Shown in pieces: positions 1 through 64,000 of a stretch of DNA of 64,000 nucleotides (position 1 is the stretch's first letter; each line of letters starts with the position of its first letter). This stretch comes from Halobacterium sp. R2-5 (GTDB lineage: Archaea > Halobacteriota > Halobacteria > Halobacteriales > Halobacteriaceae): NCBI RefSeq assembly GCF_011734195.1, contig NZ_JAANTH010000001.1, positions 620,001 through 684,000 of the forward strand, in the 5' to 3' direction. The translations under genes and the position numbers were made by a program. The notes under the pieces are model-generated. The model was not told the origin of the DNA. It was given only the letters and a program-made list of their open reading frames with translations, and searched no databases.

Positions 1-283
1 TCGTCGGCTGTCATCGCGGGAACCACTACTGTCAGCCCGCAGTTTGTTATGGGTCCACAATCCTCGGGGGCGTGCAGTAGGCCGGAGTGTGTCACGTCTA
101 CTCGCGAAGTATTATCACGCTATGTACGTGTCACGGGGCTGTCTTCTGGTGGGGGACGTGGCCGCCAAAGAGCACCGTAAGCGGCGCGACGTGAACCCCA
201 GCCGTGACGGATTCACCGAGCGTGTCGGTTCTGATTAAGGGGGTAACTTCGACTCGCGGCCCGGGACACGGGCCGTTCGCCGG
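1..283. other. Left-edge intergenic region
   Basis: No convincing gene is seen here. A minus-strand ATG at 14 could be the first codon of a gene running off the left edge, but only about four codons are visible. Just past the pth2 stop lies an inverted repeat at 258-274 (six-base arms GGCCCG/CGGGCC, five-base loop) with no clear U-run on the minus strand, so it is only a weak terminator candidate. I looked for tRNA T-loops and for RNase P and SRP RNA signatures and found none. Confidence 0.4.
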
Positions 284-622
284 TCAGAACAGCGAGAGGT
301 CGCCCGTGATTTCGTCCACGTCCGCGTCCGCCGCCGGCCCGACTGCGACCGCCGTCGGCGTCCCGGGCTCCAGCTGCGTGCGGCCCGCGTCCTCGATGAC
401 CGCTGACGGCAGCCCCTTCGCCTTCGCCTCCTCGGATATCTGGTAGAGCTCGCGCTCGCTGCCGGCCTTCACCACGACCTTCGCCTGGCCCTGCTGTTTC
501 CACTGGCGCTGGGCCTGCTCGTCGGCGTACTCGTAGGCCTTCAGGGAGGCGTGGGCGACCTGCGCGGCGAGCTTTCCCTGCCCCATCCCGATGTCCGTCC
601 GGGCGGCGATGACCTGTTTCAT
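284..622 (-). CDS. pth2: Peptidyl-tRNA hydrolase, archaeal type II (Pth2)
   Basis: A 112-residue protein of the Pth2 family, which cleaves peptidyl-tRNA released from stalled ribosomes in the cytoplasm and recycles the tRNA. The sequence opens [17 protein letters not shown], the family's N-terminal strand and glycine-rich turn, followed by QVAHAS and the late block [15 protein letters not shown]; the length matches the usual 110-120 residues. The ATG at 622 is chosen because the longer in-frame extension upstream is arginine- and alanine-rich low-complexity sequence unlike any Pth2. It is transcribed divergently from the Yip1-type gene 106 bases away. Function is known for the family; there is no oddity in this copy. 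Confidence 0.93.
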
Positions 623-728
623 GTCCGGCCGGAGGTGGGCGGCGGCCAAAGCCTTGGCTACTCGCGCTCCGCGGCGGAGCGGCCGCGCTACCGACAGACA
701 CTTGCCAGTTCCGCGGGCAGTCCGCGAC

Positions 729-1343
729 ATGGCCCCACGCACCCCGCTCTCCCGCCCTCGCCAGTACTTCGAGGAGCGCGGCTTCGACCTGTGGCCCGCG
801 GCGGGTGCCGTCGCCGTCGCGGCGCTCGCGCTCGCCGCCGCGCTGTTCGGGTTCGCCGCGCTGTTCGTCCGCCGCCTCCGCGCGGCCGGCCACGGCGACG
901 CCGCCGCGCGGGTCTGGTCCGCGCTCTCCGAGGAGATCGTCGGCATCGTCGTCCTGTTCTTCGTCGGCTGGGTCGTCACCGCGGGCGTCCTCTACGTGGC
1001 CGCGCGGCTGTTCGTCGGCTACGACGCCGGGTTCCGGGAGACGCTCGTCGTCGCCGGGTGGGGGACCGCGCCGTCGATTCTCAACACGGTGTTCGCGTTC
1101 GCCGTGCTAGCGTTCGCGCTCGACGCCGCGAGCTTCGCCACCGCCGAGGCGTTCGCCCGGCAGTTCAAGTCGACCGTCGGGTCGACGGGCGTCTACCGCG
1201 CGCTGTTCACGTTCGCGGTCGCCGGCTGGCAGGCGTTCATCTACACGGAGGGTGTCGCCGTGGCGTTCGACGCCGACGGGGGCAGCGCGCTCAAAGTCGG
1301 CGTTCTCGTCGCGTACGGCGGCTGGCTGCTCAGCCTCTTCTGA
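729..1343 (+). CDS. Yip1-domain integral membrane protein
   Basis: A 204-residue hydrophobic protein with about five membrane segments: residues about 20-45, 65-95 ([20 protein letters not shown]), 105-135, 155-180 and the last 20. The segment pattern and the polar motif between segments resemble the Yip1 domain, common in haloarchaea and of unknown biochemical role. The ATG at 729 follows the pth2 divergent spacer; an upstream in-frame extension lacks membrane character and overlaps pth2. dcd follows 33 bases downstream with its own promoter, so co-transcription is uncertain. Family assignment rests on overall character, not on a catalytic motif. Confidence 0.75.
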
Positions 1344-1345
1344 AA

Positions 1346-1353
1346 CCTTTAGG
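1346..1353 (+). promoter_or_regulatory. Probable TATA element for dcd
   Basis: CCTTTAGG is centred about 27 bases upstream of the dcd ATG at 1377, the spacing expected for a leaderless archaeal transcript. It lies only just past the stop of the preceding gene. Confidence 0.5.
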
Positions 1354-1376
1354 CGCCCCCGGTTCCACCACCCGGT

Positions 1377-1964
1377 ATGATACTCTCCGACCGGGACATC
1401 CTCGCGCGGCTCGCCGACGGGGACCTCGTCGTCGAACCGATCGACGACGTCGACCTCCAGGTCCAGCCCGCGAGCGTCGACGTCCGCCTCGGCCGGCGCT
1501 TCCTGGAGTTCGAGCGCGCGAACGTCCCCTGCATCCACCCCAACAAGGAAGAGGAAGTCGAGGACTACGTCACCGAGACGGTCGTCGACGACGGCGACGA
1601 GTTCATCCTCCACCCCGGGGACTTCGTGCTCGGCACTACCAAGGAGCGCGTCGAGGTGCCGCCGGACCTCGTCGCGCAGGTCGAGGGGCGGTCCTCCTTG
1701 GGCCGGCTCGCCGTCGTCGTCCACGCCACAGCCGGCTTCATCGACCCCGGATTCGAGGGGAAAGTGACGTTAGAGCTGTCGAACCTCGGGAAAGTCCCGG
1801 TCGCGCTCACGCCGGACATGCGCATCAGTCAGCTCGTGTTCACGGAGCTCACGAGCCAGGCCGACCGGCCGTACGGTGAGGGGCGCGGGTCGAAGTACCA
1901 GGACCAGGACGGCCCGCAGGCGAGCCGCATCCGCGGCGACCGCGAGTTCGGTGGCGACCAATGA
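1377..1964 (+). CDS. dcd: dCTP deaminase
   Basis: A 195-residue enzyme that deaminates dCTP to dUTP, feeding dTMP synthesis. The sequence shows the trimeric dUTPase-fold hallmarks in order: [10 protein letters not shown] near residue 30, EGRSSLGR near 103, [13 protein letters not shown] near 122 whose glutamate is the catalytic residue of the family, and the C-terminal [13 protein letters not shown] that closes over the nucleotide. Length is typical of archaeal Dcd. Whether it is mono- or bifunctional (DCD-DUT, as in methanogens) cannot be told by eye. Its stop overlaps the start of the ThiR-like gene by four bases (ATGA), so the two are probably co-transcribed and translationally coupled. 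Confidence 0.93.
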
Positions 1965-2863
1965 AGTTCCTCGAAGAGGTCGTCGTCGAGGAGTTCCTGC
2001 CGACGTTCCGGTCGCTGCTCGCGGCGGACCTCCGGGCGCGCGGGCTCACCCAGCACGAGGTCGCGGAGCTGCTGGGCGTCAGCCAGTCCGCGGTCTCGAA
2101 GTACGCCCACGGCGACGTCACCGTCAACGACGACGTCGCGGACGACGAGCGCGTGCAGGAGACGGTCGAGCGAATCGGCGAGGGGCTCGCGAGCGGCGAC
2201 GTGTCCCGCGTGCAGGCGCTCGTCGAGGCCGAGGTCCTGGTTCGGCGGCTGTCCGCTCGCGGCGACGTCGTCGCGAACCTCCACGAGGCGGCGATGCCGG
2301 CGCTCGCGGAGTACGACGGCGACTTCCGCGTCCACGACCCGGAGAGCGAGGTGCGCGTCCGCGAGCGCGTGCTCTCCTCGGTGCGGCGGGGCGTCCGCGT
2401 CCTCGAACACGCAAGCGGGTTCACGACGCTCATCCCCGCGGTCGGCTCGAACCTCGTGGAGTGTACTCCCGACGCCGCGGGCGTGGAGGACGTGGCGGGC
2501 GTCCCGGGCCGGATTCTGGACGTGATGGGGCGCACGGAGATCCCCGCGGACCCCGAGTTCGGCGTGAGCGTCCACGTCGCGTCCGTGCTGCTCGCCGCCC
2601 GGGAGGCGGGCAGCGACGCTCGCGCGTGCCTGAACGTCCGCTACGAGGCCGACATCGTCGCCGCGCTCGACGACGCGGGCTACCGGACCGTGGAGTTCGA
2701 CCCGGAGGACGCGTCCAGCACGGACGCCGTCAGCGAGGCCGTCGCGGCCAACCCCGGCGCGGACGTCGTCTACCAGACCGGGGGCTTCGGCGTCGAGCCA
2801 ATCGTCTACCTGCTCGCGGACAGCGCACCCGAGGCCGCGGAGATGGCCCGCGACCTACTGTGA
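1961..2863 (+). CDS. thiR: ThiR-type thiamine regulator (HTH plus ThiN domain)
   Basis: A 300-residue two-domain protein. Residues about 15-60 form a Cro-type helix-turn-helix ([20 protein letters not shown]). From about 135 to the end is a ThiN domain, the thiamine-phosphate-synthase module of archaea ([15 protein letters not shown], then [17 protein letters not shown], ending [16 protein letters not shown]). In the archaeal ThiR family this fusion acts as a transcriptional repressor of thiamine genes sensing a thiamine phosphate; the stand-alone or ThiD-fused ThiN is the enzyme. The HTH fusion and absence of ThiD favour the regulator. It overlaps dcd by four bases upstream and the convergent gene by nine bases at its end. 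Confidence 0.82.
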
Positions 2864-3619
2864 GGACGCGGTCGCGAGTCCCGCGGGGCCGCCCGCGAGG
2901 TGTGCGCGGACGCCGTCCCCGACGCGGTCGAAGACGGGGCGGGCGTCCGGGCGCGCGCTCAGCACTGCGACCGCCGCAGGGAGCGTAACGGCGGCGTCCG
3001 CGACGTTGACGGTCGGGCGGAACCGCCAGCCGTCAGCGGTCTCCGCGAGTTCGTCGACGAGTCCCGCACCCGCGACCGCGGCGAGCGCTTCCTCGACGTC
3101 GGAGACGTCCGTCGCGACGTCGGCGCGGCGCGCGGCGTCCGCGAGCACGTCCGCCTGCTCGGCCGCCGAGAGTTCGTCGGCGAGAGCGGCCGCCGTACAG
3201 CGCAGGAGGACGACGCAGAGGTCGTCGAGGTCCGTGGTCGCCTCCGCGGCGGCGAAGTAGGCGTCGAGGACGGCGCGCTCGGCGTCCCGGTGGCCGGCCG
3301 CGCTCAGCGCCTCGAACACCGCGCCGGTGACGTCGTGGCAGGCGTCCGGCAGCGACGGCGCGTCGGCGTCCGGGACCGGCGCCGTGCGCTCGTGGACGAC
3401 GAGGTCGTAGTGGGGGGCTCGCGGGTCGTAGCGCTCCAAGGTCTCGCGGTACGTCCGCGCGAGGCCGGCGGCGTCGGTCGCGGTCTCGCGGTCCGCGAAG
3501 CGCAGGCCGCCGACCGGGAACGGCCGCTCGCCGGTGCGCGCGCAGGCGACGTAGAAGCGCCCGCCCTCGGTCGCGAGCGCGTCGAGTCGCTCGCGCATCG
3601 TCCGGAGGTCGTCGCCCAT
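2855..3619 (-). CDS. Uncharacterized haloarchaeal protein behind an iron-box-like site
   Basis: A 254-residue acidic soluble protein that I do not recognise beyond being of a type seen in haloarchaea. The first 110 residues contain a beta-rich section (GGRFYVACARTGERPFPVGG, HYDLVVHERT); the rest is alanine-rich helix, with a possible winged-helix-like stretch near 185-225 (VEEALAAVAGAGLVDELA). No catalytic motif, signal peptide or membrane segment is evident. An ATG at 3619 and a GTG one codon earlier at 3622 are both possible. A 16-codon ORF ends on TGATG sharing a base with this ATG, suggesting coupling. A DtxR/IdeR-like palindrome at 3674-3689 suggests metal-dependent regulation; that is inference. 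Confidence 0.7.
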   Translation of the reverse strand: MGDDLRTMRERLDALATEGGRFYVACARTGERPFPVGGLRFADRETATDAAGLARTYRETLERYDPRAPHYDLVVHERTAPVPDADAPSLPDACHDVTGAVFEALSAAGHRDAERAVLDAYFAAAEATTDLDDLCVVLLRCTAAALADELSAAEQADVLADAARRADVATDVSDVEEALAAVAGAGLVDELAETADGWRFRPTVNVADAAVTLPAAVAVLSARPDARPVFDRVGDGVRAHLAGGPAGLATASSQ

Positions 3620-3669
3620 CACGCTCCCCTCCCGTCGCCGGAGTCGTTCGGAATCGCTCGCTCGCCCAT
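3619..3669 (-). CDS. Putative 16-codon upstream ORF
   Basis: From the ATG at 3669 the minus strand reads MGERAIPNDSGDGRGA and stops at 3619-3621. The TGA overlaps the ATG of the next gene by one base (TGATG). A T-rich box at 3693-3700 lies about 27 bases upstream of this ATG, where a leaderless TATA element should be, so the transcript may start exactly here. It may be a leader peptide, or simply the 5' leader of the downstream gene. No homologue is known to me. Confidence 0.35.
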   Translation of the reverse strand: MGERAIPNDSGDGRGA

Positions 3670-3673
3670 GTGT

Positions 3674-3689
3674 TTTAGGCGAGCCTAAA
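3674..3689. promoter_or_regulatory. Iron-box-like palindrome (DtxR/IdeR/Idr type)
   Basis: TTTAGGCGAGCCTAAA is a perfect seven-base inverted repeat with a two-base spacer. It resembles the TTAGG...CCTAA operators of the DtxR/IdeR/MDR1 iron regulators. It lies between a T-rich candidate TATA element (3693-3700) and the predicted transcript start at 3669 on the minus strand, a position where a bound repressor would block initiation. Confidence 0.55.
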
Positions 3690-3723
3690 GAATGAAAAAG
3701 CTACCGAGAGCCGGTCACCGAAG

Positions 3724-4467
3724 TCAGTCGAGGTCGCCCTGTCGAATCCGGCGCTCGGCGGCCTCCAGCGCCGCGTCGCGGTCGAACTCCGCAACGACTT
3801 CCTCCAGCTCTTCGCGCGAGGCGGCCCGGAGCTCCCGCGCGTGCTCGGTCACCGACGGCAGCGCGCGGATGATGTTGTCCACGACGGGGACGGCGGCGGT
3901 CTGCGCGGACCGCGACATCGGGTTCAGGTCGACCACGATTTCGGTCTTCCCCATCTCCGCGAGCGCCTCCGCGCGGTCGCCGTCCTCCAGGGGCACGAGC
4001 ACGACGTCCGCGTCGTAGATGCCGTCGCGGTCCACTTTCGCGCGCTCGTGCTCCAGACCCGGAATCCGGGCGTCCGCCGTCAGGCCCTTCACGTCGCTCG
4101 CGCCGTGCTCGCGGAGGTGCTCGGCGATAGCCTCCATCCGCTCCTCGGTGCGGTTGAAGAGGTTCACCTCGACGTCGGCGCCGACGACCTCCGCGAGGGC
4201 GACGACCTCGCCCGGCACGAGCGCCGCCACGTTCCCGTTCACGGACAGCACTGGGTGTTCGGCGAGCAGGAGGTACGCGGCCGCGGCGCGCTCGGCGGCG
4301 TCCGCGGATGGCGTCGTCTCCTCGCCGAGCAGGTAGTCGAACGCCTCGCCGCGGCCCTGCGCGACCAGCCCCTGCTTCGACGTGATGCCCTTCTCGACCC
4401 CCGCCTCGATGCGGTGGCGGGTCACCAGCGAGTCGTGGCGCGGGTGGTCGGCGGGAATCTCGGCCAT
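3724..4467 (-). CDS. 4-phosphopantoate--beta-alanine ligase (archaeal phosphopantothenate synthetase)
   Basis: A 247-residue cytoplasmic enzyme of the former DUF137 family that joins 4-phosphopantoate to beta-alanine with ATP, replacing bacterial PanC in archaeal CoA synthesis. Recognisable features are the N-terminal HPRHDSLVTRHRIEAGVEKG, GRGEAFDYLLGE near 60, LSVNGNVAALVPGEVV near 95, and DLNPMSRSAQTA near 190 with DNIIRALP after it. The ATG at 4467 is used because the longer ORF adds 25 residues of basic sequence outside the conserved fold. It lies 78 bases downstream of the pantoate kinase gene, and the two catalyse consecutive steps, so they probably form one operon. Confidence 0.9.
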   Translation of the reverse strand: MAEIPADHPRHDSLVTRHRIEAGVEKGITSKQGLVAQGRGEAFDYLLGEETTPSADAAERAAAAYLLLAEHPVLSVNGNVAALVPGEVVALAEVVGADVEVNLFNRTEERMEAIAEHLREHGASDVKGLTADARIPGLEHERAKVDRDGIYDADVVLVPLEDGDRAEALAEMGKTEIVVDLNPMSRSAQTAAVPVVDNIIRALPSVTEHARELRAASREELEEVVAEFDRDAALEAAERRIRQGDLD

Positions 4468-4545
4468 ACCGTCTCTGGCCGACCGGCGCGCAAAAATCGT
4501 CCGCTTACGGACCGCGCTTCCGACTCTCCGCTCGCCGCTCACTCC

Positions 4546-5382
4546 TCACGGGTCGAGTGTCGCCCCCGCGGGGTGCACGCGGCACACCTCGGGGTCGTAC
4601 CCGGCGTCCGAGAGCCCCGTGCCGAGCGCGAACACCGTCCGCCCGAGCATCGCCATCGCGGCCTCGCCGCCCGCGTCCGTCACGGCGTCGACGGCCGCCT
4701 CGACCTCGCCGTCCAGCAGGCCCGCCTCGCGGGAGAACCCGCGGGAGAGCGCCATGAACCGCGGGAGCGTCGGGTGCTCTCGGAGGCTGGCGAGCGCGTC
4801 CTCGCCTGCCGCTGACAGCGCTTCCGTGTCGCCGCCGATGACCTCGCTCGTCGAGAGGCCGCCGAAGGAGACGTACTCGACGCGGCCCGCGTCCGGCACG
4901 CCGTCGAGGCGGCCGTGGGTGGGTGCGCCGGGTTCGACGCGAATCGGCACGCCGCCGCGCGCCTGCGCGACCACGTCCCCGAGCCCGGTCCCGGCTTCGA
5001 CCTCCGCGGCGTGGGCCACCGCGACGAGGTCGTTCGCGGATAGCCCCGCGTCGACGGCGCTGTTCGCCGCGAGCGCCGTCCCGAGCGCCATCGCGCCCGA
5101 CACGCCGAACCCCGCGCCGAGCGGCAGCGGCGTCTCCGCCCACACCTCGGCGGTCGTGTCCAGCGCCGCCAGCACGCGCGTCACGCTCTCCACGTCGACC
5201 TCGCGGCCGTTCAGCCGCACCCGCGTCTCGTCGCTGGACGACACGCTCGTCGTCACGCCCGCCGAGAGCGTGATGCCGGCGCCCCGCGAGCCAGTCCGCT
5301 CCGGGTCGTCGGCGCGCTGCACGCTGAAGAAGCCCGTCACGTGCCCGGGCGCGAACGCCGTCGCCGCCTCGCCGTCGCTCAT
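4546..5382 (-). CDS. Pantoate kinase (GHMP superfamily)
   Basis: A 278-residue GHMP-type kinase that phosphorylates pantoate to 4-phosphopantoate, the step before the ligase encoded just downstream. The order GHVTGFFSV near residue 15, TPLPLGAGFGVSGAMALGT near 85 (the GHMP phosphate-binding loop) and the C-terminal ALGTGLSDAGYDPEVCRV fits archaeal PoK rather than mevalonate or homoserine kinase; the family recognises a small acid rather than a sugar. The ATG at 5382 is preferred; a GTG two codons upstream (5388) is also possible. Adjacency to the phosphopantothenate synthetase is strong contextual support. Confidence 0.88.
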   Translation of the reverse strand: MSDGEAATAFAPGHVTGFFSVQRADDPERTGSRGAGITLSAGVTTSVSSSDETRVRLNGREVDVESVTRVLAALDTTAEVWAETPLPLGAGFGVSGAMALGTALAANSAVDAGLSANDLVAVAHAAEVEAGTGLGDVVAQARGGVPIRVEPGAPTHGRLDGVPDAGRVEYVSFGGLSTSEVIGGDTEALSAAGEDALASLREHPTLPRFMALSRGFSREAGLLDGEVEAAVDAVTDAGGEAAMAMLGRTVFALGTGLSDAGYDPEVCRVHPAGATLDP

Positions 5383-5475
5383 CGTCACCCCCTCGGAGGC
5401 GGGACGAATTAAGGGTTGTATATTCGCCCGAGCGTGGCGAAACGCCGCTGGCCGCCGTTCTCCGCCCGCCGCGCG

Positions 5476-6858
5476 TCAGATGCCGCTCTGGGTCGTGCCG
5501 CAGGCGTCCCGGAACGCGCCCTGGACGACTTCCGAGAGCGCCGGGTGGACGTGGATGGTCTCGGCGATGCGCTCGGCGTCCGCGCCCGCTGCGACGGCGG
5601 TGCTCACCTCGTGGACGAGCGTCGACGCCTCCGGGCCGACGACGTGGAACCCAAGCACGCCGCCGTCTTCGCCGACGATGGCCTTCGCGAAGCCGTCGGC
5701 GCGCATCGCGGAGCCGAGCGGGACGTCCTCGTACTCGCGGGTGCCGACCGCGTACTCGCCGTCGACGTCGGACTCGGGCCGCCCGAGGCTCGCGAGCTGC
5801 GGCGAGCCGAAGACGGCGTGTGCCATCCCCGGGTACTCCACGCGCTCACGGTTGCCGCGTACGGCGTTCTCCACGGCGTACTCGGCCTCCTTGTCGCCGG
5901 AGTGCTTGAACATGTAGTTGCCCGCGATGTCGCCGATGGCCCACACGCCCTCGACGGACGTCGCTAGGTAATCGTCCGTCTCGACGAACCCCTCGTCGTC
6001 GGTCTCCAGCCCCGCCGCGTCGACGTTCCACAGGTCGGTGTTCGGCTGCCGGCCGGTCGCGAGCAGCACGTCGTCGCCGCGGACGGTGCGCTCGTCGCCG
6101 TCCTCGGATTCAGCGGTCACGACCACCTCGCCGGATTCCCCGGCGAGTTCGGACGCGCGGTAGCCGAGGTGGAGGTCGTGTTCGCGCTCGTACGCCTCGG
6201 TCAGGCGCTCGGCGGCGTCGCGGTCCTCGCGGTCGACTAACACCGCTCCGGACCCGACAATCGACACGTCGCTGCCCATCTGCCGGAAGAAGTGCGCCAT
6301 CTCCGCCGCGACGTAGCCGCCGCCGACGACCACCAGCCGCCCCGGGAGCTCCGTCAGCCGCAGCGCGTCGTCGCTCGTCAGGAAATCCACGTCGTCGGTG
6401 CCGTCGATGCCGTCCGGCACCAGCGGCCGCGACCCGCCCGCGAGCACGACGCGGTCGCCCGCGAGCCGCTCGGTCCCGTCGTCGGTGTCGACCTCGACCT
6501 CGCGCTCGTCGACGAACCGTCCCTCCGTCTGGTAGAACGCGATCCGGTCGTGCTCGCGCGCCCGCTCGGCCTTCCGCTCGGCCTGCTCGGTGACCGTCTC
6601 GGTCACCGCCTCGACGATGTCCGCGAACGCGACGTCGTGCAGCGTGGCGTCCACGCCGAACGCGTCCGCCTCCCGGACCGTCTGCACGACGTCGGCGTGG
6701 TGGATGAGCCGCTTCGAGGGGTTGCAGCCGCGGTTGAGACACGTCCCGCCGAGCCGTCCGCGCTCGACGACCGCCACGTCCAAGCCTTCGTCTGCGGCCG
6801 CGGACGCGACGATGTTACCGGTGCCGCCGCCGAGCACCACGAGGTCGAACTCTCGCAC
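5476..6858 (-). CDS. FAD-dependent disulfide reductase (Lpd/GCR-like)
   Basis: A 460-residue pyridine-nucleotide disulfide oxidoreductase. It has the FAD dinucleotide fold (VVLGGGTGNIVAS, residues 7-19), the redox pair C40/C45 in GGTCLNRGCNPSK, an NAD(P)-binding GGGYVAAEMA near 183, the second FAD motif WAIGDIAG near 320, and the C-terminal dimer-interface HVHPALSE base. The family includes dihydrolipoyl dehydrogenase, mercuric reductase and, in Halobacterium, bis-gamma-glutamylcystine reductase (GCR), which keeps the haloarchaeal thiol reduced. There is no 2-oxoacid dehydrogenase gene nearby, which favours a thiol reductase; sequence alone does not settle the substrate. Confidence 0.82.
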   Translation of the reverse strand: MREFDLVVLGGGTGNIVASAAADEGLDVAVVERGRLGGTCLNRGCNPSKRLIHHADVVQTVREADAFGVDATLHDVAFADIVEAVTETVTEQAERKAERAREHDRIAFYQTEGRFVDEREVEVDTDDGTERLAGDRVVLAGGSRPLVPDGIDGTDDVDFLTSDDALRLTELPGRLVVVGGGYVAAEMAHFFRQMGSDVSIVGSGAVLVDREDRDAAERLTEAYEREHDLHLGYRASELAGESGEVVVTAESEDGDERTVRGDDVLLATGRQPNTDLWNVDAAGLETDDEGFVETDDYLATSVEGVWAIGDIAGNYMFKHSGDKEAEYAVENAVRGNRERVEYPGMAHAVFGSPQLASLGRPESDVDGEYAVGTREYEDVPLGSAMRADGFAKAIVGEDGGVLGFHVVGPEASTLVHEVSTAVAAGADAERIAETIHVHPALSEVVQGAFRDACGTTQSGI

Positions 6859-6916
6859 GGCTACAACGTCGGCGTACTCGGGAAAAAGCGTAGTGGCAGG
6901 CCGAGATTCGAGCCGG

Positions 6917-6943
6917 TCAGGGGCTCAGCCGCTGGCGGTCCTG
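6917..6943 (-). repeat. Degenerate copy C of the aspS 3' end
   Basis: On the minus strand this reads QDRQRLSP followed by TGA, matching the last seven codons of AspRS (DRQRLSP) with synonymous changes. It shares the 14-base string CTCAGCCGCTGGCG (plus strand) with copy B at 6991-7004. Confidence 0.55.
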
Positions 6944-6963
6944 CGAGACGCTTCGCGTCTCGC
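6943..6963. repeat. Perfect hairpin, 8-bp stem
   Basis: GCGAGACG and CGTCTCGC form a perfect eight-base-pair stem around the five-base loop CTTCG. It sits between the two aspS-tail copies. Confidence 0.7.
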
Positions 6964-6983
6964 TGGCTCCCAACGTCTTCGTC

Positions 6984-7019
6984 CTACGGACTCAGCCGCT
7001 GGCGATCTCGCGGGAACAG
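6984..7019 (-). repeat. Degenerate copy B of the aspS 3' end
   Basis: On the minus strand this reads [12 protein letters not shown] and TAG; the true AspRS ends [12 protein letters not shown] and TAG. Eleven residues are identical while several third-codon bases differ, and the string TCTCGCGGGAACAG (plus strand, 7006-7019) is identical to 7163-7176 in aspS. Similarity stops abruptly upstream. Confidence 0.6.
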
Positions 7020-7020
7020 A

Positions 7021-7039
7021 GCGATTCCCATGGAATCGC
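7021..7039. repeat. Perfect hairpin, 8-bp stem, 3-base loop
   Basis: GCGATTCC and GGAATCGC form a perfect stem around CAT. It directly abuts aspS-tail copy B. Confidence 0.7.
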
Positions 7040-7044
7040 TTGAA

Positions 7045-7063
7045 GCCGGCGCGAAGCGCCGGC
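7045..7063. repeat. Perfect hairpin, 8-bp stem, GAA loop
   Basis: GCCGGCGC and GCGCCGGC form a perfect stem around GAA. The same architecture (eight-base stem, GAA loop) recurs at 49329-49347. Confidence 0.7.
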
Positions 7064-7141
7064 GACGCCGGAAGGCGTTCCTGCTCACTTCGTTCCGCGG
7101 GCTGCGACTTCCGAGCTCCCGCTCGAAAGGGTCGTCTCCGC

Positions 7142-8446
7142 CTACGGCGAGAGACGCTGCCTGTCTCGCGGGAACAGCACGGCCTCCCGGATGTTGTCGA
7201 GGTCGAGCATCGTCATCACGAGGCGCTCGACGCCGTACGCCCACCCGGCGTGGGGCGGCATCCCGTACTTGAACATCTTCGTGTAGTACTCGAACTGGTC
7301 GGGGTCGAGGCCCTGCTGCTCGAAGCCCTCGACGAGCGCGTCGTAGCGGTGCTCGCGCTGCCCGCCGGAGACCAGCTCCATGCGCGGGTGCATCAGGTCG
7401 AAGCCCTTCGAGAGCTCGGAGTCGTCGTCGTAGTCCTGGATGTAGAACGGCTTGATCTCGCTCGGCCAGTCGGTGACGAAGTAGTGCCCGCCGACGTCGT
7501 CGCCGAGCGCCTTCTCGCCCTCCGTCGGGAGGTCGTCGCCCCAGACGAGCTGCTCGTCGAGTTCGCCCGTGGCGTTGATGCGCTCGATGGCCTCCTCGTA
7601 GGTGAGCCGCGGGAAGTCACCCGAGGGCGCCTCGAACTCCTCTGCGAGACCGAGCGTCTCCAGCTCGTCCTGGCAGTGCTCCTCGACGGCGGAGTACGCC
7701 GCTTTGAGCGTGCCCTCGCAGACGTCCATCGCCTCCTCGTGGTCGATGAACGCGGACTCGAAGTCGATCATCGTCGCCTCGTTCAGGTGGCGGGGCGTGT
7801 TGTGCTCCTCCGCGCGGAAGATCGGGCCGACCTCGAAGACGCGTTCGAGCCCGGAGCCCACCATCAGCTGCTTGAACAGCTGCGGGCTCTGGTTCATGAA
7901 CGCCTCCTGGCCGAAGTACGTCACGGGGAACAGCTCCGTGCCGCCCTCGGTGCCCGTGGCGACGATCTTCGGCGTGTTGATCTCCGTGGAGCCGACGCTC
8001 CGGAAGTACTCGCGGACCGCGCGCAGGATCTCCGCGCGGATCTCGAAGATGGCCTTCGTCTCGGGCTTGCGGGCGTCGAGCGTGCGGTTGTCCAGGCGCG
8101 TCGAGAGGTCGGCGTCGACCTTCCCGGACGGGTCGAGGGGGAGCTGGGGGTCGGCCTCGGCCATCACTTCGATGGAGTCGGGCGTGACCTCGACGCCGGT
8201 CGGAGCGCGCTCTTCCTCCTCGACGTCGCCGGTGACCTGCACGACGGACTCGCGCTGAACGTTGATGCCCGTCTCCACGAGGTCGTCGTCCATCTCGTCC
8301 TTCTCGAACTTGACCTGGATCTTCCCGGTCTTGTCGCGCAGGATGAGGAAAGCGATGCCACCGAGGTCCCGGACTTCGTGGACCCAGCCGGCGACCGTCG
8401 CGTGGTCGCCCGGCTCGGCGTCCGCTGTGAACGTGCGGTCCTTCAT
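7142..8446 (-). CDS. aspS: Aspartyl-tRNA synthetase, archaeal type
   Basis: A 434-residue class IIb synthetase that charges tRNA-Asp. An N-terminal OB-fold (residues about 1-105, [20 protein letters not shown]) binds the anticodon. The catalytic core has motif 2 near 215 ([17 protein letters not shown]) and motif 3 at the end ([11 protein letters not shown]). Length is that of the short archaeal/eukaryotic type. In archaea without AsnRS this enzyme may also charge tRNA-Asn; I cannot tell here. The ATG at 8446 is used; the longer ORF adds 13 residues before the OB-fold. Two degenerate copies of its last codons lie just downstream. The GGGP synthase gene is 81 bases upstream. Confidence 0.95.
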
Positions 8447-8527
8447 AGCTCCCGATTCACGAGGACCGGCCTTAAACGACTTCATTTACGGCGTGGCCGC
8501 GCTCGGGCCGCGCCGGAGAACAGCGCG

Positions 8528-9232
8528 TTACTCGTGGGCGTCGTTGACGCCGCGGACGGTCTCCGCGACCGCGTCCGCGCCCTCGTCGTGGAGCAGGTCG
8601 CCGACGACGACGGTGTCCGCGTGCTCGCCCATCTCGTAGGCGGTGTCGTAGTCTCCGATGCCCCCACCGTAGAACAGCGTCGCGTCGTCGAGCGCGTCCT
8701 GGGCGGCGCCCACGATTTCGGGGTCGCCGAGCGTCCCCGAGTACTCCACGTAGACGATGTCCTGGCCGAGCATCCGCTCGGCGACCTCGGCGTAGGCCGC
8801 CACGTCGTCCGCGGCGAGGTCGCAGTCCGCGTCCGTGTACTCCGCGACGCTCGCCTCCGGATTCAGCACGATGTACGCCTCCGTCGCGGTGCGCGCCCAG
8901 TCGAGGTCGGCGATTCGGACCCACTCCTTGTGCGCGCCGGTAATCCAGAACGGGTCGCCGGCGTTCAACACGACCGGCACGAGGTAGCCGTCGAGCGCGT
9001 CGTCGTCCACGACGACCGCCGGGTTCGACGGCTCCTGGTAGAGGGGGACGTCGTGTTTCCGGCACGCGTCGATGACGCGTTTCATCTTCTCGGTGGTCAC
9101 GTCCATCGTCCCGCCGATCTCGATGGCGTCGGTGCCGGTCCGGCAGACGTCGTCGAAGGTGTCGCCGTCGACCAGCGACTTGTCCGGGTCCACCTTGAGT
9201 ACGTGGTCCCAGTCGTCCCACGGGGTAGTCAT
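8528..9232 (-). CDS. Geranylgeranylglyceryl phosphate synthase (GGGPS)
   Basis: A 234-residue TIM-barrel prenyltransferase that joins sn-glycerol-1-phosphate to geranylgeranyl diphosphate, the first committed step of archaeal ether-lipid synthesis at the membrane face. The family blocks are seen: [12 protein letters not shown] near residue 37, [28 protein letters not shown] near 85, [11 protein letters not shown] near 165 and [12 protein letters not shown] near 190. This matches the archaeal group I enzyme rather than bacterial PcrB. The ATG at 9232 precedes MTTPWDDW, typical for haloarchaeal members. It lies between tfb and aspS on the same strand. Confidence 0.92.
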
Positions 9233-9334
9233 GTGCCTCCGTTTCGATGCGCCGGCCAAAACCCCTTCGATGCGGCGAGAACGCCGCGAGCGCCGCCGCT
9301 GGAGCAGTAGAGCACGGAACCGCCAGGGGGCGTC

Positions 9335-10297
9335 CTAGCCGTGGATGCCCATCGCTTCGATCTGCTCCTGGTAGCGGTTCCGGATGGTGACTTCCGTCAC
9401 CTGCGCGACGTCAGCGACCTCGCGCTGGGTCTTCTTCTCGTTGCAGAGCAGGGACGCCGCGTAGATCGCGGCCGCGGCGTAGCCGGTCGGGGACTTGCCC
9501 GAGAGCAGTCCCTTCTCGGCGGTCGTCTCGATGATGTCGTTGGCTTTCGCCTGGACCTCCTCGGAGAGTTCGAGTTCCGAGCAGAACCGGGGCACGTACT
9601 TCTTCGGGTCGACGGGCTTCATCTCGAGGCCGAGCTCCTGGGAGATGTAGCGATAGGTGCGACCGATCTCCTTGCGCTCCACCCGGGAGACCTCCGAAAT
9701 CTCTTCGAGGCTCCGGGGGATGCCTTCCTTCCGGCAGGCCGCGTACAGCGCGCTCGTCGCGACGCCCTCGATGGAGCGGCCGCGGATGAGGTCCTCCTTG
9801 AGCGCGCGGCGGTAGATGACCGACGCGACCTCACGGACCGACCGGGGAACGCCGAGCGCGGACGCCATGCGGTCGATCTCGGACAGCGCGAACTGGAGAT
9901 TGCGTTCGCCGGCGTCCTTCGTGCGGATGCGCTCCTGCCACTTCCGCAGTCGATGCATCTGCGAGCGCTTCTTCGACGAGATGGACCGCCCGTAGGCGTC
10001 CTTGTCCTTCCAGTCGATGGTCGTCGTCAGCCCCTTGTCGTGCATCGTCTGCGTGGTCGGGGCGCCGACGCGAGACTTCTCCTGTCGCTCCTGGTGGTTG
10101 AACGCGCGCCATTCCGGACCGGGGTCGATCTGCTCCTCCTCGACGACCAGACCACAGTCGTCGCAGACCAGTTCCGCGCGGTCCGAGCTCTTCACGAGGT
10201 TGTCAGAGCCGCACTCCGGGCACTCCCGTACGCCCTCCTCGGACTCCTCCTGCTCTGTCGCCGTTTCTCGCTCCCGCTGGCGAGTGGACCGTGTCAT
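9335..10297 (-). CDS. tfb: Transcription initiation factor TFB
   Basis: A 320-residue TFIIB homologue that bridges TBP-bound promoters and RNA polymerase. It has an N-terminal zinc ribbon (C26, C29, C45, C48), the B-finger/linker region ([16 protein letters not shown]) and two cyclin-like repeats ending in the BRE-recognition helix ([13 protein letters not shown]). Haloarchaea carry several TFBs; position next to rnhA, rosR and ppa suggests the tfbG locus of Halobacterium, from memory. A perfect palindrome sits just upstream of the start. A second, diverged TFB is encoded at 57555-58508. Confidence 0.94.
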
Positions 10298-10311
10298 CGC
10301 ATTTTTATATT

Positions 10312-10328
10312 AGCGTTTCGCAAACGCT
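10312..10328. promoter_or_regulatory. Palindrome upstream of tfb
   Basis: AGCGTTTCGCAAACGCT is a perfect seven-base inverted repeat around three bases, 15 bases upstream of the tfb ATG. It adjoins an AT-rich stretch (10302-10311). It could be an operator or extended BRE/TATA region. Confidence 0.45.
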
Positions 10329-10442
10329 TAAACCCATTGCCGGGTTGGAGTGTCTGGAAGGCAACACAATTCTCGCCGTTCAGGGCGTAACTCCCGGCTA
10401 ACGACCCGGAAGCGTCCGCATACTCGAATTAGGGGATAGAAA

Positions 10443-10450
10443 TTCATATA
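10443..10450 (+). promoter_or_regulatory. TATA element for rnhA
   Basis: TTCATATA is centred 29 bases upstream of the rnhA ATG at 10476, fitting a leaderless transcript. Confidence 0.55.
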
Positions 10451-10475
10451 CGGGAAGCGGGGTGACTTCGACTCA

Positions 10476-11072
10476 ATGCCGGTCGTGGAGTGCGACGTCG
10501 ACGCCGCCCGGGAACGGCTCGAAGCCGCGGGCGCGTCGTTCAGCGAGGGAAACTCCGAGTACGAGCGCTGGCACGCCGACCTCGGGGGCGCCCACGCCGT
10601 CGCCTACGACGACAAGCTGGTCGTGCAGGGCGGGAACCCCACGGACATCACCGCGGTCGTCGAGCCCGACCGCGGCGGCCGCGTGCACGCGTACTTCGAC
10701 GGCGCGAGCCGCGGCAACCCCGGGCCCGCCGCGGTCGGCTGGGTGCTCGTCTCCGGCGACGGCATCGTCGCCGAGCAGGGCGAGACCATCGGTCGCGCGA
10801 CCAACAACCAGGCCGAGTACGAGGCGCTGCTCGCAGTACTGGAAACCGCCGTCGAGTTCGGCTTCGACGAGATCGAGATCCGCGGCGACTCCCAGCTCGT
10901 CGAGAAGCAGGTCAAAGGCGCGTGGGACACCAACGACCCCGAACTCAGGAAGAAGCGCGTCCGAGTGCGCGAACTGCTCGAACGCTTCGAGGCGTGGTCG
11001 CTGACCCACGTTCCGAGAGAGGTAAACGACCGCGCGGACGAACTAGCCAACGAGGCCCTCGACGATGACTGA
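10476..11072 (+). CDS. rnhA: Ribonuclease HI with N-terminal extension
   Basis: A 198-residue enzyme that cuts the RNA strand of RNA-DNA hybrids. The RNase H fold starts near residue 70: HAYFDGASRGNPGP carries the first catalytic aspartate, NNQAEYEALLA the glutamate and IRGDSQLV the second aspartate; the final DRADELANEA supplies the last acidic residue. The first 68 residues form an acidic extension matching the characterised Halobacterium RNase HI, where it is a distinct domain. It overlaps the next gene by eight bases, so the two are translated together. Confidence 0.93.
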   Translation: MPVVECDVDAARERLEAAGASFSEGNSEYERWHADLGGAHAVAYDDKLVVQGGNPTDITAVVEPDRGGRVHAYFDGASRGNPGPAAVGWVLVSGDGIVAEQGETIGRATNNQAEYEALLAVLETAVEFGFDEIEIRGDSQLVEKQVKGAWDTNDPELRKKRVRVRELLERFEAWSLTHVPREVNDRADELANEALDDD

Positions 11073-11619
11073 CCTCCCCGAGGACGTAGTCGACGAAGCC
11101 GAACGACTCACCCGGCTCGCGCGCGACGCGGTCGACGACGCCGCGGCCGAAGCGTACCGCGAGCGCCGCGACGACCTACTCGCCGAGCACGGGTTCGTGC
11201 CGCGCGTCCGCGAGCGCGACGACACGCTCGTCTGCTACCCCGGCGAGTGGCTGGACGGCGACGGCCGCGTCCAGCTCGGGGACGTCGAGGACACCGACCG
11301 CGCGGCCGAAGTGTCGCTGTCCGGGCCCGGCGAACAGGGCGACTACGAGGAAGCCGCCGCGCGCAACGACGACCTCGTCGAGCGCGTGCGCGAGCGCCAC
11401 GGCGACGTCCACGGCGACAATGCCGCCGCGTTCGCCGATTTCATGAACAACCACTACGCGCGAGCGATGGACACGGCCGACGACCGCGAGCGCGAGGAGT
11501 TCCTCGCGGAGTACTTCCCGCGGAACGCGTGGCCGAGCGACGAACAGCGCGCACTCGTCGAGGAGTCACTCGACCTGATTTCGGCGGTCGCGGACGACGA
11601 CGCGGCGCCCGAGCAGTAG
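11065..11619 (+). CDS. rnhA-operon conserved haloarchaeal protein
   Basis: A 184-residue very acidic, helical, soluble protein with no cysteine-rich or membrane features apart from one cysteine. I know it only as the conserved partner found after rnhA in haloarchaea. The first half includes AEHGFVPRVRERDDTLVCYP; the second half has FMNNHYARAMDTA and EYFPRNAWPSDEQR, the most distinctive blocks. The start overlaps rnhA by eight bases, a strong sign of co-translation, so a role with R-loop or primer RNA removal is conceivable but unproven. Confidence 0.8.
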   Translation: MTDLPEDVVDEAERLTRLARDAVDDAAAEAYRERRDDLLAEHGFVPRVRERDDTLVCYPGEWLDGDGRVQLGDVEDTDRAAEVSLSGPGEQGDYEEAAARNDDLVERVRERHGDVHGDNAAAFADFMNNHYARAMDTADDREREEFLAEYFPRNAWPSDEQRALVEESLDLISAVADDDAAPEQ

Positions 11620-11690
11620 GGACTCGGATAGGAGGCGGCGCCGTCGCTACGGAGTGCGAAATACGGGGAACGTCGGCTGCGAGTCTCGGT

Positions 11691-12041
11691 TTAGTTCTCG
11701 GCGACGATGTCGCGGACCTGCTCCTTGCGGTCCTCGTCCGTGAGGAACTTCGAGAGCGACCACTGGAGGTCGTCGAGGACGGCGTCGAAGCCGTCGTCGG
11801 TGAGCTCGTACTGGTTGGTGCGCTTGTCGAGTTCGGACTTCTCGACGAGGCCCTTGTTGACGAGGTCGTCCAGGTTCGGGTAGAGTCGGCCGTGGTTGAC
11901 CTCCTGGCCGTAGTAGTCCTCGAGTTCTCGCTTGATGGCGAGGCCGTAGCGGGCCTCTTCGGCGAGTACAGTCAGGATGTTCTTCTGGAACGCAGTCAGG
12001 TCACGCACGTCAGTTCGTACAGCGGATTGTGCCTCTGACAT
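11691..12041 (-). CDS. rosR: RosR-type PadR winged-helix regulator
   Basis: A 116-residue PadR-family DNA-binding protein. The winged helix covers residues about 14-95 (LTAFQKNILTVLAEEARYGL, then HGRLYPNLDDLVNKGLV as recognition helix region and the wing KRTNQYELTDDGF). The sequence and its position beside ppa match my memory of RosR, the regulator of the Halobacterium response to reactive oxygen species, which binds as a dimer and controls hundreds of promoters. It is divergent from ppa across a 257-base spacer that otherwise appears empty of genes. Orthology is inferred from context and recall. Confidence 0.85.
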   Translation of the reverse strand: MSEAQSAVRTDVRDLTAFQKNILTVLAEEARYGLAIKRELEDYYGQEVNHGRLYPNLDDLVNKGLVEKSELDKRTNQYELTDDGFDAVLDDLQWSLSKFLTDEDRKEQVRDIVAEN

Positions 12042-12063
12042 AGCTGACCGAAAGTTATCTGGC

Positions 12064-12070
12064 TATTTAA
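12064..12070 (-). promoter_or_regulatory. TATA element for rosR
   Basis: Minus-strand TTAAATA is centred 26 bases upstream of the rosR ATG, fitting a leaderless transcript. Confidence 0.6.
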
Positions 12071-12263
12071 CTTCTGCGAGGTGGCATTTTCCAGGCTTAA
12101 CGAGTCGTTTTCGGGAGTATCGTTCGTTTCGAACGCGCAAAATCGCTCGTTTCCCCGCGGCCGCCGATACTTCGGCGGGTCGCTCCGGGAGTACCGGGTC
12201 CGGAGGGACTTCGCTATACCCCCTCTTACTGGCTGGACCGGGAAAGCCGCTGGGGGCGATTGC

Positions 12264-12276
12264 GAAAAGCCTTTTT
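12264..12276 (+). promoter_or_regulatory. Promoter element for ppa
   Basis: GAAAAGCCTTTTT combines a purine-rich BRE-like part and a T-run centred about 27 bases before the ppa ATG. The rest of the 12042-12263 spacer shows nothing I can name. Confidence 0.45.
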
Positions 12277-12298
12277 CCCGGTGTGTCAACCTCGACGC

Positions 12299-12832
12299 AT
12301 GGCGAATCTCTGGGAAGACCTCGAGACGGGACCGGACGCGCCGGACGTGATCTACGCGGTCGTCGAGTGTCTCAAGGGCGAGCGCAACAAGTACGAGTAC
12401 GACAAGGACATTCCGGGCGTGGTGCTGGACCGCGTGCTCCACAGCAACGTCCACTACCCCAGCGACTACGGGTTCATCCCGCAGTCGTACTACGACGACG
12501 AGGACCCCTTCGACGTGCTGGTGCTCGTCGAGGACCAGACGTTCCCGGGCTGCGTCATCGAGGCTCGTCCGGTCGCGCTGATGAAGATGGACGACGACGG
12601 CGAGCAGGACGACAAGGTCATCGCGGTGCCGGACGAGGACCCGCGCTACGACCACATCGAGGACCTGGAGGACGTCCCGCAGCAGCAACTCGACGAGATC
12701 GAGGAGTTCTTCGAGACGTACAAGAATCTCGAACCGGGCAAGGAGGTCGAGACGCTGGGCTTCGAGGACGCGCAGGCGGCCAAGGACGCCATCGAGCACG
12801 CCCAGGACCTCTACGACGAGAAGTTCGCGTAA
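12299..12832 (+). CDS. ppa: Inorganic pyrophosphatase, family I
   Basis: A 177-residue soluble pyrophosphatase that hydrolyses PPi and drives biosynthetic reactions. Family I hallmarks are present: NKYEYDKDIPGVVLDRVL near 30, YPSDYGFIPQSYYDDEDPFDVLVL near 53 (the acidic metal-binding D-x-D-P-x-D-v-L signature), and VIAVPDEDPRY near 103. The length fits the archaeal hexameric enzyme. The ATG at 12299 gives MANLWEDLETGPDAP, the standard haloarchaeal N-terminus. A T-rich sequence follows at 12853-12860 and may aid termination. Confidence 0.95.
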   Translation: MANLWEDLETGPDAPDVIYAVVECLKGERNKYEYDKDIPGVVLDRVLHSNVHYPSDYGFIPQSYYDDEDPFDVLVLVEDQTFPGCVIEARPVALMKMDDDGEQDDKVIAVPDEDPRYDHIEDLEDVPQQQLDEIEEFFETYKNLEPGKEVETLGFEDAQAAKDAIEHAQDLYDEKFA

Positions 12833-12978
12833 CGCGACTACTCGCGCGAAACCGTCTTTTTCGCGGTCGAGCGAGCCGGAAAGCGGGGGCGATAACCAGT
12901 GGGAATGGCGGGTCACGTTCCCGATGCGTTATGCGTATGGGTAATTATTTGGGGCGTCCCGCCGTACGTTCGAGTGTA

Positions 12979-13095
12979 ATGGCCGCCAGCCACTCCGAGT
13001 TCGGCATGAACCACGTCACCGTCGTCCCCACCAACCTCCGGCCCGCGGACAGCGACGACGACGAGGAGGGGCGAGCGGCGGACGCGACGCGCTGA
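12979..13095 (+). CDS. Putative 38-residue acidic microprotein
   Basis: From the ATG at 12979 the frame encodes 38 residues (MAASHSEFGMNHVTVVPTNL, then an acidic tail with five consecutive aspartate/glutamate residues). An AT-rich element near 12942-12953 lies about 30 bases upstream. Both composition and promoter spacing look like a haloarchaeal small protein, but I do not recognise the sequence. An internal ATG at 13006 is an alternative start. Function unknown. Confidence 0.45.
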   Translation: MAASHSEFGMNHVTVVPTNLRPADSDDDEEGRAADATR

Positions 13096-13111
13096 CCCCA
13101 CCGGGACAACA

Positions 13112-13119
13112 TACTTAAC
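13112..13119 (+). promoter_or_regulatory. TATA element for the DHH-family gene
   Basis: TACTTAAC is centred about 28 bases upstream of the ATG at 13143. Confidence 0.5.
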
Positions 13120-13142
13120 GGTCCGGGTGAATTCTCGGCGTA

Positions 13143-14252
13143 ATGCTCCCCGGGCTCGGCTCGGTCTCCGCCCCGATGGTCGCGCTCGTCGGCGGTGCGC
13201 TCGCCGCCGGCGGCGTCGGCAGTTACGCGCTCGTCACGGCCGTCCGGCGGCGGCGCGCGGAACCGAAGAACGAGGACTTCGTCCAGCTACGGGACACTAT
13301 CGCGGGCCTCGAATCCGTCGCTCTCGTCGTCCCCGAGAACCCCAGCATCGACGCGCTCGCCGCCGCTATCGGGCTGCGCGAGCTCTGCAACGAGTGGGGC
13401 GTCGCCGCCCGCGTGTTCGCCGAGGGCGACGTCACCAGCGACGACGCGAAGGCCTTCTGTAACCTCTTCAACCTCTCGCTAGGGGTGGCCGACGACCCCC
13501 TCGACGACTACGACGGCGCGGTCGCGGTCGGCGGCGGCGGCACCGTCCCGTCGTTCGCCAACCGGCCGCCCGTCGTCGCCGTCGTTCGGCACCGCCCCGC
13601 CGCCGTCGACCACCCGCTCGTCGTCGCCGGCAACGAGGCCGGCGCCACCTCCACCATCGTCGCGCGGTTCGTCGAGCGCGCCGGCCGCACCCCCGAACAG
13701 GACGTGGCCACCGCGCTCCTCTACGGCATCCGCGCCGGTACCCGGGAGTTCCGGCGCGTGCGCTCCCGCGAGGACTTCCGCGCCGCCACGTTCCTCCAGG
13801 AGTTCGCCGACCAGGGCACCATCGACGCGCTCCGCGCGCCCGGCATGAGCGGGGAGACGTTCGACGTCATCGGGCACGCCATCGCGAACCGCGAGCGCCA
13901 CGCGAGCTTCGCCGTCACGAACGTCGGCACCGTCCCGTCCGTGAGCGCGCTCGAAGAGGCCGCCGACACCCTCCTGCGGCTCGACGGCGTCTCCTCGGCG
14001 GCCGCGTTCGGCGTCCACGAGGACACCGTCGTCACCGCGTGCCGCGCCGACGACGTGCGCACCAGCGCGATGGACGTCCTCTCGTCGGCGTTCGAACAGA
14101 CTGACGCGCTCGGCGGCGACGCCGACACCGCCACCGCCCGCGTGCCCCTCGGGCTGTTCAGCCGCGTGAGCTCCGAGCAGCAGGCGACCCTCGACGAACT
14201 CATCGACGCCAGCACGCGGAAGGCGCTGTTCGCCTCGTTCGAGCAGGCGTAG
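13143..14252 (+). CDS. DHH-family phosphoesterase-like protein with N-terminal anchor and degenerate motifs
   Basis: A 369-residue protein with one N-terminal membrane segment (about residues 10-32) and a cytoplasmic DHH/DHHA1-like fold. The usual metal motifs appear altered: where NrnA-like enzymes read NPDxDA this has NPSIDALAAA, and the DHH signature appears as AVDHPLV. The later part (VTNVGTVPSVSALEEAADTL and FGVHEDTVVTACR) resembles a DHHA1 domain. It may have lost phosphodiesterase activity and become a nucleotide sensor; that is inference. The nearest neighbours are single genes with their own promoters. Confidence 0.75.
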   Translation: MLPGLGSVSAPMVALVGGALAAGGVGSYALVTAVRRRRAEPKNEDFVQLRDTIAGLESVALVVPENPSIDALAAAIGLRELCNEWGVAARVFAEGDVTSDDAKAFCNLFNLSLGVADDPLDDYDGAVAVGGGGTVPSFANRPPVVAVVRHRPAAVDHPLVVAGNEAGATSTIVARFVERAGRTPEQDVATALLYGIRAGTREFRRVRSREDFRAATFLQEFADQGTIDALRAPGMSGETFDVIGHAIANRERHASFAVTNVGTVPSVSALEEAADTLLRLDGVSSAAAFGVHEDTVVTACRADDVRTSAMDVLSSAFEQTDALGGDADTATARVPLGLFSRVSSEQQATLDELIDASTRKALFASFEQA

Positions 14253-14308
14253 CTGGCGAGTTCGTCCGGTATCCGGGACTCCGGCCAGTAGCCGCCGTAA
14301 GACTAACC

Positions 14309-14316
14309 CTTTAGTG
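14309..14316 (+). promoter_or_regulatory. TATA element for the 14339 gene
   Basis: CTTTAGTG is centred about 27 bases before the ATG at 14339. Confidence 0.45.
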
Positions 14317-14338
14317 TATCACCGGCGACTCGGACAGT

Positions 14339-15685
14339 ATGGGCCTGTTCGACCGACTCCGCGGCGACGACGGCGCGCGGGTCGCGTTCATCGGAATCGA
14401 CGGCGTCCCGTACAGCCTGATTCAGAACGAACCCGAGACGTTCCCGAACCTCCACGAGGTCATCGAGGACGGCGACGGCGGCGCCATCGACAGCATCGTG
14501 CCGCCCGAGTCCAGCGCGTGCTGGCCGTCCCTCACCACGGGCGTCAACCCCGGCGAGACCGGCGTCTACGGGTTCCAGGACCGGGAAGTCGGCAGCTACG
14601 ACACGTACGTGCCGATGGGCCGCGACGTCCAGGCCGACCGCGTCTGGGACCGCGTGACCGACGCCGGCCGGGACGCCACCGTTCTCAACGTCCCCGTCAC
14701 GTTCCCGCCCCAGCGCAACGTCCAGCGGATGGTCTCCGGGTTCCTCTCTCCGGACGTCGAGAAGGCCTCCCACCCCGAGGAGGTCGGCGACTACCTCTCG
14801 ACGCTCGACTACCACATCGACACGAACGCGAAACTCGGACACAAGGACGACAAGTCCGATTTCGTCCAGGACGCCCACGACACCATCGACGCGCGGCAGG
14901 AGGCGTTCCTGAACTACGTCCGCGAGGACGACTGGGACCTCTTCTTCGGCGTGTTCATGACGACCGACCGCGTCAACCACTTCCTGTTCAAGGACTACGA
15001 GCAGGACGGCGAGTACAAGGAGGAGTTCCTGGAGTTCTACCAGAAGGTCGACCGCTACGTCGGCGAGCTCCGCGCGGAACTCCCCGACGACGTCGCGCTC
15101 GTCGTCGCCTCCGACCACGGGTTCACCAGCGAGGACTACGAGGTCCACCTCAACCAGTGGCTCGAGGACGAGGGCTGGCTCTCCTTCGAGGACGACGACC
15201 ACGAGAGCCTCGAGGACATCGACGACGACACGCGCGCGTACTCGTTCATCCCCGGGCGGTTCTACATCAACCTCGAGGACCGCGAGCCCCGCGGGAGCGT
15301 CCCCGAGTCGGAGTACGAGGAAGTGCGTGCGGAACTGAAGGAGAAGATCGAGTCTATCGAAGGCCCCGACGGCCGGCCGGTCGTCGACCGCGTCGTCCCG
15401 AAGGAGGACGCCTTCGACGGCGCCCACGACGAGATCGCGCCCGACCTCGTCGCCATCCCGAACCACGGCTTCGACCTGAAGGCCGGATTCTCGGGCGCCG
15501 ACGACGTGTTCAGCGTCGGCCCGCGCAACGGCATGCACTCCTTCGAGAACGCCACGCTGGTCACCGACGACCCCGAAGTCACCGTCCGCGGTGACACAGA
15601 CCTCTTCGACATCACGCCGACGCTGCTGGACCTCCTCGACGTCGAGTTCGACGGCCGCGAGTTCGACGGCGAGACCCTCGCCTAA
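14339..15685 (+). CDS. Alkaline phosphatase-fold phosphodiesterase/nucleotide pyrophosphatase
   Basis: A 448-residue soluble metallohydrolase of the type I phosphodiesterase branch. The first metal aspartate lies in FIGIDGVPYSLI (about 17-28), the nucleophile region in SSACWPSLTTGVNPGETGVYGF (about 58-80), further metal ligands in MTTDRVNHF near 203, SDHGFTSEDYEV near 259, and a late histidine in NGMHSF near 400. No signal peptide is visible, so it acts in the cytoplasm. The substrate cannot be predicted; haloarchaeal genomes carry several such paralogues. It converges with the SDR gene that follows. Confidence 0.85.
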   Translation: MGLFDRLRGDDGARVAFIGIDGVPYSLIQNEPETFPNLHEVIEDGDGGAIDSIVPPESSACWPSLTTGVNPGETGVYGFQDREVGSYDTYVPMGRDVQADRVWDRVTDAGRDATVLNVPVTFPPQRNVQRMVSGFLSPDVEKASHPEEVGDYLSTLDYHIDTNAKLGHKDDKSDFVQDAHDTIDARQEAFLNYVREDDWDLFFGVFMTTDRVNHFLFKDYEQDGEYKEEFLEFYQKVDRYVGELRAELPDDVALVVASDHGFTSEDYEVHLNQWLEDEGWLSFEDDDHESLEDIDDDTRAYSFIPGRFYINLEDREPRGSVPESEYEEVRAELKEKIESIEGPDGRPVVDRVVPKEDAFDGAHDEIAPDLVAIPNHGFDLKAGFSGADDVFSVGPRNGMHSFENATLVTDDPEVTVRGDTDLFDITPTLLDLLDVEFDGREFDGETLA

Positions 15686-15686
15686 C

Positions 15687-16565
15687 TCACGTCTCTGACT
15701 CCGGCGGTGCCGTCCACTCGCCGCCGTTGTCCTGCGGCTCGTACCCCAGCACGTCGCGTGCGTGTGAGCCGTCGACCCAGGTGCCGTCGTTGTCGCTCAC
15801 GCCCCAGAAGACGTCGTAGTCGACGGTCTCGTCTTGGAGGCACCTGTCGACGAGCTGCCCCAGATCGCGGTGGGAGAGCCACGTGCACTTCATGCGGTCG
15901 GCCACGTACTCGTACGCCTCGCTGTCTTCGTCCCACCAGCCCTCGTCGACGCCCATCTCGGCGAGCCCGTACGGGTGGTCGTACTCGGCTCCGACCACGG
16001 TCTTGATGCGCAGCGAGTAGAAGCTCGTGGGGTAGTCCCGCGTGTTCGTCTCGTACGTCGGGTGGAGGTCGCCCAGCGGGTTCGGCTGGCTTTCGACGAA
16101 CAGCCGGCCCGCGGCCTCGCCGAACACCTTCGACAGCCCGTAGAACGAGTCGGGCCGCACTGGGTCCTCGTGGGTGACCGCGAGGTCGTAGTCGGGGTCG
16201 TAGAGCTCGGGCGCGAGCTCGATCTCGTACATCCCGACGGTGTGTATCGACGACGCGAACACGAACTTCTCTACTTCCGCCTCGGCGGCGGCCTGCAGAA
16301 CGTTGTACGTCCCGACGACGTTGTGCTGGAGTATCTCCCCCCAGGACGCGTTCAGGTCGACCAGCGCGGCGAGGTGAACGACGGCGTCGTGTCCCTCGAA
16401 GTGGCCGCGGAGGTCGTCGAGGTCAGTGATGTCCGCGACGACGGTCTCCCGGTCGGGGTGGTCTTCGACGTCGAGACACGTGAACTCGTACTCCTCGCGG
16501 TCGCCGAGCTGGTCGAGTATCGCGCTCCCGACCGTGCCGTTCGCGCCCGTGATAAGAACTCGCAT
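15687..16565 (-). CDS. NAD-dependent extended SDR (Azf/uronate dehydrogenase-like)
   Basis: A 292-residue Rossmann enzyme. TGANGTVGSAI at residues 6-16 binds NAD; AVVHLAALVDLNASW follows near 61, SSIHTVGMYE near 105 holds the active-site serine, and YGLSKVFGE near 142 the catalytic tyrosine-lysine pair. The overall layout resembles haloarchaeal Azf, an NAD-linked glucose-6-phosphate dehydrogenase, and uronate dehydrogenases. Substrate is uncertain. The ATG at 16565 is chosen because it starts exactly at the Rossmann strand. Confidence 0.8.
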   Translation of the reverse strand: MRVLITGANGTVGSAILDQLGDREEYEFTCLDVEDHPDRETVVADITDLDDLRGHFEGHDAVVHLAALVDLNASWGEILQHNVVGTYNVLQAAAEAEVEKFVFASSIHTVGMYEIELAPELYDPDYDLAVTHEDPVRPDSFYGLSKVFGEAAGRLFVESQPNPLGDLHPTYETNTRDYPTSFYSLRIKTVVGAEYDHPYGLAEMGVDEGWWDEDSEAYEYVADRMKCTWLSHRDLGQLVDRCLQDETVDYDVFWGVSDNDGTWVDGSHARDVLGYEPQDNGGEWTAPPESET

Positions 16566-16654
16566 ACGACGAAGGCGAGCCTGCTCGATGATAAATACGC
16601 CGGGTGCGGTCGCCGCCTCCGATCCGGCCTGCACAGTCGCGTCGATGACCGCCG

Positions 16655-17728
16655 CTACAGCAGGTCGTCCAGCTGGTCGTTCTGGAAGTTCTCCGTCGGG
16701 TCTACTTCCTCGACGGCCTCGCTGGCCTCCGCGGCGCGCTCCATGAACGCCTCGATGCGGTCGGAACGCGAGACGCCCGACAGCAACACGAGCACCGCGA
16801 CCTTCTCGGAGTCCAGCGGGAAGTCGCCGCCGCGTACCTGCATGCTTCGAGTCTCCTCCTCGACCCACGACCGGGCCTTCTCGACGCCCTTCCGGGAGAC
16901 GCGGTCGGGCTCCCCGGCGACGACGACGAGCGCCGCGCCCGCCTCCGTCGTGTCGGGAACGCTCATCCCCGTGAGCAGGGACTTCCGCGCGGTCGACGTG
17001 ATGACGTTGACGTTCTCGCCGGCGTCCGGCGCGGCGTCCGCGCTCGCGAACCCGACAGCGGACATGTCTCCGGACTTCAGCGTGTTGATGACCTCGCTGG
17101 AGTCGACGACGCTCTCACCGACGCCCTCGACGTTCTCGCCCGCCGCGAGCAGGATGCCGACGCGGCGCGCGATGCGCTCGTTGATGGCGTCGAACGCGTC
17201 CGTGACGCTCTCGCCGGTCTTCCGCCACGCGTCGTTGTCCACGAGCAGCGTGGAGTCGGCCTCCCGGACGAGCGTCTTCAGCGACCGGCCGGCGTTCGCC
17301 TGGTAGATGCCGCCCTCGTCGCGGCCCGGCAGGATACCGAGCGCGTACACCGGAATCTCGTGAACGCGCTGGAGTTCCTTCACGAGCACGGGCGCGCCGC
17401 CGGACCCGGTGCCGCCGCCGAGCCCGGCGACGACGAAGATGGCCTCCGTCTGCGCGTCGACGACGCCGTCGAGTTCGCCGACGACCTCGCCGAGATCGCT
17501 CTGCATCACTTCCGCGCCGAGCTCGTTGTCCGCGCCGACGCCGTGGCCTTTCACGCGTTCCTGGCCGACGAGCACCGTGTCGATGTCCAGGGGTTCGAGG
17601 TCCGCCTTCGCCGTGTTGACCGCGAGCGCGCCGCGGACTGCGCCGTAGTCCGAACGCCGGTCTTCTTCGAGGAGAGCTTCGGTGACCTTCCCGCCGGCCT
17701 GTCCGACACCGATGAGGGCGGCTTTCAT
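16655..17728 (-). CDS. cetZ: CetZ-type tubulin/FtsZ superfamily GTPase
   Basis: A 357-residue cytoskeletal GTPase. The tubulin signature GGGTGSGG is at residues 104-111, preceded by the nucleotide-binding GVGQAGGKV at 7-15 and the CetZ-like NTAKADL near 38. The T7/synergy region resembles CetZ rather than FtsZ1/FtsZ2: CetZ proteins control cell shape and motility in haloarchaea. The C-terminus ends in an acidic tail (NFQNDQLDDLL). The ATG at 17728 begins MKAALIGVG. It is divergent from the pilus-like locus with only 75 bases to the GTG start at 17804, so the two may share regulation. Confidence 0.88.
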   Translation of the reverse strand: MKAALIGVGQAGGKVTEALLEEDRRSDYGAVRGALAVNTAKADLEPLDIDTVLVGQERVKGHGVGADNELGAEVMQSDLGEVVGELDGVVDAQTEAIFVVAGLGGGTGSGGAPVLVKELQRVHEIPVYALGILPGRDEGGIYQANAGRSLKTLVREADSTLLVDNDAWRKTGESVTDAFDAINERIARRVGILLAAGENVEGVGESVVDSSEVINTLKSGDMSAVGFASADAAPDAGENVNVITSTARKSLLTGMSVPDTTEAGAALVVVAGEPDRVSRKGVEKARSWVEEETRSMQVRGGDFPLDSEKVAVLVLLSGVSRSDRIEAFMERAAEASEAVEEVDPTENFQNDQLDDLL

Positions 17729-17771
17729 ACACCGTGCATCTCGGGGACCGGCCATGAACGTTGCGCCGCAG

Positions 17772-17777
17772 TTTTAA
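17772..17777 (+). promoter_or_regulatory. TATA element of the pilus-like locus
   Basis: TTTTAA is centred 29 bases upstream of an in-frame GTG at 17804 but only about 8 bases from the ATG at 17783. This spacing decides the start in favour of the GTG for a leaderless transcript. Confidence 0.6.
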
Positions 17778-17803
17778 GCCGGATGACGCGGCCACTTCGG
17801 GGC

Positions 17804-18250
17804 GTGTCCGACGACGACCTCGCCGAACGGCTGCGAGCGGTAGAGCGCGCGGTGACCGACAGCGACACCGCCGTCAGCGACCTCTCCGGGCCGGCGGCCG
17901 TCCACGAGCGCCTCGACTCCCTGGAGGCCGAACTGGACGACCTCGGCGAGCGCGTGGACGCCCTCGACGCCACCGTCCAGTCGCTGCACGGCTACGTCGG
18001 CGAACTCGAAGCCGTCAACGAGCGCGTGCAGCGCCGCGCGGACGCCGCCCGCGAGGCAGTCGACCGCCTCGAAGCCGAGCAGTCCCGGCCGGCGGCGAAC
18101 GTCCCCGAACGCGCGACCGGGAATGCCGGGTCGGCCGACGCGGACTCCGACAGTCCCGAACGCCACGACCGAACAGCGGGAGACAGCGATCTCCGATCCC
18201 GGACTACGGACGACGAATCGCTGCTCGACCGCGTCCGGGAGTCGCTGTGA
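17804..18250 (+). CDS. Coiled-coil protein heading the pilus-like locus
   Basis: A 148-residue soluble protein with a long heptad region (about residues 30-95, SLEAELDDLGERVDALDATV onward) and a polar acidic tail. No enzyme motif or membrane segment. I recall this kind of protein (DUF7310-like) as a constant first gene of this haloarchaeal locus. The GTG at 17804 (MSDDDLAERL) is preferred over the ATG at 17783 by TATA spacing. The stop overlaps the GTG of the next gene (GTGA). It may form a cytoplasmic scaffold for the ATPase; that is inference. Confidence 0.7.
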   Translation: MSDDDLAERLRAVERAVTDSDTAVSDLSGPAAVHERLDSLEAELDDLGERVDALDATVQSLHGYVGELEAVNERVQRRADAAREAVDRLEAEQSRPAANVPERATGNAGSADADSDSPERHDRTAGDSDLRSRTTDDESLLDRVRESL

Positions 18251-18732
18251 CCGTCCGGGTAGTGCTCGCGGTCGTGTTCGCGCTCGCGCTCCTCGCGGCG
18301 GCCCAGCCGGCAGTCGACCACGCGACCCGGACGCGCGACGACGCGGCCGTCCGTGCGAGCGCCGAGCGCGTCGCGGACGCGGCCGCGGACCTCCAGCGCC
18401 GGAGCGACCCCGACGAGAGCGTCGAGACTGCTCCACGTCGGACGCTTCGGCTCGACCTCCCCGACGACGCGACGCTCCGCGTCCGCGACAGCCCGCCGCG
18501 GCTCGTCTCGCGACTGCCGAACGGTCCAGAACACCGCCACTCGCTTCCAGTCGCCGTCGAAACGTGTGGCGACGCGACTCTCGACGGGCCGACGACGCTG
18601 GCGTACGTCGAGCGCGCGGACGGCCCCGTCGTGCTCGCGCTGCGAGGGTTTATCCGGAGGAACGCGACCACCGCGTCCCATGCGTGCGCTCCTCGACCGC
18701 TTCGCGGCGGACGACCCGGACTGCGGCTGTGA
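18247..18732 (+). CDS. Small N-terminally anchored protein of the pilus-like locus
   Basis: A 161-residue protein that starts with GTG overlapping the previous stop. Residues 4-22 form a hydrophobic segment (VRVVLAVVFALALLAAAQP), followed by an extracytoplasmic-looking domain with one cysteine near 102. It overlaps the ATPase gene by 53 bases, which is unusually long, so its last 18 residues are read in a different frame from the start of the ATPase. I recall such proteins as DUF7311-like. It may be a minor pilin or an assembly factor. Confidence 0.65.
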   Translation: MTVRVVLAVVFALALLAAAQPAVDHATRTRDDAAVRASAERVADAAADLQRRSDPDESVETAPRRTLRLDLPDDATLRVRDSPPRLVSRLPNGPEHRHSLPVAVETCGDATLDGPTTLAYVERADGPVVLALRGFIRRNATTASHACAPRPLRGGRPGLRL

Positions 18733-20476
18733 GGTCACTCGCGACGGCGCGCTCCGCGTGGACGCGGGCGGCTGTCCGGGCGGCGGCGACCTCGTCGACC
18801 AGCCCGCGTGTCGCGCCACCGTCGCGGACGCGTGCCGCCGAGCCGACGCGGACCGAATCGTCGTCGACGCGTCCGGTTTCCGGCGCGAGTACGGCCCTCG
18901 CGCCGTCGCGCTGTTCACCGCAGCCGGCCGGTTCGCCGCGAGAGTCGCGGACCGCGACCACCGACTCGCAGCTCGCGCCCGCACCGACCCGCTCGCGGCG
19001 GGCGCGGAAGCCAGCGGACGCGCGGGACCGGTCGCCGAAATCGCCGCCGAGACCGGGTTCGCGGCCGCGGCGGGCGACCTGCCGGACTACGACGCGCTCC
19101 GCCCGCACGTCGGCCCGGCGCTCGCGGACGCCCGCATCGACCCGACGCCGCCGCCTGACGGCCGGCTCCGGGACACGCGGACGCTCGAAACGAACGCGAC
19201 CGTCCGCGAGTACGCGGTCCCCGGCGACCTCCCGGTCTACCACGTCGTGCCGCCCGAGTACGAGTTCGCGCCCGCGGACTGCCGCGTCCTCGCCGACGCA
19301 CGGCGCCTGCTCGCGAACGGCTCGATTCCCGACGGCGAGGACGCACCGGGCCGTGCAGTCCGGGAAGCCGCGAGCGAGCATCGCGAGCCACTCGCGGACG
19401 CGCTCCGCAAGCACACGCGCGGGTTCGGCGTCCTCGAAGACGTCTTCGCCGACCCGCGGATCTCGGACGCGTACGCGAGCGCTCCCGTCAGCGAGGGCGT
19501 GCTCCGCGTCACCGTCGACGGCGAGGACGCCCGGACGAACGTCCGGTTCACGGACGCGGGCGCCGACCGGCTCGCCTCCCGGCTGCGCGCGGAGAGCGGG
19601 CGGCCGTTCTCCCGCGCGCACCCGACACTCGACGCCGCAATCGGCGGGCTCGGGACCGCCGGCCGGGTGCGGGTCGCCGGCGTCACCGACCCCGTCAGCG
19701 ACGGTACCGGGTTCGCGTTCCGCGCGCACGACGCCGACCCGTTCCGGCTCCCCGACCTCGTCGCGAACGGCACGCTCTCCACCGGCCTCGCGGGCCTCCT
19801 CGTCGAGGCGCTGCGCCGCGGCGCGGCCGTCCTGTTCGCGGGCGCTCGTGGTGCCGGGAAGACGACGCTGCTCGGCGCGACGCTGTGGGGGATCGCCAGA
19901 GGGACTCGGCTCGTCACGATCGAGGACACGCCCGAGCTCCCGGTGCGCGCGCTCCGCGGCGACGGCCGCGACGTCCAGGCGCTGTACGCGAACAGCGACG
20001 GCGCGGGCGCGGACGTCTCGATGGCGGACGCGCTCCGCACCGCGCTCCGGCTCGGCGACGGCGCCATCGCGGTCGGCGAGGTCCGCGGCGAGGAGGCGCG
20101 CGTGCTCTACGAGGCGATGCGCGTCGGCGCCAGCGACGCCGCCGTGCTCGGCACGATACACGGCGAGGGCGCCGGGGGCGTCCGCGAGCGCGTCGTCTCC
20201 GACCTCGGCGTCGCTCCCTCGTCGTTCGCCGCGACCGACCTCGTCGTCACGCTCGCCGACACCGCCGACGGCCGCCGCGTCACGCGCGTCGAGGAAGTGA
20301 CCGAGGACGGCGCCGCGGCGCTCTACGAGGACGCGGGCGAGGGCGCCGAACCGACCGCCCGAATCGCGCGCGGGAACAGCGACGTAGTCGCCGAACTCGC
20401 GGCGCCCGGCGAGACGTACGCGGACGTCCGGGACGCGATTCGCGCCCGCGCTGACCGCCTTCCGAGCGATGACTGA
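18680..20476 (+). CDS. Type IV pilus/type II secretion-type ATPase
   Basis: A 598-residue assembly ATPase of the PilB/TadA/archaellum ArlI class, which powers pilin insertion from the cytoplasmic face. Walker A GARGAGKTT is at 388-396, the Asp box ITIEDTPELP-like near 413, Walker B AIAVGEVRGEEARVL near 459, and the His-box-like LGTIHGEGAGG near 490. The middle of the protein (about 190-290) is the N-terminal domain that binds the membrane partner. Unusually, residues 15-52 hold five cysteines (15, 17, 32, 44, 52) suggesting a metal site. Its stop overlaps the next gene's start by eight bases. Confidence 0.88.
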   Translation: MRALLDRFAADDPDCGCEVTRDGALRVDAGGCPGGGDLVDQPACRATVADACRRADADRIVVDASGFRREYGPRAVALFTAAGRFAARVADRDHRLAARARTDPLAAGAEASGRAGPVAEIAAETGFAAAAGDLPDYDALRPHVGPALADARIDPTPPPDGRLRDTRTLETNATVREYAVPGDLPVYHVVPPEYEFAPADCRVLADARRLLANGSIPDGEDAPGRAVREAASEHREPLADALRKHTRGFGVLEDVFADPRISDAYASAPVSEGVLRVTVDGEDARTNVRFTDAGADRLASRLRAESGRPFSRAHPTLDAAIGGLGTAGRVRVAGVTDPVSDGTGFAFRAHDADPFRLPDLVANGTLSTGLAGLLVEALRRGAAVLFAGARGAGKTTLLGATLWGIARGTRLVTIEDTPELPVRALRGDGRDVQALYANSDGAGADVSMADALRTALRLGDGAIAVGEVRGEEARVLYEAMRVGASDAAVLGTIHGEGAGGVRERVVSDLGVAPSSFAATDLVVTLADTADGRRVTRVEEVTEDGAAALYEDAGEGAEPTARIARGNSDVVAELAAPGETYADVRDAIRARADRLPSDD

Positions 20477-22046
20477 CCCCGCGAACCCTCGCCGCGCGAC
20501 CGCCGCACTCGCCGTCTCGGCGCTGCTCGCACTCGCGGCCGCGCGCTGGAATCCGTACGCCGGCACCGCTGTTGCCCTTCTCGGCGTGGCGGCAGCTACA
20601 GCCCTCGCGTACGGGCCGCACGTCCGAGCGGTCGCGGAGCGCTCGCGCGCGCTCGGCGCTGCGCCAGACCTCGTCTGCCTGGTCGTCCTCTCGCTGCGGC
20701 TCGACCCCACGCTCGAACGCGCGGCGTGGTTCGCCGCCGACCACGGCGACGGCCGCCTCGCGGCCAGTCTCGCCGCCCACGCCCGCGAAGCCCGTGGGAC
20801 ACCCGGCGCCGGCTTCGACGCGTTCGCCGCGACGTGGACAGAACACCTGCCGTCGCTGCGGCGCGCAGCTGCCCTCGCCGACGCTGCCGTCGACGCGCCC
20901 GCCGGCGACCGCGAACGCCTCCTCGACCGCACGCTCGCCGTCGTCGTCGAGGGCGCCCGGGAGCGCGCCAGCGAGTACGCCGACGCCGTCCACGGCCCGA
21001 CGATGGGCGTCTACGCGTTCGGCGTCGTGCTCCCGCTCGCGCTCGTCGGCGTCGTCCCCGCGGCGGCGAGCGCCGGGATGCCGCTCGCGCTCGGTGCCGT
21101 CGCGCTCGCGTACGTCGTCGTGCTGCCGGTCGCGGTGCTCGCCGTCGTCTGCTGGATTCTCGCGCGGCGCCCGGTCGCGTTCCCGCCCGCGGCCGTCCCC
21201 GCCGACCACCCGGGGCTCGACGACCGGACGCGAAACGCCGGGTTCGCGGCCGTCTGCGGCGTCGCTGCCGCCCTCGTCGCCTCCCGGTTGCTGCCGTCGT
21301 GGTCGCTGCCGGTGCTACTCGTCGGCTGGCCCGTCGGCGGCGCGCTCGCCTACTGGTTCCGATCCGCCTGCGAAGTCCGCGAGGACGCCCGAAGCGTCGA
21401 AGACGGCCTCGCGGACGCGCTCTCCGTGCTCGGCCACCAGCTCCGCCACGGCCGCGCCGTTGAGGCCGCGGTCGCGGACGCCGGCGACACGCTCGACGGC
21501 GCCACCGGCGACGTCTTCGACGCGGCCGCACGCCGGATGCGCCGCCTCCGCATCGGCGTCGAGGGAGCCTTCCTCGGGGAGCACGGGCCGCTCGCGCGAA
21601 CCCGCAGCCAGCGCGCCCGCGCCGCCGTCTCGCTCGTCGTCCACGCCGCCGACGCCGGGCCTGCGGGCGGCCGCGTGCTCGTCGACGTCGCGGACTGCTT
21701 CGACGACCTCGCCGACCTCGACCGCGAGGTCCGGCGCGAGTTCGCGTCGACGACGCGGACGCTCCGGCACACCGCGCTCCTCTACGCGCCCCTCGTCGCC
21801 GGCGTCACCGTCGCGCTCGCCGGCCGCGTGAGCGGGCTCGACGGCGCGAGCGCGCTCCCAGCCGGCCCGCTCGCGCTCGTCGTCGGCGCCTACGTGCTGT
21901 GGCTCGCGGTCGTCCTACCCGCGCTCGCAGTCGGCCTCGACCGCGGGCTGGACCGCGCGCTCGTCGGCTACCACGCCGGTCTCGCGCTCGCCGCCGCGGC
22001 GGCCGTCTACCCCGTCACCGCGTTCGCCGCGGGCCGCGTGCTCTAA
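20469..22046 (+). CDS. Type II secretion system F-type (TadC/PilC-like) membrane protein
   Basis: A 525-residue polytopic protein, the platform on which the assembly ATPase works. Hydrophobic segments group near residues 15-45, 180-225, 260-300, 435-465 and 475-525, separating two cytoplasmic helical domains (about 60-175 and 310-430) as in archaeal PilC/ArlJ proteins. The second cytoplasmic domain carries SVEDGLADALSVLGHQLRHG, which fits the T2SSF helix pattern. It begins inside the ATPase gene, so the pair is translationally coupled; a new promoter follows its stop. Confidence 0.85.
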   Translation: MTDPANPRRATAALAVSALLALAAARWNPYAGTAVALLGVAAATALAYGPHVRAVAERSRALGAAPDLVCLVVLSLRLDPTLERAAWFAADHGDGRLAASLAAHAREARGTPGAGFDAFAATWTEHLPSLRRAAALADAAVDAPAGDRERLLDRTLAVVVEGARERASEYADAVHGPTMGVYAFGVVLPLALVGVVPAAASAGMPLALGAVALAYVVVLPVAVLAVVCWILARRPVAFPPAAVPADHPGLDDRTRNAGFAAVCGVAAALVASRLLPSWSLPVLLVGWPVGGALAYWFRSACEVREDARSVEDGLADALSVLGHQLRHGRAVEAAVADAGDTLDGATGDVFDAAARRMRRLRIGVEGAFLGEHGPLARTRSQRARAAVSLVVHAADAGPAGGRVLVDVADCFDDLADLDREVRREFASTTRTLRHTALLYAPLVAGVTVALAGRVSGLDGASALPAGPLALVVGAYVLWLAVVLPALAVGLDRGLDRALVGYHAGLALAAAAAVYPVTAFAAGRVL

Positions 22047-22054
22047 TTTTAAAC
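22047..22054 (+). promoter_or_regulatory. Internal TATA element in the pilus-like locus
   Basis: TTTTAAAC is centred about 29 bases upstream of the ATG at 22079 and begins immediately after the preceding stop. It splits the locus into a machinery block and a surface-protein block. Confidence 0.6.
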
Positions 22055-22078
22055 GGGAGGGCGCGGCCAACCCGCCCC

Positions 22079-22549
22079 ATGTTCGACACGCTCGCCGACG
22101 TTCCGCCGGTGCTCGTCGCACTCTCGCTGGTCAGCACGACGCTGCTCGGCGTCGCGTTCGCCGCCAAGCCGTCCGCTCCGTCGCGCGCCGCGCCGCTCGC
22201 GAGCACGGTCGACACCGTCGCGAGCGCGGACCGCGCGAGCGTCGAAACCGAGGACGTCGACGCCGACGCGATTCGCGTCACCTCTCGCAAGCTCGCCGTC
22301 CGCGACGACGGCCGAACCACGAGCCAGTCGTTCGCGTACGGCCCCGTAGTTCCCGTCCAGCGGGACACTGCGCTCTGGCGCGTCCTCCGCGGCGTCCCAC
22401 CGGACGAGGTGTTCGACGGCGAACGCGCGCTCGAACGCGCAGTCGGCAGCGCCCGGGACCGAGACGCCGAGTGGCGCCGGGACCGCCAGCAGTTGACCGT
22501 CCGCCGCGTCACCTGGAGGGGTGTCGATGTCACGCTCGTCGGCGCGTGA
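22079..22549 (+). CDS. Membrane-anchored surface protein 1 of the pilus-like locus
   Basis: A 156-residue protein with one N-terminal hydrophobic segment (residues 10-29, PVLVALSLVSTTLLGVAFAA) and a polar domain predicted outside. No cysteines and no enzyme motif. I recall a DUF7283-like family in this position in haloarchaea. It overlaps the next gene by 23 bases. The arrangement of a short lead, a hydrophobic helix and an outside domain fits a minor pilin, but no clear class III cleavage site is seen. Confidence 0.68.
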   Translation: MFDTLADVPPVLVALSLVSTTLLGVAFAAKPSAPSRAAPLASTVDTVASADRASVETEDVDADAIRVTSRKLAVRDDGRTTSQSFAYGPVVPVQRDTALWRVLRGVPPDEVFDGERALERAVGSARDRDAEWRRDRQQLTVRRVTWRGVDVTLVGA

Positions 22550-22919
22550 GGCGCAGGTCGAGCCGCTGCCCGCGCTCGTCGCCGTGGCCGTCGTCTGTCT
22601 CGCGGTCGGCGCGTTCGCGACGGTGCGCGCGGACGTCTTACCTGCCGCCACCAGCGACGTGCCCGCCGACGACGTGCTCTCGGACGCGGTCGACGCGGCG
22701 ACGCCGGAGGGCGCGGTCGTCGTCGACCCGCAGCGGATCGACGCCCCGGTCGCCCCGGAAGGCTACGAATCCCGGGTGACCGTGACCGCGAGCGGGCGAG
22801 AGTGGACTGCCGGCGAGCAGCCCCCGCCGGACGCCGCGACGGCGAGCCAGCGAGTGCCGGTACGCGTCGCGGACGGCCGAACCCGCCCCGGAAAAATCAC
22901 CGTGGCGGTGTGGCCGTGA
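22527..22919 (+). CDS. TadE/pilin-like protein 2 of the pilus-like locus
   Basis: A 130-residue protein. The start MSRSSAREAQVEPLPALVA has the short basic lead, A-Q-V-E entry and hydrophobic helix seen in TadE-like and archaeal pilin-like proteins; the helix spans about residues 14-33. The rest is an outside beta-rich domain. An alternative GTG two codons upstream (22521) exists. It overlaps both neighbours, the downstream one by a GTGA tetranucleotide. I recall it as DUF7285-like. Confidence 0.68.
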   Translation: MSRSSAREAQVEPLPALVAVAVVCLAVGAFATVRADVLPAATSDVPADDVLSDAVDAATPEGAVVVDPQRIDAPVAPEGYESRVTVTASGREWTAGEQPPPDAATASQRVPVRVADGRTRPGKITVAVWP

Positions 22920-23374
22920 GCCGCGCCGTCAGCACCGTCCTCGACGCCTCACTGGCAATCCTGCTCGTGAGCGCGGCCGCCGTCGCGCTCGTCGCGATAC
23001 CCGGCGGCGATCAGCGACCACCCGACCCGGACGCCACTGCGCGGACAGTGCTCGCGAGCACGGCGACCGCGGAGTACCAGGCCGCGAACGGCAGCCGGCG
23101 GTCCGTCTCGGGACGCGCTGGAACGCTGCTCGCGCACGCCGCGCTCGCCGACAGCCGGGACGGGGCCCCGGGATTCGTCCGAGCTGTCGAAGCGGCAATC
23201 GAGGACGTGCTCGTCGCTACGGGCGGCCGCGTCGAGGTCGTCGCGGCGACGGGAGAGGGTCGCGTTCGCGTCGGTGAGCGGCCGCCGCCGAGCGCGTCCG
23301 TCTCCGGCGTCTCCCACGAGGTCGCCGTGGAGCACGAGTCCGCGACGGTCACCGTTCGGACGTGGTCGCCGTGA
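22916..23374 (+). CDS. Pilin-like protein 3 of the pilus-like locus
   Basis: A 152-residue protein opening with SRAVSTVLDASLAILLVSA, very like the RAVSPVIGV start of archaeal type IV pilins processed by PibD. The hydrophobic helix covers residues 6-28; the remainder is polar and probably external, with one N-glycosylation sequon (NGS). GTG start overlaps the previous stop (GTGA). I recall it as DUF7284-like. Whether it is cleaved depends on a peptidase encoded elsewhere. Confidence 0.68.
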   Translation: MSRAVSTVLDASLAILLVSAAAVALVAIPGGDQRPPDPDATARTVLASTATAEYQAANGSRRSVSGRAGTLLAHAALADSRDGAPGFVRAVEAAIEDVLVATGGRVEVVAATGEGRVRVGERPPPSASVSGVSHEVAVEHESATVTVRTWSP

Positions 23375-26325
23375 GACTCGCCGACGACGAGCGTGCTCGC
23401 GTGCCGTTCGCACTCGTCGGCGTGGTGCTGCTCGTCGGGAGCGCGACCGCTGCGGCAGCGCTCGCCGGCCACGACCCCGCGCCAGCCGAGACGCGTAGCG
23501 AACGCGCGGTCGACCGCGCGCTGACCAGCGCCGACGCCGCACTCGCCAGCGCCGCTCGCTCGGCGGCCGACGACGCAGTCCGGAACCCCGTCGTCGTGCG
23601 CGCGAACACCACGTTCGGCACCGCCATCGGCCCCGAGACGCCGTTCCGTGACGCGCTCGCGCTCCGCGTGTACGCTCGCACGGAGCACGCGCTCCGCGGC
23701 GACGGGTCAGCCGTCGGCTCGGTGTCGGCGAGGGCGTCTCTCCCGCGCGTCGAGACGGCGGCGGACGCCGAGCGCGCAGTCGACGCCGTCTCGCTCGAGC
23801 GAGTCGGCGAGGACGCGATGCGGGTCACGCTCTCCGCCGTCCGAATCGCGGTCGAGCGCGACGGCCGAACCGTCTCGCAGTCGACGCGGAACGTCTCGGT
23901 GACTGTCCACAGCCCCGCGCTCGCGCTCCACGACCGCGTCCAGCGATTCGAGCGGCTGCTCGACCGCGGCGCGTTCGCCGGCCCGGGCCTGGACCGCCGG
24001 CTCACCGACTACCTCCACCGCGTCGTCTGGCTGCGCGGCCCGCTGCAGTACGCGGGCGTCCCGATTTCGAACGTGCTCGCGAACCGCCACGTCGAGGTGA
24101 TGGCGAACCGTGCGCTGCTGGACGTCCAGCGGACGGCGTTCGGCCGCGAGGACGGCGAAGGCCGGACGGCGTACGGCCGAGCGCTCGCTCGCGTCGGGCT
24201 CGAAGACGTGCTCTCGGTCGCGGCGAAGGACGCGGAGAAGCGCGCGAACGCGGTCCTGCAGACGCCGGGCGCGTCCGAGACGGTGAAGGTCGGGAAGTCG
24301 GCGGCCATGGACGCGGTCGACCTGCCCGCCCAGACCGTGCCGGTCGGCGTCAACGCCACCGCGGACCGCGCGTTCGTCGACTTCGCGGACGGCAGCGACG
24401 GCGCCTCCCTGGACGCCACACTGCGGGCCGCGTACGCGTCTGTCGCGCGCCGCGACGTCGACGCGGCCGTCCTCAACAGAACGACGTCCGAGTCGGGCCA
24501 CGCGCCGGAGAACTGGACGCTCGCGGAGACGACCGGAGACCGCGACGTCGATGTCGGGGCAGCCGTCGAACCCGCGGACGTGCTCGTCGACGGACAGCGC
24601 GCCGTCGAGACGTACGGGCGGCGCGTAGTCGTCACGGAACGCGAGACGCGCCGATACACCGAGGGTAACCGGAGCCGCAGCGTCGTCGAGACGACCGAGA
24701 CCACCTACCGTGTCTCCGTCGGCGTCGGGTACGAGCTCCGGCCGCAGGCCGAGGGCTTGCCCGAGCCCGCCAGACGTGTGCTCGACGCGGACGCGAGCCG
24801 CGTCACGCCGGCGGTCCGCGACCACATCGCCTCGCGCGCCACGCAGTCGCTCGTCCGGGACGCGGGCGGCGTCGACGAACTCGCACGGAACGCAGTGAGT
24901 GGAGGCCCCCTCGCGCGAGAGGCGGTCGTCCACCCGGAGCTTCCCGAAACGGTCCGAAAGCGCGCGTACCGGGCGGCTGCGGCGCTCCGGGAGGAGGCGC
25001 GAAACGTCTCGGCGGACGTCTCCACGCGCGGATTGGCTGGTGGACGCGTCCCCGTCGACACGCTCCGCGGCCGCGTGACTGCGCTCCACGACGGTCGCCA
25101 GCGATACGACTCGGCGACCGACCGCGCGGTCGCCGCGGTTCGGGCCGCCTACCTCGCGCGCGTCTCTTCACGGCTCGGGGAACGGCGCGCGGACGGTGCG
25201 CTCTCCTCGGTCGGCGAGGCGCTCGGCGACCGCGGGCTCGAACCGCCGCCAACGGACCACGGCAGCGAGCGGGACGCCGGCCCGGTCGCGCGTGTCGAAG
25301 GCGCGCCGGCGTACCTCACACTCGCGGAAGTCACGCCACAGGCCGCGGGCGAGGTCGAGGAGTCGTACTACCCGCTCGTGGCGCGGAACGTGAACTGGTT
25401 CACAGTGCCGCACGGCGACGCCGCCGAAGCCGTCGTGGACGCGGCGATGCCCGAGCCGCCGGAGTCGGTCCGCCTCGGCACCGCGGCGCAGGCGCTCGCG
25501 GCGGCCAACGGTACGCTGGACGCCGCACCGAATCGGACCCTGCGCCGCGAACGCCGGAGCCTGCAGTCGGACGTCGCCGCGGGTGTATCGGCAGCCGGCA
25601 CCGCGTACCGCGGCGTGCTCGCGTCGTCGCCGCTCGCGTTCACGGAACGTGAGCGGCGTGCAGCGACCCGGCTCGCGTTCGAGCGGTGGGAGACGACACA
25701 CGGACGGGGGTCGGCCGTCGGCAACGGGTCGGCGGCGGCAGCGGTCGCCGACGTGGCTGCCCGCATCGCCGACGCGTCGCCACGAGAACGCGACCGACTG
25801 GCGACGCGGCTCCGCGCGGCGTCCGCAGACGTCGCGGACAGCGAGCGGGTGCGGGTGGACGCCGGCGTCGTGCGGGACGCGGCGGACGTGACGCGCCGCG
25901 TCGGGAGCGCCGTCGCGGCGAACGCGCTCTCCGAGGCGGGGTCGATAGCCGCCGAGAAAGCCGCGAAGCGCCTCGGCGCGGCGGACGTCGGCGCGGTGCC
26001 AGCGGGCCTGCCACTGGCGCCCGTGCCCGGGTTCTGGTACGCGACGGCGAACGCGTGGTCGGTCTCGGCGCGCGGGTCGTACGCCGAGTTCACCGTGCAC
26101 GCTGAGGGCGGGTCGCCGGTCGGCCCTGGAGGCGGGACGGCGTACGTCCGGGAGGACGCGACTGTCGCGTTCGACGTGGACGGCGACGGGGACGCGGAGC
26201 GCGTCGGGCGCAACGAGCGCGTATCGTTCGAGGTCGAGGCGACTGTCGGCGTGGTCGTGCCGGCGGGACCGCGCGGCGTCGGCGACGTCGACGGGAATGC
26301 CGACGAGCAGTCCGCGGGGTGGTGA
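23371..26325 (+). CDS. Giant pilin-like surface protein of the locus
   Basis: A 984-residue protein with a basic, short lead (RLADDERAR), a single hydrophobic helix (residues about 12-35, VPFALVGVVLLVGSATAAAA) and about 950 residues likely outside the cell. That part holds ten N-X-S/T sequons and no cysteines, fitting a glycosylated haloarchaeal surface protein; helical alanine/arginine-rich stretches dominate, with a C-terminal beta-like domain from about 890. GTG at 23371 overlaps the previous stop; a GTG three codons upstream is possible. I recall it as DUF7286-like. It could be the adhesive tip or the largest subunit. Confidence 0.7.
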   Translation: MRLADDERARVPFALVGVVLLVGSATAAAALAGHDPAPAETRSERAVDRALTSADAALASAARSAADDAVRNPVVVRANTTFGTAIGPETPFRDALALRVYARTEHALRGDGSAVGSVSARASLPRVETAADAERAVDAVSLERVGEDAMRVTLSAVRIAVERDGRTVSQSTRNVSVTVHSPALALHDRVQRFERLLDRGAFAGPGLDRRLTDYLHRVVWLRGPLQYAGVPISNVLANRHVEVMANRALLDVQRTAFGREDGEGRTAYGRALARVGLEDVLSVAAKDAEKRANAVLQTPGASETVKVGKSAAMDAVDLPAQTVPVGVNATADRAFVDFADGSDGASLDATLRAAYASVARRDVDAAVLNRTTSESGHAPENWTLAETTGDRDVDVGAAVEPADVLVDGQRAVETYGRRVVVTERETRRYTEGNRSRSVVETTETTYRVSVGVGYELRPQAEGLPEPARRVLDADASRVTPAVRDHIASRATQSLVRDAGGVDELARNAVSGGPLAREAVVHPELPETVRKRAYRAAAALREEARNVSADVSTRGLAGGRVPVDTLRGRVTALHDGRQRYDSATDRAVAAVRAAYLARVSSRLGERRADGALSSVGEALGDRGLEPPPTDHGSERDAGPVARVEGAPAYLTLAEVTPQAAGEVEESYYPLVARNVNWFTVPHGDAAEAVVDAAMPEPPESVRLGTAAQALAAANGTLDAAPNRTLRRERRSLQSDVAAGVSAAGTAYRGVLASSPLAFTERERRAATRLAFERWETTHGRGSAVGNGSAAAAVADVAARIADASPRERDRLATRLRAASADVADSERVRVDAGVVRDAADVTRRVGSAVAANALSEAGSIAAEKAAKRLGAADVGAVPAGLPLAPVPGFWYATANAWSVSARGSYAEFTVHAEGGSPVGPGGGTAYVREDATVAFDVDGDGDAERVGRNERVSFEVEATVGVVVPAGPRGVGDVDGNADEQSAGW

Positions 26326-26373
26326 GCCGCGGCAAGCGTAGCCTCCTTGAACGCTCGGGGCGTACGGGCGAGC

Positions 26374-26805
26374 GTGCTAGCCGACGAAATCCAGGACCCC
26401 GGAGACCAGACACCCGGGCAGGTGCGCGCGGAGTACGAGGCGGCGCTCGGTCGCGTCGTCGAGGCCGAGGGCGTCGACAGCGTCGCGGCGGCCTCGGGCG
26501 TCGACGAGGCGAAGCTGACGGCGCTCGCGGGCGGTGACCCCGTCGAGATCACGCTCGAAGAGGCGGCGGGAATCTTCGCGGTCAGCGACGACTGGCCGGA
26601 CGCCGAGGGCCTGCTGCTGGAGGTCCGGGACAACCTGATGCTCCAGATGAGCTCCGCGGTGATGGACGTGGAGGCGCTCGCCAGCGGGCTCGACGACGAC
26701 TACGACCCGAAGGAGATTCAGCAGAAGATCGAGGGGCGCCAGGCGATGACTCTGGAGGAGTACGCCCGTATCTACCGGCACATCGCGGCCGAGAACCCGT
26801 ACTGA
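26374..26805 (+). CDS. Conserved haloarchaeal helical protein (DUF5791-like)
   Basis: A 143-residue acidic, all-helical soluble protein. Blocks such as TPGQVRAEYEAALGRVV, VTLEEAAGIFAV-like ITLEEAAGIFAVSDDWPDAE and IEGRQAMTLEEYARIYRHIA recall a DUF5791-type family found across haloarchaea; the function is unknown. The GTG at 26374 gives MLADEIQDPG; a TTG nine codons upstream is the longer alternative. The stop shares a base with the following SDR gene's ATG (TGATG), indicating coupling. Confidence 0.75.
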   Translation: MLADEIQDPGDQTPGQVRAEYEAALGRVVEAEGVDSVAAASGVDEAKLTALAGGDPVEITLEEAAGIFAVSDDWPDAEGLLLEVRDNLMLQMSSAVMDVEALASGLDDDYDPKEIQQKIEGRQAMTLEEYARIYRHIAAENPY

Positions 26806-27707
26806 TGGACGTCGCGATCCTGGGCTGCGGGTACGTCGGGCTGGAGCTCGGCCGCCAGCTCGCCGAGCGCGGCCACGACCCCGTGGGCGTCCGGCGCTCG
26901 GAGGACGGCCTCGCGGCGATTCGGGACGCGGGCTTCGACGCCGTACAGGCTGACGTGACGGACGCCGAGTCGCTGGCGGCCGTGCCGGACGTGGACGCCG
27001 CGGTGTTCGCGGCGAGCTCGGGCGGCCGCGGCGCGGACGCCGCCCGCGAGGTGTACGTCGAGGGGCTGCGGACGGCAATCGAGCACTTCGGCGAACGCGA
27101 GAACTCACCGGAGCAGTTCGTCTACACGTCGAGTACGGGCGTCTACGGCGACCACGGCGGCGAATGGGTCGACGAGGAGACGCCGCTGGACCCGACGACG
27201 GAGAAGACCGAGGTACTCGTGGCGGCCGAGCGAGTCACGCGAGAGCGCGCGCCCGAGTTCGGGATGGACCCGGCCGTCGTGCGCTTCGCGGGGCTGTACG
27301 GCCCCGACCGCTACCGGCTGCGTCGCTACCTCGACGGCCCCGTCACGGAGGGCTACCTGAACATGGTCCACCGGGCGGACGCCGCGGGCGTCGCGCGGTT
27401 CGCGCTCACCGACGAGGCGGCCGCCGACGCCGAGGTGCTGCTGGCGGTCGACGACGAGCCGGTGTCGAAGTGGGAGTTCGCGGACTGGCTCGCCGACGAA
27501 GCGGACGTCGACCGTCCCGAGAAGCAGACGGTCGAGGAGCGCCTCGACGAGGGCGACCTCTCCGAGCCAGCCGAGCGCCGGCTCCGCACGAGCAAGCGCT
27601 GCTCGAACGATCGACTGCGCGAACTCGGCTACGAGTTCGCGTACCCGACGTTCCGCGAGGGCTACCGGGACGCCGTCGACGCGTTCCGTCGCGGGGAGTA
27701 CAAGTGA
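26805..27707 (+). CDS. NAD(P)-binding SDR, YeeZ-like
   Basis: A 300-residue Rossmann protein. GCGYVGLELGRQL at residues 7-19 binds the dinucleotide; FVYTSSTGVYGDHGG near 105 includes the serine and tyrosine of the SDR active site, but the usual YxxxK is not obvious (the section near 125 reads LDPTTEKTEVLVAAE). It resembles atypical SDRs of the YeeZ group, whose substrates are unknown. It starts inside the previous stop and is followed 21 bases later by an aldo/keto reductase, so these may be one operon. Confidence 0.8.
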   Translation: MDVAILGCGYVGLELGRQLAERGHDPVGVRRSEDGLAAIRDAGFDAVQADVTDAESLAAVPDVDAAVFAASSGGRGADAAREVYVEGLRTAIEHFGERENSPEQFVYTSSTGVYGDHGGEWVDEETPLDPTTEKTEVLVAAERVTRERAPEFGMDPAVVRFAGLYGPDRYRLRRYLDGPVTEGYLNMVHRADAAGVARFALTDEAAADAEVLLAVDDEPVSKWEFADWLADEADVDRPEKQTVEERLDEGDLSEPAERRLRTSKRCSNDRLRELGYEFAYPTFREGYRDAVDAFRRGEYK

Positions 27708-27728
27708 CGGCGCGGCCAACCACTCGCT

Positions 27729-28817
27729 ATGGCTACTGCTGACGGGACGTTCCAGTACAAGGAGCGCTTCGGCGAGGACAAGGCGCGGACGTACTTCCGG
27801 AGCGTGCGCGACCGCGCGGTCTCCAGCGTCGGCCTCGGGACGTACCTCGGCGAGCCGACAGACGACGTCGACGACGCGTACTACGAGACGGTGCGGGCGG
27901 CCGTCGAGGGCGGCTGCAACGTCGTGGACACCGCCATCAACTACCGCCACCAGCGCAGCGAGCGCGTCGTCGGGCGCGCGCTCGCCGACGCGGACGTGGA
28001 CCGCGAGGAAGTCTTCCTCGCGACGAAGGGCGGGTTCGTTCCGTTCGACGAGTCCCGGCCGGAGAGCCCCGGCGAGTTCGTCGCCGAGGAGTACGTCGAC
28101 AGCGGCATCCTCGACGCCGACGACCTCGCGCACGGCAGCCACGCCATCGCGCCAGGCTTCGTGGAGGACCAGCTCGACCGTTCGCTGCGGAACCTCGGCG
28201 TGGACACGATCGACCTCTACTACGTCCACAACCCGGAGACGCAGCTCGACGAGCGGCCGGCCGGCGAGGTCTACGACCAGCTGGAGGCGACCTTCGAGCG
28301 GCTGGAGGAGCGCGTGGCGGCCGGCGACATCGAGCACTACGGCGTGGCGACGTGGGAGGCGTTCCGGGTGCCGCGCTCGCACGACCACTTCCTCGACCTC
28401 GGGGAGATCATCTCGCGGGCGCGGGCGGCCGCCAAGACCGTCGGGAACACGGCGACGCACCTGCGCGCGATTCAGGTGCCGTTCAACGTCTTCATGGCCG
28501 ACGCGTTCACCGTGAAGTCCCAGGAGGGGCCGGAGGGCGACCAGAGCGTGCTCTGGTACGCCCACGAGGCCGGACTGAACGTGTTCACCTCGGCGAGCCT
28601 CGCACAGGGACAGGTGCTCGACGGGATTCCCGACGAAGTCGACGAGAAGCTCGACGGCGACACGCCCGCCCAGCGCGGCCTGAACTTCGCGCGCAGCGCG
28701 CCCGGCGTGACGACCGCGCTCGCGGGCACGACCAGCCCCGAGCACGTCCGCGAGAACGTCGCTGCCGGGACGTTCGAGCCGCTGGGCGCGGACGCCTTCG
28801 ACGCCGTCTTCGAGTAG
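27729..28817 (+). CDS. Aldo/keto reductase
   Basis: A 362-residue TIM-barrel oxidoreductase using NADPH. The family blocks are GLGTYLGEPTDD near 38, the catalytic aspartate and tyrosine in VVDTAINYRHQRSERVVG (about 64-81), the lysine in VFLATKGGF near 96, DLYYVHNPE near 163 and a late SLAQGQ plus TTSPEHVRENV. It is longer than typical by a loop at 100-140 (EYVDSGILDADDLAHGSHAI), as in haloarchaeal members. Substrate unknown. Its stop directly abuts that of the convergent zinc-finger gene. Confidence 0.88.
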   Translation: MATADGTFQYKERFGEDKARTYFRSVRDRAVSSVGLGTYLGEPTDDVDDAYYETVRAAVEGGCNVVDTAINYRHQRSERVVGRALADADVDREEVFLATKGGFVPFDESRPESPGEFVAEEYVDSGILDADDLAHGSHAIAPGFVEDQLDRSLRNLGVDTIDLYYVHNPETQLDERPAGEVYDQLEATFERLEERVAAGDIEHYGVATWEAFRVPRSHDHFLDLGEIISRARAAAKTVGNTATHLRAIQVPFNVFMADAFTVKSQEGPEGDQSVLWYAHEAGLNVFTSASLAQGQVLDGIPDEVDEKLDGDTPAQRGLNFARSAPGVTTALAGTTSPEHVRENVAAGTFEPLGADAFDAVFE

Positions 28818-28985
28818 CTACGGGAGCTGCTTCCACTCCCGCCCGCACTCCGGGCAGATGCGGTGCCAGCCGACGGCCTCCCGGTCGCTCTTCCCGAGCG
28901 GGACGTTACAGTCCGTGCAGATGAGTCGCTCGTAGGTTCCCTTCTCGACCTCCCCCGCTCGCAGCGCCTTTCGGACGGACGACAT
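28818..28985 (-). CDS. HVO_0758-type zinc finger microprotein
   Basis: A 55-residue protein with two CxxC knuckles (CTDC at 23-26 and CPEC at 44-47) forming one zinc ribbon, preceded by a basic start MSSVRKALRAGEVEKG. Such microproteins are abundant in haloarchaea, and some affect growth and biofilm formation when deleted; the function of this one is not known. The ATG at 28985 is chosen over a longer ORF that lacks similarity upstream. Confidence 0.85.
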   Translation of the reverse strand: MSSVRKALRAGEVEKGTYERLICTDCNVPLGKSDREAVGWHRICPECGREWKQLP

Positions 28986-29077
28986 GGACAGTGGTACCTC
29001 GCACCGCACCTTCAGTAATCGGGGACTAACGCCCGCGAACCACAAGGATTGACCTTCCGGGGGTGTGAAAACTCGGC

Positions 29078-30277
29078 GTGTCCAGTACGTCTGCGAGCGA
29101 CGCGCGGCGAGTCCGGCTGTTCGGGTCGCTGTGCGCGCTCGTCTTCCTCGTGAACTTCGGCCGCGTCGTGTTCGCGCCGCTGGTCGCGCCGCTGCAGGCG
29201 GACTTCGTCACCTCGGACGCCGCCGTGGGGCTGGTAGCGACGCTGGCGTGGCTCGGGAGCGCGCTCCCGCGGCTGCCGACCGGCTGGCTGCTGACGCGCG
29301 TCGACCGCCACCACGTCGTTCTCGGTACGGGCGCGCTGCTGGCGGTGTCTTCGGCGGGGATGACGTTCGCGCCGACCATCGAGTTCGTGATGCTCGGCGC
29401 GTTCCTCGTGGGGCTCGCCTCCGGCGCGTACTTCGTCGCCGCGAACCCCCTGATTAGCGAGCTGTTCCCCGAGCGCGTCGGCCGCGTCGTCGGCGTCCAC
29501 GGCACCGCCTCGCAGCTCGCGGCGGCGGTCGCGCCCGTGCTCGTCGGCCGCGTCCTCCTCGAAGCGTTCTCGTGGCGCGCGCCGTTCTACCTGCTGTCCG
29601 CGGCCGCCGTGGTCGTCACGGGCGTCATCTACGTGCTCGCAGGCCGCACCGACCTGCCGTCGGCGGGGTCGTCGGACCGCAACCTCCTCGGCGCGATTCG
29701 CCGCCAGTACCGCGTCGTACTGTTGGGCGTCGTCGTGGTCGGCGTCGCCGGCCTCGTCTGGAACGGCTTCTTCAACTTCTACATCAAGTACCTCACCGAG
29801 ACCAAGCAGATCGCGCCCGCCACCGCGGAGACGCTGCTCACGGTGGTGTTCGCGGCGGGCGTGCCCGCGTTCTGGTACACGGGCCGGCTCGCCGACCGCT
29901 TCCGGCACGTGCCGCTGATGCTCGCCGTGCTCGGCGGGTTCGTCGCGACGCTGCTCGCGCTGACGTTCGTCGACGGCCTCGTCGCGGTCGCGGCCGTCTC
30001 GGTCGTGCTCGGGTACGCCGTCCACAGCCTCTTCCCCGCGATCGACACGTTCCTCCTCGACAGCCTCCCGGACAGCGACCGCGCGAGCGCGTACGCCGGC
30101 TACAGCGCCGTGATGATGGTCGTGCAGGCGATGGGGAGCGTCGTCATCGGGACGCTCGTCGGCGCCGGAATCCCCTACGACACCGTCTTCCGGGTGGCGG
30201 GCGCCGGGCTCGCCGTGCTCGTCGCCGCGCTGGTCGTGCTCTACCGCGCGGGCCGGCTGCCCGCTGGCGCAAGTTAG
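29078..30277 (+). CDS. Major facilitator superfamily transporter
   Basis: A 399-residue inner-membrane transporter with twelve predicted helices. The MFS loop 2-3 motif appears as GWLLTRVDRHHVVLG near 78, and its second-half counterpart as GRLADRFRHVPLM near 270. The family exports or imports small solutes by proton or sodium coupling; nothing indicates the substrate. Start is GTG at 29078. It precedes the glycosyltransferase gene by 26 bases, so they might be co-transcribed. Confidence 0.88.
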   Translation: MSSTSASDARRVRLFGSLCALVFLVNFGRVVFAPLVAPLQADFVTSDAAVGLVATLAWLGSALPRLPTGWLLTRVDRHHVVLGTGALLAVSSAGMTFAPTIEFVMLGAFLVGLASGAYFVAANPLISELFPERVGRVVGVHGTASQLAAAVAPVLVGRVLLEAFSWRAPFYLLSAAAVVVTGVIYVLAGRTDLPSAGSSDRNLLGAIRRQYRVVLLGVVVVGVAGLVWNGFFNFYIKYLTETKQIAPATAETLLTVVFAAGVPAFWYTGRLADRFRHVPLMLAVLGGFVATLLALTFVDGLVAVAAVSVVLGYAVHSLFPAIDTFLLDSLPDSDRASAYAGYSAVMMVVQAMGSVVIGTLVGAGIPYDTVFRVAGAGLAVLVAALVVLYRAGRLPAGAS

Positions 30278-30303
30278 TTCCCGGCGGCGGCCCGAGCGGG
30301 GGT

Positions 30304-31440
30304 ATGGACTACACGCAGGAGCGCGTGGCGACGCTCCACGACTACGGCGGCGCCGACCCCGATGCGCCGACGGGGCGGGCGGCCGTCGTGGTGCCGATGA
30401 CCGACCGCGAGTACGCCGCCCTCGCCCCCGAGCGCGTGTTCTCGGAGCTGGAGCGCGTCGACCCCGCGGAGGTCGTGGTGCCGCTGCGCGCGCCCGCCGA
30501 GCGCGTCCCCGAGTTCCGCGACTGGCTCGCCGACTTCGACGTGCCGCTGACCGTGCTCTGGTGCGACGGCCCGCGCGTCGAGGCGCTGCTCGACGACGCC
30601 GGCCTGACGGGCGACCGCGGGAAGGGACGGGACGTCTGGCTGGCGCTCGGCGTCGCGGCGCGCAACGACTACGTCGTCGTCCACGACGCCGACACGACCA
30701 CGTACGAGGACCGGGACGTACGGAAGCTCCTGTTCCCGCTCTCGCAGGACTTCGAGTTCTCGAAGGGCTACTACGCGCGCGTCGAGAGCGACCGGCTGTA
30801 CGGCCGGCTGTTCCGGCTGTTCTACGAGCCGCTCGTCGACGCGCTCGCGGCCGAACACGACCACCCCGTCGTCGACTTCCTCGGGGCGTTCCGGTACGCG
30901 CTCGCCGGCGAGTGCGCGATGACGAGCGACCTCGCGCGGGGCCTGCGCGTGCAGCGGCGCTGGGGGCTAGAAGTCGGCACACTCGGCGAGGCGTTCCGGC
31001 TCGCGGGCGCGGACGACGCCGCACAGGTCGACCTGGGGCGCTACGAACACGACCACCGCGCGGTCTCTGGCCCCACTGGCCTCTCGGAGATGAGCGAGGG
31101 CGTCGGCGCGGCGCTCCTGCGGGCGGTCGAGGACGCGGGCGTCGACGTGGACTACGACGCGCTGACGGAGCGCTATCTCGCTGCGGCCGACCGGTTCGTG
31201 CGCGCGTACGGCGCCGACGCCGCGTTCAACGGCCTCGACTACGACGCCGAGAGCGAGCGCGAGCAGACTCGCACGTACGCCGACGCCATCGGCGACCCCG
31301 GCGAGGACACGCGGCTGCCGGCGTGGACCGACACGAGCCTCGACGCCGACGACGTGGCTGTGGCGGCGGCCGCGGACGCCGAGGAGGCCGCCGCGAGGGC
31401 GGGAGGTTCAAGCGCCTCCGCGTCCGACGGGGAGCCGTGA
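30304..31440 (+). CDS. GpgS-like glycosyltransferase (GT-A fold)
   Basis: A 378-residue cytoplasmic GT-A enzyme. The metal-binding DADTTTY near residue 127, the acceptor region KGYYARVESDRLYGRLFRLF near 155-175 and FLGAFRYALAGECAM near 195 resemble glucosyl- or mannosyl-3-phosphoglycerate synthase, enzymes making compatible solutes or their precursors. The last 40 residues are an alanine/acid-rich tail. No phosphatase partner gene is adjacent, so the product is uncertain. The stop overlaps the next start (GTGA). Confidence 0.75.
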   Translation: MDYTQERVATLHDYGGADPDAPTGRAAVVVPMTDREYAALAPERVFSELERVDPAEVVVPLRAPAERVPEFRDWLADFDVPLTVLWCDGPRVEALLDDAGLTGDRGKGRDVWLALGVAARNDYVVVHDADTTTYEDRDVRKLLFPLSQDFEFSKGYYARVESDRLYGRLFRLFYEPLVDALAAEHDHPVVDFLGAFRYALAGECAMTSDLARGLRVQRRWGLEVGTLGEAFRLAGADDAAQVDLGRYEHDHRAVSGPTGLSEMSEGVGAALLRAVEDAGVDVDYDALTERYLAAADRFVRAYGADAAFNGLDYDAESEREQTRTYADAIGDPGEDTRLPAWTDTSLDADDVAVAAAADAEEAAARAGGSSASASDGEP

Positions 31441-31880
31441 ACGGCGACGAACTCGCAGGCGTCGTGGACCTCTTCGGCGCGCTCACCCGACGGGAACTCC
31501 ACGACGCGCTCGAAGAGCTGGCGTTCAAGCGCGGCGACGACTTCGACGCCGACGAGGCCGACGACGACGTGATGGACGCGCTGCGCGAGTACTACCTCGT
31601 GAGCGTCGACCGCGAGAACGGCGACAGCGTACTCGTACCGGGGCCGGCCGCGTTCCCCGACCTCCCCGAGAACGCGGCCGACCTCCCGCACATTCTGGAC
31701 GTCGAACGCCGTGAAGTCGACCGGGAGACGCTCGCAGACGCGGTCCGCGCGCGCCTCGAATCGGACGCCGCGGACGCCGACGGCGATCGCGCGCGCTCGC
31801 TCGTGGACGTGACCTACGACGCGGAGGCGTGGGCGCCCGTCGACCTCGCGGACGTCCGCGAGGAGCTGACCGCGGACTGA
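31437..31880 (+). CDS. Conserved haloarchaeal acidic protein (DUF7109-like)
   Basis: A 147-residue soluble protein. The first 70 residues resemble a winged-helix fold (LFGALTRRELHDALEELAFKRG and a wing-like VDRENGDSVLVPGPAAFP), the rest is acidic helix. It begins with GTG overlapping the glycosyltransferase stop, which implies co-translation and perhaps a shared pathway or regulation. I recall a DUF7109 label for such proteins; no function is known. Confidence 0.72.
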   Translation: MNGDELAGVVDLFGALTRRELHDALEELAFKRGDDFDADEADDDVMDALREYYLVSVDRENGDSVLVPGPAAFPDLPENAADLPHILDVERREVDRETLADAVRARLESDAADADGDRARSLVDVTYDAEAWAPVDLADVREELTAD

Positions 31881-31922
31881 AACTGCGCGTGAGTTAAGGT
31901 CGTCGCGGTGCTCGCCCCCAGT

Positions 31923-32516
31923 ATGGACCTCTCGCGGGTCGCCGCCCACCAGCCCGAACGAGTCACCGACGAGGACCGCGACGCCGCGGTGCTCGTCCCC
32001 GTCGTCGAGCGCGGCGACGACCCGGCGCTGGTGTTCACGAAGCGCGCCGACCACCTCGGCGAGCACCCCGGCCAGATGAGCTTCCCGGGGGGCGGCCGCG
32101 AGCCCAGCGACGACGACCTCCGGGAGACCGCCGCTCGCGAGGCCTACGAGGAGATCAGTCTGCTGCGCGACGAGATCTCGTACGTCGGCCAGCTCGACGA
32201 CATCCGCACCGTCTCCGGGTACTCGGTGACGCCGTTCGTCGGGCGCGTCCCCGAGCGCGAGTACGTCCCCGACGAGCGCGAGGTCGACGAGGTCGTGGTG
32301 CTGCCGCTGGCGGGGCTCACGAACGACGACAACTACGAGGTCGAGAAGCGCATCCACCCCTCGTACGGCGAGTCGACCGTCCACTTCTTCCACGTGGACG
32401 GGTACACCGTCTGGGGGGCGACCGGCCGCATCCTCGTGCAGTTCCTCGACCTCGCGGTCGGGTGGACGCCGCCCGACCGGGAGCCCGACGTCGTCGAGAT
32501 GGACCCCGACGACTAG
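31923..32516 (+). CDS. NUDIX hydrolase, CoA pyrophosphatase type
   Basis: A 197-residue NUDIX enzyme. The CoA-pyrophosphatase lead QMSFPGGGREPSDDD (about 56-70) runs into the NUDIX box LRETAAREAYEEISL (about 71-85), where the glutamates bind metal. The family hydrolyses CoA and its oxidised forms to phosphopantetheine and ADP. The longer C-terminal half (GYTVWGATGRILVQF) fits this subfamily. It converges with the small gene downstream, sharing CTAG as mutual stop codons. Confidence 0.86.
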   Translation: MDLSRVAAHQPERVTDEDRDAAVLVPVVERGDDPALVFTKRADHLGEHPGQMSFPGGGREPSDDDLRETAAREAYEEISLLRDEISYVGQLDDIRTVSGYSVTPFVGRVPEREYVPDEREVDEVVVLPLAGLTNDDNYEVEKRIHPSYGESTVHFFHVDGYTVWGATGRILVQFLDLAVGWTPPDREPDVVEMDPDD

Positions 32517-32683
32517 TCGGAGGTGACGAGGTACGTCTTCCCGCCGCGGCGCTCGAGGAACGCGTCCTCGTCGTGAGTGTCCGCGTAGGCGGCGACGCCC
32601 GCGGCGGTCATCTCGGAGACTTCGATGCGGCGCTCCGCGCTGTCGGGGTTCGGCTGCGAGCGGCGTCGGTGCTGCAGTGCCAT
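32513..32683 (-). CDS. Small haloarchaeal protein of 56 residues
   Basis: A basic-then-acidic 56-residue protein (MALQHRRRSQPNPDSAERRI start, TYLVTSD end) with no cysteine. The middle part EVSEMTAAGVAAYADTHDE may form one helix. I do not recognise it, but its codon usage is coding-like and it ends on a CTAG shared with the convergent NUDIX gene. It is divergent from the FAD oxidoreductase gene 119 bases away. Confidence 0.6.
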   Translation of the reverse strand: MALQHRRRSQPNPDSAERRIEVSEMTAAGVAAYADTHDEDAFLERRGGKTYLVTSD

Positions 32684-32802
32684 ATCTGCATCTTCGGCGC
32701 TACCCGCTTGAAGGCCACCCGTGCGCGGTGAAAGTGAAACTGCCGGAAGGCGCGGCTCTCGCGGTCCACGACTGTTATGGCGGTCGCCGCCCATCCGCCT
32801 GC

Positions 32803-33939
32803 ATGGACGAGTTCAGCGACGCAGCGGGCGACGACCGCGGCGCCGGCCGCTCCGTGGCGGTCGTCGGTGCGGGCGCGGTCGGACTGACGGCCGCCCACGA
32901 CCTCGCGGCGCGCGGCGCCTCAGTCACCGTCTACGAGCGCGGCGAGGTCGCCGCCGAGAGCACGGGACGGGCCGCCGGCGTCCTCTACGACGCGTACGCC
33001 GAGGACGTGGACGCGCGAATCGCCGCCCGCGCCATCGAGCGCTTCCGCGCGCTCTCCGGGGCGGGCGAGTTCACCTTCGAGGAGACGCCGTACCTCTGGT
33101 TCGTCACCGAACCCGGTCGGAAGGCCGACGCCATCCGCGAGCAGGTCGAGGGAATGCAACGGCACGACCGCCGCGTCGAGCGCGTCGACCCTGCCGACCT
33201 CGGCGAGCGCTTCCCGGCGCTCCGTACCGAGGACGTCGTCGAGGCCGCCATCGCGCGCAACGCCGGCGTCGCGGACACCGCCGCGTACGCCGACGCGGTC
33301 GCCGAATTGGCGGTCGAGGCGGGCGTCGACCTCCGCGAGCACACCGCCGCGAGTGTCGCCCTCGACCCGCCGCGCGTGAACGGCGACGCCTACGACACCG
33401 TCCTCGTCGCCGCCGGCGCGCACACCGCCCGCGTGCTCGCCGACGCCGGGATCCGGGTGCCGCTGAAGCCGTACCGGGTGCAGGCGCTCACCGCGAACGC
33501 GGCCGGCGAGCTACCGACGTTCTACGACGCCACCGAGGGGTACTACGCGCGCCCGCACCCCGAGGGCCTGCTCGCCGGCGACGGCACCGAGGAAGTCGAA
33601 GCCGACCCCGACGCCTACGACCGCGACGGCGACGACTGGTTCGTGGACGCGATGGAAGACCGGCTCGCAGACCGCGTGCCCGGCTACGAGCCCGACGTCC
33701 ACCGCGCGTGGGCGGGACTCTGCACGGCCACGCCGGACCACGACCCGCTGCTCGGCGAACTCGCTGACGGGCTCTACGTCGCCGCCGGCTGGCAGGGCCA
33801 CGGCTTCATGCGCGCGCCGGCCACTGGCGAAGTAATCGCGGAGGAGATAGTCGGCGGGGGCGGCGTCACCGAGTTCGAGCCGACGCGCTTCGACGGCGAC
33901 GAGGAGTTCGAGATCGTCGAGGGAATGACCGTCGAGTAG
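32803..33939 (+). CDS. FAD-dependent amino acid/sarcosine oxidoreductase (DAO family)
   Basis: A 378-residue flavoprotein. The dinucleotide motif VVGAGAVGLTAAHDLAARGA at 19-38 binds FAD, followed by ARG/serine-rich STGRAAGVLYD near 54 and the C-terminal GLYVAAGWQGHGFMRAPATG near 335, which closes the flavin site. The family includes sarcosine, D-amino acid and dimethylglycine dehydrogenases; the substrate is unresolved. It has its own promoter region and converges with hsp20 two bases apart. Confidence 0.85.
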   Translation: MDEFSDAAGDDRGAGRSVAVVGAGAVGLTAAHDLAARGASVTVYERGEVAAESTGRAAGVLYDAYAEDVDARIAARAIERFRALSGAGEFTFEETPYLWFVTEPGRKADAIREQVEGMQRHDRRVERVDPADLGERFPALRTEDVVEAAIARNAGVADTAAYADAVAELAVEAGVDLREHTAASVALDPPRVNGDAYDTVLVAAGAHTARVLADAGIRVPLKPYRVQALTANAAGELPTFYDATEGYYARPHPEGLLAGDGTEEVEADPDAYDRDGDDWFVDAMEDRLADRVPGYEPDVHRAWAGLCTATPDHDPLLGELADGLYVAAGWQGHGFMRAPATGEVIAEEIVGGGGVTEFEPTRFDGDEEFEIVEGMTVE

Positions 33940-33940
33940 G

Positions 33941-34351
33941 CTACTCGTCGTCCGGCTCGGTCACTTCGACCTGGGTGCCCGCGGTCTTCGGGAGGTACAC
34001 GTACAGCGCGCCGTCACGCAGCTCCGCACGGGCGTCCTCGGGTTCGACGAGCGCGTCGTTCGGGAGTTCGGCGCGGCCGTCCAGCTGGAGGCCGCGGCCC
34101 GGGAACCGCATGTCGAAGCCCTCGCGGAACGCCCGGAAGCGGTCGACGCGGACCTCCACGGCGCCGTCCGCGTAGTTCACCTGGACGTCGCTGGCGTTCG
34201 CGCCCGGCGCGTCGAACACGGCGAGGTACTCGTCGTCGCTCTCCAGGACGTCGACGGGAAGCGGCGTGTCCTCCTGGGCGCGCGCCGCCGCGCGCCCCAC
34301 GCGCTTGAAGACGGCCTCGCCGACGCCCTCCGCGAGGTCGCGAACCGTCAT
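33941..34351 (-). CDS. Hsp20/alpha-crystallin small heat shock protein
   Basis: A 136-residue chaperone. The crystallin domain covers about residues 30-125: PLPVDVLESDDEYLAVFDAPG begins it, VEVRVDRF and LPNDALVEPEDARAELRDGALYVYLPK follow. The C-terminal I-x-I anchor is replaced by an acidic tail (VEVTEPDDE). The ATG overlaps the stop of the zinc-ribbon gene upstream (ATGA), an operon pairing that suggests a shared protein-quality role, inferred only. Confidence 0.86.
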   Translation of the reverse strand: MTVRDLAEGVGEAVFKRVGRAAARAQEDTPLPVDVLESDDEYLAVFDAPGANASDVQVNYADGAVEVRVDRFRAFREGFDMRFPGRGLQLDGRAELPNDALVEPEDARAELRDGALYVYLPKTAGTQVEVTEPDDE

Positions 34352-34506
34352 AGCTCGATCCGCTCCAGGCAGTCAGTGCCACCACACAGCGGACACTGGA
34401 GGTCCTCGACGCCGAGGTCTTCGCTGACGTCGTACGTGTAGTGGTTCTCGAACATGTCGAGCTCGCAGTCGTCGCTCGTGCACTTGAGCTCCTCAGTTGC
34501 GGGCAT
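34348..34506 (-). CDS. Zinc-ribbon microprotein (DUF7559-like)
   Basis: A 52-residue protein with four cysteines in CTSDDC (9-14) and CPLCGGTDC (38-46), an arrangement able to bind zinc, and DMFENHYTYDVSEDLG between them. I recall such proteins as DUF7559-like in haloarchaea. It precedes and overlaps hsp20, so both are co-transcribed from a promoter upstream of 34506. The ATG at 34506 is used because the extended ORF is unlike family members. Confidence 0.8.
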   Translation of the reverse strand: MPATEELKCTSDDCELDMFENHYTYDVSEDLGVEDLQCPLCGGTDCLERIEL

Positions 34507-34610
34507 ACCCGCCAGTTGGGGCGGCGCGGGCAAAAAGGGGCGGGCCGCGGTGAGAACGGCTGCCGGCGCGCTCCCAAAGAGGAAAGTACCGGGCCGGCGG
34601 TGGATGCGGC

Positions 34611-35831
34611 ATGGCTTCGGTCCGCGCGCCACGCCTCGTGCTCGCCGTCAGCGTGCTCGCGGGCGTCGCGAACACCGTCCTGTTTCCGCTGCGCAGCCCC
34701 GAGCAGGTCGGGCTCGCGACGGACGTCTACTACTTCGCCGCGCGCGCCGCCGTTCGGGGCGCCGACTTCTACGCCGTCACGCCCGTCGGCACCGCGAGCT
34801 TCGTCTACCCGCCGGCGCTCGTGCTCGCGTTCTACCCGTACGCCGCACTCGGCGACCCGACGCTCGCGTACGCCGCCCAGATGCTGCTGAACCTCGTCGC
34901 TCTCGCGGGCCTCGCGGCCATCGTCGTCCGCACCGTCGAGCGCGCGGGCGTCGAACTCGCTGCGCTCGACCGCGCGCTCCTCGCGGCCGCCGTCTTCCTC
35001 GTCGGTCCGATGGGCATCAACCTCGTGATGGGGCAGGTGAACGTGCTGCTCGCGCTCGGCCTCGCGGGCGGCGCCGTCCTCCTCGAACGCGACCGCGAGG
35101 CGGCCGCGGGCGCGGCGTTCGGCCTCGTCGCGCTCGTGAAGCTGTTCCCCGCGCTCGTCGGCGTCTGGCTGCTCCGCCGGCGCGCGTGGCGCGCCATCGC
35201 CGCCGCCACCGCGACCGGCGTCGCCGGCATCGTTCTCGGCGTCCTCGTCTTCGGCGTCGACACCTCCGTCGCGTACGCCACCGAAACGCTCGCCGGCGAG
35301 GCCGGCGTCGCGTCGTTCGCCGACGGCCCGGACCCGACCGCGCCGTACGTCACGATTCGCCGCCAGCTGGCCGTGCTCGCGCCCGGCCTCCCGACCGGCT
35401 GGCTGCTTCCCGTCAGCGCCGCCGTCCTCACGCCCGTGTTCGTCGGCGTGAACCGCGTCGTCGCCGACCTCCGTAGCCGCCTCGTCGCGCTCCAGGGAAC
35501 CCTGCTCGCCACGCTCGCGATGTTCCCGCTGGAGCCGTTCTACGTCGTCCTCGTGCTGTTCCCGCTGCTCCCGCTGCTGTACGTGCTGGAGTCCGGGACG
35601 CCGCGGCGGCTCGTCCTCCTGGGCTCGCCGCTGCTGCTCGTCTCGCTCACGTGGCCGAGCGCCGTCACCGTCGCGAACCTCCTGCCCGCGGGCAGCGAGC
35701 TCGTCCTCGACGCCGTCCGCCCGGTGTTCTCGTTCGTGCTCCCGCCGACGGTCGGCACGTGGCTCGTGCTCGCGGGCTGTCTGCTCTACCAGCACCGGGC
35801 GGCCTCGGAGCACGCGAGCGAGGGCGTGTAG
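34611..35831 (+). CDS. GT87-type membrane glycosyltransferase (DUF2029)
   Basis: A 406-residue integral membrane protein with about ten to eleven helices. The first periplasmic-side loop carries D38 in GLATDVYYFAARAAVRG, the conserved acidic residue of GT-C enzymes, and INLVMGQVNVLLALGLAGG near 138 is the DUF2029 hallmark. Members use polyprenyl-phosphate sugars to build extracellular glycans; the haloarchaeal substrate is unknown. It is followed 35 bases later by the radical SAM gene. Confidence 0.8.
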   Translation: MASVRAPRLVLAVSVLAGVANTVLFPLRSPEQVGLATDVYYFAARAAVRGADFYAVTPVGTASFVYPPALVLAFYPYAALGDPTLAYAAQMLLNLVALAGLAAIVVRTVERAGVELAALDRALLAAAVFLVGPMGINLVMGQVNVLLALGLAGGAVLLERDREAAAGAAFGLVALVKLFPALVGVWLLRRRAWRAIAAATATGVAGIVLGVLVFGVDTSVAYATETLAGEAGVASFADGPDPTAPYVTIRRQLAVLAPGLPTGWLLPVSAAVLTPVFVGVNRVVADLRSRLVALQGTLLATLAMFPLEPFYVVLVLFPLLPLLYVLESGTPRRLVLLGSPLLLVSLTWPSAVTVANLLPAGSELVLDAVRPVFSFVLPPTVGTWLVLAGCLLYQHRAASEHASEGV

Positions 35832-35866
35832 TCACGTTCTTACGCGTCGAACCCCAACGCCGGGGT

Positions 35867-37561
35867 ATGATTGACCCCGCGGAGCTGGACGTGACCCTCG
35901 TCGACGGCTACGTCGACGAGCCGGCGCACTTCGGCGTGCCGCCGTACATCTCCACGTATCCGCGGTACGCGGCCGGCGCGCTCGTCGACGCCGGCGTCCC
36001 CGAGGCGCAGATCACGTACCACACCATCGACGAACTCCGCGACGACAAGTCGAAGTTCAACGACGTCGCGGACGCGGACCTCTTCGTGTACGTCGGCGGC
36101 ATGACCGTCCCCGGGAAGTACGTCGGCGGGACGCCCGCCGAGCCCGACGAGGTCCGGGAGCTCGCGTGGCTCGCGGACGGCACGAGCGTCATGGGCGGGC
36201 CGGTGCGCTTCGGCGTCGGCGAGGAGAACGCGGGCGCCCAGGAGATGGAGCGCCAGGACCTCGACTTCGACTTCCTCGCGATGGCGGACGTCGAGGCCGC
36301 CGTCTACGACCTCGTGGACAACCGGCTGGAGGGCTTCGAGGACCGCTACCGCGACAACGAGGAGATCGACCGGTGGGGCGCGAAGGGCGCGTTCGTCGTC
36401 GAGCAGCACCCGAACTACCCCGAGTACCTCATCTGCGAGATGGAGACCTCGCGGGGCTGCGCGTACCGCTGCTCGTTCTGCACGGAGCCGATGTACGGCG
36501 ACCCCGGGTTCCGGAGCGCGGAGAGCGTGGTGCGGGAGGTCGGCAACCTCTACGACCACGGCGCGCGCCACTTCCGGCTCGGCCGACAGGCCGACATCCT
36601 CGCGTTCGGCGGGGACGGCGAGGCGCCGAATCCGGACGCAATCCGGCGGCTGTACGGCGGCATCCGGGAGGTCGCGCCCGACCTGGAGACGCTGCACCTC
36701 GACAACATGAACCCGGTGACCATCGTGGACTACCCCGAGAAGTCCCGGGAGGCCATCCGCATCATCGCCGAACACAACACCGCCGGCGACACCGCCGCGT
36801 TCGGCCTGGAGTCTGCGGACCCCGTCGTCCAGGAGGAGAACAACCTCCTCGTCACCGCCGAGGAGTGCCTGGAGGCGGTCCGCGTCGTCAACGAAGTCGG
36901 CGGCTGGCGCCCCGGTGAATCGCCCGAGGACGCGCCCACGTACGGCGACGAGGCCACTAATCGGCTGCCGAAGCTCCTCCCCGGTATCAACCTCGTGCAC
37001 GGCCTGACGGGCGAGCGCGAGGAGACGTTCGCGCACAACAAGCGCTTCCTCCGGAGCGTCCTCGACGAGGGCCTGATGCTCCGCCGCATCAACATCCGGC
37101 AGGTGATGGCGTTCGAGGGCACCGAGATGGCGGAGACGGGTGCGGACCTCGCGAACGACCACAAGCAGCAGTTCAAGCGCTACAAGCAGGAAGTCCGGGA
37201 GGAGATCGACAACGCGATGCTGAACCGCGTGGTGCCGCCCGGCACCGTTCTGGAGGACGTCCACCTGGAGTACCACCAGGACGGGAAGACGTTCGGCCGC
37301 CAGCTCGGCACGTACTCGCTGCTCGTCGGGATTCCCGGCGAACGCGAACTCGGGCGGACGATCGACGTCGCCGTCACCGACCACGGCTACCGGTCGGTGA
37401 CCGGGGTTCCCCACCCGCTAGACGTCAACGAGGCATCGATGGACGAGCTCACCGCGATCCCCGGCATCGGCAAGCGCACCGCCGGCGATCTGCTCGTCGA
37501 CCGGCCTCACGACGCCCTGCCGAGCGTCGAGGACGCCGACCTCGCGAAGTTCACGCAGTAG
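35867..37561 (+). CDS. B12-binding-like radical SAM protein with helix-hairpin-helix tail
   Basis: A 564-residue protein. Residues about 8-130 form a Rossmann-like domain typical of the B12-binding region in this class (VPPYISTYPRYAAGALVDAG). The radical SAM cluster motif is C198-x3-C202-x2-C205 (SRGCAYRCSFC). The barrel follows, and the C-terminus ends with a helix-hairpin-helix near 525-550 (LTAIPGIGKRTAGDLLVD), which suggests nucleic-acid contact. The reaction is unknown; it may be a tRNA-, DNA- or lipid-modifying enzyme. The ATG at 35867 starts MIDPAELDVTLVDG. Confidence 0.84.
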   Translation: MIDPAELDVTLVDGYVDEPAHFGVPPYISTYPRYAAGALVDAGVPEAQITYHTIDELRDDKSKFNDVADADLFVYVGGMTVPGKYVGGTPAEPDEVRELAWLADGTSVMGGPVRFGVGEENAGAQEMERQDLDFDFLAMADVEAAVYDLVDNRLEGFEDRYRDNEEIDRWGAKGAFVVEQHPNYPEYLICEMETSRGCAYRCSFCTEPMYGDPGFRSAESVVREVGNLYDHGARHFRLGRQADILAFGGDGEAPNPDAIRRLYGGIREVAPDLETLHLDNMNPVTIVDYPEKSREAIRIIAEHNTAGDTAAFGLESADPVVQEENNLLVTAEECLEAVRVVNEVGGWRPGESPEDAPTYGDEATNRLPKLLPGINLVHGLTGEREETFAHNKRFLRSVLDEGLMLRRINIRQVMAFEGTEMAETGADLANDHKQQFKRYKQEVREEIDNAMLNRVVPPGTVLEDVHLEYHQDGKTFGRQLGTYSLLVGIPGERELGRTIDVAVTDHGYRSVTGVPHPLDVNEASMDELTAIPGIGKRTAGDLLVDRPHDALPSVEDADLAKFTQ

Positions 37562-37565
37562 ACGC

Positions 37566-37970
37566 TCAGTACTCCTCGTCGATGATCTCGCCGACCGCGA
37601 AGTTCGACTTCACTTCCGTCACTTCGATCTTCACGCGCTCGCCGATCTCGGCGTCCGGAACGATGATGACGTAGCCGCGCTCGACGCGCGCGATGCCGTC
37701 GCCCTGCTTGCCGATGTCCTCGATCTCGACGTACCGGATCTCGCCCTCCTCGACCGGGGGCTGGGGCTCCGAGTCGGTCGTCTCGCTCGCCGCCTCCGAG
37801 TCCGAGCCGGAATCGGTCTCGGTCTGCGAGATGAGCGCGACGCGATAGACGTCGCCGGGGTCGATAGAGCCGGCTTCCACCTCGCTCCGCGGGATTTCGA
37901 CGACGTACTCGTCGTCCTTGACAGTCACTTCAGCACTGAACAGACAGAGGAGTTGGTCAGAGATTTCCAT
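37566..37970 (-). CDS. TRAM-domain protein with N-terminal extension
   Basis: A 134-residue protein. The TRAM domain covers about residues 76-134 (VEIEDIGKQGDGIARVERGY, then VKIEVTEVKSNFAVGEI), an OB-like fold that binds RNA. The first 50 residues form another small beta domain (LLCLFSAEVTVKDDEYVVEI) joined by an acidic serine-rich linker. TRAM proteins in archaea act as cold-adaptive RNA chaperones; this longer haloarchaeal form is less studied. It converges with the radical SAM gene. Confidence 0.85.
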   Translation of the reverse strand: MEISDQLLCLFSAEVTVKDDEYVVEIPRSEVEAGSIDPGDVYRVALISQTETDSGSDSEAASETTDSEPQPPVEEGEIRYVEIEDIGKQGDGIARVERGYVIIVPDAEIGERVKIEVTEVKSNFAVGEIIDEEY

Positions 37971-38053
37971 TGCGGACCTCCATTCGTGCGTGTCGGCCCC
38001 GTGACTTAATCGTTGTCACGGTGTGCCGCACGCTCGACGGGAGCCGGCTCGCG

Positions 38054-38560
38054 TCAGTAGAAGTCCGGCTTCCCGCGGCCGGCGTCGTGGTCGGTCGCAT
38101 TCCGGAGCTCCGCGACGTTCGCGGGCGCCCGGTTCCGCACGATGACCACGTCGTAGGCGTCGGCGGCCGCCACGGAACTGCCGACGCTCCCCAGCCCGGT
38201 GACCATGCGGCCGGCGTTCTCGCTGCCGACGAACACCATCGAGGCGTCGACCTCCCGGGCCACCCGCTTCAGTCTGTTCGTGACGGCGCCCGTCGGCGCG
38301 CGCTTGTCGACAGTCTCGTGCCGGAAGTCGACGTTCGGCGCGAGGTCGGTCACCTGCTCGTGGAGCGACCCCACGACCTCGCTCATGTCGAAGGCCTCGT
38401 CCGGCTCCGCCCAGCCGCGCTCGCGCGCGTACCGCTCGTTCCCATCCGGGACGACGACGACCGCGAGTACGCGCTCCTCGAGGACCGCGCTGAACTGGCT
38501 CGCGCGCACGAGTGCGGCCTCCGCGAGCGCCGACCCGTCGAAGGGAACGACGAACGTCAT
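38054..38560 (-). CDS. Universal stress protein A family
   Basis: A 168-residue Usp-fold protein. MTFVVPFDGSALAEAALVRA starts the first strand and helix, and the late VFVGSENAGRMVTGLGSVGSSVAAADAYDVVIVRNR contains a G-x9-G-S-x-S-type loop that binds ATP in some members. Cytoplasmic; the role is usually in stress tolerance. The ATG at 38560 is chosen at the fold's start. The protein has a slightly longer acidic middle (60-95) than the minimal family. Confidence 0.85.
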   Translation of the reverse strand: MTFVVPFDGSALAEAALVRASQFSAVLEERVLAVVVVPDGNERYARERGWAEPDEAFDMSEVVGSLHEQVTDLAPNVDFRHETVDKRAPTGAVTNRLKRVAREVDASMVFVGSENAGRMVTGLGSVGSSVAAADAYDVVIVRNRAPANVAELRNATDHDAGRGKPDFY

Positions 38561-38631
38561 GTGTGCTCGTACGGTGCCCGCCGGGAAATGCCCGCGTCGC
38601 CCTTCCCGAGACGTGAGAACGCCTGCTGCTG

Positions 38632-39288
38632 TCACGTCTCGGTGTCGTAGTCCGCGCCGTCCGGGCGCTTCGCGCCCTCGGAGTCGTGGACGACCGTCTC
38701 GCCCGGTGCGGGGTCCGCCGGCTCGTAGTTGTCGCGGACGCCGATGGCTTCCTCCAGTTCCCGCACCGCGCGCTCCTTGAGCGCCGCGGCGAGCGATTCG
38801 GCGTCCTCGCGGGAGATGTCGCGGCCGAGCCCCTCGCACTCGTGGGCGCGCACCATCCCCGACTCGTCCACCGCTTCGCCCATCGGCTGGCTCGTGCCGC
38901 CGAGCGCGACGCTGAACGGGTACGTCTCGCAGATGAGGGGGCGGCTGTCGTGGACCGTACACGCCCCCGTCCCGTCGTCGTCCTCCTCGTAGAACGTACA
39001 GTCCCCGCACGCGTCCGTCTGCAGCGCCCACTCGAAGGTCTCCCCGCTCCCGTCCTCGTCGAGCCCGTACGGCATCGGGCGCGCGACGTCGCGCCAGTCC
39101 CGCTCCGTTTTGTCCTCTAACGTCCGAGTCTCGTCGGGGAAGACGGTCGCCGTGTGCGGGTCGTCTTCCTCGCTCTTGCAGCACGCCCCGCAGCGCGTGC
39201 ACTCGAAGCCGATGGTCTCGATGGCGTCCGCGAGCTCCGCGACGTCCAGCTCGCGAGCGCGCTCCAGTTCGACTTCGAGTTCCTCCAT
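38632..39288 (-). CDS. YkgJ-type cysteine-cluster protein
   Basis: A 218-residue soluble protein. CTRCGACCKSEEDDPHTATV at residues 30-49 gives the CxxCxxCC-like cluster (four cysteines in nine residues), and later cysteines appear in DACGDCTFYEEDD near 92-104, GACTVHDSRPLICETYP near 108-124 and HECEGLG near 149. The family (former UPF0153) probably binds zinc or an Fe-S cluster; the role is unknown. Its 5' end faces a palindrome-rich island. Confidence 0.85.
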   Translation of the reverse strand: MEELEVELERARELDVAELADAIETIGFECTRCGACCKSEEDDPHTATVFPDETRTLEDKTERDWRDVARPMPYGLDEDGSGETFEWALQTDACGDCTFYEEDDDGTGACTVHDSRPLICETYPFSVALGGTSQPMGEAVDESGMVRAHECEGLGRDISREDAESLAAALKERAVRELEEAIGVRDNYEPADPAPGETVVHDSEGAKRPDGADYDTET

Positions 39289-39532
39289 GCCCGCGGATTG
39301 GCAGTGAACGCTGAAAAGACTCGCGGGCTAGGTACTGAGTCGTTTTCTCCTCTCGCTGCGCTTTGCTCCGTTTACGACACTTCGAGAGCCCCCTCCCGCT
39401 CGGCGGCTGCGAACCGCGCTGCGCGCGCTCCGCTCGCGTGCTTGCGGGTTCTCGCTCGCCGACCGGTCGGCCCCTCTCAGTCCACCCGCTACCGGTTGTT
39501 TCACTCTGCTACTCACTCGGCTGCTTCGCCGG
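39289..39532. other. Intergenic island with palindromes
   Basis: A 244-base gap between two minus-strand genes with no credible gene. It contains the perfect 14-base palindrome GCCGACCGGTCGGC (39458-39471) running into the 16-base string CGGCCCCTCTCAGTCC (39468-39483), which recurs with one mismatch at 57394-57409. Several CGCTCGC-type short inverted repeats flank it. Confidence 0.6.
39458..39483. repeat. Palindrome plus dispersed 16-base repeat, copy 1
   Basis: GCCGACCGGTCGGC is a perfect 14-base palindrome; overlapping it, CGGCCCCTCTCAGTCC matches 57394-57409 in 15 of 16 bases. Confidence 0.6.
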
Positions 39533-40306
39533 CTACTGCACGACGACGGTCGGGCGAGCGCGCTCGCCGTCCCACTGGACGTGACCCTCGACGGCGAGCT
39601 TCCGGAGGTGCCCGCGGACGACCTTCGCGGCGAGGCGGCGGGCGTCCCCGAGGTCTTTCTCGTAGGCGGCGTCGAGAATCTCGTCGACGGTCTGCGCGCC
39701 GGACTCGACGGCGGCGCGGACGCTGCGCTCGCGGTCGCGGCGGTGGAAGTACGTCTCGGTGATGCGCTCGGCGGGGTCGTCGACGGGGCCGTGGTGGCCG
39801 GGGTAGATGCGGTCGAAGTCCCGGGCGAGCAGGCGGCGCAGGGACGCGAGGTAGGTGCGGACGTCGCCGTCCGGCGTCCCGACGAAGACGCTGCCGTCGG
39901 CGAACACGAGGTCGCCGCTGACTGCTTCGCCGTCCGCGACGAACGCGACGTGGTCGGGGGCGTGACCGGGTGTCGCCATCACGGAGACGCCGGTGTCGGC
40001 GAGCGTGTCGCCCGGGCGGAACAGACAGTCGGGTTCGACGCCGGTCGCGTCCGCGAAGCGCTCCGCAAACGACGCGTGCGCCCAGACCGTCGCGCCGGCG
40101 GCCGCGGCGTAGTCGGCGACTGCGTCGACGTGGTCGGGGTGGGCGTGCGTGACGGCGACGTGGTCGATTGACTCGACAGCGTCGTCCAGCTCGGGCGTGC
40201 GCGCGGCGGGGTCGACGAGCAGGCGTTCGTCGTCGCCGAGGACGTAGGCGTTCGTCGCGCCGCCGGGCACCGGCATCTCCACTGGAACGGCGTAGCGCGC
40301 TAGCAC
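39533..40306 (-). CDS. Metallo-beta-lactamase-fold hydrolase
   Basis: A 257-residue MBL-fold enzyme. Metal ligands appear in THAHPDHVDAV near 60-70 (HxHxDH), PGHAPDHVAF near 120, SGDLVFADGSVF near 135 and YPGHHGPVDDP near 180. The C-terminal 60 residues form a winged helix (SGAQTVDEILDAAYEKDLG), as in LACTB2/YflN-type hydrolases that cut thioesters such as hydroxyacylglutathione-like or RNA. Start taken at GTG 40306 (VLARYAVPVEMPVPGG); the ATG at 40276 would drop the first strand. Confidence 0.83.
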   Translation of the reverse strand: MLARYAVPVEMPVPGGATNAYVLGDDERLLVDPAARTPELDDAVESIDHVAVTHAHPDHVDAVADYAAAAGATVWAHASFAERFADATGVEPDCLFRPGDTLADTGVSVMATPGHAPDHVAFVADGEAVSGDLVFADGSVFVGTPDGDVRTYLASLRRLLARDFDRIYPGHHGPVDDPAERITETYFHRRDRERSVRAAVESGAQTVDEILDAAYEKDLGDARRLAAKVVRGHLRKLAVEGHVQWDGERARPTVVVQ

Positions 40307-40344
40307 GAGTCGAGAGAGGGGTGCCGCGAGGAAAAGCCGCCGGT

Positions 40345-40614
40345 TTAGTCGTCGAGGAAGTACACCTGCTTGCGGGCGTCCTGGAAGCTGTACCGGGAGC
40401 CGACGAGGCCGGCGTCGTCGAGACGGTTGAGGGCGTACCGGACGGTGCGGTCGGGCAGCAGGGACTCTTCGGCGAGCTGGCCCTGCGAGAGCGGGGCTTC
40501 GATTTCGAGGACTTTCGCGACGAGCTTCGCGCTCGGCGGGAGTTCGCGGAGGCGCTCGCGGAACTCCTCGTCGTCCTGAATGAGTGACTGGTGGTCTGTG
40601 GCGGACGTGCTCAT
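40345..40614 (-). CDS. MarR-like winged-helix regulator
   Basis: An 89-residue protein made of little more than a winged helix: LPPSAKLVAKVLEIEAPLSQGQLAEES, then LPDRTVRYALNRLDDAGLV as the recognition helix and a wing SRYSFQDARKQVYFL. It resembles a MarR-type regulator conserved in haloarchaea with an unknown regulon. No ligand domain is present. It is divergent from the F420/FMN oxidoreductase gene across an AT-rich spacer. Confidence 0.85.
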   Translation of the reverse strand: MSTSATDHQSLIQDDEEFRERLRELPPSAKLVAKVLEIEAPLSQGQLAEESLLPDRTVRYALNRLDDAGLVGSRYSFQDARKQVYFLDD

Positions 40615-40640
40615 GGAATCCTCTCACATACTGAGGGAGG

Positions 40641-40646
40641 TAAAGG
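40641..40646 (-). promoter_or_regulatory. TATA element for the MarR-like gene
   Basis: Minus-strand CCTTTA is centred about 30 bases upstream of the ATG at 40614. Further upstream, 40662-40685 is strikingly AT-rich (TATACACCTTATATCGTATA) and may hold promoter elements for either side. Confidence 0.45.
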
Positions 40647-40744
40647 TTGTCTACCCGTGCGACTATACACCTTATATCGTATAATGTTCGAGCGAGCGGT
40701 AGTGCTCCCCCGGCGACTTTGGTCGTGGCCGTCGCAGTGGGCGT

Positions 40745-41137
40745 ATGGCGACGATTCCCGACGAGTACCACGACCTCTTCGAGAAGCAGTCGTTTCTCAG
40801 CCTCGGCACGCTCTCGCCCGACGGCGCCCCGCACGTCACGCCCGTCTGGGTCGACTACGACGGCGAGCACGTCCTCGTGAACACCCTGCGCGGCCGCCGC
40901 AAGGAGAAGAACCTCCGCGCGGACGAGCGCGTCGGCGGCTGCGTCCTCGACCCGGAAGACCCGTACCGCTACCTCGGCTTCCAGGGCGAAGTCGTCGAGC
41001 TCACCACCGAGGGCGCCGTCGAGCACATCGACGACCTCGCGCGCGAGTACATGGACGCCGACGAGTATCCCTACCACGACGAGGAGGACAGCGACCGCGT
41101 GCTCGTCCGCATCGAGCCGACGCGAGTGTTCGGGTGA
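40745..41137 (+). CDS. PPOX-class F420-dependent oxidoreductase
   Basis: A 130-residue split-beta-barrel flavin/deazaflavin-binding protein. FLSLGTLSPDGAPHVTPVWVDYDG at 17-40 is the family's first hairpin and VLVNTLRGRRKEKNLRADER at 43-62 holds basic residues that contact the cofactor phosphate. Haloarchaea make F420, so F420 is the likely cofactor, though FMN is not excluded. The substrate is unknown. Own promoter, separate from the methyltransferase. Confidence 0.86.
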   Translation: MATIPDEYHDLFEKQSFLSLGTLSPDGAPHVTPVWVDYDGEHVLVNTLRGRRKEKNLRADERVGGCVLDPEDPYRYLGFQGEVVELTTEGAVEHIDDLAREYMDADEYPYHDEEDSDRVLVRIEPTRVFG

Positions 41138-41171
41138 CCGGCCGTCGCTCGCCGTTCGGTTTCCAGTACGG

Positions 41172-41177
41172 TTTTAA
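41172..41177 (+). promoter_or_regulatory. TATA element deciding the methyltransferase start
   Basis: TTTTAA lies about 33 bases upstream of GTG 41208 but only about 18 from GTG 41193, so the later start suits a short-leader or leaderless transcript better. Confidence 0.45.
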
Positions 41178-41207
41178 CCACCCGCGCACGAAGTGCAGGC
41201 GAGAAGC

Positions 41208-41912
41208 GTGAAGGGACAGGAGTGGTACCAGGCCGCGGAGGTCGCCGAGGAGTACGACGAGAAGCGATTCTCCCGCGGCGGCCGGCTCATCGACCGCCGG
41301 GAGAAGCGGGCCGTCCTCGAGGCGCTGGGGCCGGTCGAGGACCAGCGCGTGCTCGAGATCGCCTGCGGGACGGGCCGCTTCACGGTGATGCTCGCGGAGC
41401 GCGGCGCGGACATCACGGGCCTGGACATCTCCGGCCCGATGCTCCAGGAGGGCCGCGAGAAGGCCCAGCGAGCGGGCGTCGCGGACACCTTGGAGTTCAT
41501 GCGCGGCGACGCCGGCCGGCTCCCGTTCCCGGACGACCACTTCGACACCGTGTTCGCGATGCGCTTTTTCCACCTCGCGGACACCCCGGCGAAGTTCCTC
41601 ACGGAGATGGCCCGCGTCTCCAAGGACCGCGTGTTCTTCGACACGTTCAACCGGTTCAGCACGCGCTCGCTGTACAACTGGCTGCTCCCGATGGGGTCAC
41701 GGCTGTACGGCGACAGCGAGGTCCGCCGGCTCGTCCGTGAGGCGGGCCTGGACCTCGTGAACGCCGAGCACGACTTCCTCGTGCCGTACGGCTTCTACCG
41801 GAAGGTCCCGGACTGGATCGCGGGACCGATCCGGAGCGCGGACACGGCAGTCGGCGAGACGCCGCTCGGCCACCCGCTCGCGTCGGTGTCCTACTGGCAG
41901 GCGAGCGTCTGA
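41208..41912 (+). CDS. Class I SAM-dependent methyltransferase
   Basis: A 234-residue methyltransferase of the UbiE/Methyltransf_11 type. Motif I VLEIACGTGRFTVMLAERGA near 44-63 binds SAM; DITGLDISGPMLQEG is motif II and DHFDTVFAMRFFHLAD near 111 is motif III/IV. The C-terminal half (SRLYGDSEVRRLVREAGL) is the family's cap. Substrate unknown; a GT2 enzyme gene follows 88 bases later with its own leader. Start chosen at GTG 41208 (MKGQEWYQAAEVAEEYD) from the TATA spacing. Confidence 0.85.
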   Translation: MKGQEWYQAAEVAEEYDEKRFSRGGRLIDRREKRAVLEALGPVEDQRVLEIACGTGRFTVMLAERGADITGLDISGPMLQEGREKAQRAGVADTLEFMRGDAGRLPFPDDHFDTVFAMRFFHLADTPAKFLTEMARVSKDRVFFDTFNRFSTRSLYNWLLPMGSRLYGDSEVRRLVREAGLDLVNAEHDFLVPYGFYRKVPDWIAGPIRSADTAVGETPLGHPLASVSYWQASV

Positions 41913-42000
41913 CGGAACCGCCGTTTCGTGTGAGTTAGCGGACGATTACGGCGTGATACGACCCGGGACGTTTTTACTACCGCGTGGGCTCGTGTAGGCT

Positions 42001-42921
42001 ATGGACCTCTCGGTAGTGGTGCCAACTCTCAACGGCCGCGACGTACTCGCCGCGTCCCTGGACGCGCTCGCGGCCCACGCACCCGACGCCGAGGTCATCG
42101 TGGTCAACGGCCCGTCCGTGGACGGCACCTCCGGGATGGTGCGCGAGCACGACGCGGCCGACGTCCTCCTCGAGGTCTCCGAGCGGAACCTCAACGCCTC
42201 CCGGAACGCCGGCATCGCCGCGTCGAACGGCGACGTCGTCGCGTTCGTCGGGCAGGACTCCCAGATCCGGGAGGGCTGGGTGGGAGCGGTCGAGGCGGCC
42301 TTCGACGACGGCGCGGACGCGGTCACTGGTCCCGTCCACCACCGCGTCGAGGGCGGCGTCACCACGGAGTCCGTCGAAACCGACACGGTCGGCGGCCGCG
42401 AGGTGACGTACTTCGACGGCGGGAACGTGGCGTTCGTCCGCGACGCCGTCGACGCCCTCGACGGCTTCGACGAGTACCTCCAGACGGGCGCCGCGCGGGA
42501 CGCCGCCCACCGGCTCGCGGGCATGGACCGCGAGGTGGTGTGGGGCGCGGACGCGGTGGTGTTACGCGAGGCGAAAGACGACATCCGCCACCGGCTCCCG
42601 GAGGACGCCGAGGAGTCGGCGTGGGGGCTGAAGTACCGCTCGCTGGCGTACCGCCTCGTGAAGAACTACGGGTTCGGCGCGCGCATCGCCGCGCGCGTCA
42701 CGCGACACGCCCTCGGCGACTCGCTGTCCGTCGGCGCCGACGTGCTCCGCGGCGACGAGAAGCCGTCGACGTGGGCGGCCGCCGGCGGCGCCGTCGTGCC
42801 GAACCTCTGGACGGGCAGCCAGGACGGGATGTCCGCGCGGATGGCCGACCGGACGCCGCGGCGAAACCCGAACGGCGTCTCGGCGCGCATGGACCGCACG
42901 ATGGTCCGCCACGACTGCTAG
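42001..42921 (+). CDS. GT2-family glycosyltransferase
   Basis: A 306-residue GT-A enzyme. SVVVPTLNGRDVLAASLDAL begins the nucleotide-sugar domain, ERNLNASRNAGIAAS near 61 and VVAFVGQDSQIREGWV near 80 (a D-x-D variant, GQDSQ) follow. The C-terminal part (residues 210-300) has amphipathic and basic regions but no clear membrane helices, so it may sit at the membrane surface. It may act on dolichol-linked glycans; that is inference from family only. Confidence 0.82.
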   Translation: MDLSVVVPTLNGRDVLAASLDALAAHAPDAEVIVVNGPSVDGTSGMVREHDAADVLLEVSERNLNASRNAGIAASNGDVVAFVGQDSQIREGWVGAVEAAFDDGADAVTGPVHHRVEGGVTTESVETDTVGGREVTYFDGGNVAFVRDAVDALDGFDEYLQTGAARDAAHRLAGMDREVVWGADAVVLREAKDDIRHRLPEDAEESAWGLKYRSLAYRLVKNYGFGARIAARVTRHALGDSLSVGADVLRGDEKPSTWAAAGGAVVPNLWTGSQDGMSARMADRTPRRNPNGVSARMDRTMVRHDC

Positions 42922-42963
42922 CGGTGGCTGCGCGGGCGTGGCTGCGGTCGGAGAAGCGCTCGT

Positions 42964-43224
42964 TCAGGCGTCGGCGACCGCGCCCGTGGCGCTGCTACCG
43001 CCGGGTCGCTCTTCGAGTGTGACCGTGCCGTCGCCGTAGACGGTGACGTCGTAGCCTGCGTAGGGGAACTTCACCTGCCCCTCGGAGAGCCCGGCGGCGA
43101 CGGCGTTCAGCGCGTCCGGGTCGACGGCGTCGTACAGCGGGGGGAGTTCCATCGTGTCGCTGTCCGCGTGCTCTGCTACTCGTTCGACGACCTGCTCGGA
43201 AGCGAGGGCGCTCGTCCGCGACAT
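42964..43224 (-). CDS. HalOD1 output-domain protein
   Basis: An 86-residue protein matching the HalOD1 domain, an output module that haloarchaeal sensor-regulator proteins carry but which also occurs alone. ELPPLYDAVDPDALNAVAAG and VKFPYAGYDVTVYGDGTVTL are its two conserved halves. The ATG at 43224 is used. A probable TATA element overlaps a small inverted repeat 27 bases upstream, so expression may be controlled there. Biochemical role unknown. Confidence 0.82.
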   Translation of the reverse strand: MSRTSALASEQVVERVAEHADSDTMELPPLYDAVDPDALNAVAAGLSEGQVKFPYAGYDVTVYGDGTVTLEERPGGSSATGAVADA

Positions 43225-43246
43225 ACCGGTGACATGGAAAGCACTC

Positions 43247-43260
43247 ACTTAAATCTAAGT
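43247..43260 (-). promoter_or_regulatory. TATA element in an inverted repeat (HalOD1 gene)
   Basis: ACTTAAATCTAAGT has five-base arms around four bases and contains minus-strand TTTAAG, centred about 27 bases before the ATG at 43224. Confidence 0.5.
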
Positions 43261-43382
43261 CAGACAACCATTCCGAACGTGATAGTTCGACGGTCTCCGC
43301 CGCGAATTCGACGGATCGTACGTCGCGACGCGGGAATGAATTATCCGTTCGGCTGCGCGAACTATTGACTGACCCAACAGCT

Positions 43383-44201
43383 CTACTCCCGGTCGAGGCC
43401 GGGGACGATTCGCACCGCGTTCTTGCCGAACACCTTCCGCATCGCGTCCTCCGTGACGTCCAGCGTGAGAATCTCCATCACCGCGACGTTCGGGTGGGTG
43501 GCGGGCGCGCCGCTCCCGAAGACGACGCGGTCGGGGTGCTCGACGATGGCGTGTTCGAGCAGTTCGCGGTACCGGACGGCCGCCGTGTCGAGGTAGAGGT
43601 CGTCGTAGGAGTCCAGTAGCGTGACCGCCTCGCGCATCAGTCCGCGGTCTAGCGGGTGGCCGCCGAAGTGCGCGAGCACCACCGGGAACTCGCGAGCGAG
43701 CAGCGTGTCCTCCAGCGCGCCCGGCGGGAATTCCCGGCCGCCGTGAACGAGCACCGGCAGCCCGACGTCGTCGAGCACGTCGAGTACGTCCGCCTCCGGG
43801 AGGCCGTCCCGCGTCGGGTCGAGCTTGAACCCGTGGAAGCGGTCGTCGTACGCGTACTGTTCGACGTCCTCCGGGGAGGTCTGCCAGTCCGTCCGCGACG
43901 ACCGCAGGTTCTTCAGCCGCGAGGCCGCGCCGTCGCCGGCGTCCCGCGGGCCGTCGATGCGCGCGAACGCGATGAACGGCCGCTGGACGGCCTGCCGCGC
44001 GACCGCGTTGTTCGCGCGCAGGTAGCCCTGTTCGCCCTTCTGCGGGCCGGGGAACACCACCGACCGGACGATGCCGGACTGGTGCATCTCGCGCTCGAGG
44101 TCCTCGCCGTCGATGGTGCGGCCCCGCACTGGGCGGCCCGGGCCGGCGTGGAGCCGCGCGTGCAGGTCCACGACCCGGAACCCGTGCTCCAGTTCGAGCA
44201 T
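43383..44201 (-). CDS. Amidohydrolase-family TIM-barrel protein
   Basis: A 272-residue protein of the amidohydrolase_2 type. VVDLHARLHAG near residue 10 replaces the usual HxH with H-x-R/L-H spacing, KLDPTRDG near 127, VLVHGGREFPPG near 150, VLAHFGGHPLD near 175 and FGSGAPATHPN near 232 are the metal/active-site loops. Related enzymes decarboxylate or hydrolyse small carboxylates. It is divergent from an APC permease 91 bases away, a common layout for a transporter and its catabolic enzyme. Confidence 0.8.
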   Translation of the reverse strand: MLELEHGFRVVDLHARLHAGPGRPVRGRTIDGEDLEREMHQSGIVRSVVFPGPQKGEQGYLRANNAVARQAVQRPFIAFARIDGPRDAGDGAASRLKNLRSSRTDWQTSPEDVEQYAYDDRFHGFKLDPTRDGLPEADVLDVLDDVGLPVLVHGGREFPPGALEDTLLAREFPVVLAHFGGHPLDRGLMREAVTLLDSYDDLYLDTAAVRYRELLEHAIVEHPDRVVFGSGAPATHPNVAVMEILTLDVTEDAMRKVFGKNAVRIVPGLDRE

Positions 44202-44292
44202 ACGCGTAGGTGACTGCCCTGGTATTTCGGTGTGACGGTGCGCTCGCCCTCCGCCACAACCCTTAGCCGTCACGGCCCCGTGGGTCCCGGCG

Positions 44293-45636
44293 ATGGGTGA
44301 CCAGCTCGGGCTCACCGAGTGCGTCTCCATCGCCCTCGGTGGCATGATCGGCGGCGGTATCTACGCCGTGCTCGGTGTCGTCGCACAGATCACGCGCGCC
44401 GCGACGTGGGCCGCGTTCGTACTCGCGGGCGTCGTCGCGCTCTGCGCGGGCTACTCGTACAACCACCTCAACGCGCTCGGCGACGGCTACGGCGGGTCGG
44501 TGTCGTTCGTCCAGCAGTTCGTCGGCAACACGACGCTCGCCGGGATGGTCGGCTGGACGCTGCTGTTCGGGTACGTCGGGTCGATGGCGATGTACGCGTA
44601 CGCGTTCGCGGCGTTCGCGCTCGGGTTCTCCGCGGTCCCCGACGGCGTCGCGGGCGTGCCGCTGCGCCCGGTCGTCTCCGTGGCCGCCGTCGCGCTGTTC
44701 GTCGCGCTGAACCTGCTCGGCGCGCGCACCACGGGCACCGCGGAGACCGTCCTTGTCGGCGCGAAGGTCGCCGTCCTCCTGGCGTTCGGCGCGTTCGGGC
44801 TCGTCTACGCGACGTCGCTGTCGGAGACGCGGATGGCGTACGGGTTCGGGCAGCTCACCACCGTCGGCCCGGTCGTCGCGGCGGCCATCTCGTTCGTCGC
44901 GTTCCAGGGCTGGCAGCTACTGTTCTACGACCAGGACGCCATCGCGGACAACGTCCAGACGATTCGGAAGGCAGTGTACGTCGCCATCCCGGCGGCCGTC
45001 ACCGTGTACGTCCTCGTCGCCGTCGTGACGGTGAATCTCGCGCCGGAGGCGCTCCGCACCCGCCCGCACGTCGCGCTCGCGGACGCCGCGTCCGCGATGC
45101 TGTCCGTGGTCGGGCTGTCGGGGCTCGGCCTCGCCGTGGTTTCGGCGTCCGCGCTGTTCTCCACGGGTAGCGCCATCAACGCCACGCTGTTCTCCGCGGC
45201 GCACTTCTCGAAGCGTCTCGTACAGGGGGATCTCCTGCCGGACCGCTTCGGCGACGCGGACGCCGACGGCGTCCCCGAGCGGGCGGTACTCGTGCTCGGC
45301 GCGGTCACCGCCGCGTTCGCGGTCTACGGCAGCCTCGGCGCGATTACGTCGTTCGCGTCGCTGTCGTTCATCGTCGTGTTCGGCGCGATGAGCTACCTGG
45401 CGTTCCGCGAGCGCGGCGACGACGTCCACCCCGTGCCGCCCGCCGTGGGCGCCGCGGGCGCGCTCGGGTTCGCGCCGCTGATGCTGTACAACCTCTACGG
45501 GCGGGAGCCGGAGACGTTCTGGATGGTGCTCGCGCTGGCCGCGTTCGTCGTCGCCGTCGAACTGCTGTACTTCGAGCGCGAGTACGTCCAGCAGGAGCTC
45601 AGCGACTTCGAGGACGGCCTCGAACCGGGCGGGTGA
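44293..45636 (+). CDS. APC-family amino acid/amine permease
   Basis: A 447-residue transporter with about twelve helices. The first, broken helix has GGMIGGGIYAVLG (residues 16-28), the backbone-binding G-x-G motif of APC carriers, and the sixth carries SFVAFQGWQLLFYDQDAI near 200. These transporters import amino acids or amines with protons or sodium. The substrate is undetermined, but the divergent amidohydrolase suggests a common pathway. It ends two bases before the convergent SAM hydrolase. Confidence 0.87.
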   Translation: MGDQLGLTECVSIALGGMIGGGIYAVLGVVAQITRAATWAAFVLAGVVALCAGYSYNHLNALGDGYGGSVSFVQQFVGNTTLAGMVGWTLLFGYVGSMAMYAYAFAAFALGFSAVPDGVAGVPLRPVVSVAAVALFVALNLLGARTTGTAETVLVGAKVAVLLAFGAFGLVYATSLSETRMAYGFGQLTTVGPVVAAAISFVAFQGWQLLFYDQDAIADNVQTIRKAVYVAIPAAVTVYVLVAVVTVNLAPEALRTRPHVALADAASAMLSVVGLSGLGLAVVSASALFSTGSAINATLFSAAHFSKRLVQGDLLPDRFGDADADGVPERAVLVLGAVTAAFAVYGSLGAITSFASLSFIVVFGAMSYLAFRERGDDVHPVPPAVGAAGALGFAPLMLYNLYGREPETFWMVLALAAFVVAVELLYFEREYVQQELSDFEDGLEPGG

Positions 45637-45637
45637 C

Positions 45638-46393
45638 TCACCGCGACAGCTCCACCGGACTCCCGGGGTCGACGCCGAACGCGTCGTCGCCGCGGCCGCG
45701 GTTGACCGCGAGTTCGACGTTCCCGTGGCTGCCGACGGTGACGACGCGCTCGCCCGCCTCGGCGGCCGCGTACGTCCGCTCGACTGGCACGCGGTCGCCG
45801 TTCACTTCCACGGACTCGCCCGCCCGGTCGGCGGCGAGGCGCCCCGGGAGGTTCGTGATGGCGTTCCCGAACCCGTCGACGACGAGCACCTCGCCGTGCA
45901 GCACGTCGCCCGCGAGGTCGGGCTCGGGGAACTCGACGGTCTCGTAGTCGTCGACGCGCTCGTAGTCGGGGTAGTCCGCGAACGCCTCGACGCCGCGCTC
46001 GTGGACGTCCGCGGCCGCCGGCGCGAACACGTCCCGGCCGTGGAACGTCGAGCTCTCGGGGTCCTCGACCAGAATCTCGAACACCTCGACGTCCTCGGCG
46101 AGCCGCCGGGCCGCCGGAATCGCGACCCCGTTGTCCGGCGCGACGAGCGCGTGCTGGCCGGCGCGCACGACCACGGCCTTCCGGTCGGTGCCGACGCCCG
46201 GGTCGACCACGGCGAGGTGGACCGCCGGCGGGAAGTACGGCAGCACCTCCCGCAGCCAGAACGCCGACGCGCGCACGTCCTGTCGCGGGAAGTCGTGGGC
46301 GACGTCCACGAGCTGCGCGTCCGTCGACTGCAGGACGACCCCCTTCATCGCCGCCGGGTACGGCGACCCGAAGTCGGAGCTCAGCGTTATCAT
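45638..46393 (-). CDS. SAM hydroxide adenosyltransferase (DUF62)
   Basis: A 251-residue enzyme that hydrolyses S-adenosylmethionine to adenosine and methionine. MITLSSDFGSPYPAAMKGVV, HLAVVDPGVGTDRKAVVV near 60 and VVDGFGNAITNLPG near 170 are the family's three blocks, each with a substrate-contacting aspartate or asparagine. Haloarchaea usually carry this gene near nadM and lonB, as here; the biological reason is unknown. It lies 37 bases downstream of nadM on the same strand. Confidence 0.9.
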   Translation of the reverse strand: MITLSSDFGSPYPAAMKGVVLQSTDAQLVDVAHDFPRQDVRASAFWLREVLPYFPPAVHLAVVDPGVGTDRKAVVVRAGQHALVAPDNGVAIPAARRLAEDVEVFEILVEDPESSTFHGRDVFAPAAADVHERGVEAFADYPDYERVDDYETVEFPEPDLAGDVLHGEVLVVDGFGNAITNLPGRLAADRAGESVEVNGDRVPVERTYAAAEAGERVVTVGSHGNVELAVNRGRGDDAFGVDPGSPVELSR

Positions 46394-46430
46394 GGCTCGT
46401 CGTAGGCGCGCCGCCGTTGAAAATCCCGCC

Positions 46431-46952
46431 CTACGACTCGCCGTTCGTGTCCGTGTCGCCGACCCGCTGGATGCGCTCGATGCCGTCGATCTCGTCGACG
46501 ACGTCCGCCACGGGCTTCGGGACGAGTTCGCGCCAGTCGCCGTCCTCCGCCATCCGGCGGCGAATCTCCGTGCCTTCGAGGACGTCCCGTTCGAACATCG
46601 GCGACTGCCGGACCTCGATGTCGGCCTCGTTGAACAGCCGGATGACCAGCGGGTTGTTCGAGTACGCCACGTCGAAGTTCGGGCTCATCGACTGGACGTG
46701 GCTCACCCAGACCGCGTTCCGGTCGAGGTCCTCGATGGGGACCGCGTACGTCACCAGGTCGAAGTCCACGAGCGCCTTCGTGATCATCATGATGCGCTCG
46801 CCCGCCGTGAACGGGTTCCGCGTGCTGTGGGAGTCGCCCGCGCTCCCGATTCCGACGACGAGCTCGTCGACCTCGGTGGCGATCTGCTCGACGACGCGGT
46901 GGTGGCCGTTGTGGTACGGCTGGAAGCGACCGATGTAGAACCCCCGGGTCAT
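46431..46952 (-). CDS. nadM: Nicotinamide-nucleotide adenylyltransferase
   Basis: A 173-residue archaeal NMNAT that forms NAD from NMN and ATP. GFYIGRFQPYHNGHHRVV at 4-21 holds the (H/T)xGH motif, PFTAGERIMMITKAL near 47 and the late EGTEIRRRMAEDGDW near 125 is the ISSTxxR-type nucleotide-binding motif. Length is standard for archaeal NadM. A candidate TATA (46983-46991, minus TTCTTATAG) is 35 bases upstream. SAM hydrolase follows on the same strand. Confidence 0.92.
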   Translation of the reverse strand: MTRGFYIGRFQPYHNGHHRVVEQIATEVDELVVGIGSAGDSHSTRNPFTAGERIMMITKALVDFDLVTYAVPIEDLDRNAVWVSHVQSMSPNFDVAYSNNPLVIRLFNEADIEVRQSPMFERDVLEGTEIRRRMAEDGDWRELVPKPVADVVDEIDGIERIQRVGDTDTNGES

Positions 46953-47113
46953 TTGCCTCGCGTCGAGAATCGCCGGCAGCGACTATAAGAATGGCGAGTC
47001 CGGCGCCGGTCGCCGGCAGCGCCGAACCGGCCGTTCCACCGAATCGCTGTTCGGACGACTGAGGGCCCGAAACAGGACAATACGGCCGGTTAGGGAGGTG
47101 TCGGAGGGAGAAA

Positions 47114-47120
47114 GTATATC
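47114..47120 (+). promoter_or_regulatory. TATA element and Shine-Dalgarno region for lonB
   Basis: GTATATC is about 43 bases upstream of the lonB ATG, implying a short 5' leader. AGGTGA at 47141-47146 within it could serve as a ribosome-binding site, unusual beside the leaderless genes nearby. Confidence 0.45.
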
Positions 47121-47159
47121 AGTCGCCCGTCCCTGTTTTCAGGTGACGAAACCACTTCT

Positions 47160-49232
47160 ATGAGCAACGAATCGACCAACGACGACCCCCGCCACGAGGA
47201 CCCCGCCGTCGACGCGCCCGAGGAGGGCGACGAGTCGACGGAGGAGCCTGTCGAGACCGTCGACGACCTCGACGACCTCGGCAGCGAGGTCGGCGTGGAG
47301 GGCGACGTCACAATCAACGAGGACATCGCCGAGGACGACCTGCTTGGCGGCCTCGAAATCGACGACACCTCCAGCATCGAGGTGCCGGACCGGCTGGTCG
47401 ACCAGGTCATCGGCCAGTCGGAAGCCCGCGACATCATCCTGCGGGCCGCCAAACAGCACCGCCACGTCATGATGATTGGCTCCCCGGGGACGGGGAAGTC
47501 GATGCTCGCGAAGGCGATGAGTCACCTCCTGCCGAAGGAGAGCCTGCAGGACGTTCTCGTCTACAACAACCCCGACGACTCCAACGAGCCGAAAGTCCGG
47601 ACCGTTCCCGCCGGGAAGGGCGAGCAGATCGTCGAAGCCCACCAGGAGGAAGCCCGCAAGCGCAACCAGATGCGGTCGTTCCTGATGTGGATCATCATCC
47701 TGCTCGTCGTCGGCTACGCGCTCCTCATCGCCCACCAGCCGCTGCTGGGCGTGCTCGCGGCCGGCGTCATCTACCTCGCGTTCCGCTACACCGACCGCGG
47801 CGGCGACGCGATGGTGCCGAAGCTCCTCATCAACAACGCCGACAGCCAGACCGCGCCGTTCGAGGACGCCACGGGCGCCCACGCCGGCGCGCTGCTCGGC
47901 GACGTCCGCCACGACCCGTTCCAGTCCGGCGGCATGGGGACGCCGAGCCACGAGCGCGTCGAGGCGGGCGCCATCCAGAAGGCGCACAAGGGCGTGCTGT
48001 TCATCGACGAGATCAACACGCTCGACGTCCGCAGCCAGCAGAAGCTCATGACGGCGATCCAGGAGGGCGAGTTCTCCATCACCGGCCAGTCCGAGCGCTC
48101 CTCGGGCGCGATGGTGCAGACCGAGCCCGTGCCGTGTGACTTCATCATGGTCGCGTCCGGGAACATGGACGCGATGGAGAACATGCACCCCGCGCTCCGC
48201 TCCCGCGTCCGCGGGTACGGGTACGAGGTGTACATGGACGACACCATCGAGGACACCCCGGAAATGCGCCGGAAGTTCGCGCGCTTCGTCGCCCAGGAGG
48301 TCGAACGCGACGGCCAGCTCCCGCACTTCGACGACGACGCCATCCGGGAGGTCATCCTCGAGGCCAAGCGCCGCGCCGGCCGCAAGGAACACCTCACGCT
48401 CGAACTGCGCGACCTCGGCGGTCTCGTGCGGGTCGCCGGCGACATCGCGCGCTCGAAGGGCAACGATCTCACCACCCGCGAGGACGTCCTGCAGGCGAAG
48501 AAGCGCTCGCGGTCCATCGAACAGCAGTTCGTGGACAACTACATCGAGCGCCGCAAGGACTACGAGCTCGGCACCGACGACGAGGAGGCCGTCGGCCGCG
48601 TCAACGGCCTCGCCGTCATGGGCGGCGACTCCGGCATCATGCTCCCCGTGATGGCCGAGATCACGCCCGCGCAGAGCCAGGAGGAGGGTCGCATCTACGC
48701 GACCGGCCAGCTCAAGGAGATGGCCGAGGAGGCCGTCGAGAACGTCTCCGCCATCATCAAGAAGTTCAGCGACGAGAACATGTCCGAGAAGGACGTCCAC
48801 ATCCAGTTCGTGCAGGCTGGCGAGGGTGGCGTCGACGGCGACTCCGCGTCCATCACGGTCGCGACCGCCGTCATCAGCGCTCTCGAGGACATCCCCATCG
48901 CGCAGGACCTCGCGATGACCGGCAGCCTCTCCGTCCGCGGCGACGTGCTCCCGGTCGGCGGCGTCACCCACAAGATCGAGGCCGCCGCGAAGGCCGGCTG
49001 CAACCGCGTCATCATCCCGAAGGCCAACGAGCAGGACGTCATGATCGAGGACGAGTACGAGGAGCAGATCGAGATCATCCCCGTCTCGCACATCAGCGAA
49101 GTCCTCGACGTCGCGCTCGTCGGCGAACCCGAGAAGGACTCCCTCGTCGACCGCCTGAAGTCCATCACCGGCAAGGCCCTCGAAGGCCAGACGGAGTCCG
49201 GTGCGACCGGCGGCTCGCCGAGTCCGCAGTAG
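47160..49232 (+). CDS. lonB: Membrane-anchored archaeal Lon protease LonB
   Basis: A 690-residue ATP-dependent protease. Walker A GSPGTGKS is at 107-114 and Walker [11 protein letters not shown] near 279. Between them, residues about 171-215 form two membrane helices ([15 protein letters not shown]...), which tether archaeal LonB. The protease domain is C-terminal with the Ser562/Lys605 dyad ([15 protein letters not shown]), spaced 43 residues as in bacterial Lon. In haloarchaea LonB is essential and controls membrane carotenoid enzymes. A hairpin terminator follows. Confidence 0.95.
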
Positions 49233-49244
49233 GACCTTTTTACT

Positions 49245-49272
49245 GCGGGGGGTCGCCGGAGGCGACCCCCGC
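49245..49272 (+). terminator. Hairpin downstream of lonB
   Basis: GCGGGGGGTCGCC and GGCGACCCCCGC pair (one bulge) around GGA, 12 bases after the lonB stop, flanked by CCTTTTTAC before and CAAAAAG after. It could terminate the lonB transcript; the T-run precedes the stem, and archaea terminate mainly in T-rich DNA. Confidence 0.5.
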
Positions 49273-49298
49273 TTGCAAAAAGCTACGCTAAAAACTCC

Positions 49299-49368
49299 CC
49301 GCGACTCGCTACGCTCGTCGCGGTGAAACGCGCGGCGAAGCCGCGCGTATGCTCGTCGTGCCACGACG
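49299..49368. repeat. Run of three further hairpins after lonB
   Basis: CCGCGAC/GTCGCGG (49299-49323, 11-base loop), CGCGCGGC/GCCGCGCG with a GAA loop (49329-49347) and CGTCGTG/CACGACG with a one-base centre (49354-49368) follow one another. The middle one has the same eight-base stem and GAA loop as 7045-7063. Confidence 0.65.
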
Positions 49369-49423
49369 GTGAACGGGGTCGCGACCGCCAGCTTTCTGTC
49401 GCCGCCCCGCGTGCGCCGACGTG

Positions 49424-50089
49424 ATGGCGTACTGGGTCGCGTTCGCGGCGTTCGCGCTGCTCGTGGCGGCCGGGCTCGTGGCGCTCACGCGGGCGTCGGC
49501 GGGTGTGCTCGGCGAGGCCGCCGACGAGGTCCCCGCTCGCGAACTCCTGTTGCAGACGGCGCTCTCGCAGGCGCTCGCGGGAGCGGTGCTCGTCGCCGCC
49601 GTCTGGCTGGCGGAGGTGCCCGTGGCCTCGCTCGGCGCTGCGGTGTCCCCCGAACTCGCCGGGGTCGGCGTCGCCGCGGGGCTCGCGCTCGCGGCGTGCA
49701 ACGAGGGCGCGATGCGCGTGCTCGACGCCGCGGGACTGGGCTACGACGACGAACTCCGCGAGGCGCTGACGCCCGAGAACACTGTGGAGTGGTTAGTGTT
49801 GCTCTTCGTCGCGTTGCCTATCGTCGCGGGGTTCGAGGAGCTACTGTTCCGCGGGGTTCTCGTGGGCGCATTCTCTGTGGGGTTCGGCGTCTCTCCGTGG
49901 CTGCTGGCGGCCGCGTCGAGCGCGGTGTTCGGCGCGGCGCACACCGCACAGGGCGCGACCGGCGTCGTCGTCACGACGCTGCTCGGGTTCGCGCTCGCCG
50001 CGGCGTACGTCCTCACTGGCAGCCTGCTCGCGGCGTTCGTCGCGCACTACGTCGTGAACGCCGCGGAGTTCGCGGTCCACGCGCGCTAG
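49424..50089 (+). CDS. CPBP-family intramembrane metalloprotease
   Basis: A 221-residue membrane protein with about seven helices. The three CPBP motifs are intact: EELLFRG near residue 138 (EExxxR), FGAAHTAQG near 171 (FxxxH) and HYVVNAAEF near 207 (HxxxN). Relatives such as Rce1 cleave prenylated proteins, others act in stress or bacteriocin immunity; the archaeal substrate is unknown. ATG 49424 preferred over GTG 49421. Shares CTAG as stop with the convergent MGMT-like gene. Confidence 0.87.
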   Translation: MAYWVAFAAFALLVAAGLVALTRASAGVLGEAADEVPARELLLQTALSQALAGAVLVAAVWLAEVPVASLGAAVSPELAGVGVAAGLALAACNEGAMRVLDAAGLGYDDELREALTPENTVEWLVLLFVALPIVAGFEELLFRGVLVGAFSVGFGVSPWLLAAASSAVFGAAHTAQGATGVVVTTLLGFALAAAYVLTGSLLAAFVAHYVVNAAEFAVHAR

Positions 50090-50562
50090 GATTCGAGCGC
50101 GCGCAGCCGGTCGACGACTTCGGGGGGCGCGCCGCTCGGGCCGTCGCGGACGCGGTGGTCGGGGACGAACAGCGGCACGGGGTTCTCCGCGAGCGCCGTG
50201 CGCGCGGTCTCGCGGGCGTCGCTGTCCTCGGGATCGACGTCGGGGACCATCGAGAGGACGCGCTTGACGGTGACGCGCTCGCCGTAGGGAATGTTCCGGA
50301 CGGCTTCGAGGACTTCGCGGTGTTTCGTCGGCATCGTCAGGCCGACTTCGACGTCGTCGAAGTCGTCCTCGGCGCCGTCGAAGTAGTCGTCGACGCGGTC
50401 GAGTAGCGGGTGGTCCGGGTCGGCGTCGGTGGGCGCCGTCTCCGGGAAGGAGACGCTGATGACGCGGTCGCCGGCGACGCCGAGCTGGACCGCCCTGTCG
50501 AGGTACGACGAGTCTCGCGCGTAGATTCCGGCCGCGGGCATGTCCGCGTACAGGGTGGTCAC
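50086..50562 (-). CDS. MGMT-like protein lacking the alkyl-acceptor cysteine
   Basis: A 158-residue protein whose last 85 residues are the MGMT/ATL winged-helix domain: IPYGERVTVKRVL near 91-103 and NPVPLFVPDHRVRDG near 127-141. In O6-alkylguanine transferases the last block reads PCHRV; here Asp135 replaces the cysteine, so suicide repair is not possible. Alkyltransferase-like proteins, which flag lesions for excision, also lack the cysteine but usually have tryptophan. The first 75 residues are the variable N-domain. Convergent with the CPBP gene. Confidence 0.83.
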   Translation of the reverse strand: MTTLYADMPAAGIYARDSSYLDRAVQLGVAGDRVISVSFPETAPTDADPDHPLLDRVDDYFDGAEDDFDDVEVGLTMPTKHREVLEAVRNIPYGERVTVKRVLSMVPDVDPEDSDARETARTALAENPVPLFVPDHRVRDGPSGAPPEVVDRLRALES

Positions 50563-50623
50563 GGCCTTGTACGTTCGGCAAGCGGGCGTCCGCGCCGCTG
50601 GGCACCCGAGGCCGACGCAAGTC

Positions 50624-50632
50624 TTATGTACA
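50624..50632 (+). promoter_or_regulatory. trpC promoter with TGTACA box
   Basis: TTATGTACA combines a TATA-like element about 29 bases upstream of the trpC ATG with TGTACA (50627-50632), the TRP-box sequence bound by TrpY in Methanothermobacter. A near-inverted ATGTAC/GTGCAT pair surrounds it. Confidence 0.45.
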
Positions 50633-50655
50633 GACTAGTGCATTGATGGACAACA

Positions 50656-51411
50656 ATGAACGAGAGTGACGGGCTCGCGCCGGCGGTGCAGTCCATCCTC
50701 GACGCGGCCCGCGAGCGAGCGCCGGACGGCGAGCGGGTGTCGGTCAGCCCGCGGTCGCTGCCGGACGCGCTCGCGGCCGCCGAGGCGGACGGGCGCGTGC
50801 CCACGATCGCGGAAGTGAAACCGACCAGTCCCACCACGGACGGCGAGCGCGAGGACGACCCGGTCGCGCTCGCCGAGCAGATGGTCGCGGGCGGCGCGGC
50901 CGCGCTCTCCGTGCTCACGGAGCCCGAGCACTTCGGCGGCAGCCCCGAGAACCTGCGCGCGATTCGGGACGCCGTCGACGTGCCCGTGCTCCGGAAGGAC
51001 TTCCTCCTACGAGAGGCGCAACTGGACGCCGTCGAGGCCGACGTCGTCCTGCTCATCGCGCGCTTCCTCGGCGACGACCTCGAACCGATGCTCGACGCGG
51101 CCCGCGAGCGCGGCTTCCAGGCGCTCGTGGAGGTCCACGACCGCGCGGAACTCGCGAAGGCGGTCGAGGCGGGCGCGGACATCGTCGGCGTGAACAACCG
51201 CGACCTCGCGAAACTGGAGGTCGACCTCTCGACGTTCGAGGCAGTGGCTCCCCACGTCCCGGCGGACGTGACGCTGCTCGCGGAGAGCGGCGTGAGCACG
51301 CCCGCGGACGCCCGCCGGATGCGCGAGGCGGGCGCGGACGGCCTGCTGGTCGGAAGCGCCATCATGGACGGGGACGTGACCGAGAACACACGGACACTGG
51401 TGAACGCATGA
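50656..51411 (+). CDS. trpC: Indole-3-glycerol-phosphate synthase
   Basis: A 251-residue TIM barrel that converts CdRP to indole-3-glycerol phosphate in tryptophan synthesis. [14 protein letters not shown] near 50 holds the catalytic lysine region, [10 protein letters not shown] near 110 the second lysine, [14 protein letters not shown] near 176 and [13 protein letters not shown] near 208 the phosphate-binding end. First gene of trpCBA: its stop overlaps trpB by four bases. trpD, trpE and trpF are not in the window. Confidence 0.94.
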
Positions 51412-52712
51412 GTGGAAACCGAGAGCGGACGACGGGCGCACAGGAGACGCGGGCCGGGAAGTTCGGGGCGTACGGCGGCCAGTACGTCCCCGAGGTCCTG
51501 ATGCCGGCGGTCGAGGAACTCGCGGACGCCTACGAGCGATACGTCCTCGACAACGAGGACGGGTTCGTGGACGACTTCCGGTCGCGCATCGAGGAGTTCG
51601 GCGGGCGGCCGACGCCGCTGAGCCACGCGGAGAACCTCTCGGAGCGCTACGGGTTCGACGTCTACCTCAAGCGCGAGGACCTCCTGCACGGCGGCGCGCA
51701 CAAGCTCAACAACGCGCTCGGGCAGGTGCTGCTCGCGAAGTACATGGGCAAGGAGCGCATCGTCGCCGAGACCGGCGCGGGCCAGCACGGCACCGCGACG
51801 GCGATGGCCTGTGCGTACCTCGACATGCCCTGCGAGATCTACATGGGTCGCACGGACGTGAACCGCCAGCGCCCGAACGTCTTCCGGATGCGCATCCACG
51901 ACGCCGAAGTCAACCCCGTCGACGTCGGCGCGGGCACCCTCAAGGAGGCCATCAACGAGACGATGCGCGACTGGGCGACGAACGTCGAGGACACCCACTA
52001 CGTCATCGGTTCCGTTGTGGGGCCCCACCCGTTCCCGGCGATGGTCCGGGACTTCCAGTCGGTCATCAGCGAGGAGCTCCGCGAGCAGTCCCGCGAGCGG
52101 CTCGGCCGGCTCCCGGAGGCCGTGCTGGCGTGCGCGGGCGGCGGGTCGAACACGATGGGCGCGTTCTCGGCGTTCGCGGGGAGCGCCGAACTTCCGGGTG
52201 CGCCCGAGGGCACCCACGAGCCCGCGCCGGACGTCGACCTCGTCGCCGTCGAAGCGGGCGGCTCCAGTCTCGGCGTGGACGCCGAGGAGGGGTACGCGCC
52301 GAACTCCGCGAGCCTCTCGACGGGGACGGAGGGCGTGCTCCACGGCGCGCGCACGAAGCTCCTCCAGACCGAGGAGGGCCAGATCGTGGAGTCGCACTCT
52401 GTGAGCGCGGGCCTCGACTACGCGGGCGTCGGCCCGGAGCTCGCCGCGCTCGTCGACGAGGGCCGCGTGACGCCTGTGAACGTCGACGACGACGCCGCGC
52501 TCGAAGCGTTCCACCGGCTCTCCCGCGAGGAGGGTATCATCCCCGCACTGGAGTCCAGCCACGCCGTCGCCTACCTCGAGGAGTACGACGGCGACGGCCC
52601 CGTGGTCGTGAACGTCTCCGGACGCGGCGACAAGGACCTCGACACGGTCATCGAGGAGTCCGCCGCGCGCGACATCGACGGCGCGCCCACGATGGAGGTG
52701 TTCGAGGAGTGA
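51408..52712 (+). CDS. trpB: Tryptophan synthase beta subunit
   Basis: A 434-residue PLP enzyme that condenses indole with serine. [20 protein letters not shown] begins the fold, [15 protein letters not shown] near 93 carries the PLP lysine, [15 protein letters not shown] near 120 the catalytic-glutamate loop and [15 protein letters not shown] near 242 the phosphate-binding glycine loop. It is the TrpB1 type that pairs with TrpA, encoded next with a four-base overlap. The final residues carry a short acidic extension. Confidence 0.95.
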
Positions 52713-53539
52713 CCCGCAGCGAGGTCCGCGCCGCGTTCGAGGACGGCCCCGCGCTCGTCTCGTACGTCGCCGCGGGCGACCCGAGCGCCGAAGCCACGAA
52801 GGAGTACGTCGAAGCGCTCGTCGAGGGCGGCAGCGACGTTATCGAACTCGGCCTGCCGTTCTCGGAGCCGGTCGCCGAGGGCACCACGATTCAGAACGCC
52901 ATCAAGCGCGCGCTCGACGCCGGGATGACGCCGGACGCCTACCTCGACCTCGTCCGGGAGTTGGACGCCGAGGTGCCCGTCGTCTGTATGACGTACTACA
53001 ACCTCATCTACCAGTACGGCAGCGAGCCCGGCCCCGAGGAGTTCGTCGAGGCCGCCGCGGAGGCGGGCATCTCCGGGTTCGTCGTGCCGGACCTCCCCGT
53101 CGACGAGTCCGGGCCGATGTACGAGGCGTGCCGCGAGCACGGCCTCGACCTGGTATTCATCGTGGCGCCGACGACGACCCCCGAGCGCCTCGAACGCATG
53201 CTCGACCGCACGACCGGGTTCGTCTACGTACAGGGACGGCTCGGCACGACGGGCGCCCGCGACGAGGTCAGCGACGATACGCCGGAAGCGCTCGAACGCC
53301 TCCGCGACGCGGACGTCCCGAAGGCCGTCGGCTTCGGCATCTCCTCGGGCGAGCAGGCCCGGGAGGTCGTCGCGAGCGGCGCCGACGGCGTCATCGTCGG
53401 CAGCGCGTACGTCGACATCATCGCCGACGGCGTCGAGAACGACCAGCCCACTGGGGCGGTCGCCGACGACCTCGAAGCGCTCGCCGCGGAGCTGAAGGCG
53501 GGGGCGCGGAAGGGACTGCCCGAACCGGAACGCAAATAG
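52709..53539 (+). CDS. trpA: Tryptophan synthase alpha subunit
   Basis: A 276-residue TIM barrel that releases indole from indole-3-glycerol phosphate and passes it to Trp[17 protein letters not shown] starts it; [17 protein letters not shown] near 46-62 holds catalytic Glu (ELGLP) and the second acid, which is Glu here where enteric TrpA has Asp60 (ADGPTIQ). [10 protein letters not shown] near 182 and [12 protein letters not shown] near 210 bind the phosphate. GTG start overlaps the trpB stop. The shikimate gene follows after 24 bases. Confidence 0.94.
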
Positions 53540-53563
53540 CCGACCGCTTGCTACTCACTACCA

Positions 53564-54358
53564 ATGGCATCTGGGAAGTCAGCGCGACTCGACCGAATCA
53601 GCCGGGATGGGAAGTTCGTCACCATCCCCATGGACCACGGAATCACACTCGGCGCCGTCGACGGGCTCGTCGACATCGAGTCCACCATCGACGCCGTCAC
53701 CAGCAACGGCGCGGACGCCGTGCTCACGCAGAAGGGCATCGCGCCGCGCGTCCACGAGCACAAGAACGACGCCGGCTACGTCGTCCACCTCAACGCCTCC
53801 ACGTCTATCGGCCCGGACTCCAACGACAAGCGGCTGACGGGCACCGTCGAGGAGGCCGTACGTGCGGGCGCCGACGCCGTCTCCTTCCACATCAACGTCG
53901 GCAGCGACCACGAGCCCGACCAGATCACGCAGCTCGCGGAGGTCGCAGACGACGCCCAGCACCTCGGGATGCCCGTGCTCGCGATGGCGTACGCGCGCGG
54001 CCCGGGCGTCGACGAGCACGACGCCGAGAGCCTCGGGCACGCGGTACGGCTCGCCGAGGAGCTCGGCGCGGACGTCGTGAAGACCGCCTACTCGGGGAGC
54101 CGCGAGAGCTTCGAGCGCGTCACCGAGTCCACCAGCAAGCCCGTCATCATCGCGGGCGGCAGCCCCGCCGGTGACCGCCAGACCCTCCAGGACGTCCGCG
54201 ACGCGATGGACGCGGGCGCGGCCGGCGTCTCCACCGGCCGCACCGTCTTCCAGCACGACGACCCCGGCGCGATGGCGTCCGCCATCGCCGCCGTCGTCCA
54301 CGACGACGCCGAACCCGACGAGGCGCTCCGCAGCGCTGGCCTCCCGATCGAAGCCTGA
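53564..54358 (+). CDS. 2-amino-3,7-dideoxy-D-threo-hept-6-ulosonate synthase (ADH synthase)
   Basis: A 264-residue class I aldolase-type enzyme of the archaeal shikimate entry: it makes ADH from aspartate semialdehyde and a 6-deoxy-5-ketofructose phosphate, replacing DAHP synthase. IPMDHGITLGAVDGL near 21, VSFHINVGSDHEPDQI near 107, ADVVKTAYSGSRESF near 171 (Schiff-base lysine) and IIAGGSP near 195 are seen. It lies directly after trpA. The next step, DHQ synthase II, is encoded 475 bases on. Confidence 0.88.
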   Translation: MASGKSARLDRISRDGKFVTIPMDHGITLGAVDGLVDIESTIDAVTSNGADAVLTQKGIAPRVHEHKNDAGYVVHLNASTSIGPDSNDKRLTGTVEEAVRAGADAVSFHINVGSDHEPDQITQLAEVADDAQHLGMPVLAMAYARGPGVDEHDAESLGHAVRLAEELGADVVKTAYSGSRESFERVTESTSKPVIIAGGSPAGDRQTLQDVRDAMDAGAAGVSTGRTVFQHDDPGAMASAIAAVVHDDAEPDEALRSAGLPIEA

Positions 54359-54421
54359 CGCCGCCGCTGGTCGCTCGTTCTCGGCAGGTTCGACGCGTCG
54401 CGGTCCGCTTCTGCTCTCGTT

Positions 54422-54721
54422 TCAGACGTCCTCGTACGCGAGCTCCCACGCCGCCGGGAGGTCGCCGAGGGCAGCCCGGAAGTCGGCGGTCGCTAGCCCG
54501 TAGAACTTCTCGCGGCCGACCGCCGTCCGCACGCGAACGACGACCGTGTGCTCGGTCGCCTCGAAGGCCGTCAGGGAGCCGCCGTCGGCGCGTTCGAGTC
54601 GCGCGCACTCGCGCTTCCGCTCGACGAGCTCGCTCCCGAGGTCCCAGCTCAGGCACTCGGCGGCGTCCAGCCCGAACGGGACGCGGTCGCCCATGATGCG
54701 CTGCTGGCCACTCGTTGCCAT
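54422..54721 (-). CDS. Conserved small haloarchaeal protein
   Basis: A 99-residue soluble protein that I do not recognise. The sequence alternates hydrophobic and charged residues in a beta pattern (AFEATEHTVVVRVRTAVG, then EKFYGLATADFRAALG), with one cysteine pair at CLSWD and ECARL. Codon usage is coding-like and a minus-strand TTTATG lies about 28 bases before the ATG at 54721, fitting a leaderless gene. It separates the two shikimate genes but runs against them, so it is not part of that operon. Confidence 0.65.
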   Translation of the reverse strand: MATSGQQRIMGDRVPFGLDAAECLSWDLGSELVERKRECARLERADGGSLTAFEATEHTVVVRVRTAVGREKFYGLATADFRAALGDLPAAWELAYEDV

Positions 54722-54745
54722 ACCACGACCACTGTGGTTCACAAG

Positions 54746-54751
54746 CATAAA
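54746..54751 (-). promoter_or_regulatory. TATA element for the 54721 gene
   Basis: Minus-strand TTTATG is centred about 28 bases upstream of the ATG at 54721. Confidence 0.5.
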
Positions 54752-54833
54752 TCGTGTCCTTTCGGCAGTCGGGTCGCCAGCAAGTACGGGAGGCTCCGGT
54801 ACGTTCAAGGCCGCACCACGCCACCATCCGCCA

Positions 54834-56000
54834 ATGACACGGTCCGTCTGGCTGAAGGCCGACGACGCAGTCGGTGACTGGGAGACGCGGAAGCGACGCA
54901 TCACCGCCGGCTTGGAGGCCGGCGTCGACTGGGTGCTCGTCGACGACGAGGACGTCGCGCGCGTCCGCGAACTCGGCTCCGTGAACGTCGCGGCGTTCAG
55001 CACCGACGACAGCGACGTCATCGAGGAAGCCGACGGCGAGGACGCCGCCGAACCGGACGCGTACGTCGTCGGGAAGGACGGCGAGGGCGACGGGACGGTC
55101 GACCTCCCCGAGGACTTCTCGGGGAGCGCGGACCTCTCCGCGATTCGCCGCGGGAACGCCGACGCCGCCTACGTTCACATCCTCGACGAGCGCTACGAGG
55201 CGTTCGCCGAGGAGGCCGCGCAGGACGCCGAGCACACGGTCGTCGTCGGCGAGGACTGGACCATCATCCCGCTGGAGAACCTCATCGCGCGCATCGGCGA
55301 GGAGACCACGCTCGTCGCGGGCGTCGAGTCCTCGAAGGAGGCCGAGACGGCCTTCGAGACGCTGGACATCGGCGCCGACGCGGTCCTGCTGGACAGCGAC
55401 GACCCCGACGAGATCCGCCGCACGGTCGAGGCCCGGGACGCCGCCGAGCGCGAGCGCCTGGACCTCTCGTGGGCGACTGTCACCGGCGTCGAGGAGGCCG
55501 GGAGCGCCGACCGCGTCTGCGTCGACACCGGGAGCCTGATGGACGACGACGAGGGGATGCTCGTCGGCTCGATGAGCCGCGGGCTGTTCTTCGTGCACGC
55601 CGAGACCGCCGAGTCGCCGTACGTCGCCTCGCGGCCGTTCCGCGTGAACGCGGGCGCGGTCCACGCGTACGTCCGCACGCCCGACGGCGGCACGAAGTAC
55701 CTCGCGGAGGTCTCCAGCGGCGACGAGGTGCAGGTCCTCGACACCGACGGCCACACGCGGACCGCCGTCGTCGGCCGCGCGAAGATCGAGAAGCGTCCGA
55801 TGTTCCGCGTGGAGGTCGAGACCGAGGACGGAGACCGCATCGAGACACTGCTCCAGAACGCCGAGACGATCAAGGTCTCCACGCGCGACGGCCGCACCGC
55901 CGTCACCGACCTCGAAGCCGGCGACGACGTGCTCGTCTACCTCGAGGAGGGCGGCCGCCACTTCGGCGAGTCCATCGAGGAGCGAATCATCGAGAAGTAG
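54834..56000 (+). CDS. 3-dehydroquinate synthase II
   Basis: A 388-residue enzyme of the archaeal MJ1249 type that oxidises and cyclises ADH to 3-dehydroquinate with NAD; unrelated in fold to bacterial AroB. VWLKADDAVGDWETRKRRIT begins it; EDWTIIPLENLIARIGEETT near 137, CVDTGSLMDDDEGMLVGSMS near 223 and RPFRVNAGAVHAYVRTPDG near 262 are strongly conserved in the family. Length is that of haloarchaeal members with a longer acidic region (68-105). It follows ADH synthase in the pathway. Confidence 0.9.
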   Translation: MTRSVWLKADDAVGDWETRKRRITAGLEAGVDWVLVDDEDVARVRELGSVNVAAFSTDDSDVIEEADGEDAAEPDAYVVGKDGEGDGTVDLPEDFSGSADLSAIRRGNADAAYVHILDERYEAFAEEAAQDAEHTVVVGEDWTIIPLENLIARIGEETTLVAGVESSKEAETAFETLDIGADAVLLDSDDPDEIRRTVEARDAAERERLDLSWATVTGVEEAGSADRVCVDTGSLMDDDEGMLVGSMSRGLFFVHAETAESPYVASRPFRVNAGAVHAYVRTPDGGTKYLAEVSSGDEVQVLDTDGHTRTAVVGRAKIEKRPMFRVEVETEDGDRIETLLQNAETIKVSTRDGRTAVTDLEAGDDVLVYLEEGGRHFGESIEERIIEK

Positions 56001-56006
56001 CGCCGC

Positions 56007-56459
56007 TCACGCGTCGTCGGTCTGCCGGTCGAGGCGCGCCGTGCACCACGGACAGAAGTCGAGGTCGCTGTCGAGTTCCTTCCCGCACTCCGGGCACGTC
56101 CCGGCGTCGCCGGCTTTTCGCACGTTCCCGACGTCGGCGTCGCCCGGCGTGGGAACGCGTTCCGTGATCGCGGCGGACTCGCGGGCCGCCACGAGGTACG
56201 CGTCGACCATGTTCAGCACGCGCACGGCCAGCAGGCTGAGCGTCACGTTCAGCCCGAAGCTCTCGCTGGCCTCCATCAGGCCCCCGAGCCCGTCCGTCTG
56301 GAACGCCTGGTACGCCGCTTCGGGGACGACGAGCGCGGCCGTCACGAGCGCGAGCACGAACCACGCGACCGCCCGCAGCCAGCGTCGCAGGTAGACGTGA
56401 CCGAGACCGGGGTAGACGAAACCGAGTACCGCCGCGATGATGCCGCGTCGATTGACCAC
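56007..56459 (-). CDS. Membrane protein with C-terminal zinc ribbon (DUF7575-like)
   Basis: A 150-residue protein. The first 85 residues hold two or three membrane helices (AAVLGFVYPGLGHVYLRRW, then AWFVLALVTAALVVP and NVTLSLLAVRVLNMVDAYLV); the last 30 form a zinc ribbon (CPECG near 121 and CPWC near 135). I recall DUF7575-like proteins of this layout; function unknown. The GTG at 56459 is used because a minus TTTAG lies about 32 bases upstream; an ATG at 56498 is the longer option. Confidence 0.72.
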   Translation of the reverse strand: MVNRRGIIAAVLGFVYPGLGHVYLRRWLRAVAWFVLALVTAALVVPEAAYQAFQTDGLGGLMEASESFGLNVTLSLLAVRVLNMVDAYLVAARESAAITERVPTPGDADVGNVRKAGDAGTCPECGKELDSDLDFCPWCTARLDRQTDDA

Positions 56460-56488
56460 AGTTACTTCGACACGAGGGCCCCGCGCTC

Positions 56489-56493
56489 CTAAA
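56489..56493 (-). promoter_or_regulatory. TATA element for the zinc-ribbon membrane protein
   Basis: Minus-strand TTTAG lies about 32 bases before GTG 56459 and directly beside the alternative ATG at 56498, which it argues against. Confidence 0.4.
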
Positions 56494-56526
56494 CCCACCG
56501 AACGCGGACGCGGCCCCGAACACCGG

Positions 56527-57201
56527 CTACTGGAGGTTCTCGACGAGCGTGCGCAGAGTCGCGGCGTCGTACTGTCCCGGCGCGGTCGCGTTCCCGGGGT
56601 CGACGGGCGCGTACCCGATGCGAGAGCCGTACAGCGGCGCGACGGCGCGCGTGTGTTGGCCCGCTTTCCCCATCGCCATCGTCGCGACGGGGGCGTCTAC
56701 GGCGCTGAACTCGTGGGTGACGCGCAGCAGGTCGAGGGCGTCCCCGCGGTCCTCGGCGGTGACTGCGAGCTTCCCGACGTCCCCCAGCGAGCACGCCTCC
56801 CCGAGGGACTCCGCCATCGCCGCCATCTCGGGCGTCCCCTCGAAGTCGTGGACGGAGACGATGGTCGCGGTGTCCTGCGAGCGCGCGGCCGCCAGCGCCT
56901 CCGCGCCGTCGCCGCCCTCGCCGGTCAGCGCCGCGAGCTCGACGTCGATGGCGTCCACGCCGTCGGTCCGGGCGGCCTCCGCGAGCGCGTCGATGCGGCC
57001 GTCGTCGCCGGCCTCACCGCCCTCCCACTCCGCGCGGTTCGTCGCGATGAGCGGTAGGTCGCCGTCGTAGTCGTCGAGCGCGGGCAGCGGGTCGTCCGCG
57101 AGGTCCATGCGGAACTCGACGGCGTCGGCGTGCTCGCGGGCGGCGGGCTCGTCGGCGAGGTCCGAGACCGGCGCCGCGAGCACGAACTCCTCGAAGTCCA
57201 T
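56527..57201 (-). CDS. aroD: 3-dehydroquinate dehydratase, type I
   Basis: A 224-residue TIM barrel that dehydrates 3-dehydroquinate to 3-dehydroshikimate through a Schiff base. [20 protein letters not shown] near 27 binds substrate, the histidine is in [10 protein letters not shown] near 117 and the catalytic lysine in [14 protein letters not shown] near 140; MGKAGQHTR near 177 closes the site. It continues the pathway started by the ADH synthase and DHQ synthase II genes, though on the opposite strand. The 5' side faces a palindrome-rich gap. Confidence 0.91.
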
Positions 57202-57307
57202 GGACTGTTCTGCGTGGGCCGTCCGCAATACGGTTTCGGACTACCGGACGAGATTCGCTGTCCGTCTTCAACGAACTCCTTCACGCCGCTGTCTCCTCGA
57301 AAGCCCC

Positions 57308-57395
57308 CGCGTGCTCGCGGTCGCTCGCTGGCATATCCGCTCGCTGCGCTCGCGGATAGCGGCCAGCGAGACGACCACGCGGACGCGAGCACGCG
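57308..57395. repeat. Nested 88-base palindrome
   Basis: Three nested stems: outer CGCGTGCTCGCG (57308-57319) with its complement at 57384-57395; middle CGCTGGC (57326-57332) with GCCAGCG (57362-57368); inner TATCCGC (57334-57340) with GCGGATA (57352-57358). All three are perfect. Confidence 0.75.
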
Positions 57396-57409
57396 GCCCC
57401 TTTCAGTCC
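57394..57409. repeat. Dispersed 16-base repeat, copy 2
   Basis: CGGCCCCTTTCAGTCC differs by one base from 39468-39483. It begins in the last bases of the nested palindrome, as copy 1 begins inside a palindrome. Confidence 0.6.
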
Positions 57410-57442
57410 CGGAAGACGAACGCAGTGAGTCTTCCGTCCCTC

Positions 57443-57461
57443 GCGAACGCTGCGCGTTCGC
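57443..57461. repeat. Perfect hairpin, 8-bp stem, 3-base loop
   Basis: GCGAACGC and GCGTTCGC form a perfect stem around TGC, the same stem and loop size as 7021-7039, 7045-7063 and 49329-49347. Confidence 0.7.
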
Positions 57462-57554
57462 TCAGTCCCACCGCTGCCGGCCGGCTAGATAGCGAAGCTG
57501 TCGGCTGACGGGCGAGAAAACGCGGCAAACTGCGCTGCGGTCGAAGGGGGACGC

Positions 57555-58508
57555 TCAGACCGGAATCGTGTCTTCGGCTTCCAGCAGCTCGTGGTAGCGG
57601 TTCCGGATAGTGACCTCGGAGATGTCCGCGACCTCGGAGACCTTCGCCTGCGTGGTCTTCTCGTTGGTCAGGAGCGCGGCGGCGTACACCGCGGCGGCCG
57701 CAAGTCCCACGGGACTCTTCCCGGAGTGGACGCCCTTGTCCTTCGCGGTCTTCAGGAGCTCGCGGGCGCGGTGGGCCGCCTCGTCGGAGAGCTTCAGGGA
57801 GGACGCGAACCGCGGCACGTAGCTCTCGGGGTCGGCGGGTGCGACCTCGAGGCCGAGCTCGCGGACGACGTAGCGGTACGTGCGCGCGATCTCGGACTTC
57901 TCGACGCGGGAGACGTCCGCGATCTCGTCGAGGCTGCGCGGGACGCCGGCCTGCCGGGCGGCGGCGTACACGCAGGAGGTCGCGACGCCCTCGATGCTAC
58001 GACCCGGCAGCAGGTCGTCTTCGAGCGCGCGGCGGTAGATGACCGAGGCGGTCTCCCGGACGTTGTCCGGCAGGCCGAGCGCGGAGGCCATGCGGTCGAT
58101 CTCGCCGAGCGCCTGCTTGAGGTTGCGCTCCTTGGCGTCGCGCGTGCGGAAGCGCTCGTTCCACTTGCGGAGGCGCTGCATCTTCTGGCGCTGATTGCTG
58201 GACAGCGAGTTGCCGTACGCGTCCTTGTCCCGCCAGTCGATGTTCGTCGACAGCCCCTTGTCGTGCATCGTGTTCGTGGTGGGGGCGCCGACGCGGGATT
58301 TCTCGTCTTTCTCCTTGGAGTCGAACGCGCGCCACTCCGGCCCGCGGTCGATACCTTCCTCCTCGACGACGAGGCCGCAGTCCGCGCAGACGGACTCGCC
58401 GTGCTCTTCGTCCTGAACGACGAGACCGCCGCACTCGGGGCAGCCGTCCGTCGTTTCTTCTTCGTCCGTGCGCTCCTGCTCTCGGGAGCGCATGCGTGCA
58501 TCTGTCAT
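57555..58508 (-). CDS. tfb: Second transcription initiation factor TFB
   Basis: A 317-residue TFIIB homologue. Zinc ribbon C23, C26, C41, C44; linker [16 protein letters not shown] nearly identical to the first TFB; two cyclin repeats ending [20 protein letters not shown]. It diverges from the first TFB mainly in the N-terminal 22 residues, in DPESYVPRFASSLKLS and in the extreme C-terminus. Multiple TFBs in haloarchaea pair with different TBPs to direct promoter sets. The ATG at 58508 has a GGTGA 10-14 bases upstream. Confidence 0.92.
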   Translation of the reverse strand: MTDARMRSREQERTDEEETTDGCPECGGLVVQDEEHGESVCADCGLVVEEEGIDRGPEWRAFDSKEKDEKSRVGAPTTNTMHDKGLSTNIDWRDKDAYGNSLSSNQRQKMQRLRKWNERFRTRDAKERNLKQALGEIDRMASALGLPDNVRETASVIYRRALEDDLLPGRSIEGVATSCVYAAARQAGVPRSLDEIADVSRVEKSEIARTYRYVVRELGLEVAPADPESYVPRFASSLKLSDEAAHRARELLKTAKDKGVHSGKSPVGLAAAAVYAAALLTNEKTTQAKVSEVADISEVTIRNRYHELLEAEDTIPV

Positions 58509-58610
58509 TGGCGCGAAATCACCGGAAAACCCGGATGAGTCGTAGCACATCCGTTGGTGCAAAACACACTTAACCGTTGCGCTATTCCGACGAGGGGAAA
58601 CCGCGACCGC

Positions 58611-58625
58611 GGTGGTTTTTACCAC
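58611..58625 (+). promoter_or_regulatory. TATA element inside an inverted repeat
   Basis: GGTGGTTTTTACCAC places TTTTTA (58616-58621) about 27 bases before the ATG at 58645, flanked by GTGG/CCAC arms that could be an operator. Confidence 0.45.
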
Positions 58626-58644
58626 GGGGGCTGAACCCACGGGC

Positions 58645-59361
58645 ATGCGCGCCGTCTCGCTCGCGCCGAGCGCCACCGCCACCGTCGCTGCCCTCGGCGG
58701 CAGCGACCGCCTCGTCGGCGTCACCACGCACTGCGAAGACGCGGACGCCCCGGTGGTCGGCGGCTGGCTGAACCCGGACTTCGAGCGCGTGGCGGCCCTC
58801 GACCCGGACGTGATTCTCACCAGCGACGCGCTCCAGCGGGAGGTCCGCGACGACCTCCGCGAGCGCGGGTTCGACGTCCACCACGTCGAGCCGACGACGC
58901 TCGACGACGTGCTCGCCTCCTTCGCAGAAATCGGCGACGCCGTCGGCCGCCCCGACGCGGGCGCCGACCTGGAGGCAGAGAGCCGCGAGCGCGTCAGAAG
59001 GATTCGAGAAGTCGCACCCGAGGACGGCCCCGTCGTCTACTGCGAGGAGTGGTCTGACCCGCCGATGGCTGCGGGCAACTGGGTGCCCGACGTGGTGGAA
59101 GCCGCGGGCGGGCGCTACCCGTTCGTGGACGCCGGCGAGCGCTCCCGGGAGGTCGACGCGAGCGCGGTCGAGGCTGCGGACCCGGACCACGCCGTCGTCC
59201 ACGTCTGCGGGAAGGGCGACGGCGTCGACCCGGACTTCGCGGGCCGCGGCTGGGAGTTCGACGCCGACGTCCACGTACTCGACGATAGCCTCCTCAACCA
59301 GCCGAGCCCGCGCCTGCTCGACGGCCTCGAACGCCTCGCCGCGAGAATCCACGGCGACTAA
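58645..59361 (+). CDS. BtuF-like metal-chelate-binding protein without signal peptide
   Basis: A 238-residue protein with the helical-backbone receptor fold of cobalamin and siderophore binding proteins: SLAPSATATVAALGGSDRLV near 5-24, DPDVILTSDALQREVR near 53 and PVVYCEEWSDPPMAAGNWVPD near 128. It begins directly at the first strand (MRAVSLAPS) with no signal peptide or lipobox, so it probably stays in the cytoplasm. No permease or ATPase gene is adjacent. A role in corrinoid handling is possible. The next gene follows after 24 bases. Confidence 0.8.
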   Translation: MRAVSLAPSATATVAALGGSDRLVGVTTHCEDADAPVVGGWLNPDFERVAALDPDVILTSDALQREVRDDLRERGFDVHHVEPTTLDDVLASFAEIGDAVGRPDAGADLEAESRERVRRIREVAPEDGPVVYCEEWSDPPMAAGNWVPDVVEAAGGRYPFVDAGERSREVDASAVEAADPDHAVVHVCGKGDGVDPDFAGRGWEFDADVHVLDDSLLNQPSPRLLDGLERLAARIHGD

Positions 59362-59385
59362 GACGCGGGCCGTCCGCTTCCCGGT

Positions 59386-59886
59386 ATGCGAGTCGCAGTC
59401 GGCTCCGGGAACCCGGTGAAACGCGACGCGGTCGCGGCCGCGCTCCCGGACGCAACCGCGGAGGCAGTGAGCGTCGAGAGCGGCGTCCCCGAGCAGCCGT
59501 GGGGCGACGACGAGACCGCCGAGGGCGCGCGGAACCGCGCAGAGCGCGCGTTCGAATCCGGCGAATTCGACATCGGCGTCGGGCTCGAAGGCGGAGTGGC
59601 TGAACGCAATGGGGATCTGTTCTTGATCATGTGGGCGGCCGCCAGCGACGGCGAGCGCGCCGAAACCGGGGGCGGTCCGCGGATGCGCCTGCCGGACGAC
59701 GTGGCCGCGCGCCTGTACGACGGCGCGGAGCTCGGGCCCGTGATGGACGACCTGCTCGACACCTCGGGCGTCGCGGAGGACCAGGGCGCGGCGGGCGTGC
59801 TCACGGGAGGTATCACGAACAGAACTGAAGCGCTCCGCACGGCGGTCGCGGGCGCGCTCGGGCCGTTCGTCACGGACTACTACTAG
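59386..59886 (+). CDS. Inosine/xanthosine triphosphatase (DUF84/YjjX type)
   Basis: A 166-residue house-cleaning NTPase that removes non-canonical purine triphosphates. VGSGNPVKRDAVAAAL starts the nucleotide-binding strand, ETAEGARNRAERA near 43 and DIGVGLEGGVAE near 61 hold metal-binding acids, and GAAGVLTGGITNRTEAL near 131 is the family end. It lies 24 bases behind the BtuF-like gene and shares CTAG as its stop with the convergent AglD-like gene. Confidence 0.87.
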   Translation: MRVAVGSGNPVKRDAVAAALPDATAEAVSVESGVPEQPWGDDETAEGARNRAERAFESGEFDIGVGLEGGVAERNGDLFLIMWAAASDGERAETGGGPRMRLPDDVAARLYDGAELGPVMDDLLDTSGVAEDQGAAGVLTGGITNRTEALRTAVAGALGPFVTDYY

Positions 59887-61718
59887 TCCTCGACGGGCGC
59901 GCGCTCCGAGGAGAGGTCGGCATCCTCCCCCTCGACGGCCTCTGTCAGGGAGACGTTCAGCCACGTCATCGACACCGCGCCGCCGAGGACGGTGACGACG
60001 TTCTTCACGATGTGGTCGACGATGGCGACGCCGAGCGCGAGCCCGAACGGGACCGGCAGCAGCGTCGAGACGATGGCCGCGAACGCCGCCTCGTAGATGC
60101 CGATGCCGCCCGGCGGGCCCGGGATGACTTTCGCGAGGTTGCCGACGCTCACGGCGAAGAAGCCGACTGCGACCAGGCTGACTAACGCGATGTCGAGGCC
60201 GAACGCGAGGAAGACGAGCAGGGCGGTGGCGACGTCGATGGTCCAGATGACGACGCTGGTGGCGCCGATGCGCGCGAACGCGCGGCCGTCCGCGGCGACC
60301 CGCTGGATGTCCCCGACGAACTGCTCGAAGACGCTCGCGACCAGCTCCGTGTAGGAGTCGTCGCTCGCCCACTCGACGACCCGGCGCACGTAGTTGGTGT
60401 CCGAGCGCGCCGACCAGACGATGGCGACGACCGAAGCGACCGCGAGCGCGCCGACGACGGAGGCGACGACGACGGCCTGCTGGACGGCTTGCGACTCCCG
60501 GCCGCCCAGTCCCTCGCCCGCGGCGGTCGCCGCGAGCTCCGCGACCGTGTCGGGCGCGAACGCCGCGAGCGCGACGAGCACGCCGCCCGCGAGCACGGTG
60601 ATGGTGAGCAGGTCGTAGACGCGCTCGACGGTCAGCGACGCGAAGCCCGTGGTGTACGGGATGCCGCGGCGGGCCTTCACGACGTACGCCCGGATGGCGT
60701 CGCCGGCGCGCGCAGGGATCACGAGGTTGCCGGTCTGGCTGATGAACACCGCGCCCGTCAGGAACCACGTGCTCTCGCGGTAGCCCAGCTCCGCGAGGAT
60801 GTCCCGGTAGCGCAGGCCGCGCAGCGGCCACGACAGCAGGTAGACGACCGCCCCCGCGGCGACCAGCGCGGGGTCGGCGTCCCGCACCGCGTCCACGAAC
60901 GCGCCCACGTCGATGTAGACGAACATCAGCGCGAACGCCACCACCGAGAGCAGGACGCCGACCGCGGTGCCCGTGCGGCGGTTCGCGTACGGGCTCACGT
61001 TGAACTCCCAGAAGCAGCGCAGAATCTGGCTCCCCATCCCGAAGACGTCCCGCACCAGGTCCACCTTCGAGTCGCCCTTCGGCGTCCACTCCACGGGGAA
61101 CTCCGCGACGGTGAGTCCGCGGCGCTGGGCGCGAACCAGCATCTCCGTGTCCCAGAACCAGTGCTCGTCCTCGACGTCGTCGACCAGCGACCCGAAGGCC
61201 TCCCGGCTGAACGCCTTGAACCCGCACTGGTGGTCGCGGAGCTCGGAGCCGAGCAGCCCCCGGACGGCGAGGTTGAACCCCCGCGAGGGGATGCCGCGCT
61301 TCGCGGGCCTGTCGGCCTGCTGGCCGGGGATCCACCGGGACCCAGTCGCGACGTCCGCCTCGCCGGACCGCACGCTCTCGACGAGCTCTTCGAGGTGTTG
61401 CATGTCCGTCGCGAGGTCCGTGTCGAAGTACGCGAGCGTGTCCCCGCGAGCCGCCCGGAACGCGGCGTTCAGCGCGCCGCCGCGGCCGAGGCGCTCGTCG
61501 CTGTGGAAGTGCCGGACGCGGTCGTCGCCGTCGGCGAGCCGCGAGGCGATCTCGGGCGTGTCGTCCTCGCAGCCGTCCTCCGCGACGATGACCTCGTAGC
61601 TGCCCGCGGGGAGGAAGGCGTCGAGGGTCTCCAGCGTCGTCCGGACCGTCGCCTCGATGGTGTCCGCCTCGTTGTAGGCGGGGAGGACGACGCTCACCTC
61701 GACGCCCGAGTCTGTCAT
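59883..61718 (-). CDS. aglD: AglD-like glycosyltransferase/flippase-domain fusion
   Basis: A 611-residue protein. Residues 1-240 are a GT2 dolichol-phosphate sugar transferase (SVVLPAYNEADTIEATVRT, YEVIVAEDGCEDDTPE, LAYFDTDLATDMQHLEE with the D-x-D metal motif). From about 250 to the end are eight or more membrane helices of the flippase-like (LPG synthase TM/UPF0104) type, including RAGDAIRAYVVKARRG and IPGPPGGIGIYEAA. This matches Haloferax AglD, which loads the final hexose of the S-layer N-glycan onto dolichol phosphate. The equivalence is inferred from architecture. Confidence 0.82.
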   Translation of the reverse strand: MTDSGVEVSVVLPAYNEADTIEATVRTTLETLDAFLPAGSYEVIVAEDGCEDDTPEIASRLADGDDRVRHFHSDERLGRGGALNAAFRAARGDTLAYFDTDLATDMQHLEELVESVRSGEADVATGSRWIPGQQADRPAKRGIPSRGFNLAVRGLLGSELRDHQCGFKAFSREAFGSLVDDVEDEHWFWDTEMLVRAQRRGLTVAEFPVEWTPKGDSKVDLVRDVFGMGSQILRCFWEFNVSPYANRRTGTAVGVLLSVVAFALMFVYIDVGAFVDAVRDADPALVAAGAVVYLLSWPLRGLRYRDILAELGYRESTWFLTGAVFISQTGNLVIPARAGDAIRAYVVKARRGIPYTTGFASLTVERVYDLLTITVLAGGVLVALAAFAPDTVAELAATAAGEGLGGRESQAVQQAVVVASVVGALAVASVVAIVWSARSDTNYVRRVVEWASDDSYTELVASVFEQFVGDIQRVAADGRAFARIGATSVVIWTIDVATALLVFLAFGLDIALVSLVAVGFFAVSVGNLAKVIPGPPGGIGIYEAAFAAIVSTLLPVPFGLALGVAIVDHIVKNVVTVLGGAVSMTWLNVSLTEAVEGEDADLSSERAPVED

Positions 61719-61918
61719 CGTCTCGGAGTTCGGCCGGGACCGGGTAAGAACTTTCTGACTCGGTGTACCGCCGGCCTCGGGCGGCCGTTAGCCGGGTCTA
61801 CCAACACGCGAGTTTGGGCCACCTTACCGGCGCGACAGGCGCCACGTAATCGCAAGACTGCAGCGGATTTACCACGCGTACCAAACCCCTCTTGGCGGTA
61901 CCGGCCCACAGTGTAGGT

Positions 61919-62158
61919 ATGAGCGCGACAGCCGCGGCGAGTCAGGCACTCACCCCCAAGCAGCTCCGCATCCTCGAGTACCTCCGCGACCACGCCGACG
62001 AACGCACCTACTTCAAGTCCCGGCTCATCGGCGACGAGCTCGACCTCTCCGCGAAGGAAGTCGGCGCCAACATGCCCGCCATCGAGGCCGGCGAGTTCGA
62101 CGTCGACGTCGAGCGCTGGGGGTACTCCTCCTCGACCACGTGGAAGGTCGAGGCCTGA
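61919..62158 (+). CDS. Small winged-helix protein (DUF7123-like)
   Basis: A 79-residue protein that is mostly one helix-turn-helix: LTPKQLRILEYLRDHADERT, then DELDLSAKEVGANMPAIE as the second and third helices and a wing-like FDVDVERWGYSSSTTWKVE. I recall DUF7123 for such proteins. The ATG at 61919 is used. A TTTACC 45-50 bases upstream may be its promoter, implying a short leader. Regulon unknown. Confidence 0.8.
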   Translation: MSATAAASQALTPKQLRILEYLRDHADERTYFKSRLIGDELDLSAKEVGANMPAIEAGEFDVDVERWGYSSSTTWKVEA

Positions 62159-62319
62159 CCGTCGACTGACGCCACCCGGCCGCGCGAGCCCGTCGTCCCT
62201 CGCGCGTAATTTCTCCCCGGCTCTGCCGGGAACCCAGTGTCTGTCGCAGTCCCGTTCGGACTGCACTCGGCTGCTCCACAGCCGCGGCTCCGGGGCTCTA
62301 TCGCTGACGGCGTCCCGGG

Positions 62320-62925
62320 TCAGGGGTCGTAGGAGAGCAGGTCGGCGGCCTCGCCCGCGAACTCCGCGGCGGTCGCGTCGAAGGAGTCGGCGTACCGCAC
62401 GAGCAACACGACGAGAGTCTCCGGGCGCTCGATCGCGTAGCCGTCCGCCCGCGAGAGCACGCCCGCCTCCTCGAGCTGGGCGGCGTACTTGCTGACGGTC
62501 GCCGGCGACACGTCGAGGGCGTCCGCGAGGTCGCTCGCGGTGGCGTCCGGGTCCCGCAGCAGCTCGACGACCATCCCGCGCGGGGTCTCCCGGCGGAGGT
62601 AGCCGAGCGCGCGCTTCTCGAACGGCGAGAACCGGCCCGCCGGGTAGAAGCGCTTGTAGTCGCCGTCGCGCTCGCTCTCGACGGCGGACTCCTCCAGCAG
62701 CCGCCGCAGGTGGTGTTGGGTCTCCCCGGTGCCGAGCTGGAGGTCGTCCCGGAGTTTCGAGAAGTGCGCGCCCGGCGTCGTCGTCACGTAGCCGGTGATG
62801 GCGTCGCGGACGTCGCTGTCGCCGCTCTCGTCGTCGTCCCCGCCCGCGAGCCGCGTCAGCGGGCTCGCTGCGCCGACCGCAGCGAACCGCCGGAGCGTCG
62901 AGCGCTTGTCCTCGTCGATGCCCAT
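62320..62925 (-). CDS. Double winged-helix transcriptional regulator
   Basis: A 201-residue protein with two predicted winged helices. The first (about 45-92) reads PGAHFSKLRDDLQLGTGETQ and HHLRRLLEESAVESERDGDY; the second (about 105-160) ETPRGMVVELLRDPDATASD and LADALDVSPATVSKYAAQLE. The tail (NRPETLVVLL-like RPETLVVLLVRYADSF) may dimerise. No signal or membrane anchor is clear despite the basic, arginine-rich start. It is of a type common in haloarchaea; the target is unknown. Confidence 0.8.
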   Translation of the reverse strand: MGIDEDKRSTLRRFAAVGAASPLTRLAGGDDDESGDSDVRDAITGYVTTTPGAHFSKLRDDLQLGTGETQHHLRRLLEESAVESERDGDYKRFYPAGRFSPFEKRALGYLRRETPRGMVVELLRDPDATASDLADALDVSPATVSKYAAQLEEAGVLSRADGYAIERPETLVVLLVRYADSFDATAAEFAGEAADLLSYDP

Positions 62926-62980
62926 CTACGGGGGCGTACGTGGTCGGCCGAGAAAAGAGTTCGGTGACCCGTCGGCGCGA

Positions 62981-64000
62981 TTACGCGTTCTCGGTGTCGT
63001 CGCCCGCGTCGGCGTCGGTGTCGCCGCTCGCGCCCGCGTCGGCGTCGAGCTCCTGGTCCATCTCCTCGATGACCTCGTCGGTGTTGGTCAAGCCGGTATC
63101 TTCGCCCCGCTGGACGGCCTCGGCCTGCTCTTCGAGCTTCTCGGGGTCGACGTCGGCCTCCTTGCTGATCTGGTTGAGGATCTCGTCGATGTCGTCGAGG
63201 CCGATGAGTTCGCGGGTCTCCGCGTCGAACTCCAGGCTCCCGAGCTCGGTGCCGTCGTCGGCGACGTCGCTACCGGAGAGGTGTTTGCCGTACCGGCCGA
63301 CGAGACTCGACAGCTCCTGGGGGATGACGAACGTGTTCGACTCACCGTCGCCGATCCCCTCCAGGGTCTCCATGCCCTTCTCGATGATGGCGCGCTCGCC
63401 CATCGACTCCGCGGACTTCGCGCGGAGCACGGTCGAGATGGCGTCACCCTGCGCTTCGAGAATCTGGGACTGCTTCTCGCCCTGCGCGCGGATGATGTTC
63501 GACTGCTTGTCACCCTGCGCGTTCTCGATGGCGGACTGGCGTTCACCCTGCGCCTCCAGAATCATCGCGCGGCGGCGGCGCTCGGCGCTGGTCTGTTGCT
63601 CCATCGCCTTCTGGACCTCCTGGGAGGGGTTGACCTCGCGGACTTCGACGCTCTCGACGCGAATCCCCCACTCGTCGGTCGGCTCGTCGAGCTCCGTGCG
63701 GATGCGGGCGTTGATCTCCTGGCGCTTGTTCAGCGTGTCGTCGAGCTCCATGTCGCCGAGCACCGCGCGCAGCGTCGTCTGCGCGAGGTTCGAGACGGCG
63801 GTCTTGTAGTGGTCGACTTCGAGGAACGCGCGCTTGGCGTCCCGCACGCGGATGTAGACGACGGCGTCGGCGGTCACCGGCGAGTTGTCGCGGGTGATCG
63901 CCTCCTGGCGGGGCACGTCGATGGTCTGCGTGCGCATGTCGAAGGGGTACGTGCGCGCGACGAACGGCGGCACGATGTTGATACCGGGTTCGAGGAGGCC
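62981..64000 (-). CDS. SPFH/stomatin-like membrane protein, 5' end outside the window
   Basis: The 340 visible codons run to the right edge without a start. They contain the SPFH (band 7) domain (DMRTQTIDVPRQEAITRDNS, AVVYIRVRDAKRAFLEVDHY), the long coiled coil that follows it (QQTSAERRRRAMILEAQGER, with QGEKQS/QGDKQS repeats) and an acidic C-terminus. The N-terminal membrane anchor would lie beyond the edge. Such proteins organise membrane microdomains; bacterial relatives work with NfeD, whose gene may be next door but is not visible. Confidence 0.9.
   Translation of the reverse strand, partial: GLLEPGINIVPPFVARTYPFDMRTQTIDVPRQEAITRDNSPVTADAVVYIRVRDAKRAFLEVDHYKTAVSNLAQTTLRAVLGDMELDDTLNKRQEINARIRTELDEPTDEWGIRVESVEVREVNPSQEVQKAMEQQTSAERRRRAMILEAQGERQSAIENAQGDKQSNIIRAQGEKQSQILEAQGDAISTVLRAKSAESMGERAIIEKGMETLEGIGDGESNTFVIPQELSSLVGRYGKHLSGSDVADDGTELGSLEFDAETRELIGLDDIDEILNQISKEADVDPEKLEEQAEAVQRGEDTGLTNTDEVIEEMDQELDADAGASGDTDADAGDDTENA

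Follow-up and report, generated by a model that had tools for sequence, protein, structure and literature searches.

Which machine do the eight tightly joined genes beside a cetZ gene of Halobacterium sp. R2-5 encode, and is it a new one? The window analyzed here is a stretch of 64,000 nucleotides, and its positions 17804-26325 hold eight open reading frames on the + strand, g1 to g8 (Table 1). An earlier note, made from the sequence alone, had described joined same-strand genes for a coiled-coil protein, a small anchored protein, an assembly ATPase, a TadC/PilC-type platform and four single-helix anchored proteins. All frames were recovered at the positions it gave, with an ATPase of the TadA/PilB type and a platform that matches T2SSF weakly. 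The locus is a complete copy of an already catalogued haloarchaeal type IV pilus-like machine of putative function. We consider it probable that this is a PilB2/PilC2 (clade 4F, pil-2) assembly machine with a tip or initiation complex containing DUF7286.

Table 1. Features of the pilus-like locus and its borders, in window coordinates.
Feature	Coordinates	Strand	Assignment	Match or remark
cetZ2	16655..17728	-	divergent neighbour	CetZ_C E 5.3e-64; start taken at MKAALIGV
TTTTAA	17772..17777	+	TATA-like element	read from sequence; centre ~30 bp 5' of g1 GTG start
g1	17804..18250	+	DUF7310, predicted cytoplasmic coiled-coil protein	Pfam E 5.4e-27; no membrane helix
g2	18247..18732	+	DUF7311, one N-terminal membrane anchor	Pfam E 6.9e-20
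g3	18680..20476	+	TadA/CpaF/ArlI-type assembly ATPase (PilB2)	T2SSE E 3.5e-18; TIGR03819 4.7e-37
g4	20469..22046	+	PilC/TadC-type membrane platform (PilC2)	T2SSF at residues 319-444, weak
g5	22079..22549	+	DUF7283	Pfam E 1.7e-39
g6	22527..22919	+	DUF7285, pilin-like, predicted class III signal	Pfam E 1.6e-26
g7	22916..23374	+	DUF7284, pilin-like	Pfam E 4.4e-15, covering 1-161 of 278
g8	23371..26325	+	DUF7286, predicted 984-aa surface protein	Pfam E 4.6e-273
DUF5791 gene	26347..26805	+	conserved downstream border	Pfam E 1e-46

GTGA overlaps join g1 to g2 (18247-18250), g6 to g7 and g7 to g8, while g2/g3, g3/g4 and g5/g6 overlap by 53, 8 and 23 bp and a 32-bp gap separates g4 from g5. According to a simple hydropathy scan, g1 and g3 lack membrane helices, g2 and g5 to g8 each have a single N-terminal one, and g4 has several; the last four anchored proteins follow in the order DUF7283, DUF7285, DUF7284 and DUF7286. 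The TATA-like element would fit a leaderless transcript beginning near 17804, and an alternative ATG start of g1 lies at 17783. A scan for bacterial promoters and terminators upstream of the locus, a method ill-suited to archaea, gave no match, nor did an Rfam search of the 64-kb window.

The family and motifs of g3 bear out the reading of a type IV pilus-like assembly locus that has an ATPase of its own. Its nucleotide-binding motifs are intact (Walker A GARGAGKT, GEVRGEE and GTIHGE), its relatives in the PDB are 2oap/FlaI/CpaF, and it shares 27-30% identity with four of the other assembly ATPases of the same genome. The multi-helix protein g4 matches T2SSF at E 0.017, under the family cut-off, and its gene directly follows that of the ATPase, likewise in relatives. 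A prepilin-type cleavage motif is present in just 4 of 74 g2 relatives, and g1 is probably arCOG07564 of Makarova 2016.

In this context, three published systems are relevant. Makarova, Koonin and Albers (2016, PMC4858521) described halobacterial clade 4F loci that include a coiled-coil protein and an FtsZ-like gene, and the present locus fits that system by its gene content. It shares with clade 4F and PilB2-C2 loci a VirB11/PilB/TadA-family ATPase, an intracellular coiled-coil protein specific to such loci (here g1, assuming that DUF7310 is arCOG07564), several predicted pilins of class III and the adjoining FtsZ-like gene, here cetZ2; the place of their TadC platform is taken by the weakly matching g4. 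The main text of that paper neither identifies the proteins at the Pfam level nor traces losses of the locus, and it does not model the large protein. A PilA-family major pilin is not required in such loci and is often stand-alone. The locus also fits the pilB2/C2 regulon that Brown and Duggin (2023, PMC9856176) linked to cetZ2, in which the pilB2/C2 operon adjoins cetZ2 within a region that conserves an epimerase and arCOG04674. Very probably it is, by orthology taken from gene order, the pil-2 of Halobacterium salinarum (Losensky 2014, PMC4292770), a species that shares its genus with the nearest named relatives of the locus. The pil-2 operon of strain R1 (OE1347R-OE1332R) has the ATPase, the platform, three predicted prepilins and one further gene in order; it measures 6.9 kb and carries an in-frame stop in pilC2, whereas g3 to g8 cover 7.6 kb and are intact. 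It is co-transcribed and up in adherent cells, where pilB2 transcripts are 8.5-fold higher; expression of pilB2 is low, and the pili seen by microscopy depend on pilB1 (PMC4292770). With the system already in two of these papers and the matching operon shown to be transcribed in the third, the undescribed status given in the earlier note is not supported. A literature search on the DUF names of the locus returned no paper.

The subunits themselves are best understood by comparison across relatives. Three anchored proteins had been singled out for pilin-like starts, and their N-termini REAQVEPLPALVA (g6), SRAVSTVLD (g7, SRA-VSTVLD) and ERARVPFALVGV (g8) are present as quoted. A [KR][GA] cleavage motif occurs in 85/88 relatives of g8, 81/88 of g6 and 51/91 of g7, being missing in about 40 of the latter, and in 0/88 of g5. 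By these patterns g6, g7 and g8 have conserved predicted class III (prepilin-type) cleavage motifs and g5 and g2 do not. The g6 family motif R-[GA]-Q-x-E-P reads EA-QVEP in the window copy, and the g8 family starts class III-like with R-[GA]-R-[VI]-PFAL, followed by a large ectodomain. An acidic residue at +6 in the early helix is fixed in g5 (position 7 in 88/88 relatives) and in g7 (an invariant Asp in 91/91), while g8 conserves none early in its helix. The length of g7 is about 150 aa here versus about 280 aa in most genera.

The pilin or TadE fold anticipated for these proteins did not emerge from the two that were modelled, as the confident models of g5 (pLDDT 86.7) and g8 (pLDDT 83.7) have no significant match to a solved pilin or TadE-like structure. 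The g5 layout comprises an N-terminal anchor, a Pro-rich linker and a small alpha/beta head; Foldseek of its model against the PDB gave no match at E<=0.001, and many of the non-significant ones were to small beta-barrel/OB folds. Its acidic residue had suggested a leaderless pilin, an idea that its model led us to reject. For g8, the largest part of the locus, Foldseek against the PDB and viral models found no match at E<=0.001, and a likeness to SecB or a phage maturation protein was judged not credible; as modelled, its ectodomain has a fold that matches no solved structure. Profile-profile comparison among g1, g2 and g5 to g8 yielded no convincing pair, the best being g5-g7 at 13% probability. 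A search for Pilin_N (PilA-family pilin) gave no match in the locus and five above cut-off elsewhere in the genome; likewise, no prepilin peptidase gene lies within the locus and one Peptidase_A24 gene lies elsewhere. The word complete in the earlier note thus needs narrowing, as the PilA-family pilin and the peptidase are encoded outside.

These properties bear on whether the locus builds a conventional long pilus, with g6 or g7 as the major subunit and g8 as just a rare accessory protein. Such a pilus would accord with the small size of g6 and with its class III start, the most typical one for archaea; a few g6 members weakly match Pilin_N, DUF7287, DUF7288 and DUF7263. We nevertheless regard it as unlikely: each of the four subunits is single copy, Pfam assigns none of them to the PilA family, the g7 cleavage site is lost in many genera, and the literature found reports no pil-2 filament.

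The neighbourhood invites a different reading. The earlier note was right that a cetZ gene adjoins the locus but took it for a shape and motility tubulin, a role established for CetZ1; by sequence the neighbour is CetZ2. Its product scores 473 bits to 4b45 versus 350 bits to 4b46, which we take to be H. volcanii CetZ2 and CetZ1, respectively. A longer cetZ2 frame extends to 17755 (-). In published expression data cetZ2 is mostly down under mating conditions, and pilB2 values were not found there; a literature search on H. volcanii locus tags near cetZ2 gave unrelated or passing mentions only. The divergent cetZ2 adjoins 50 of 64 complete loci, and DUF5791 is adjacent in 57 of the 64. Together with the CetZ scaffold proposed by Brown and Duggin (PMC9856176), the large g8 ectodomain and a locus without a PilA-type pilin, this adjacency could speak for a non-filamentous secretion or envelope machine, whose short pseudopilus would act as a piston or an S-layer-spanning anchor placed by CetZ2. 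We find this doubtful, since complete eight-gene loci of the Natrialbaceae type occur away from cetZ2, cetZ2 is retained in genomes where the locus was lost, and no substrate gene is known.

The evolutionary record of the locus is informative on its origin. Conserved order and co-occurrence with the ATPase, proposed as a check, are both found: all eight genes stand in order in 64 of 80 named relatives, which places the set far beyond chance. Among 146 haloarchaeal genomes DUF7286 is present in 111, DUF7285 in 107 and DUF7283 in 107, so that the locus is conserved in about 73% of them (107/146); DUF7285 accompanies DUF7286 in 107 of these 111, and the remaining four genomes, with DUF7286 only, are deletion scars. 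In a control, the locus families match in H. volcanii. Six locus-less genomes keep remnants of g1, g2, g3 or g8 in the same slot, between cetZ2 and DUF5791, and in the window's own genus g4 is absent from 6 of 13 genomes, at least three of which hold scars. Across 26 loci, g3 and g8 diverge in step with cetZ2 and DUF5791, their distances being correlated at Mantel r 0.69-0.83 (0/500 permutations as high). Brown and Duggin (PMC9856176) favour a mobile or recent distribution, the locus being patchy beside cetZ2 and the flanks generally consistent in species without it; the scars and co-evolution seen here instead indicate an ancestral locus, repeatedly lost and descending largely in step with its flanking genes, and we reject a newly acquired mobile cassette as very improbable. 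DUF7286 relatives occur in methanogens, where g6-g8-like genes stand without recognised g3 or g4 within the DNA stretches read.

In the PilB2/PilC2 machine that we favour, the ATPase g3 would couple to the platform g4, assisted by the coiled coil g1 and the anchored g2, and the two would pull membrane-anchored subunits out and build a filament or short pseudopilus. The precursors of g6, g7 and g8 would be class III, and the one prepilin peptidase of the genome, encoded outside the locus, would trim them. Together g5 to g8 would make up an initiation or tip complex, with g8 at the filament end as an adhesive or sensing head because it appears too large to repeat along the shaft; the shaft itself would consist either of g6/g7 or of a PilA-type pilin provided in trans. 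Attachment to surfaces or between cells would be a likely use. Support comes from the family and intact motifs of g3, the cleavage motifs of g6 to g8 with the one Peptidase_A24 gene, the conserved order, the near-perfect co-occurrence and the Natrialbaceae-type loci away from cetZ2. The small-small-small-large order and the acidic-residue pattern recall minor pseudopilins: in T2SS GspH-I-J-K, small anchored subunits likewise precede a large one without an early conserved acidic residue, although g5 to g8 match them neither in sequence nor in fold. GspK lacks Glu5. The rise of pilB2 in adherent cells, the clade 4F description and the cetZ2 link add to this (PMC4292770, PMC4858521, PMC9856176). 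Counting against the model are the lack of a solved pilin fold for g5 and g8, the weak T2SSF match of g4, a locus without a major pilin, the g7 relatives without the motif and the methanogen genes without g3/g4; moreover, pilB1-dependent pili, low pilB2 and the R1 pilC2 stop leave pil-2 filaments unseen.

More tentatively, the locus could represent a filament class of its own, in which a short pseudopilus bears a giant, new-fold DUF7286 cap recruited by its +6-acidic neighbours. In Halorubrum, Haloferax and relatives, g7 would then have shifted from a peptidase-cleaved to a leaderless form, its start codon coinciding with the mature N-terminus or adjoining it.

The co-inheritance data define the set of eight genes, a recent mobile element is disfavoured by the scars, and in DUF7286 the locus has a large predicted surface protein whose modelled fold is unmatched. 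Haloarchaea carry several PilB/PilC systems, most of them without an assigned role, and the presence of this one in H. volcanii makes its role testable genetically.

The eight plus-strand genes g1 to g8 have the coordinates and junctions that the earlier note assigned to them, as checked in the sequence, and carry, in order, the Pfam names DUF7310, DUF7311, T2SSE, T2SSF (sub-threshold), DUF7283, DUF7285, DUF7284 and DUF7286. The Walker A, GEVRGEE and GTIHGE motifs of the ATPase g3 are all intact; it is nearest to TadA, archaellum and TrbB-type ATPases, all below curated cut-offs in NCBIfam, and is related in the PDB to the secretion ATPase 2oap, FlaI and CpaF. Comparison with solved structures identified the minus-strand neighbour as CetZ2. 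About 30 bp upstream of the GTG at 17804 there is a TATA-like TTTTAA, so this codon would be favoured over ATG 17783 as the start of g1.

Contrary to the earlier note, which took the product to be undescribed, the system is already in the literature. Makarova and co-workers reported that loci of halobacterial clade 4F include an FtsZ-like gene and encode a coiled-coil protein that is intracellular and unique (PMC4858521). Brown and Duggin found that a pilB2/C2 regulon adjoins cetZ2 in Haloferacales and Halobacteriales, accompanied by a conserved epimerase and arCOG04674 (PMC9856176). In Hbt. salinarum R1, Losensky and co-workers studied pil-2, whose seven ORFs (OE1347R to OE1332R) are co-transcribed; three encode FlaFind-positive prepilins, and pilC2 contains an in-frame stop; in NRC-1, pilB2 is interrupted by a 10-kb insert (PMC4292770). 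Because this ORF count fits an ATPase, a split platform and g5-g8, we infer that the window locus is the ortholog of pil-2. A literature search by the DUF names of the proteins found no paper. The locus is a catalogued system with a predicted function.

The genes travel together across haloarchaea. Scanning the DUF7286 alignment against 84,980 species genomes gave 80 named haloarchaeal loci, 64 of which hold all eight genes in the same order on one strand; of these, 50 have a divergent cetZ2 directly beside the locus and 57 have the DUF5791 gene next downstream. About half of the 16 incomplete loci are truncated by contig ends; the exceptions also comprise three rearranged loci (L069, L070, L105), a scar (L099), and two (L073, L094) with g5-g8 in which g1-g4 are absent from the DNA read. 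DUF7286 occurs in 111 of 146 class genomes and DUF7285 in 107, the four lacking the latter holding remnants only; DUF7283 is likewise found in 107 (absent from G045, a fragment in G064). Four divergent complete loci (L117, L119, L120, L124), from family f3 genomes, probably Natrialbaceae-type, and one other genome, have no cetZ2 in the DNA read. Two genomes, G058 (L117) and G077 (L118/L119), carry the subunit set in two copies, one diverged; L118 has no recognisable g1-g4 in the DNA read.

Outside the class, several families, f12 and f18 being two of them, also have DUF7286, and the control genome of Methanosarcina acetivorans gives a match. Three f18 genomes (L171, L172, L177) have g6-, g7- and g8-like genes in that order, and our own profile detected no ATPase in the DNA read. 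In L171 (883-12424), genes for class III pilins are arrayed opposite the triplet. Judging from these triplets, and from haloarchaeal loci where g5-g8 stand apart from some or all of g1-g4 (L069, L070, L073, L094, L105), subunit set and motor can be encoded separately.

Brown and Duggin proposed the cetZ2-linked regulon to be mobile or recently acquired (PMC9856176). Our data support repeated loss instead of recent gain. Six genomes retain pieces of the locus between cetZ2, or the usual neighbours, and DUF5791; others are clean.

Remnants of the locus in six genomes
Genome	Locus	Retained pieces
G012	L126	g1 and last quarter of g8
G067	L127	g1 and last quarter of g8
G150	L162	g1, g2 and end of g8
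G125	L128	g1 and part of g2
G056	L129	parts of g8
G044	L165	start of ATPase g3

The platform gene g4 is kept in 7 of 13 genomes of the window's genus. In three Halobacterium-genus scars g8 breaks at similar points (profile 709-766), perhaps reflecting one old deletion. Distances of the g3 and g8 proteins follow those of cetZ2 and DUF5791 (Mantel r 0.69-0.83, 26 loci); as they are not tree-corrected, they support vertical descent rather than prove it.

With our approximation of FlaFind (a [KR][GA] pair leading into a hydrophobic stretch), signals were detected in 85/88 g8, 81/88 g6 and 51/91 g7 proteins, in none of 88 g5 and in 4/74 g2. The N-terminus reads R-[GA]-R-[VI]-P-F-A in g8, with P, F and A invariant, and R-[AG]-Q/A-x-E-P in g6. 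All 91 g7 proteins have Asp at +6. It is retained in the roughly 40 members, mainly from Halorubrum, Haloferax and Halobellus, that begin at or beside the mature position (e.g. M-TSTVLD); in L043, L058, L081, L085-L092 and others, g7 has no prepilin leader and its start codon lies there. Sulfolobus PibD can cleave leaders of 3-4 residues (PMC4307647), which makes the short leaders in the remaining g7 members plausible. DUF7284 (g7, 22916-23374) has about 280 aa in most genera but about 150 aa in Halobacterium, where its C-terminal part is shortened at the level of the genus.

An acidic residue occupies position 7 in all 88 g5 proteins, in the register of leaderless g7. We do not call g5 a pilin, because its model (pLDDT 86.7, pTM 0.76) has no pilin match and its anchor is followed by a Pro-rich break; the head is alpha/beta, and structure search with the model gave no significant match. 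The g8 model (mean pLDDT 83.7, pTM 0.60) consists of helices 13-32 and 39-71 and a mixed alpha/beta ectodomain, with no match at E<=0.001 among PDB and viral models. Profile comparisons between the locus proteins were weak for every pair.

The analysis supports a type IV pilus-like motor with co-inherited membrane-anchored subunits, three bearing prepilin-type signals. The single peptidase gene found in the genome would serve the g6-g8 precursors, and PilA-type pilins encoded elsewhere possibly supply the machine, whose predicted product is a putative filament. Judged by size, order and charge pattern, g5-g8 could assemble into an initiation or tip complex that ends in g8. A role in attachment may be proposed from a relative, adherent Hbt. 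salinarum cells having pilB2 transcripts 8.5-fold up, though their level stays low (PMC4292770). What makes the system of interest is its large DUF7286 protein, the leader changes of g7 and the history of loss rather than its discovery.
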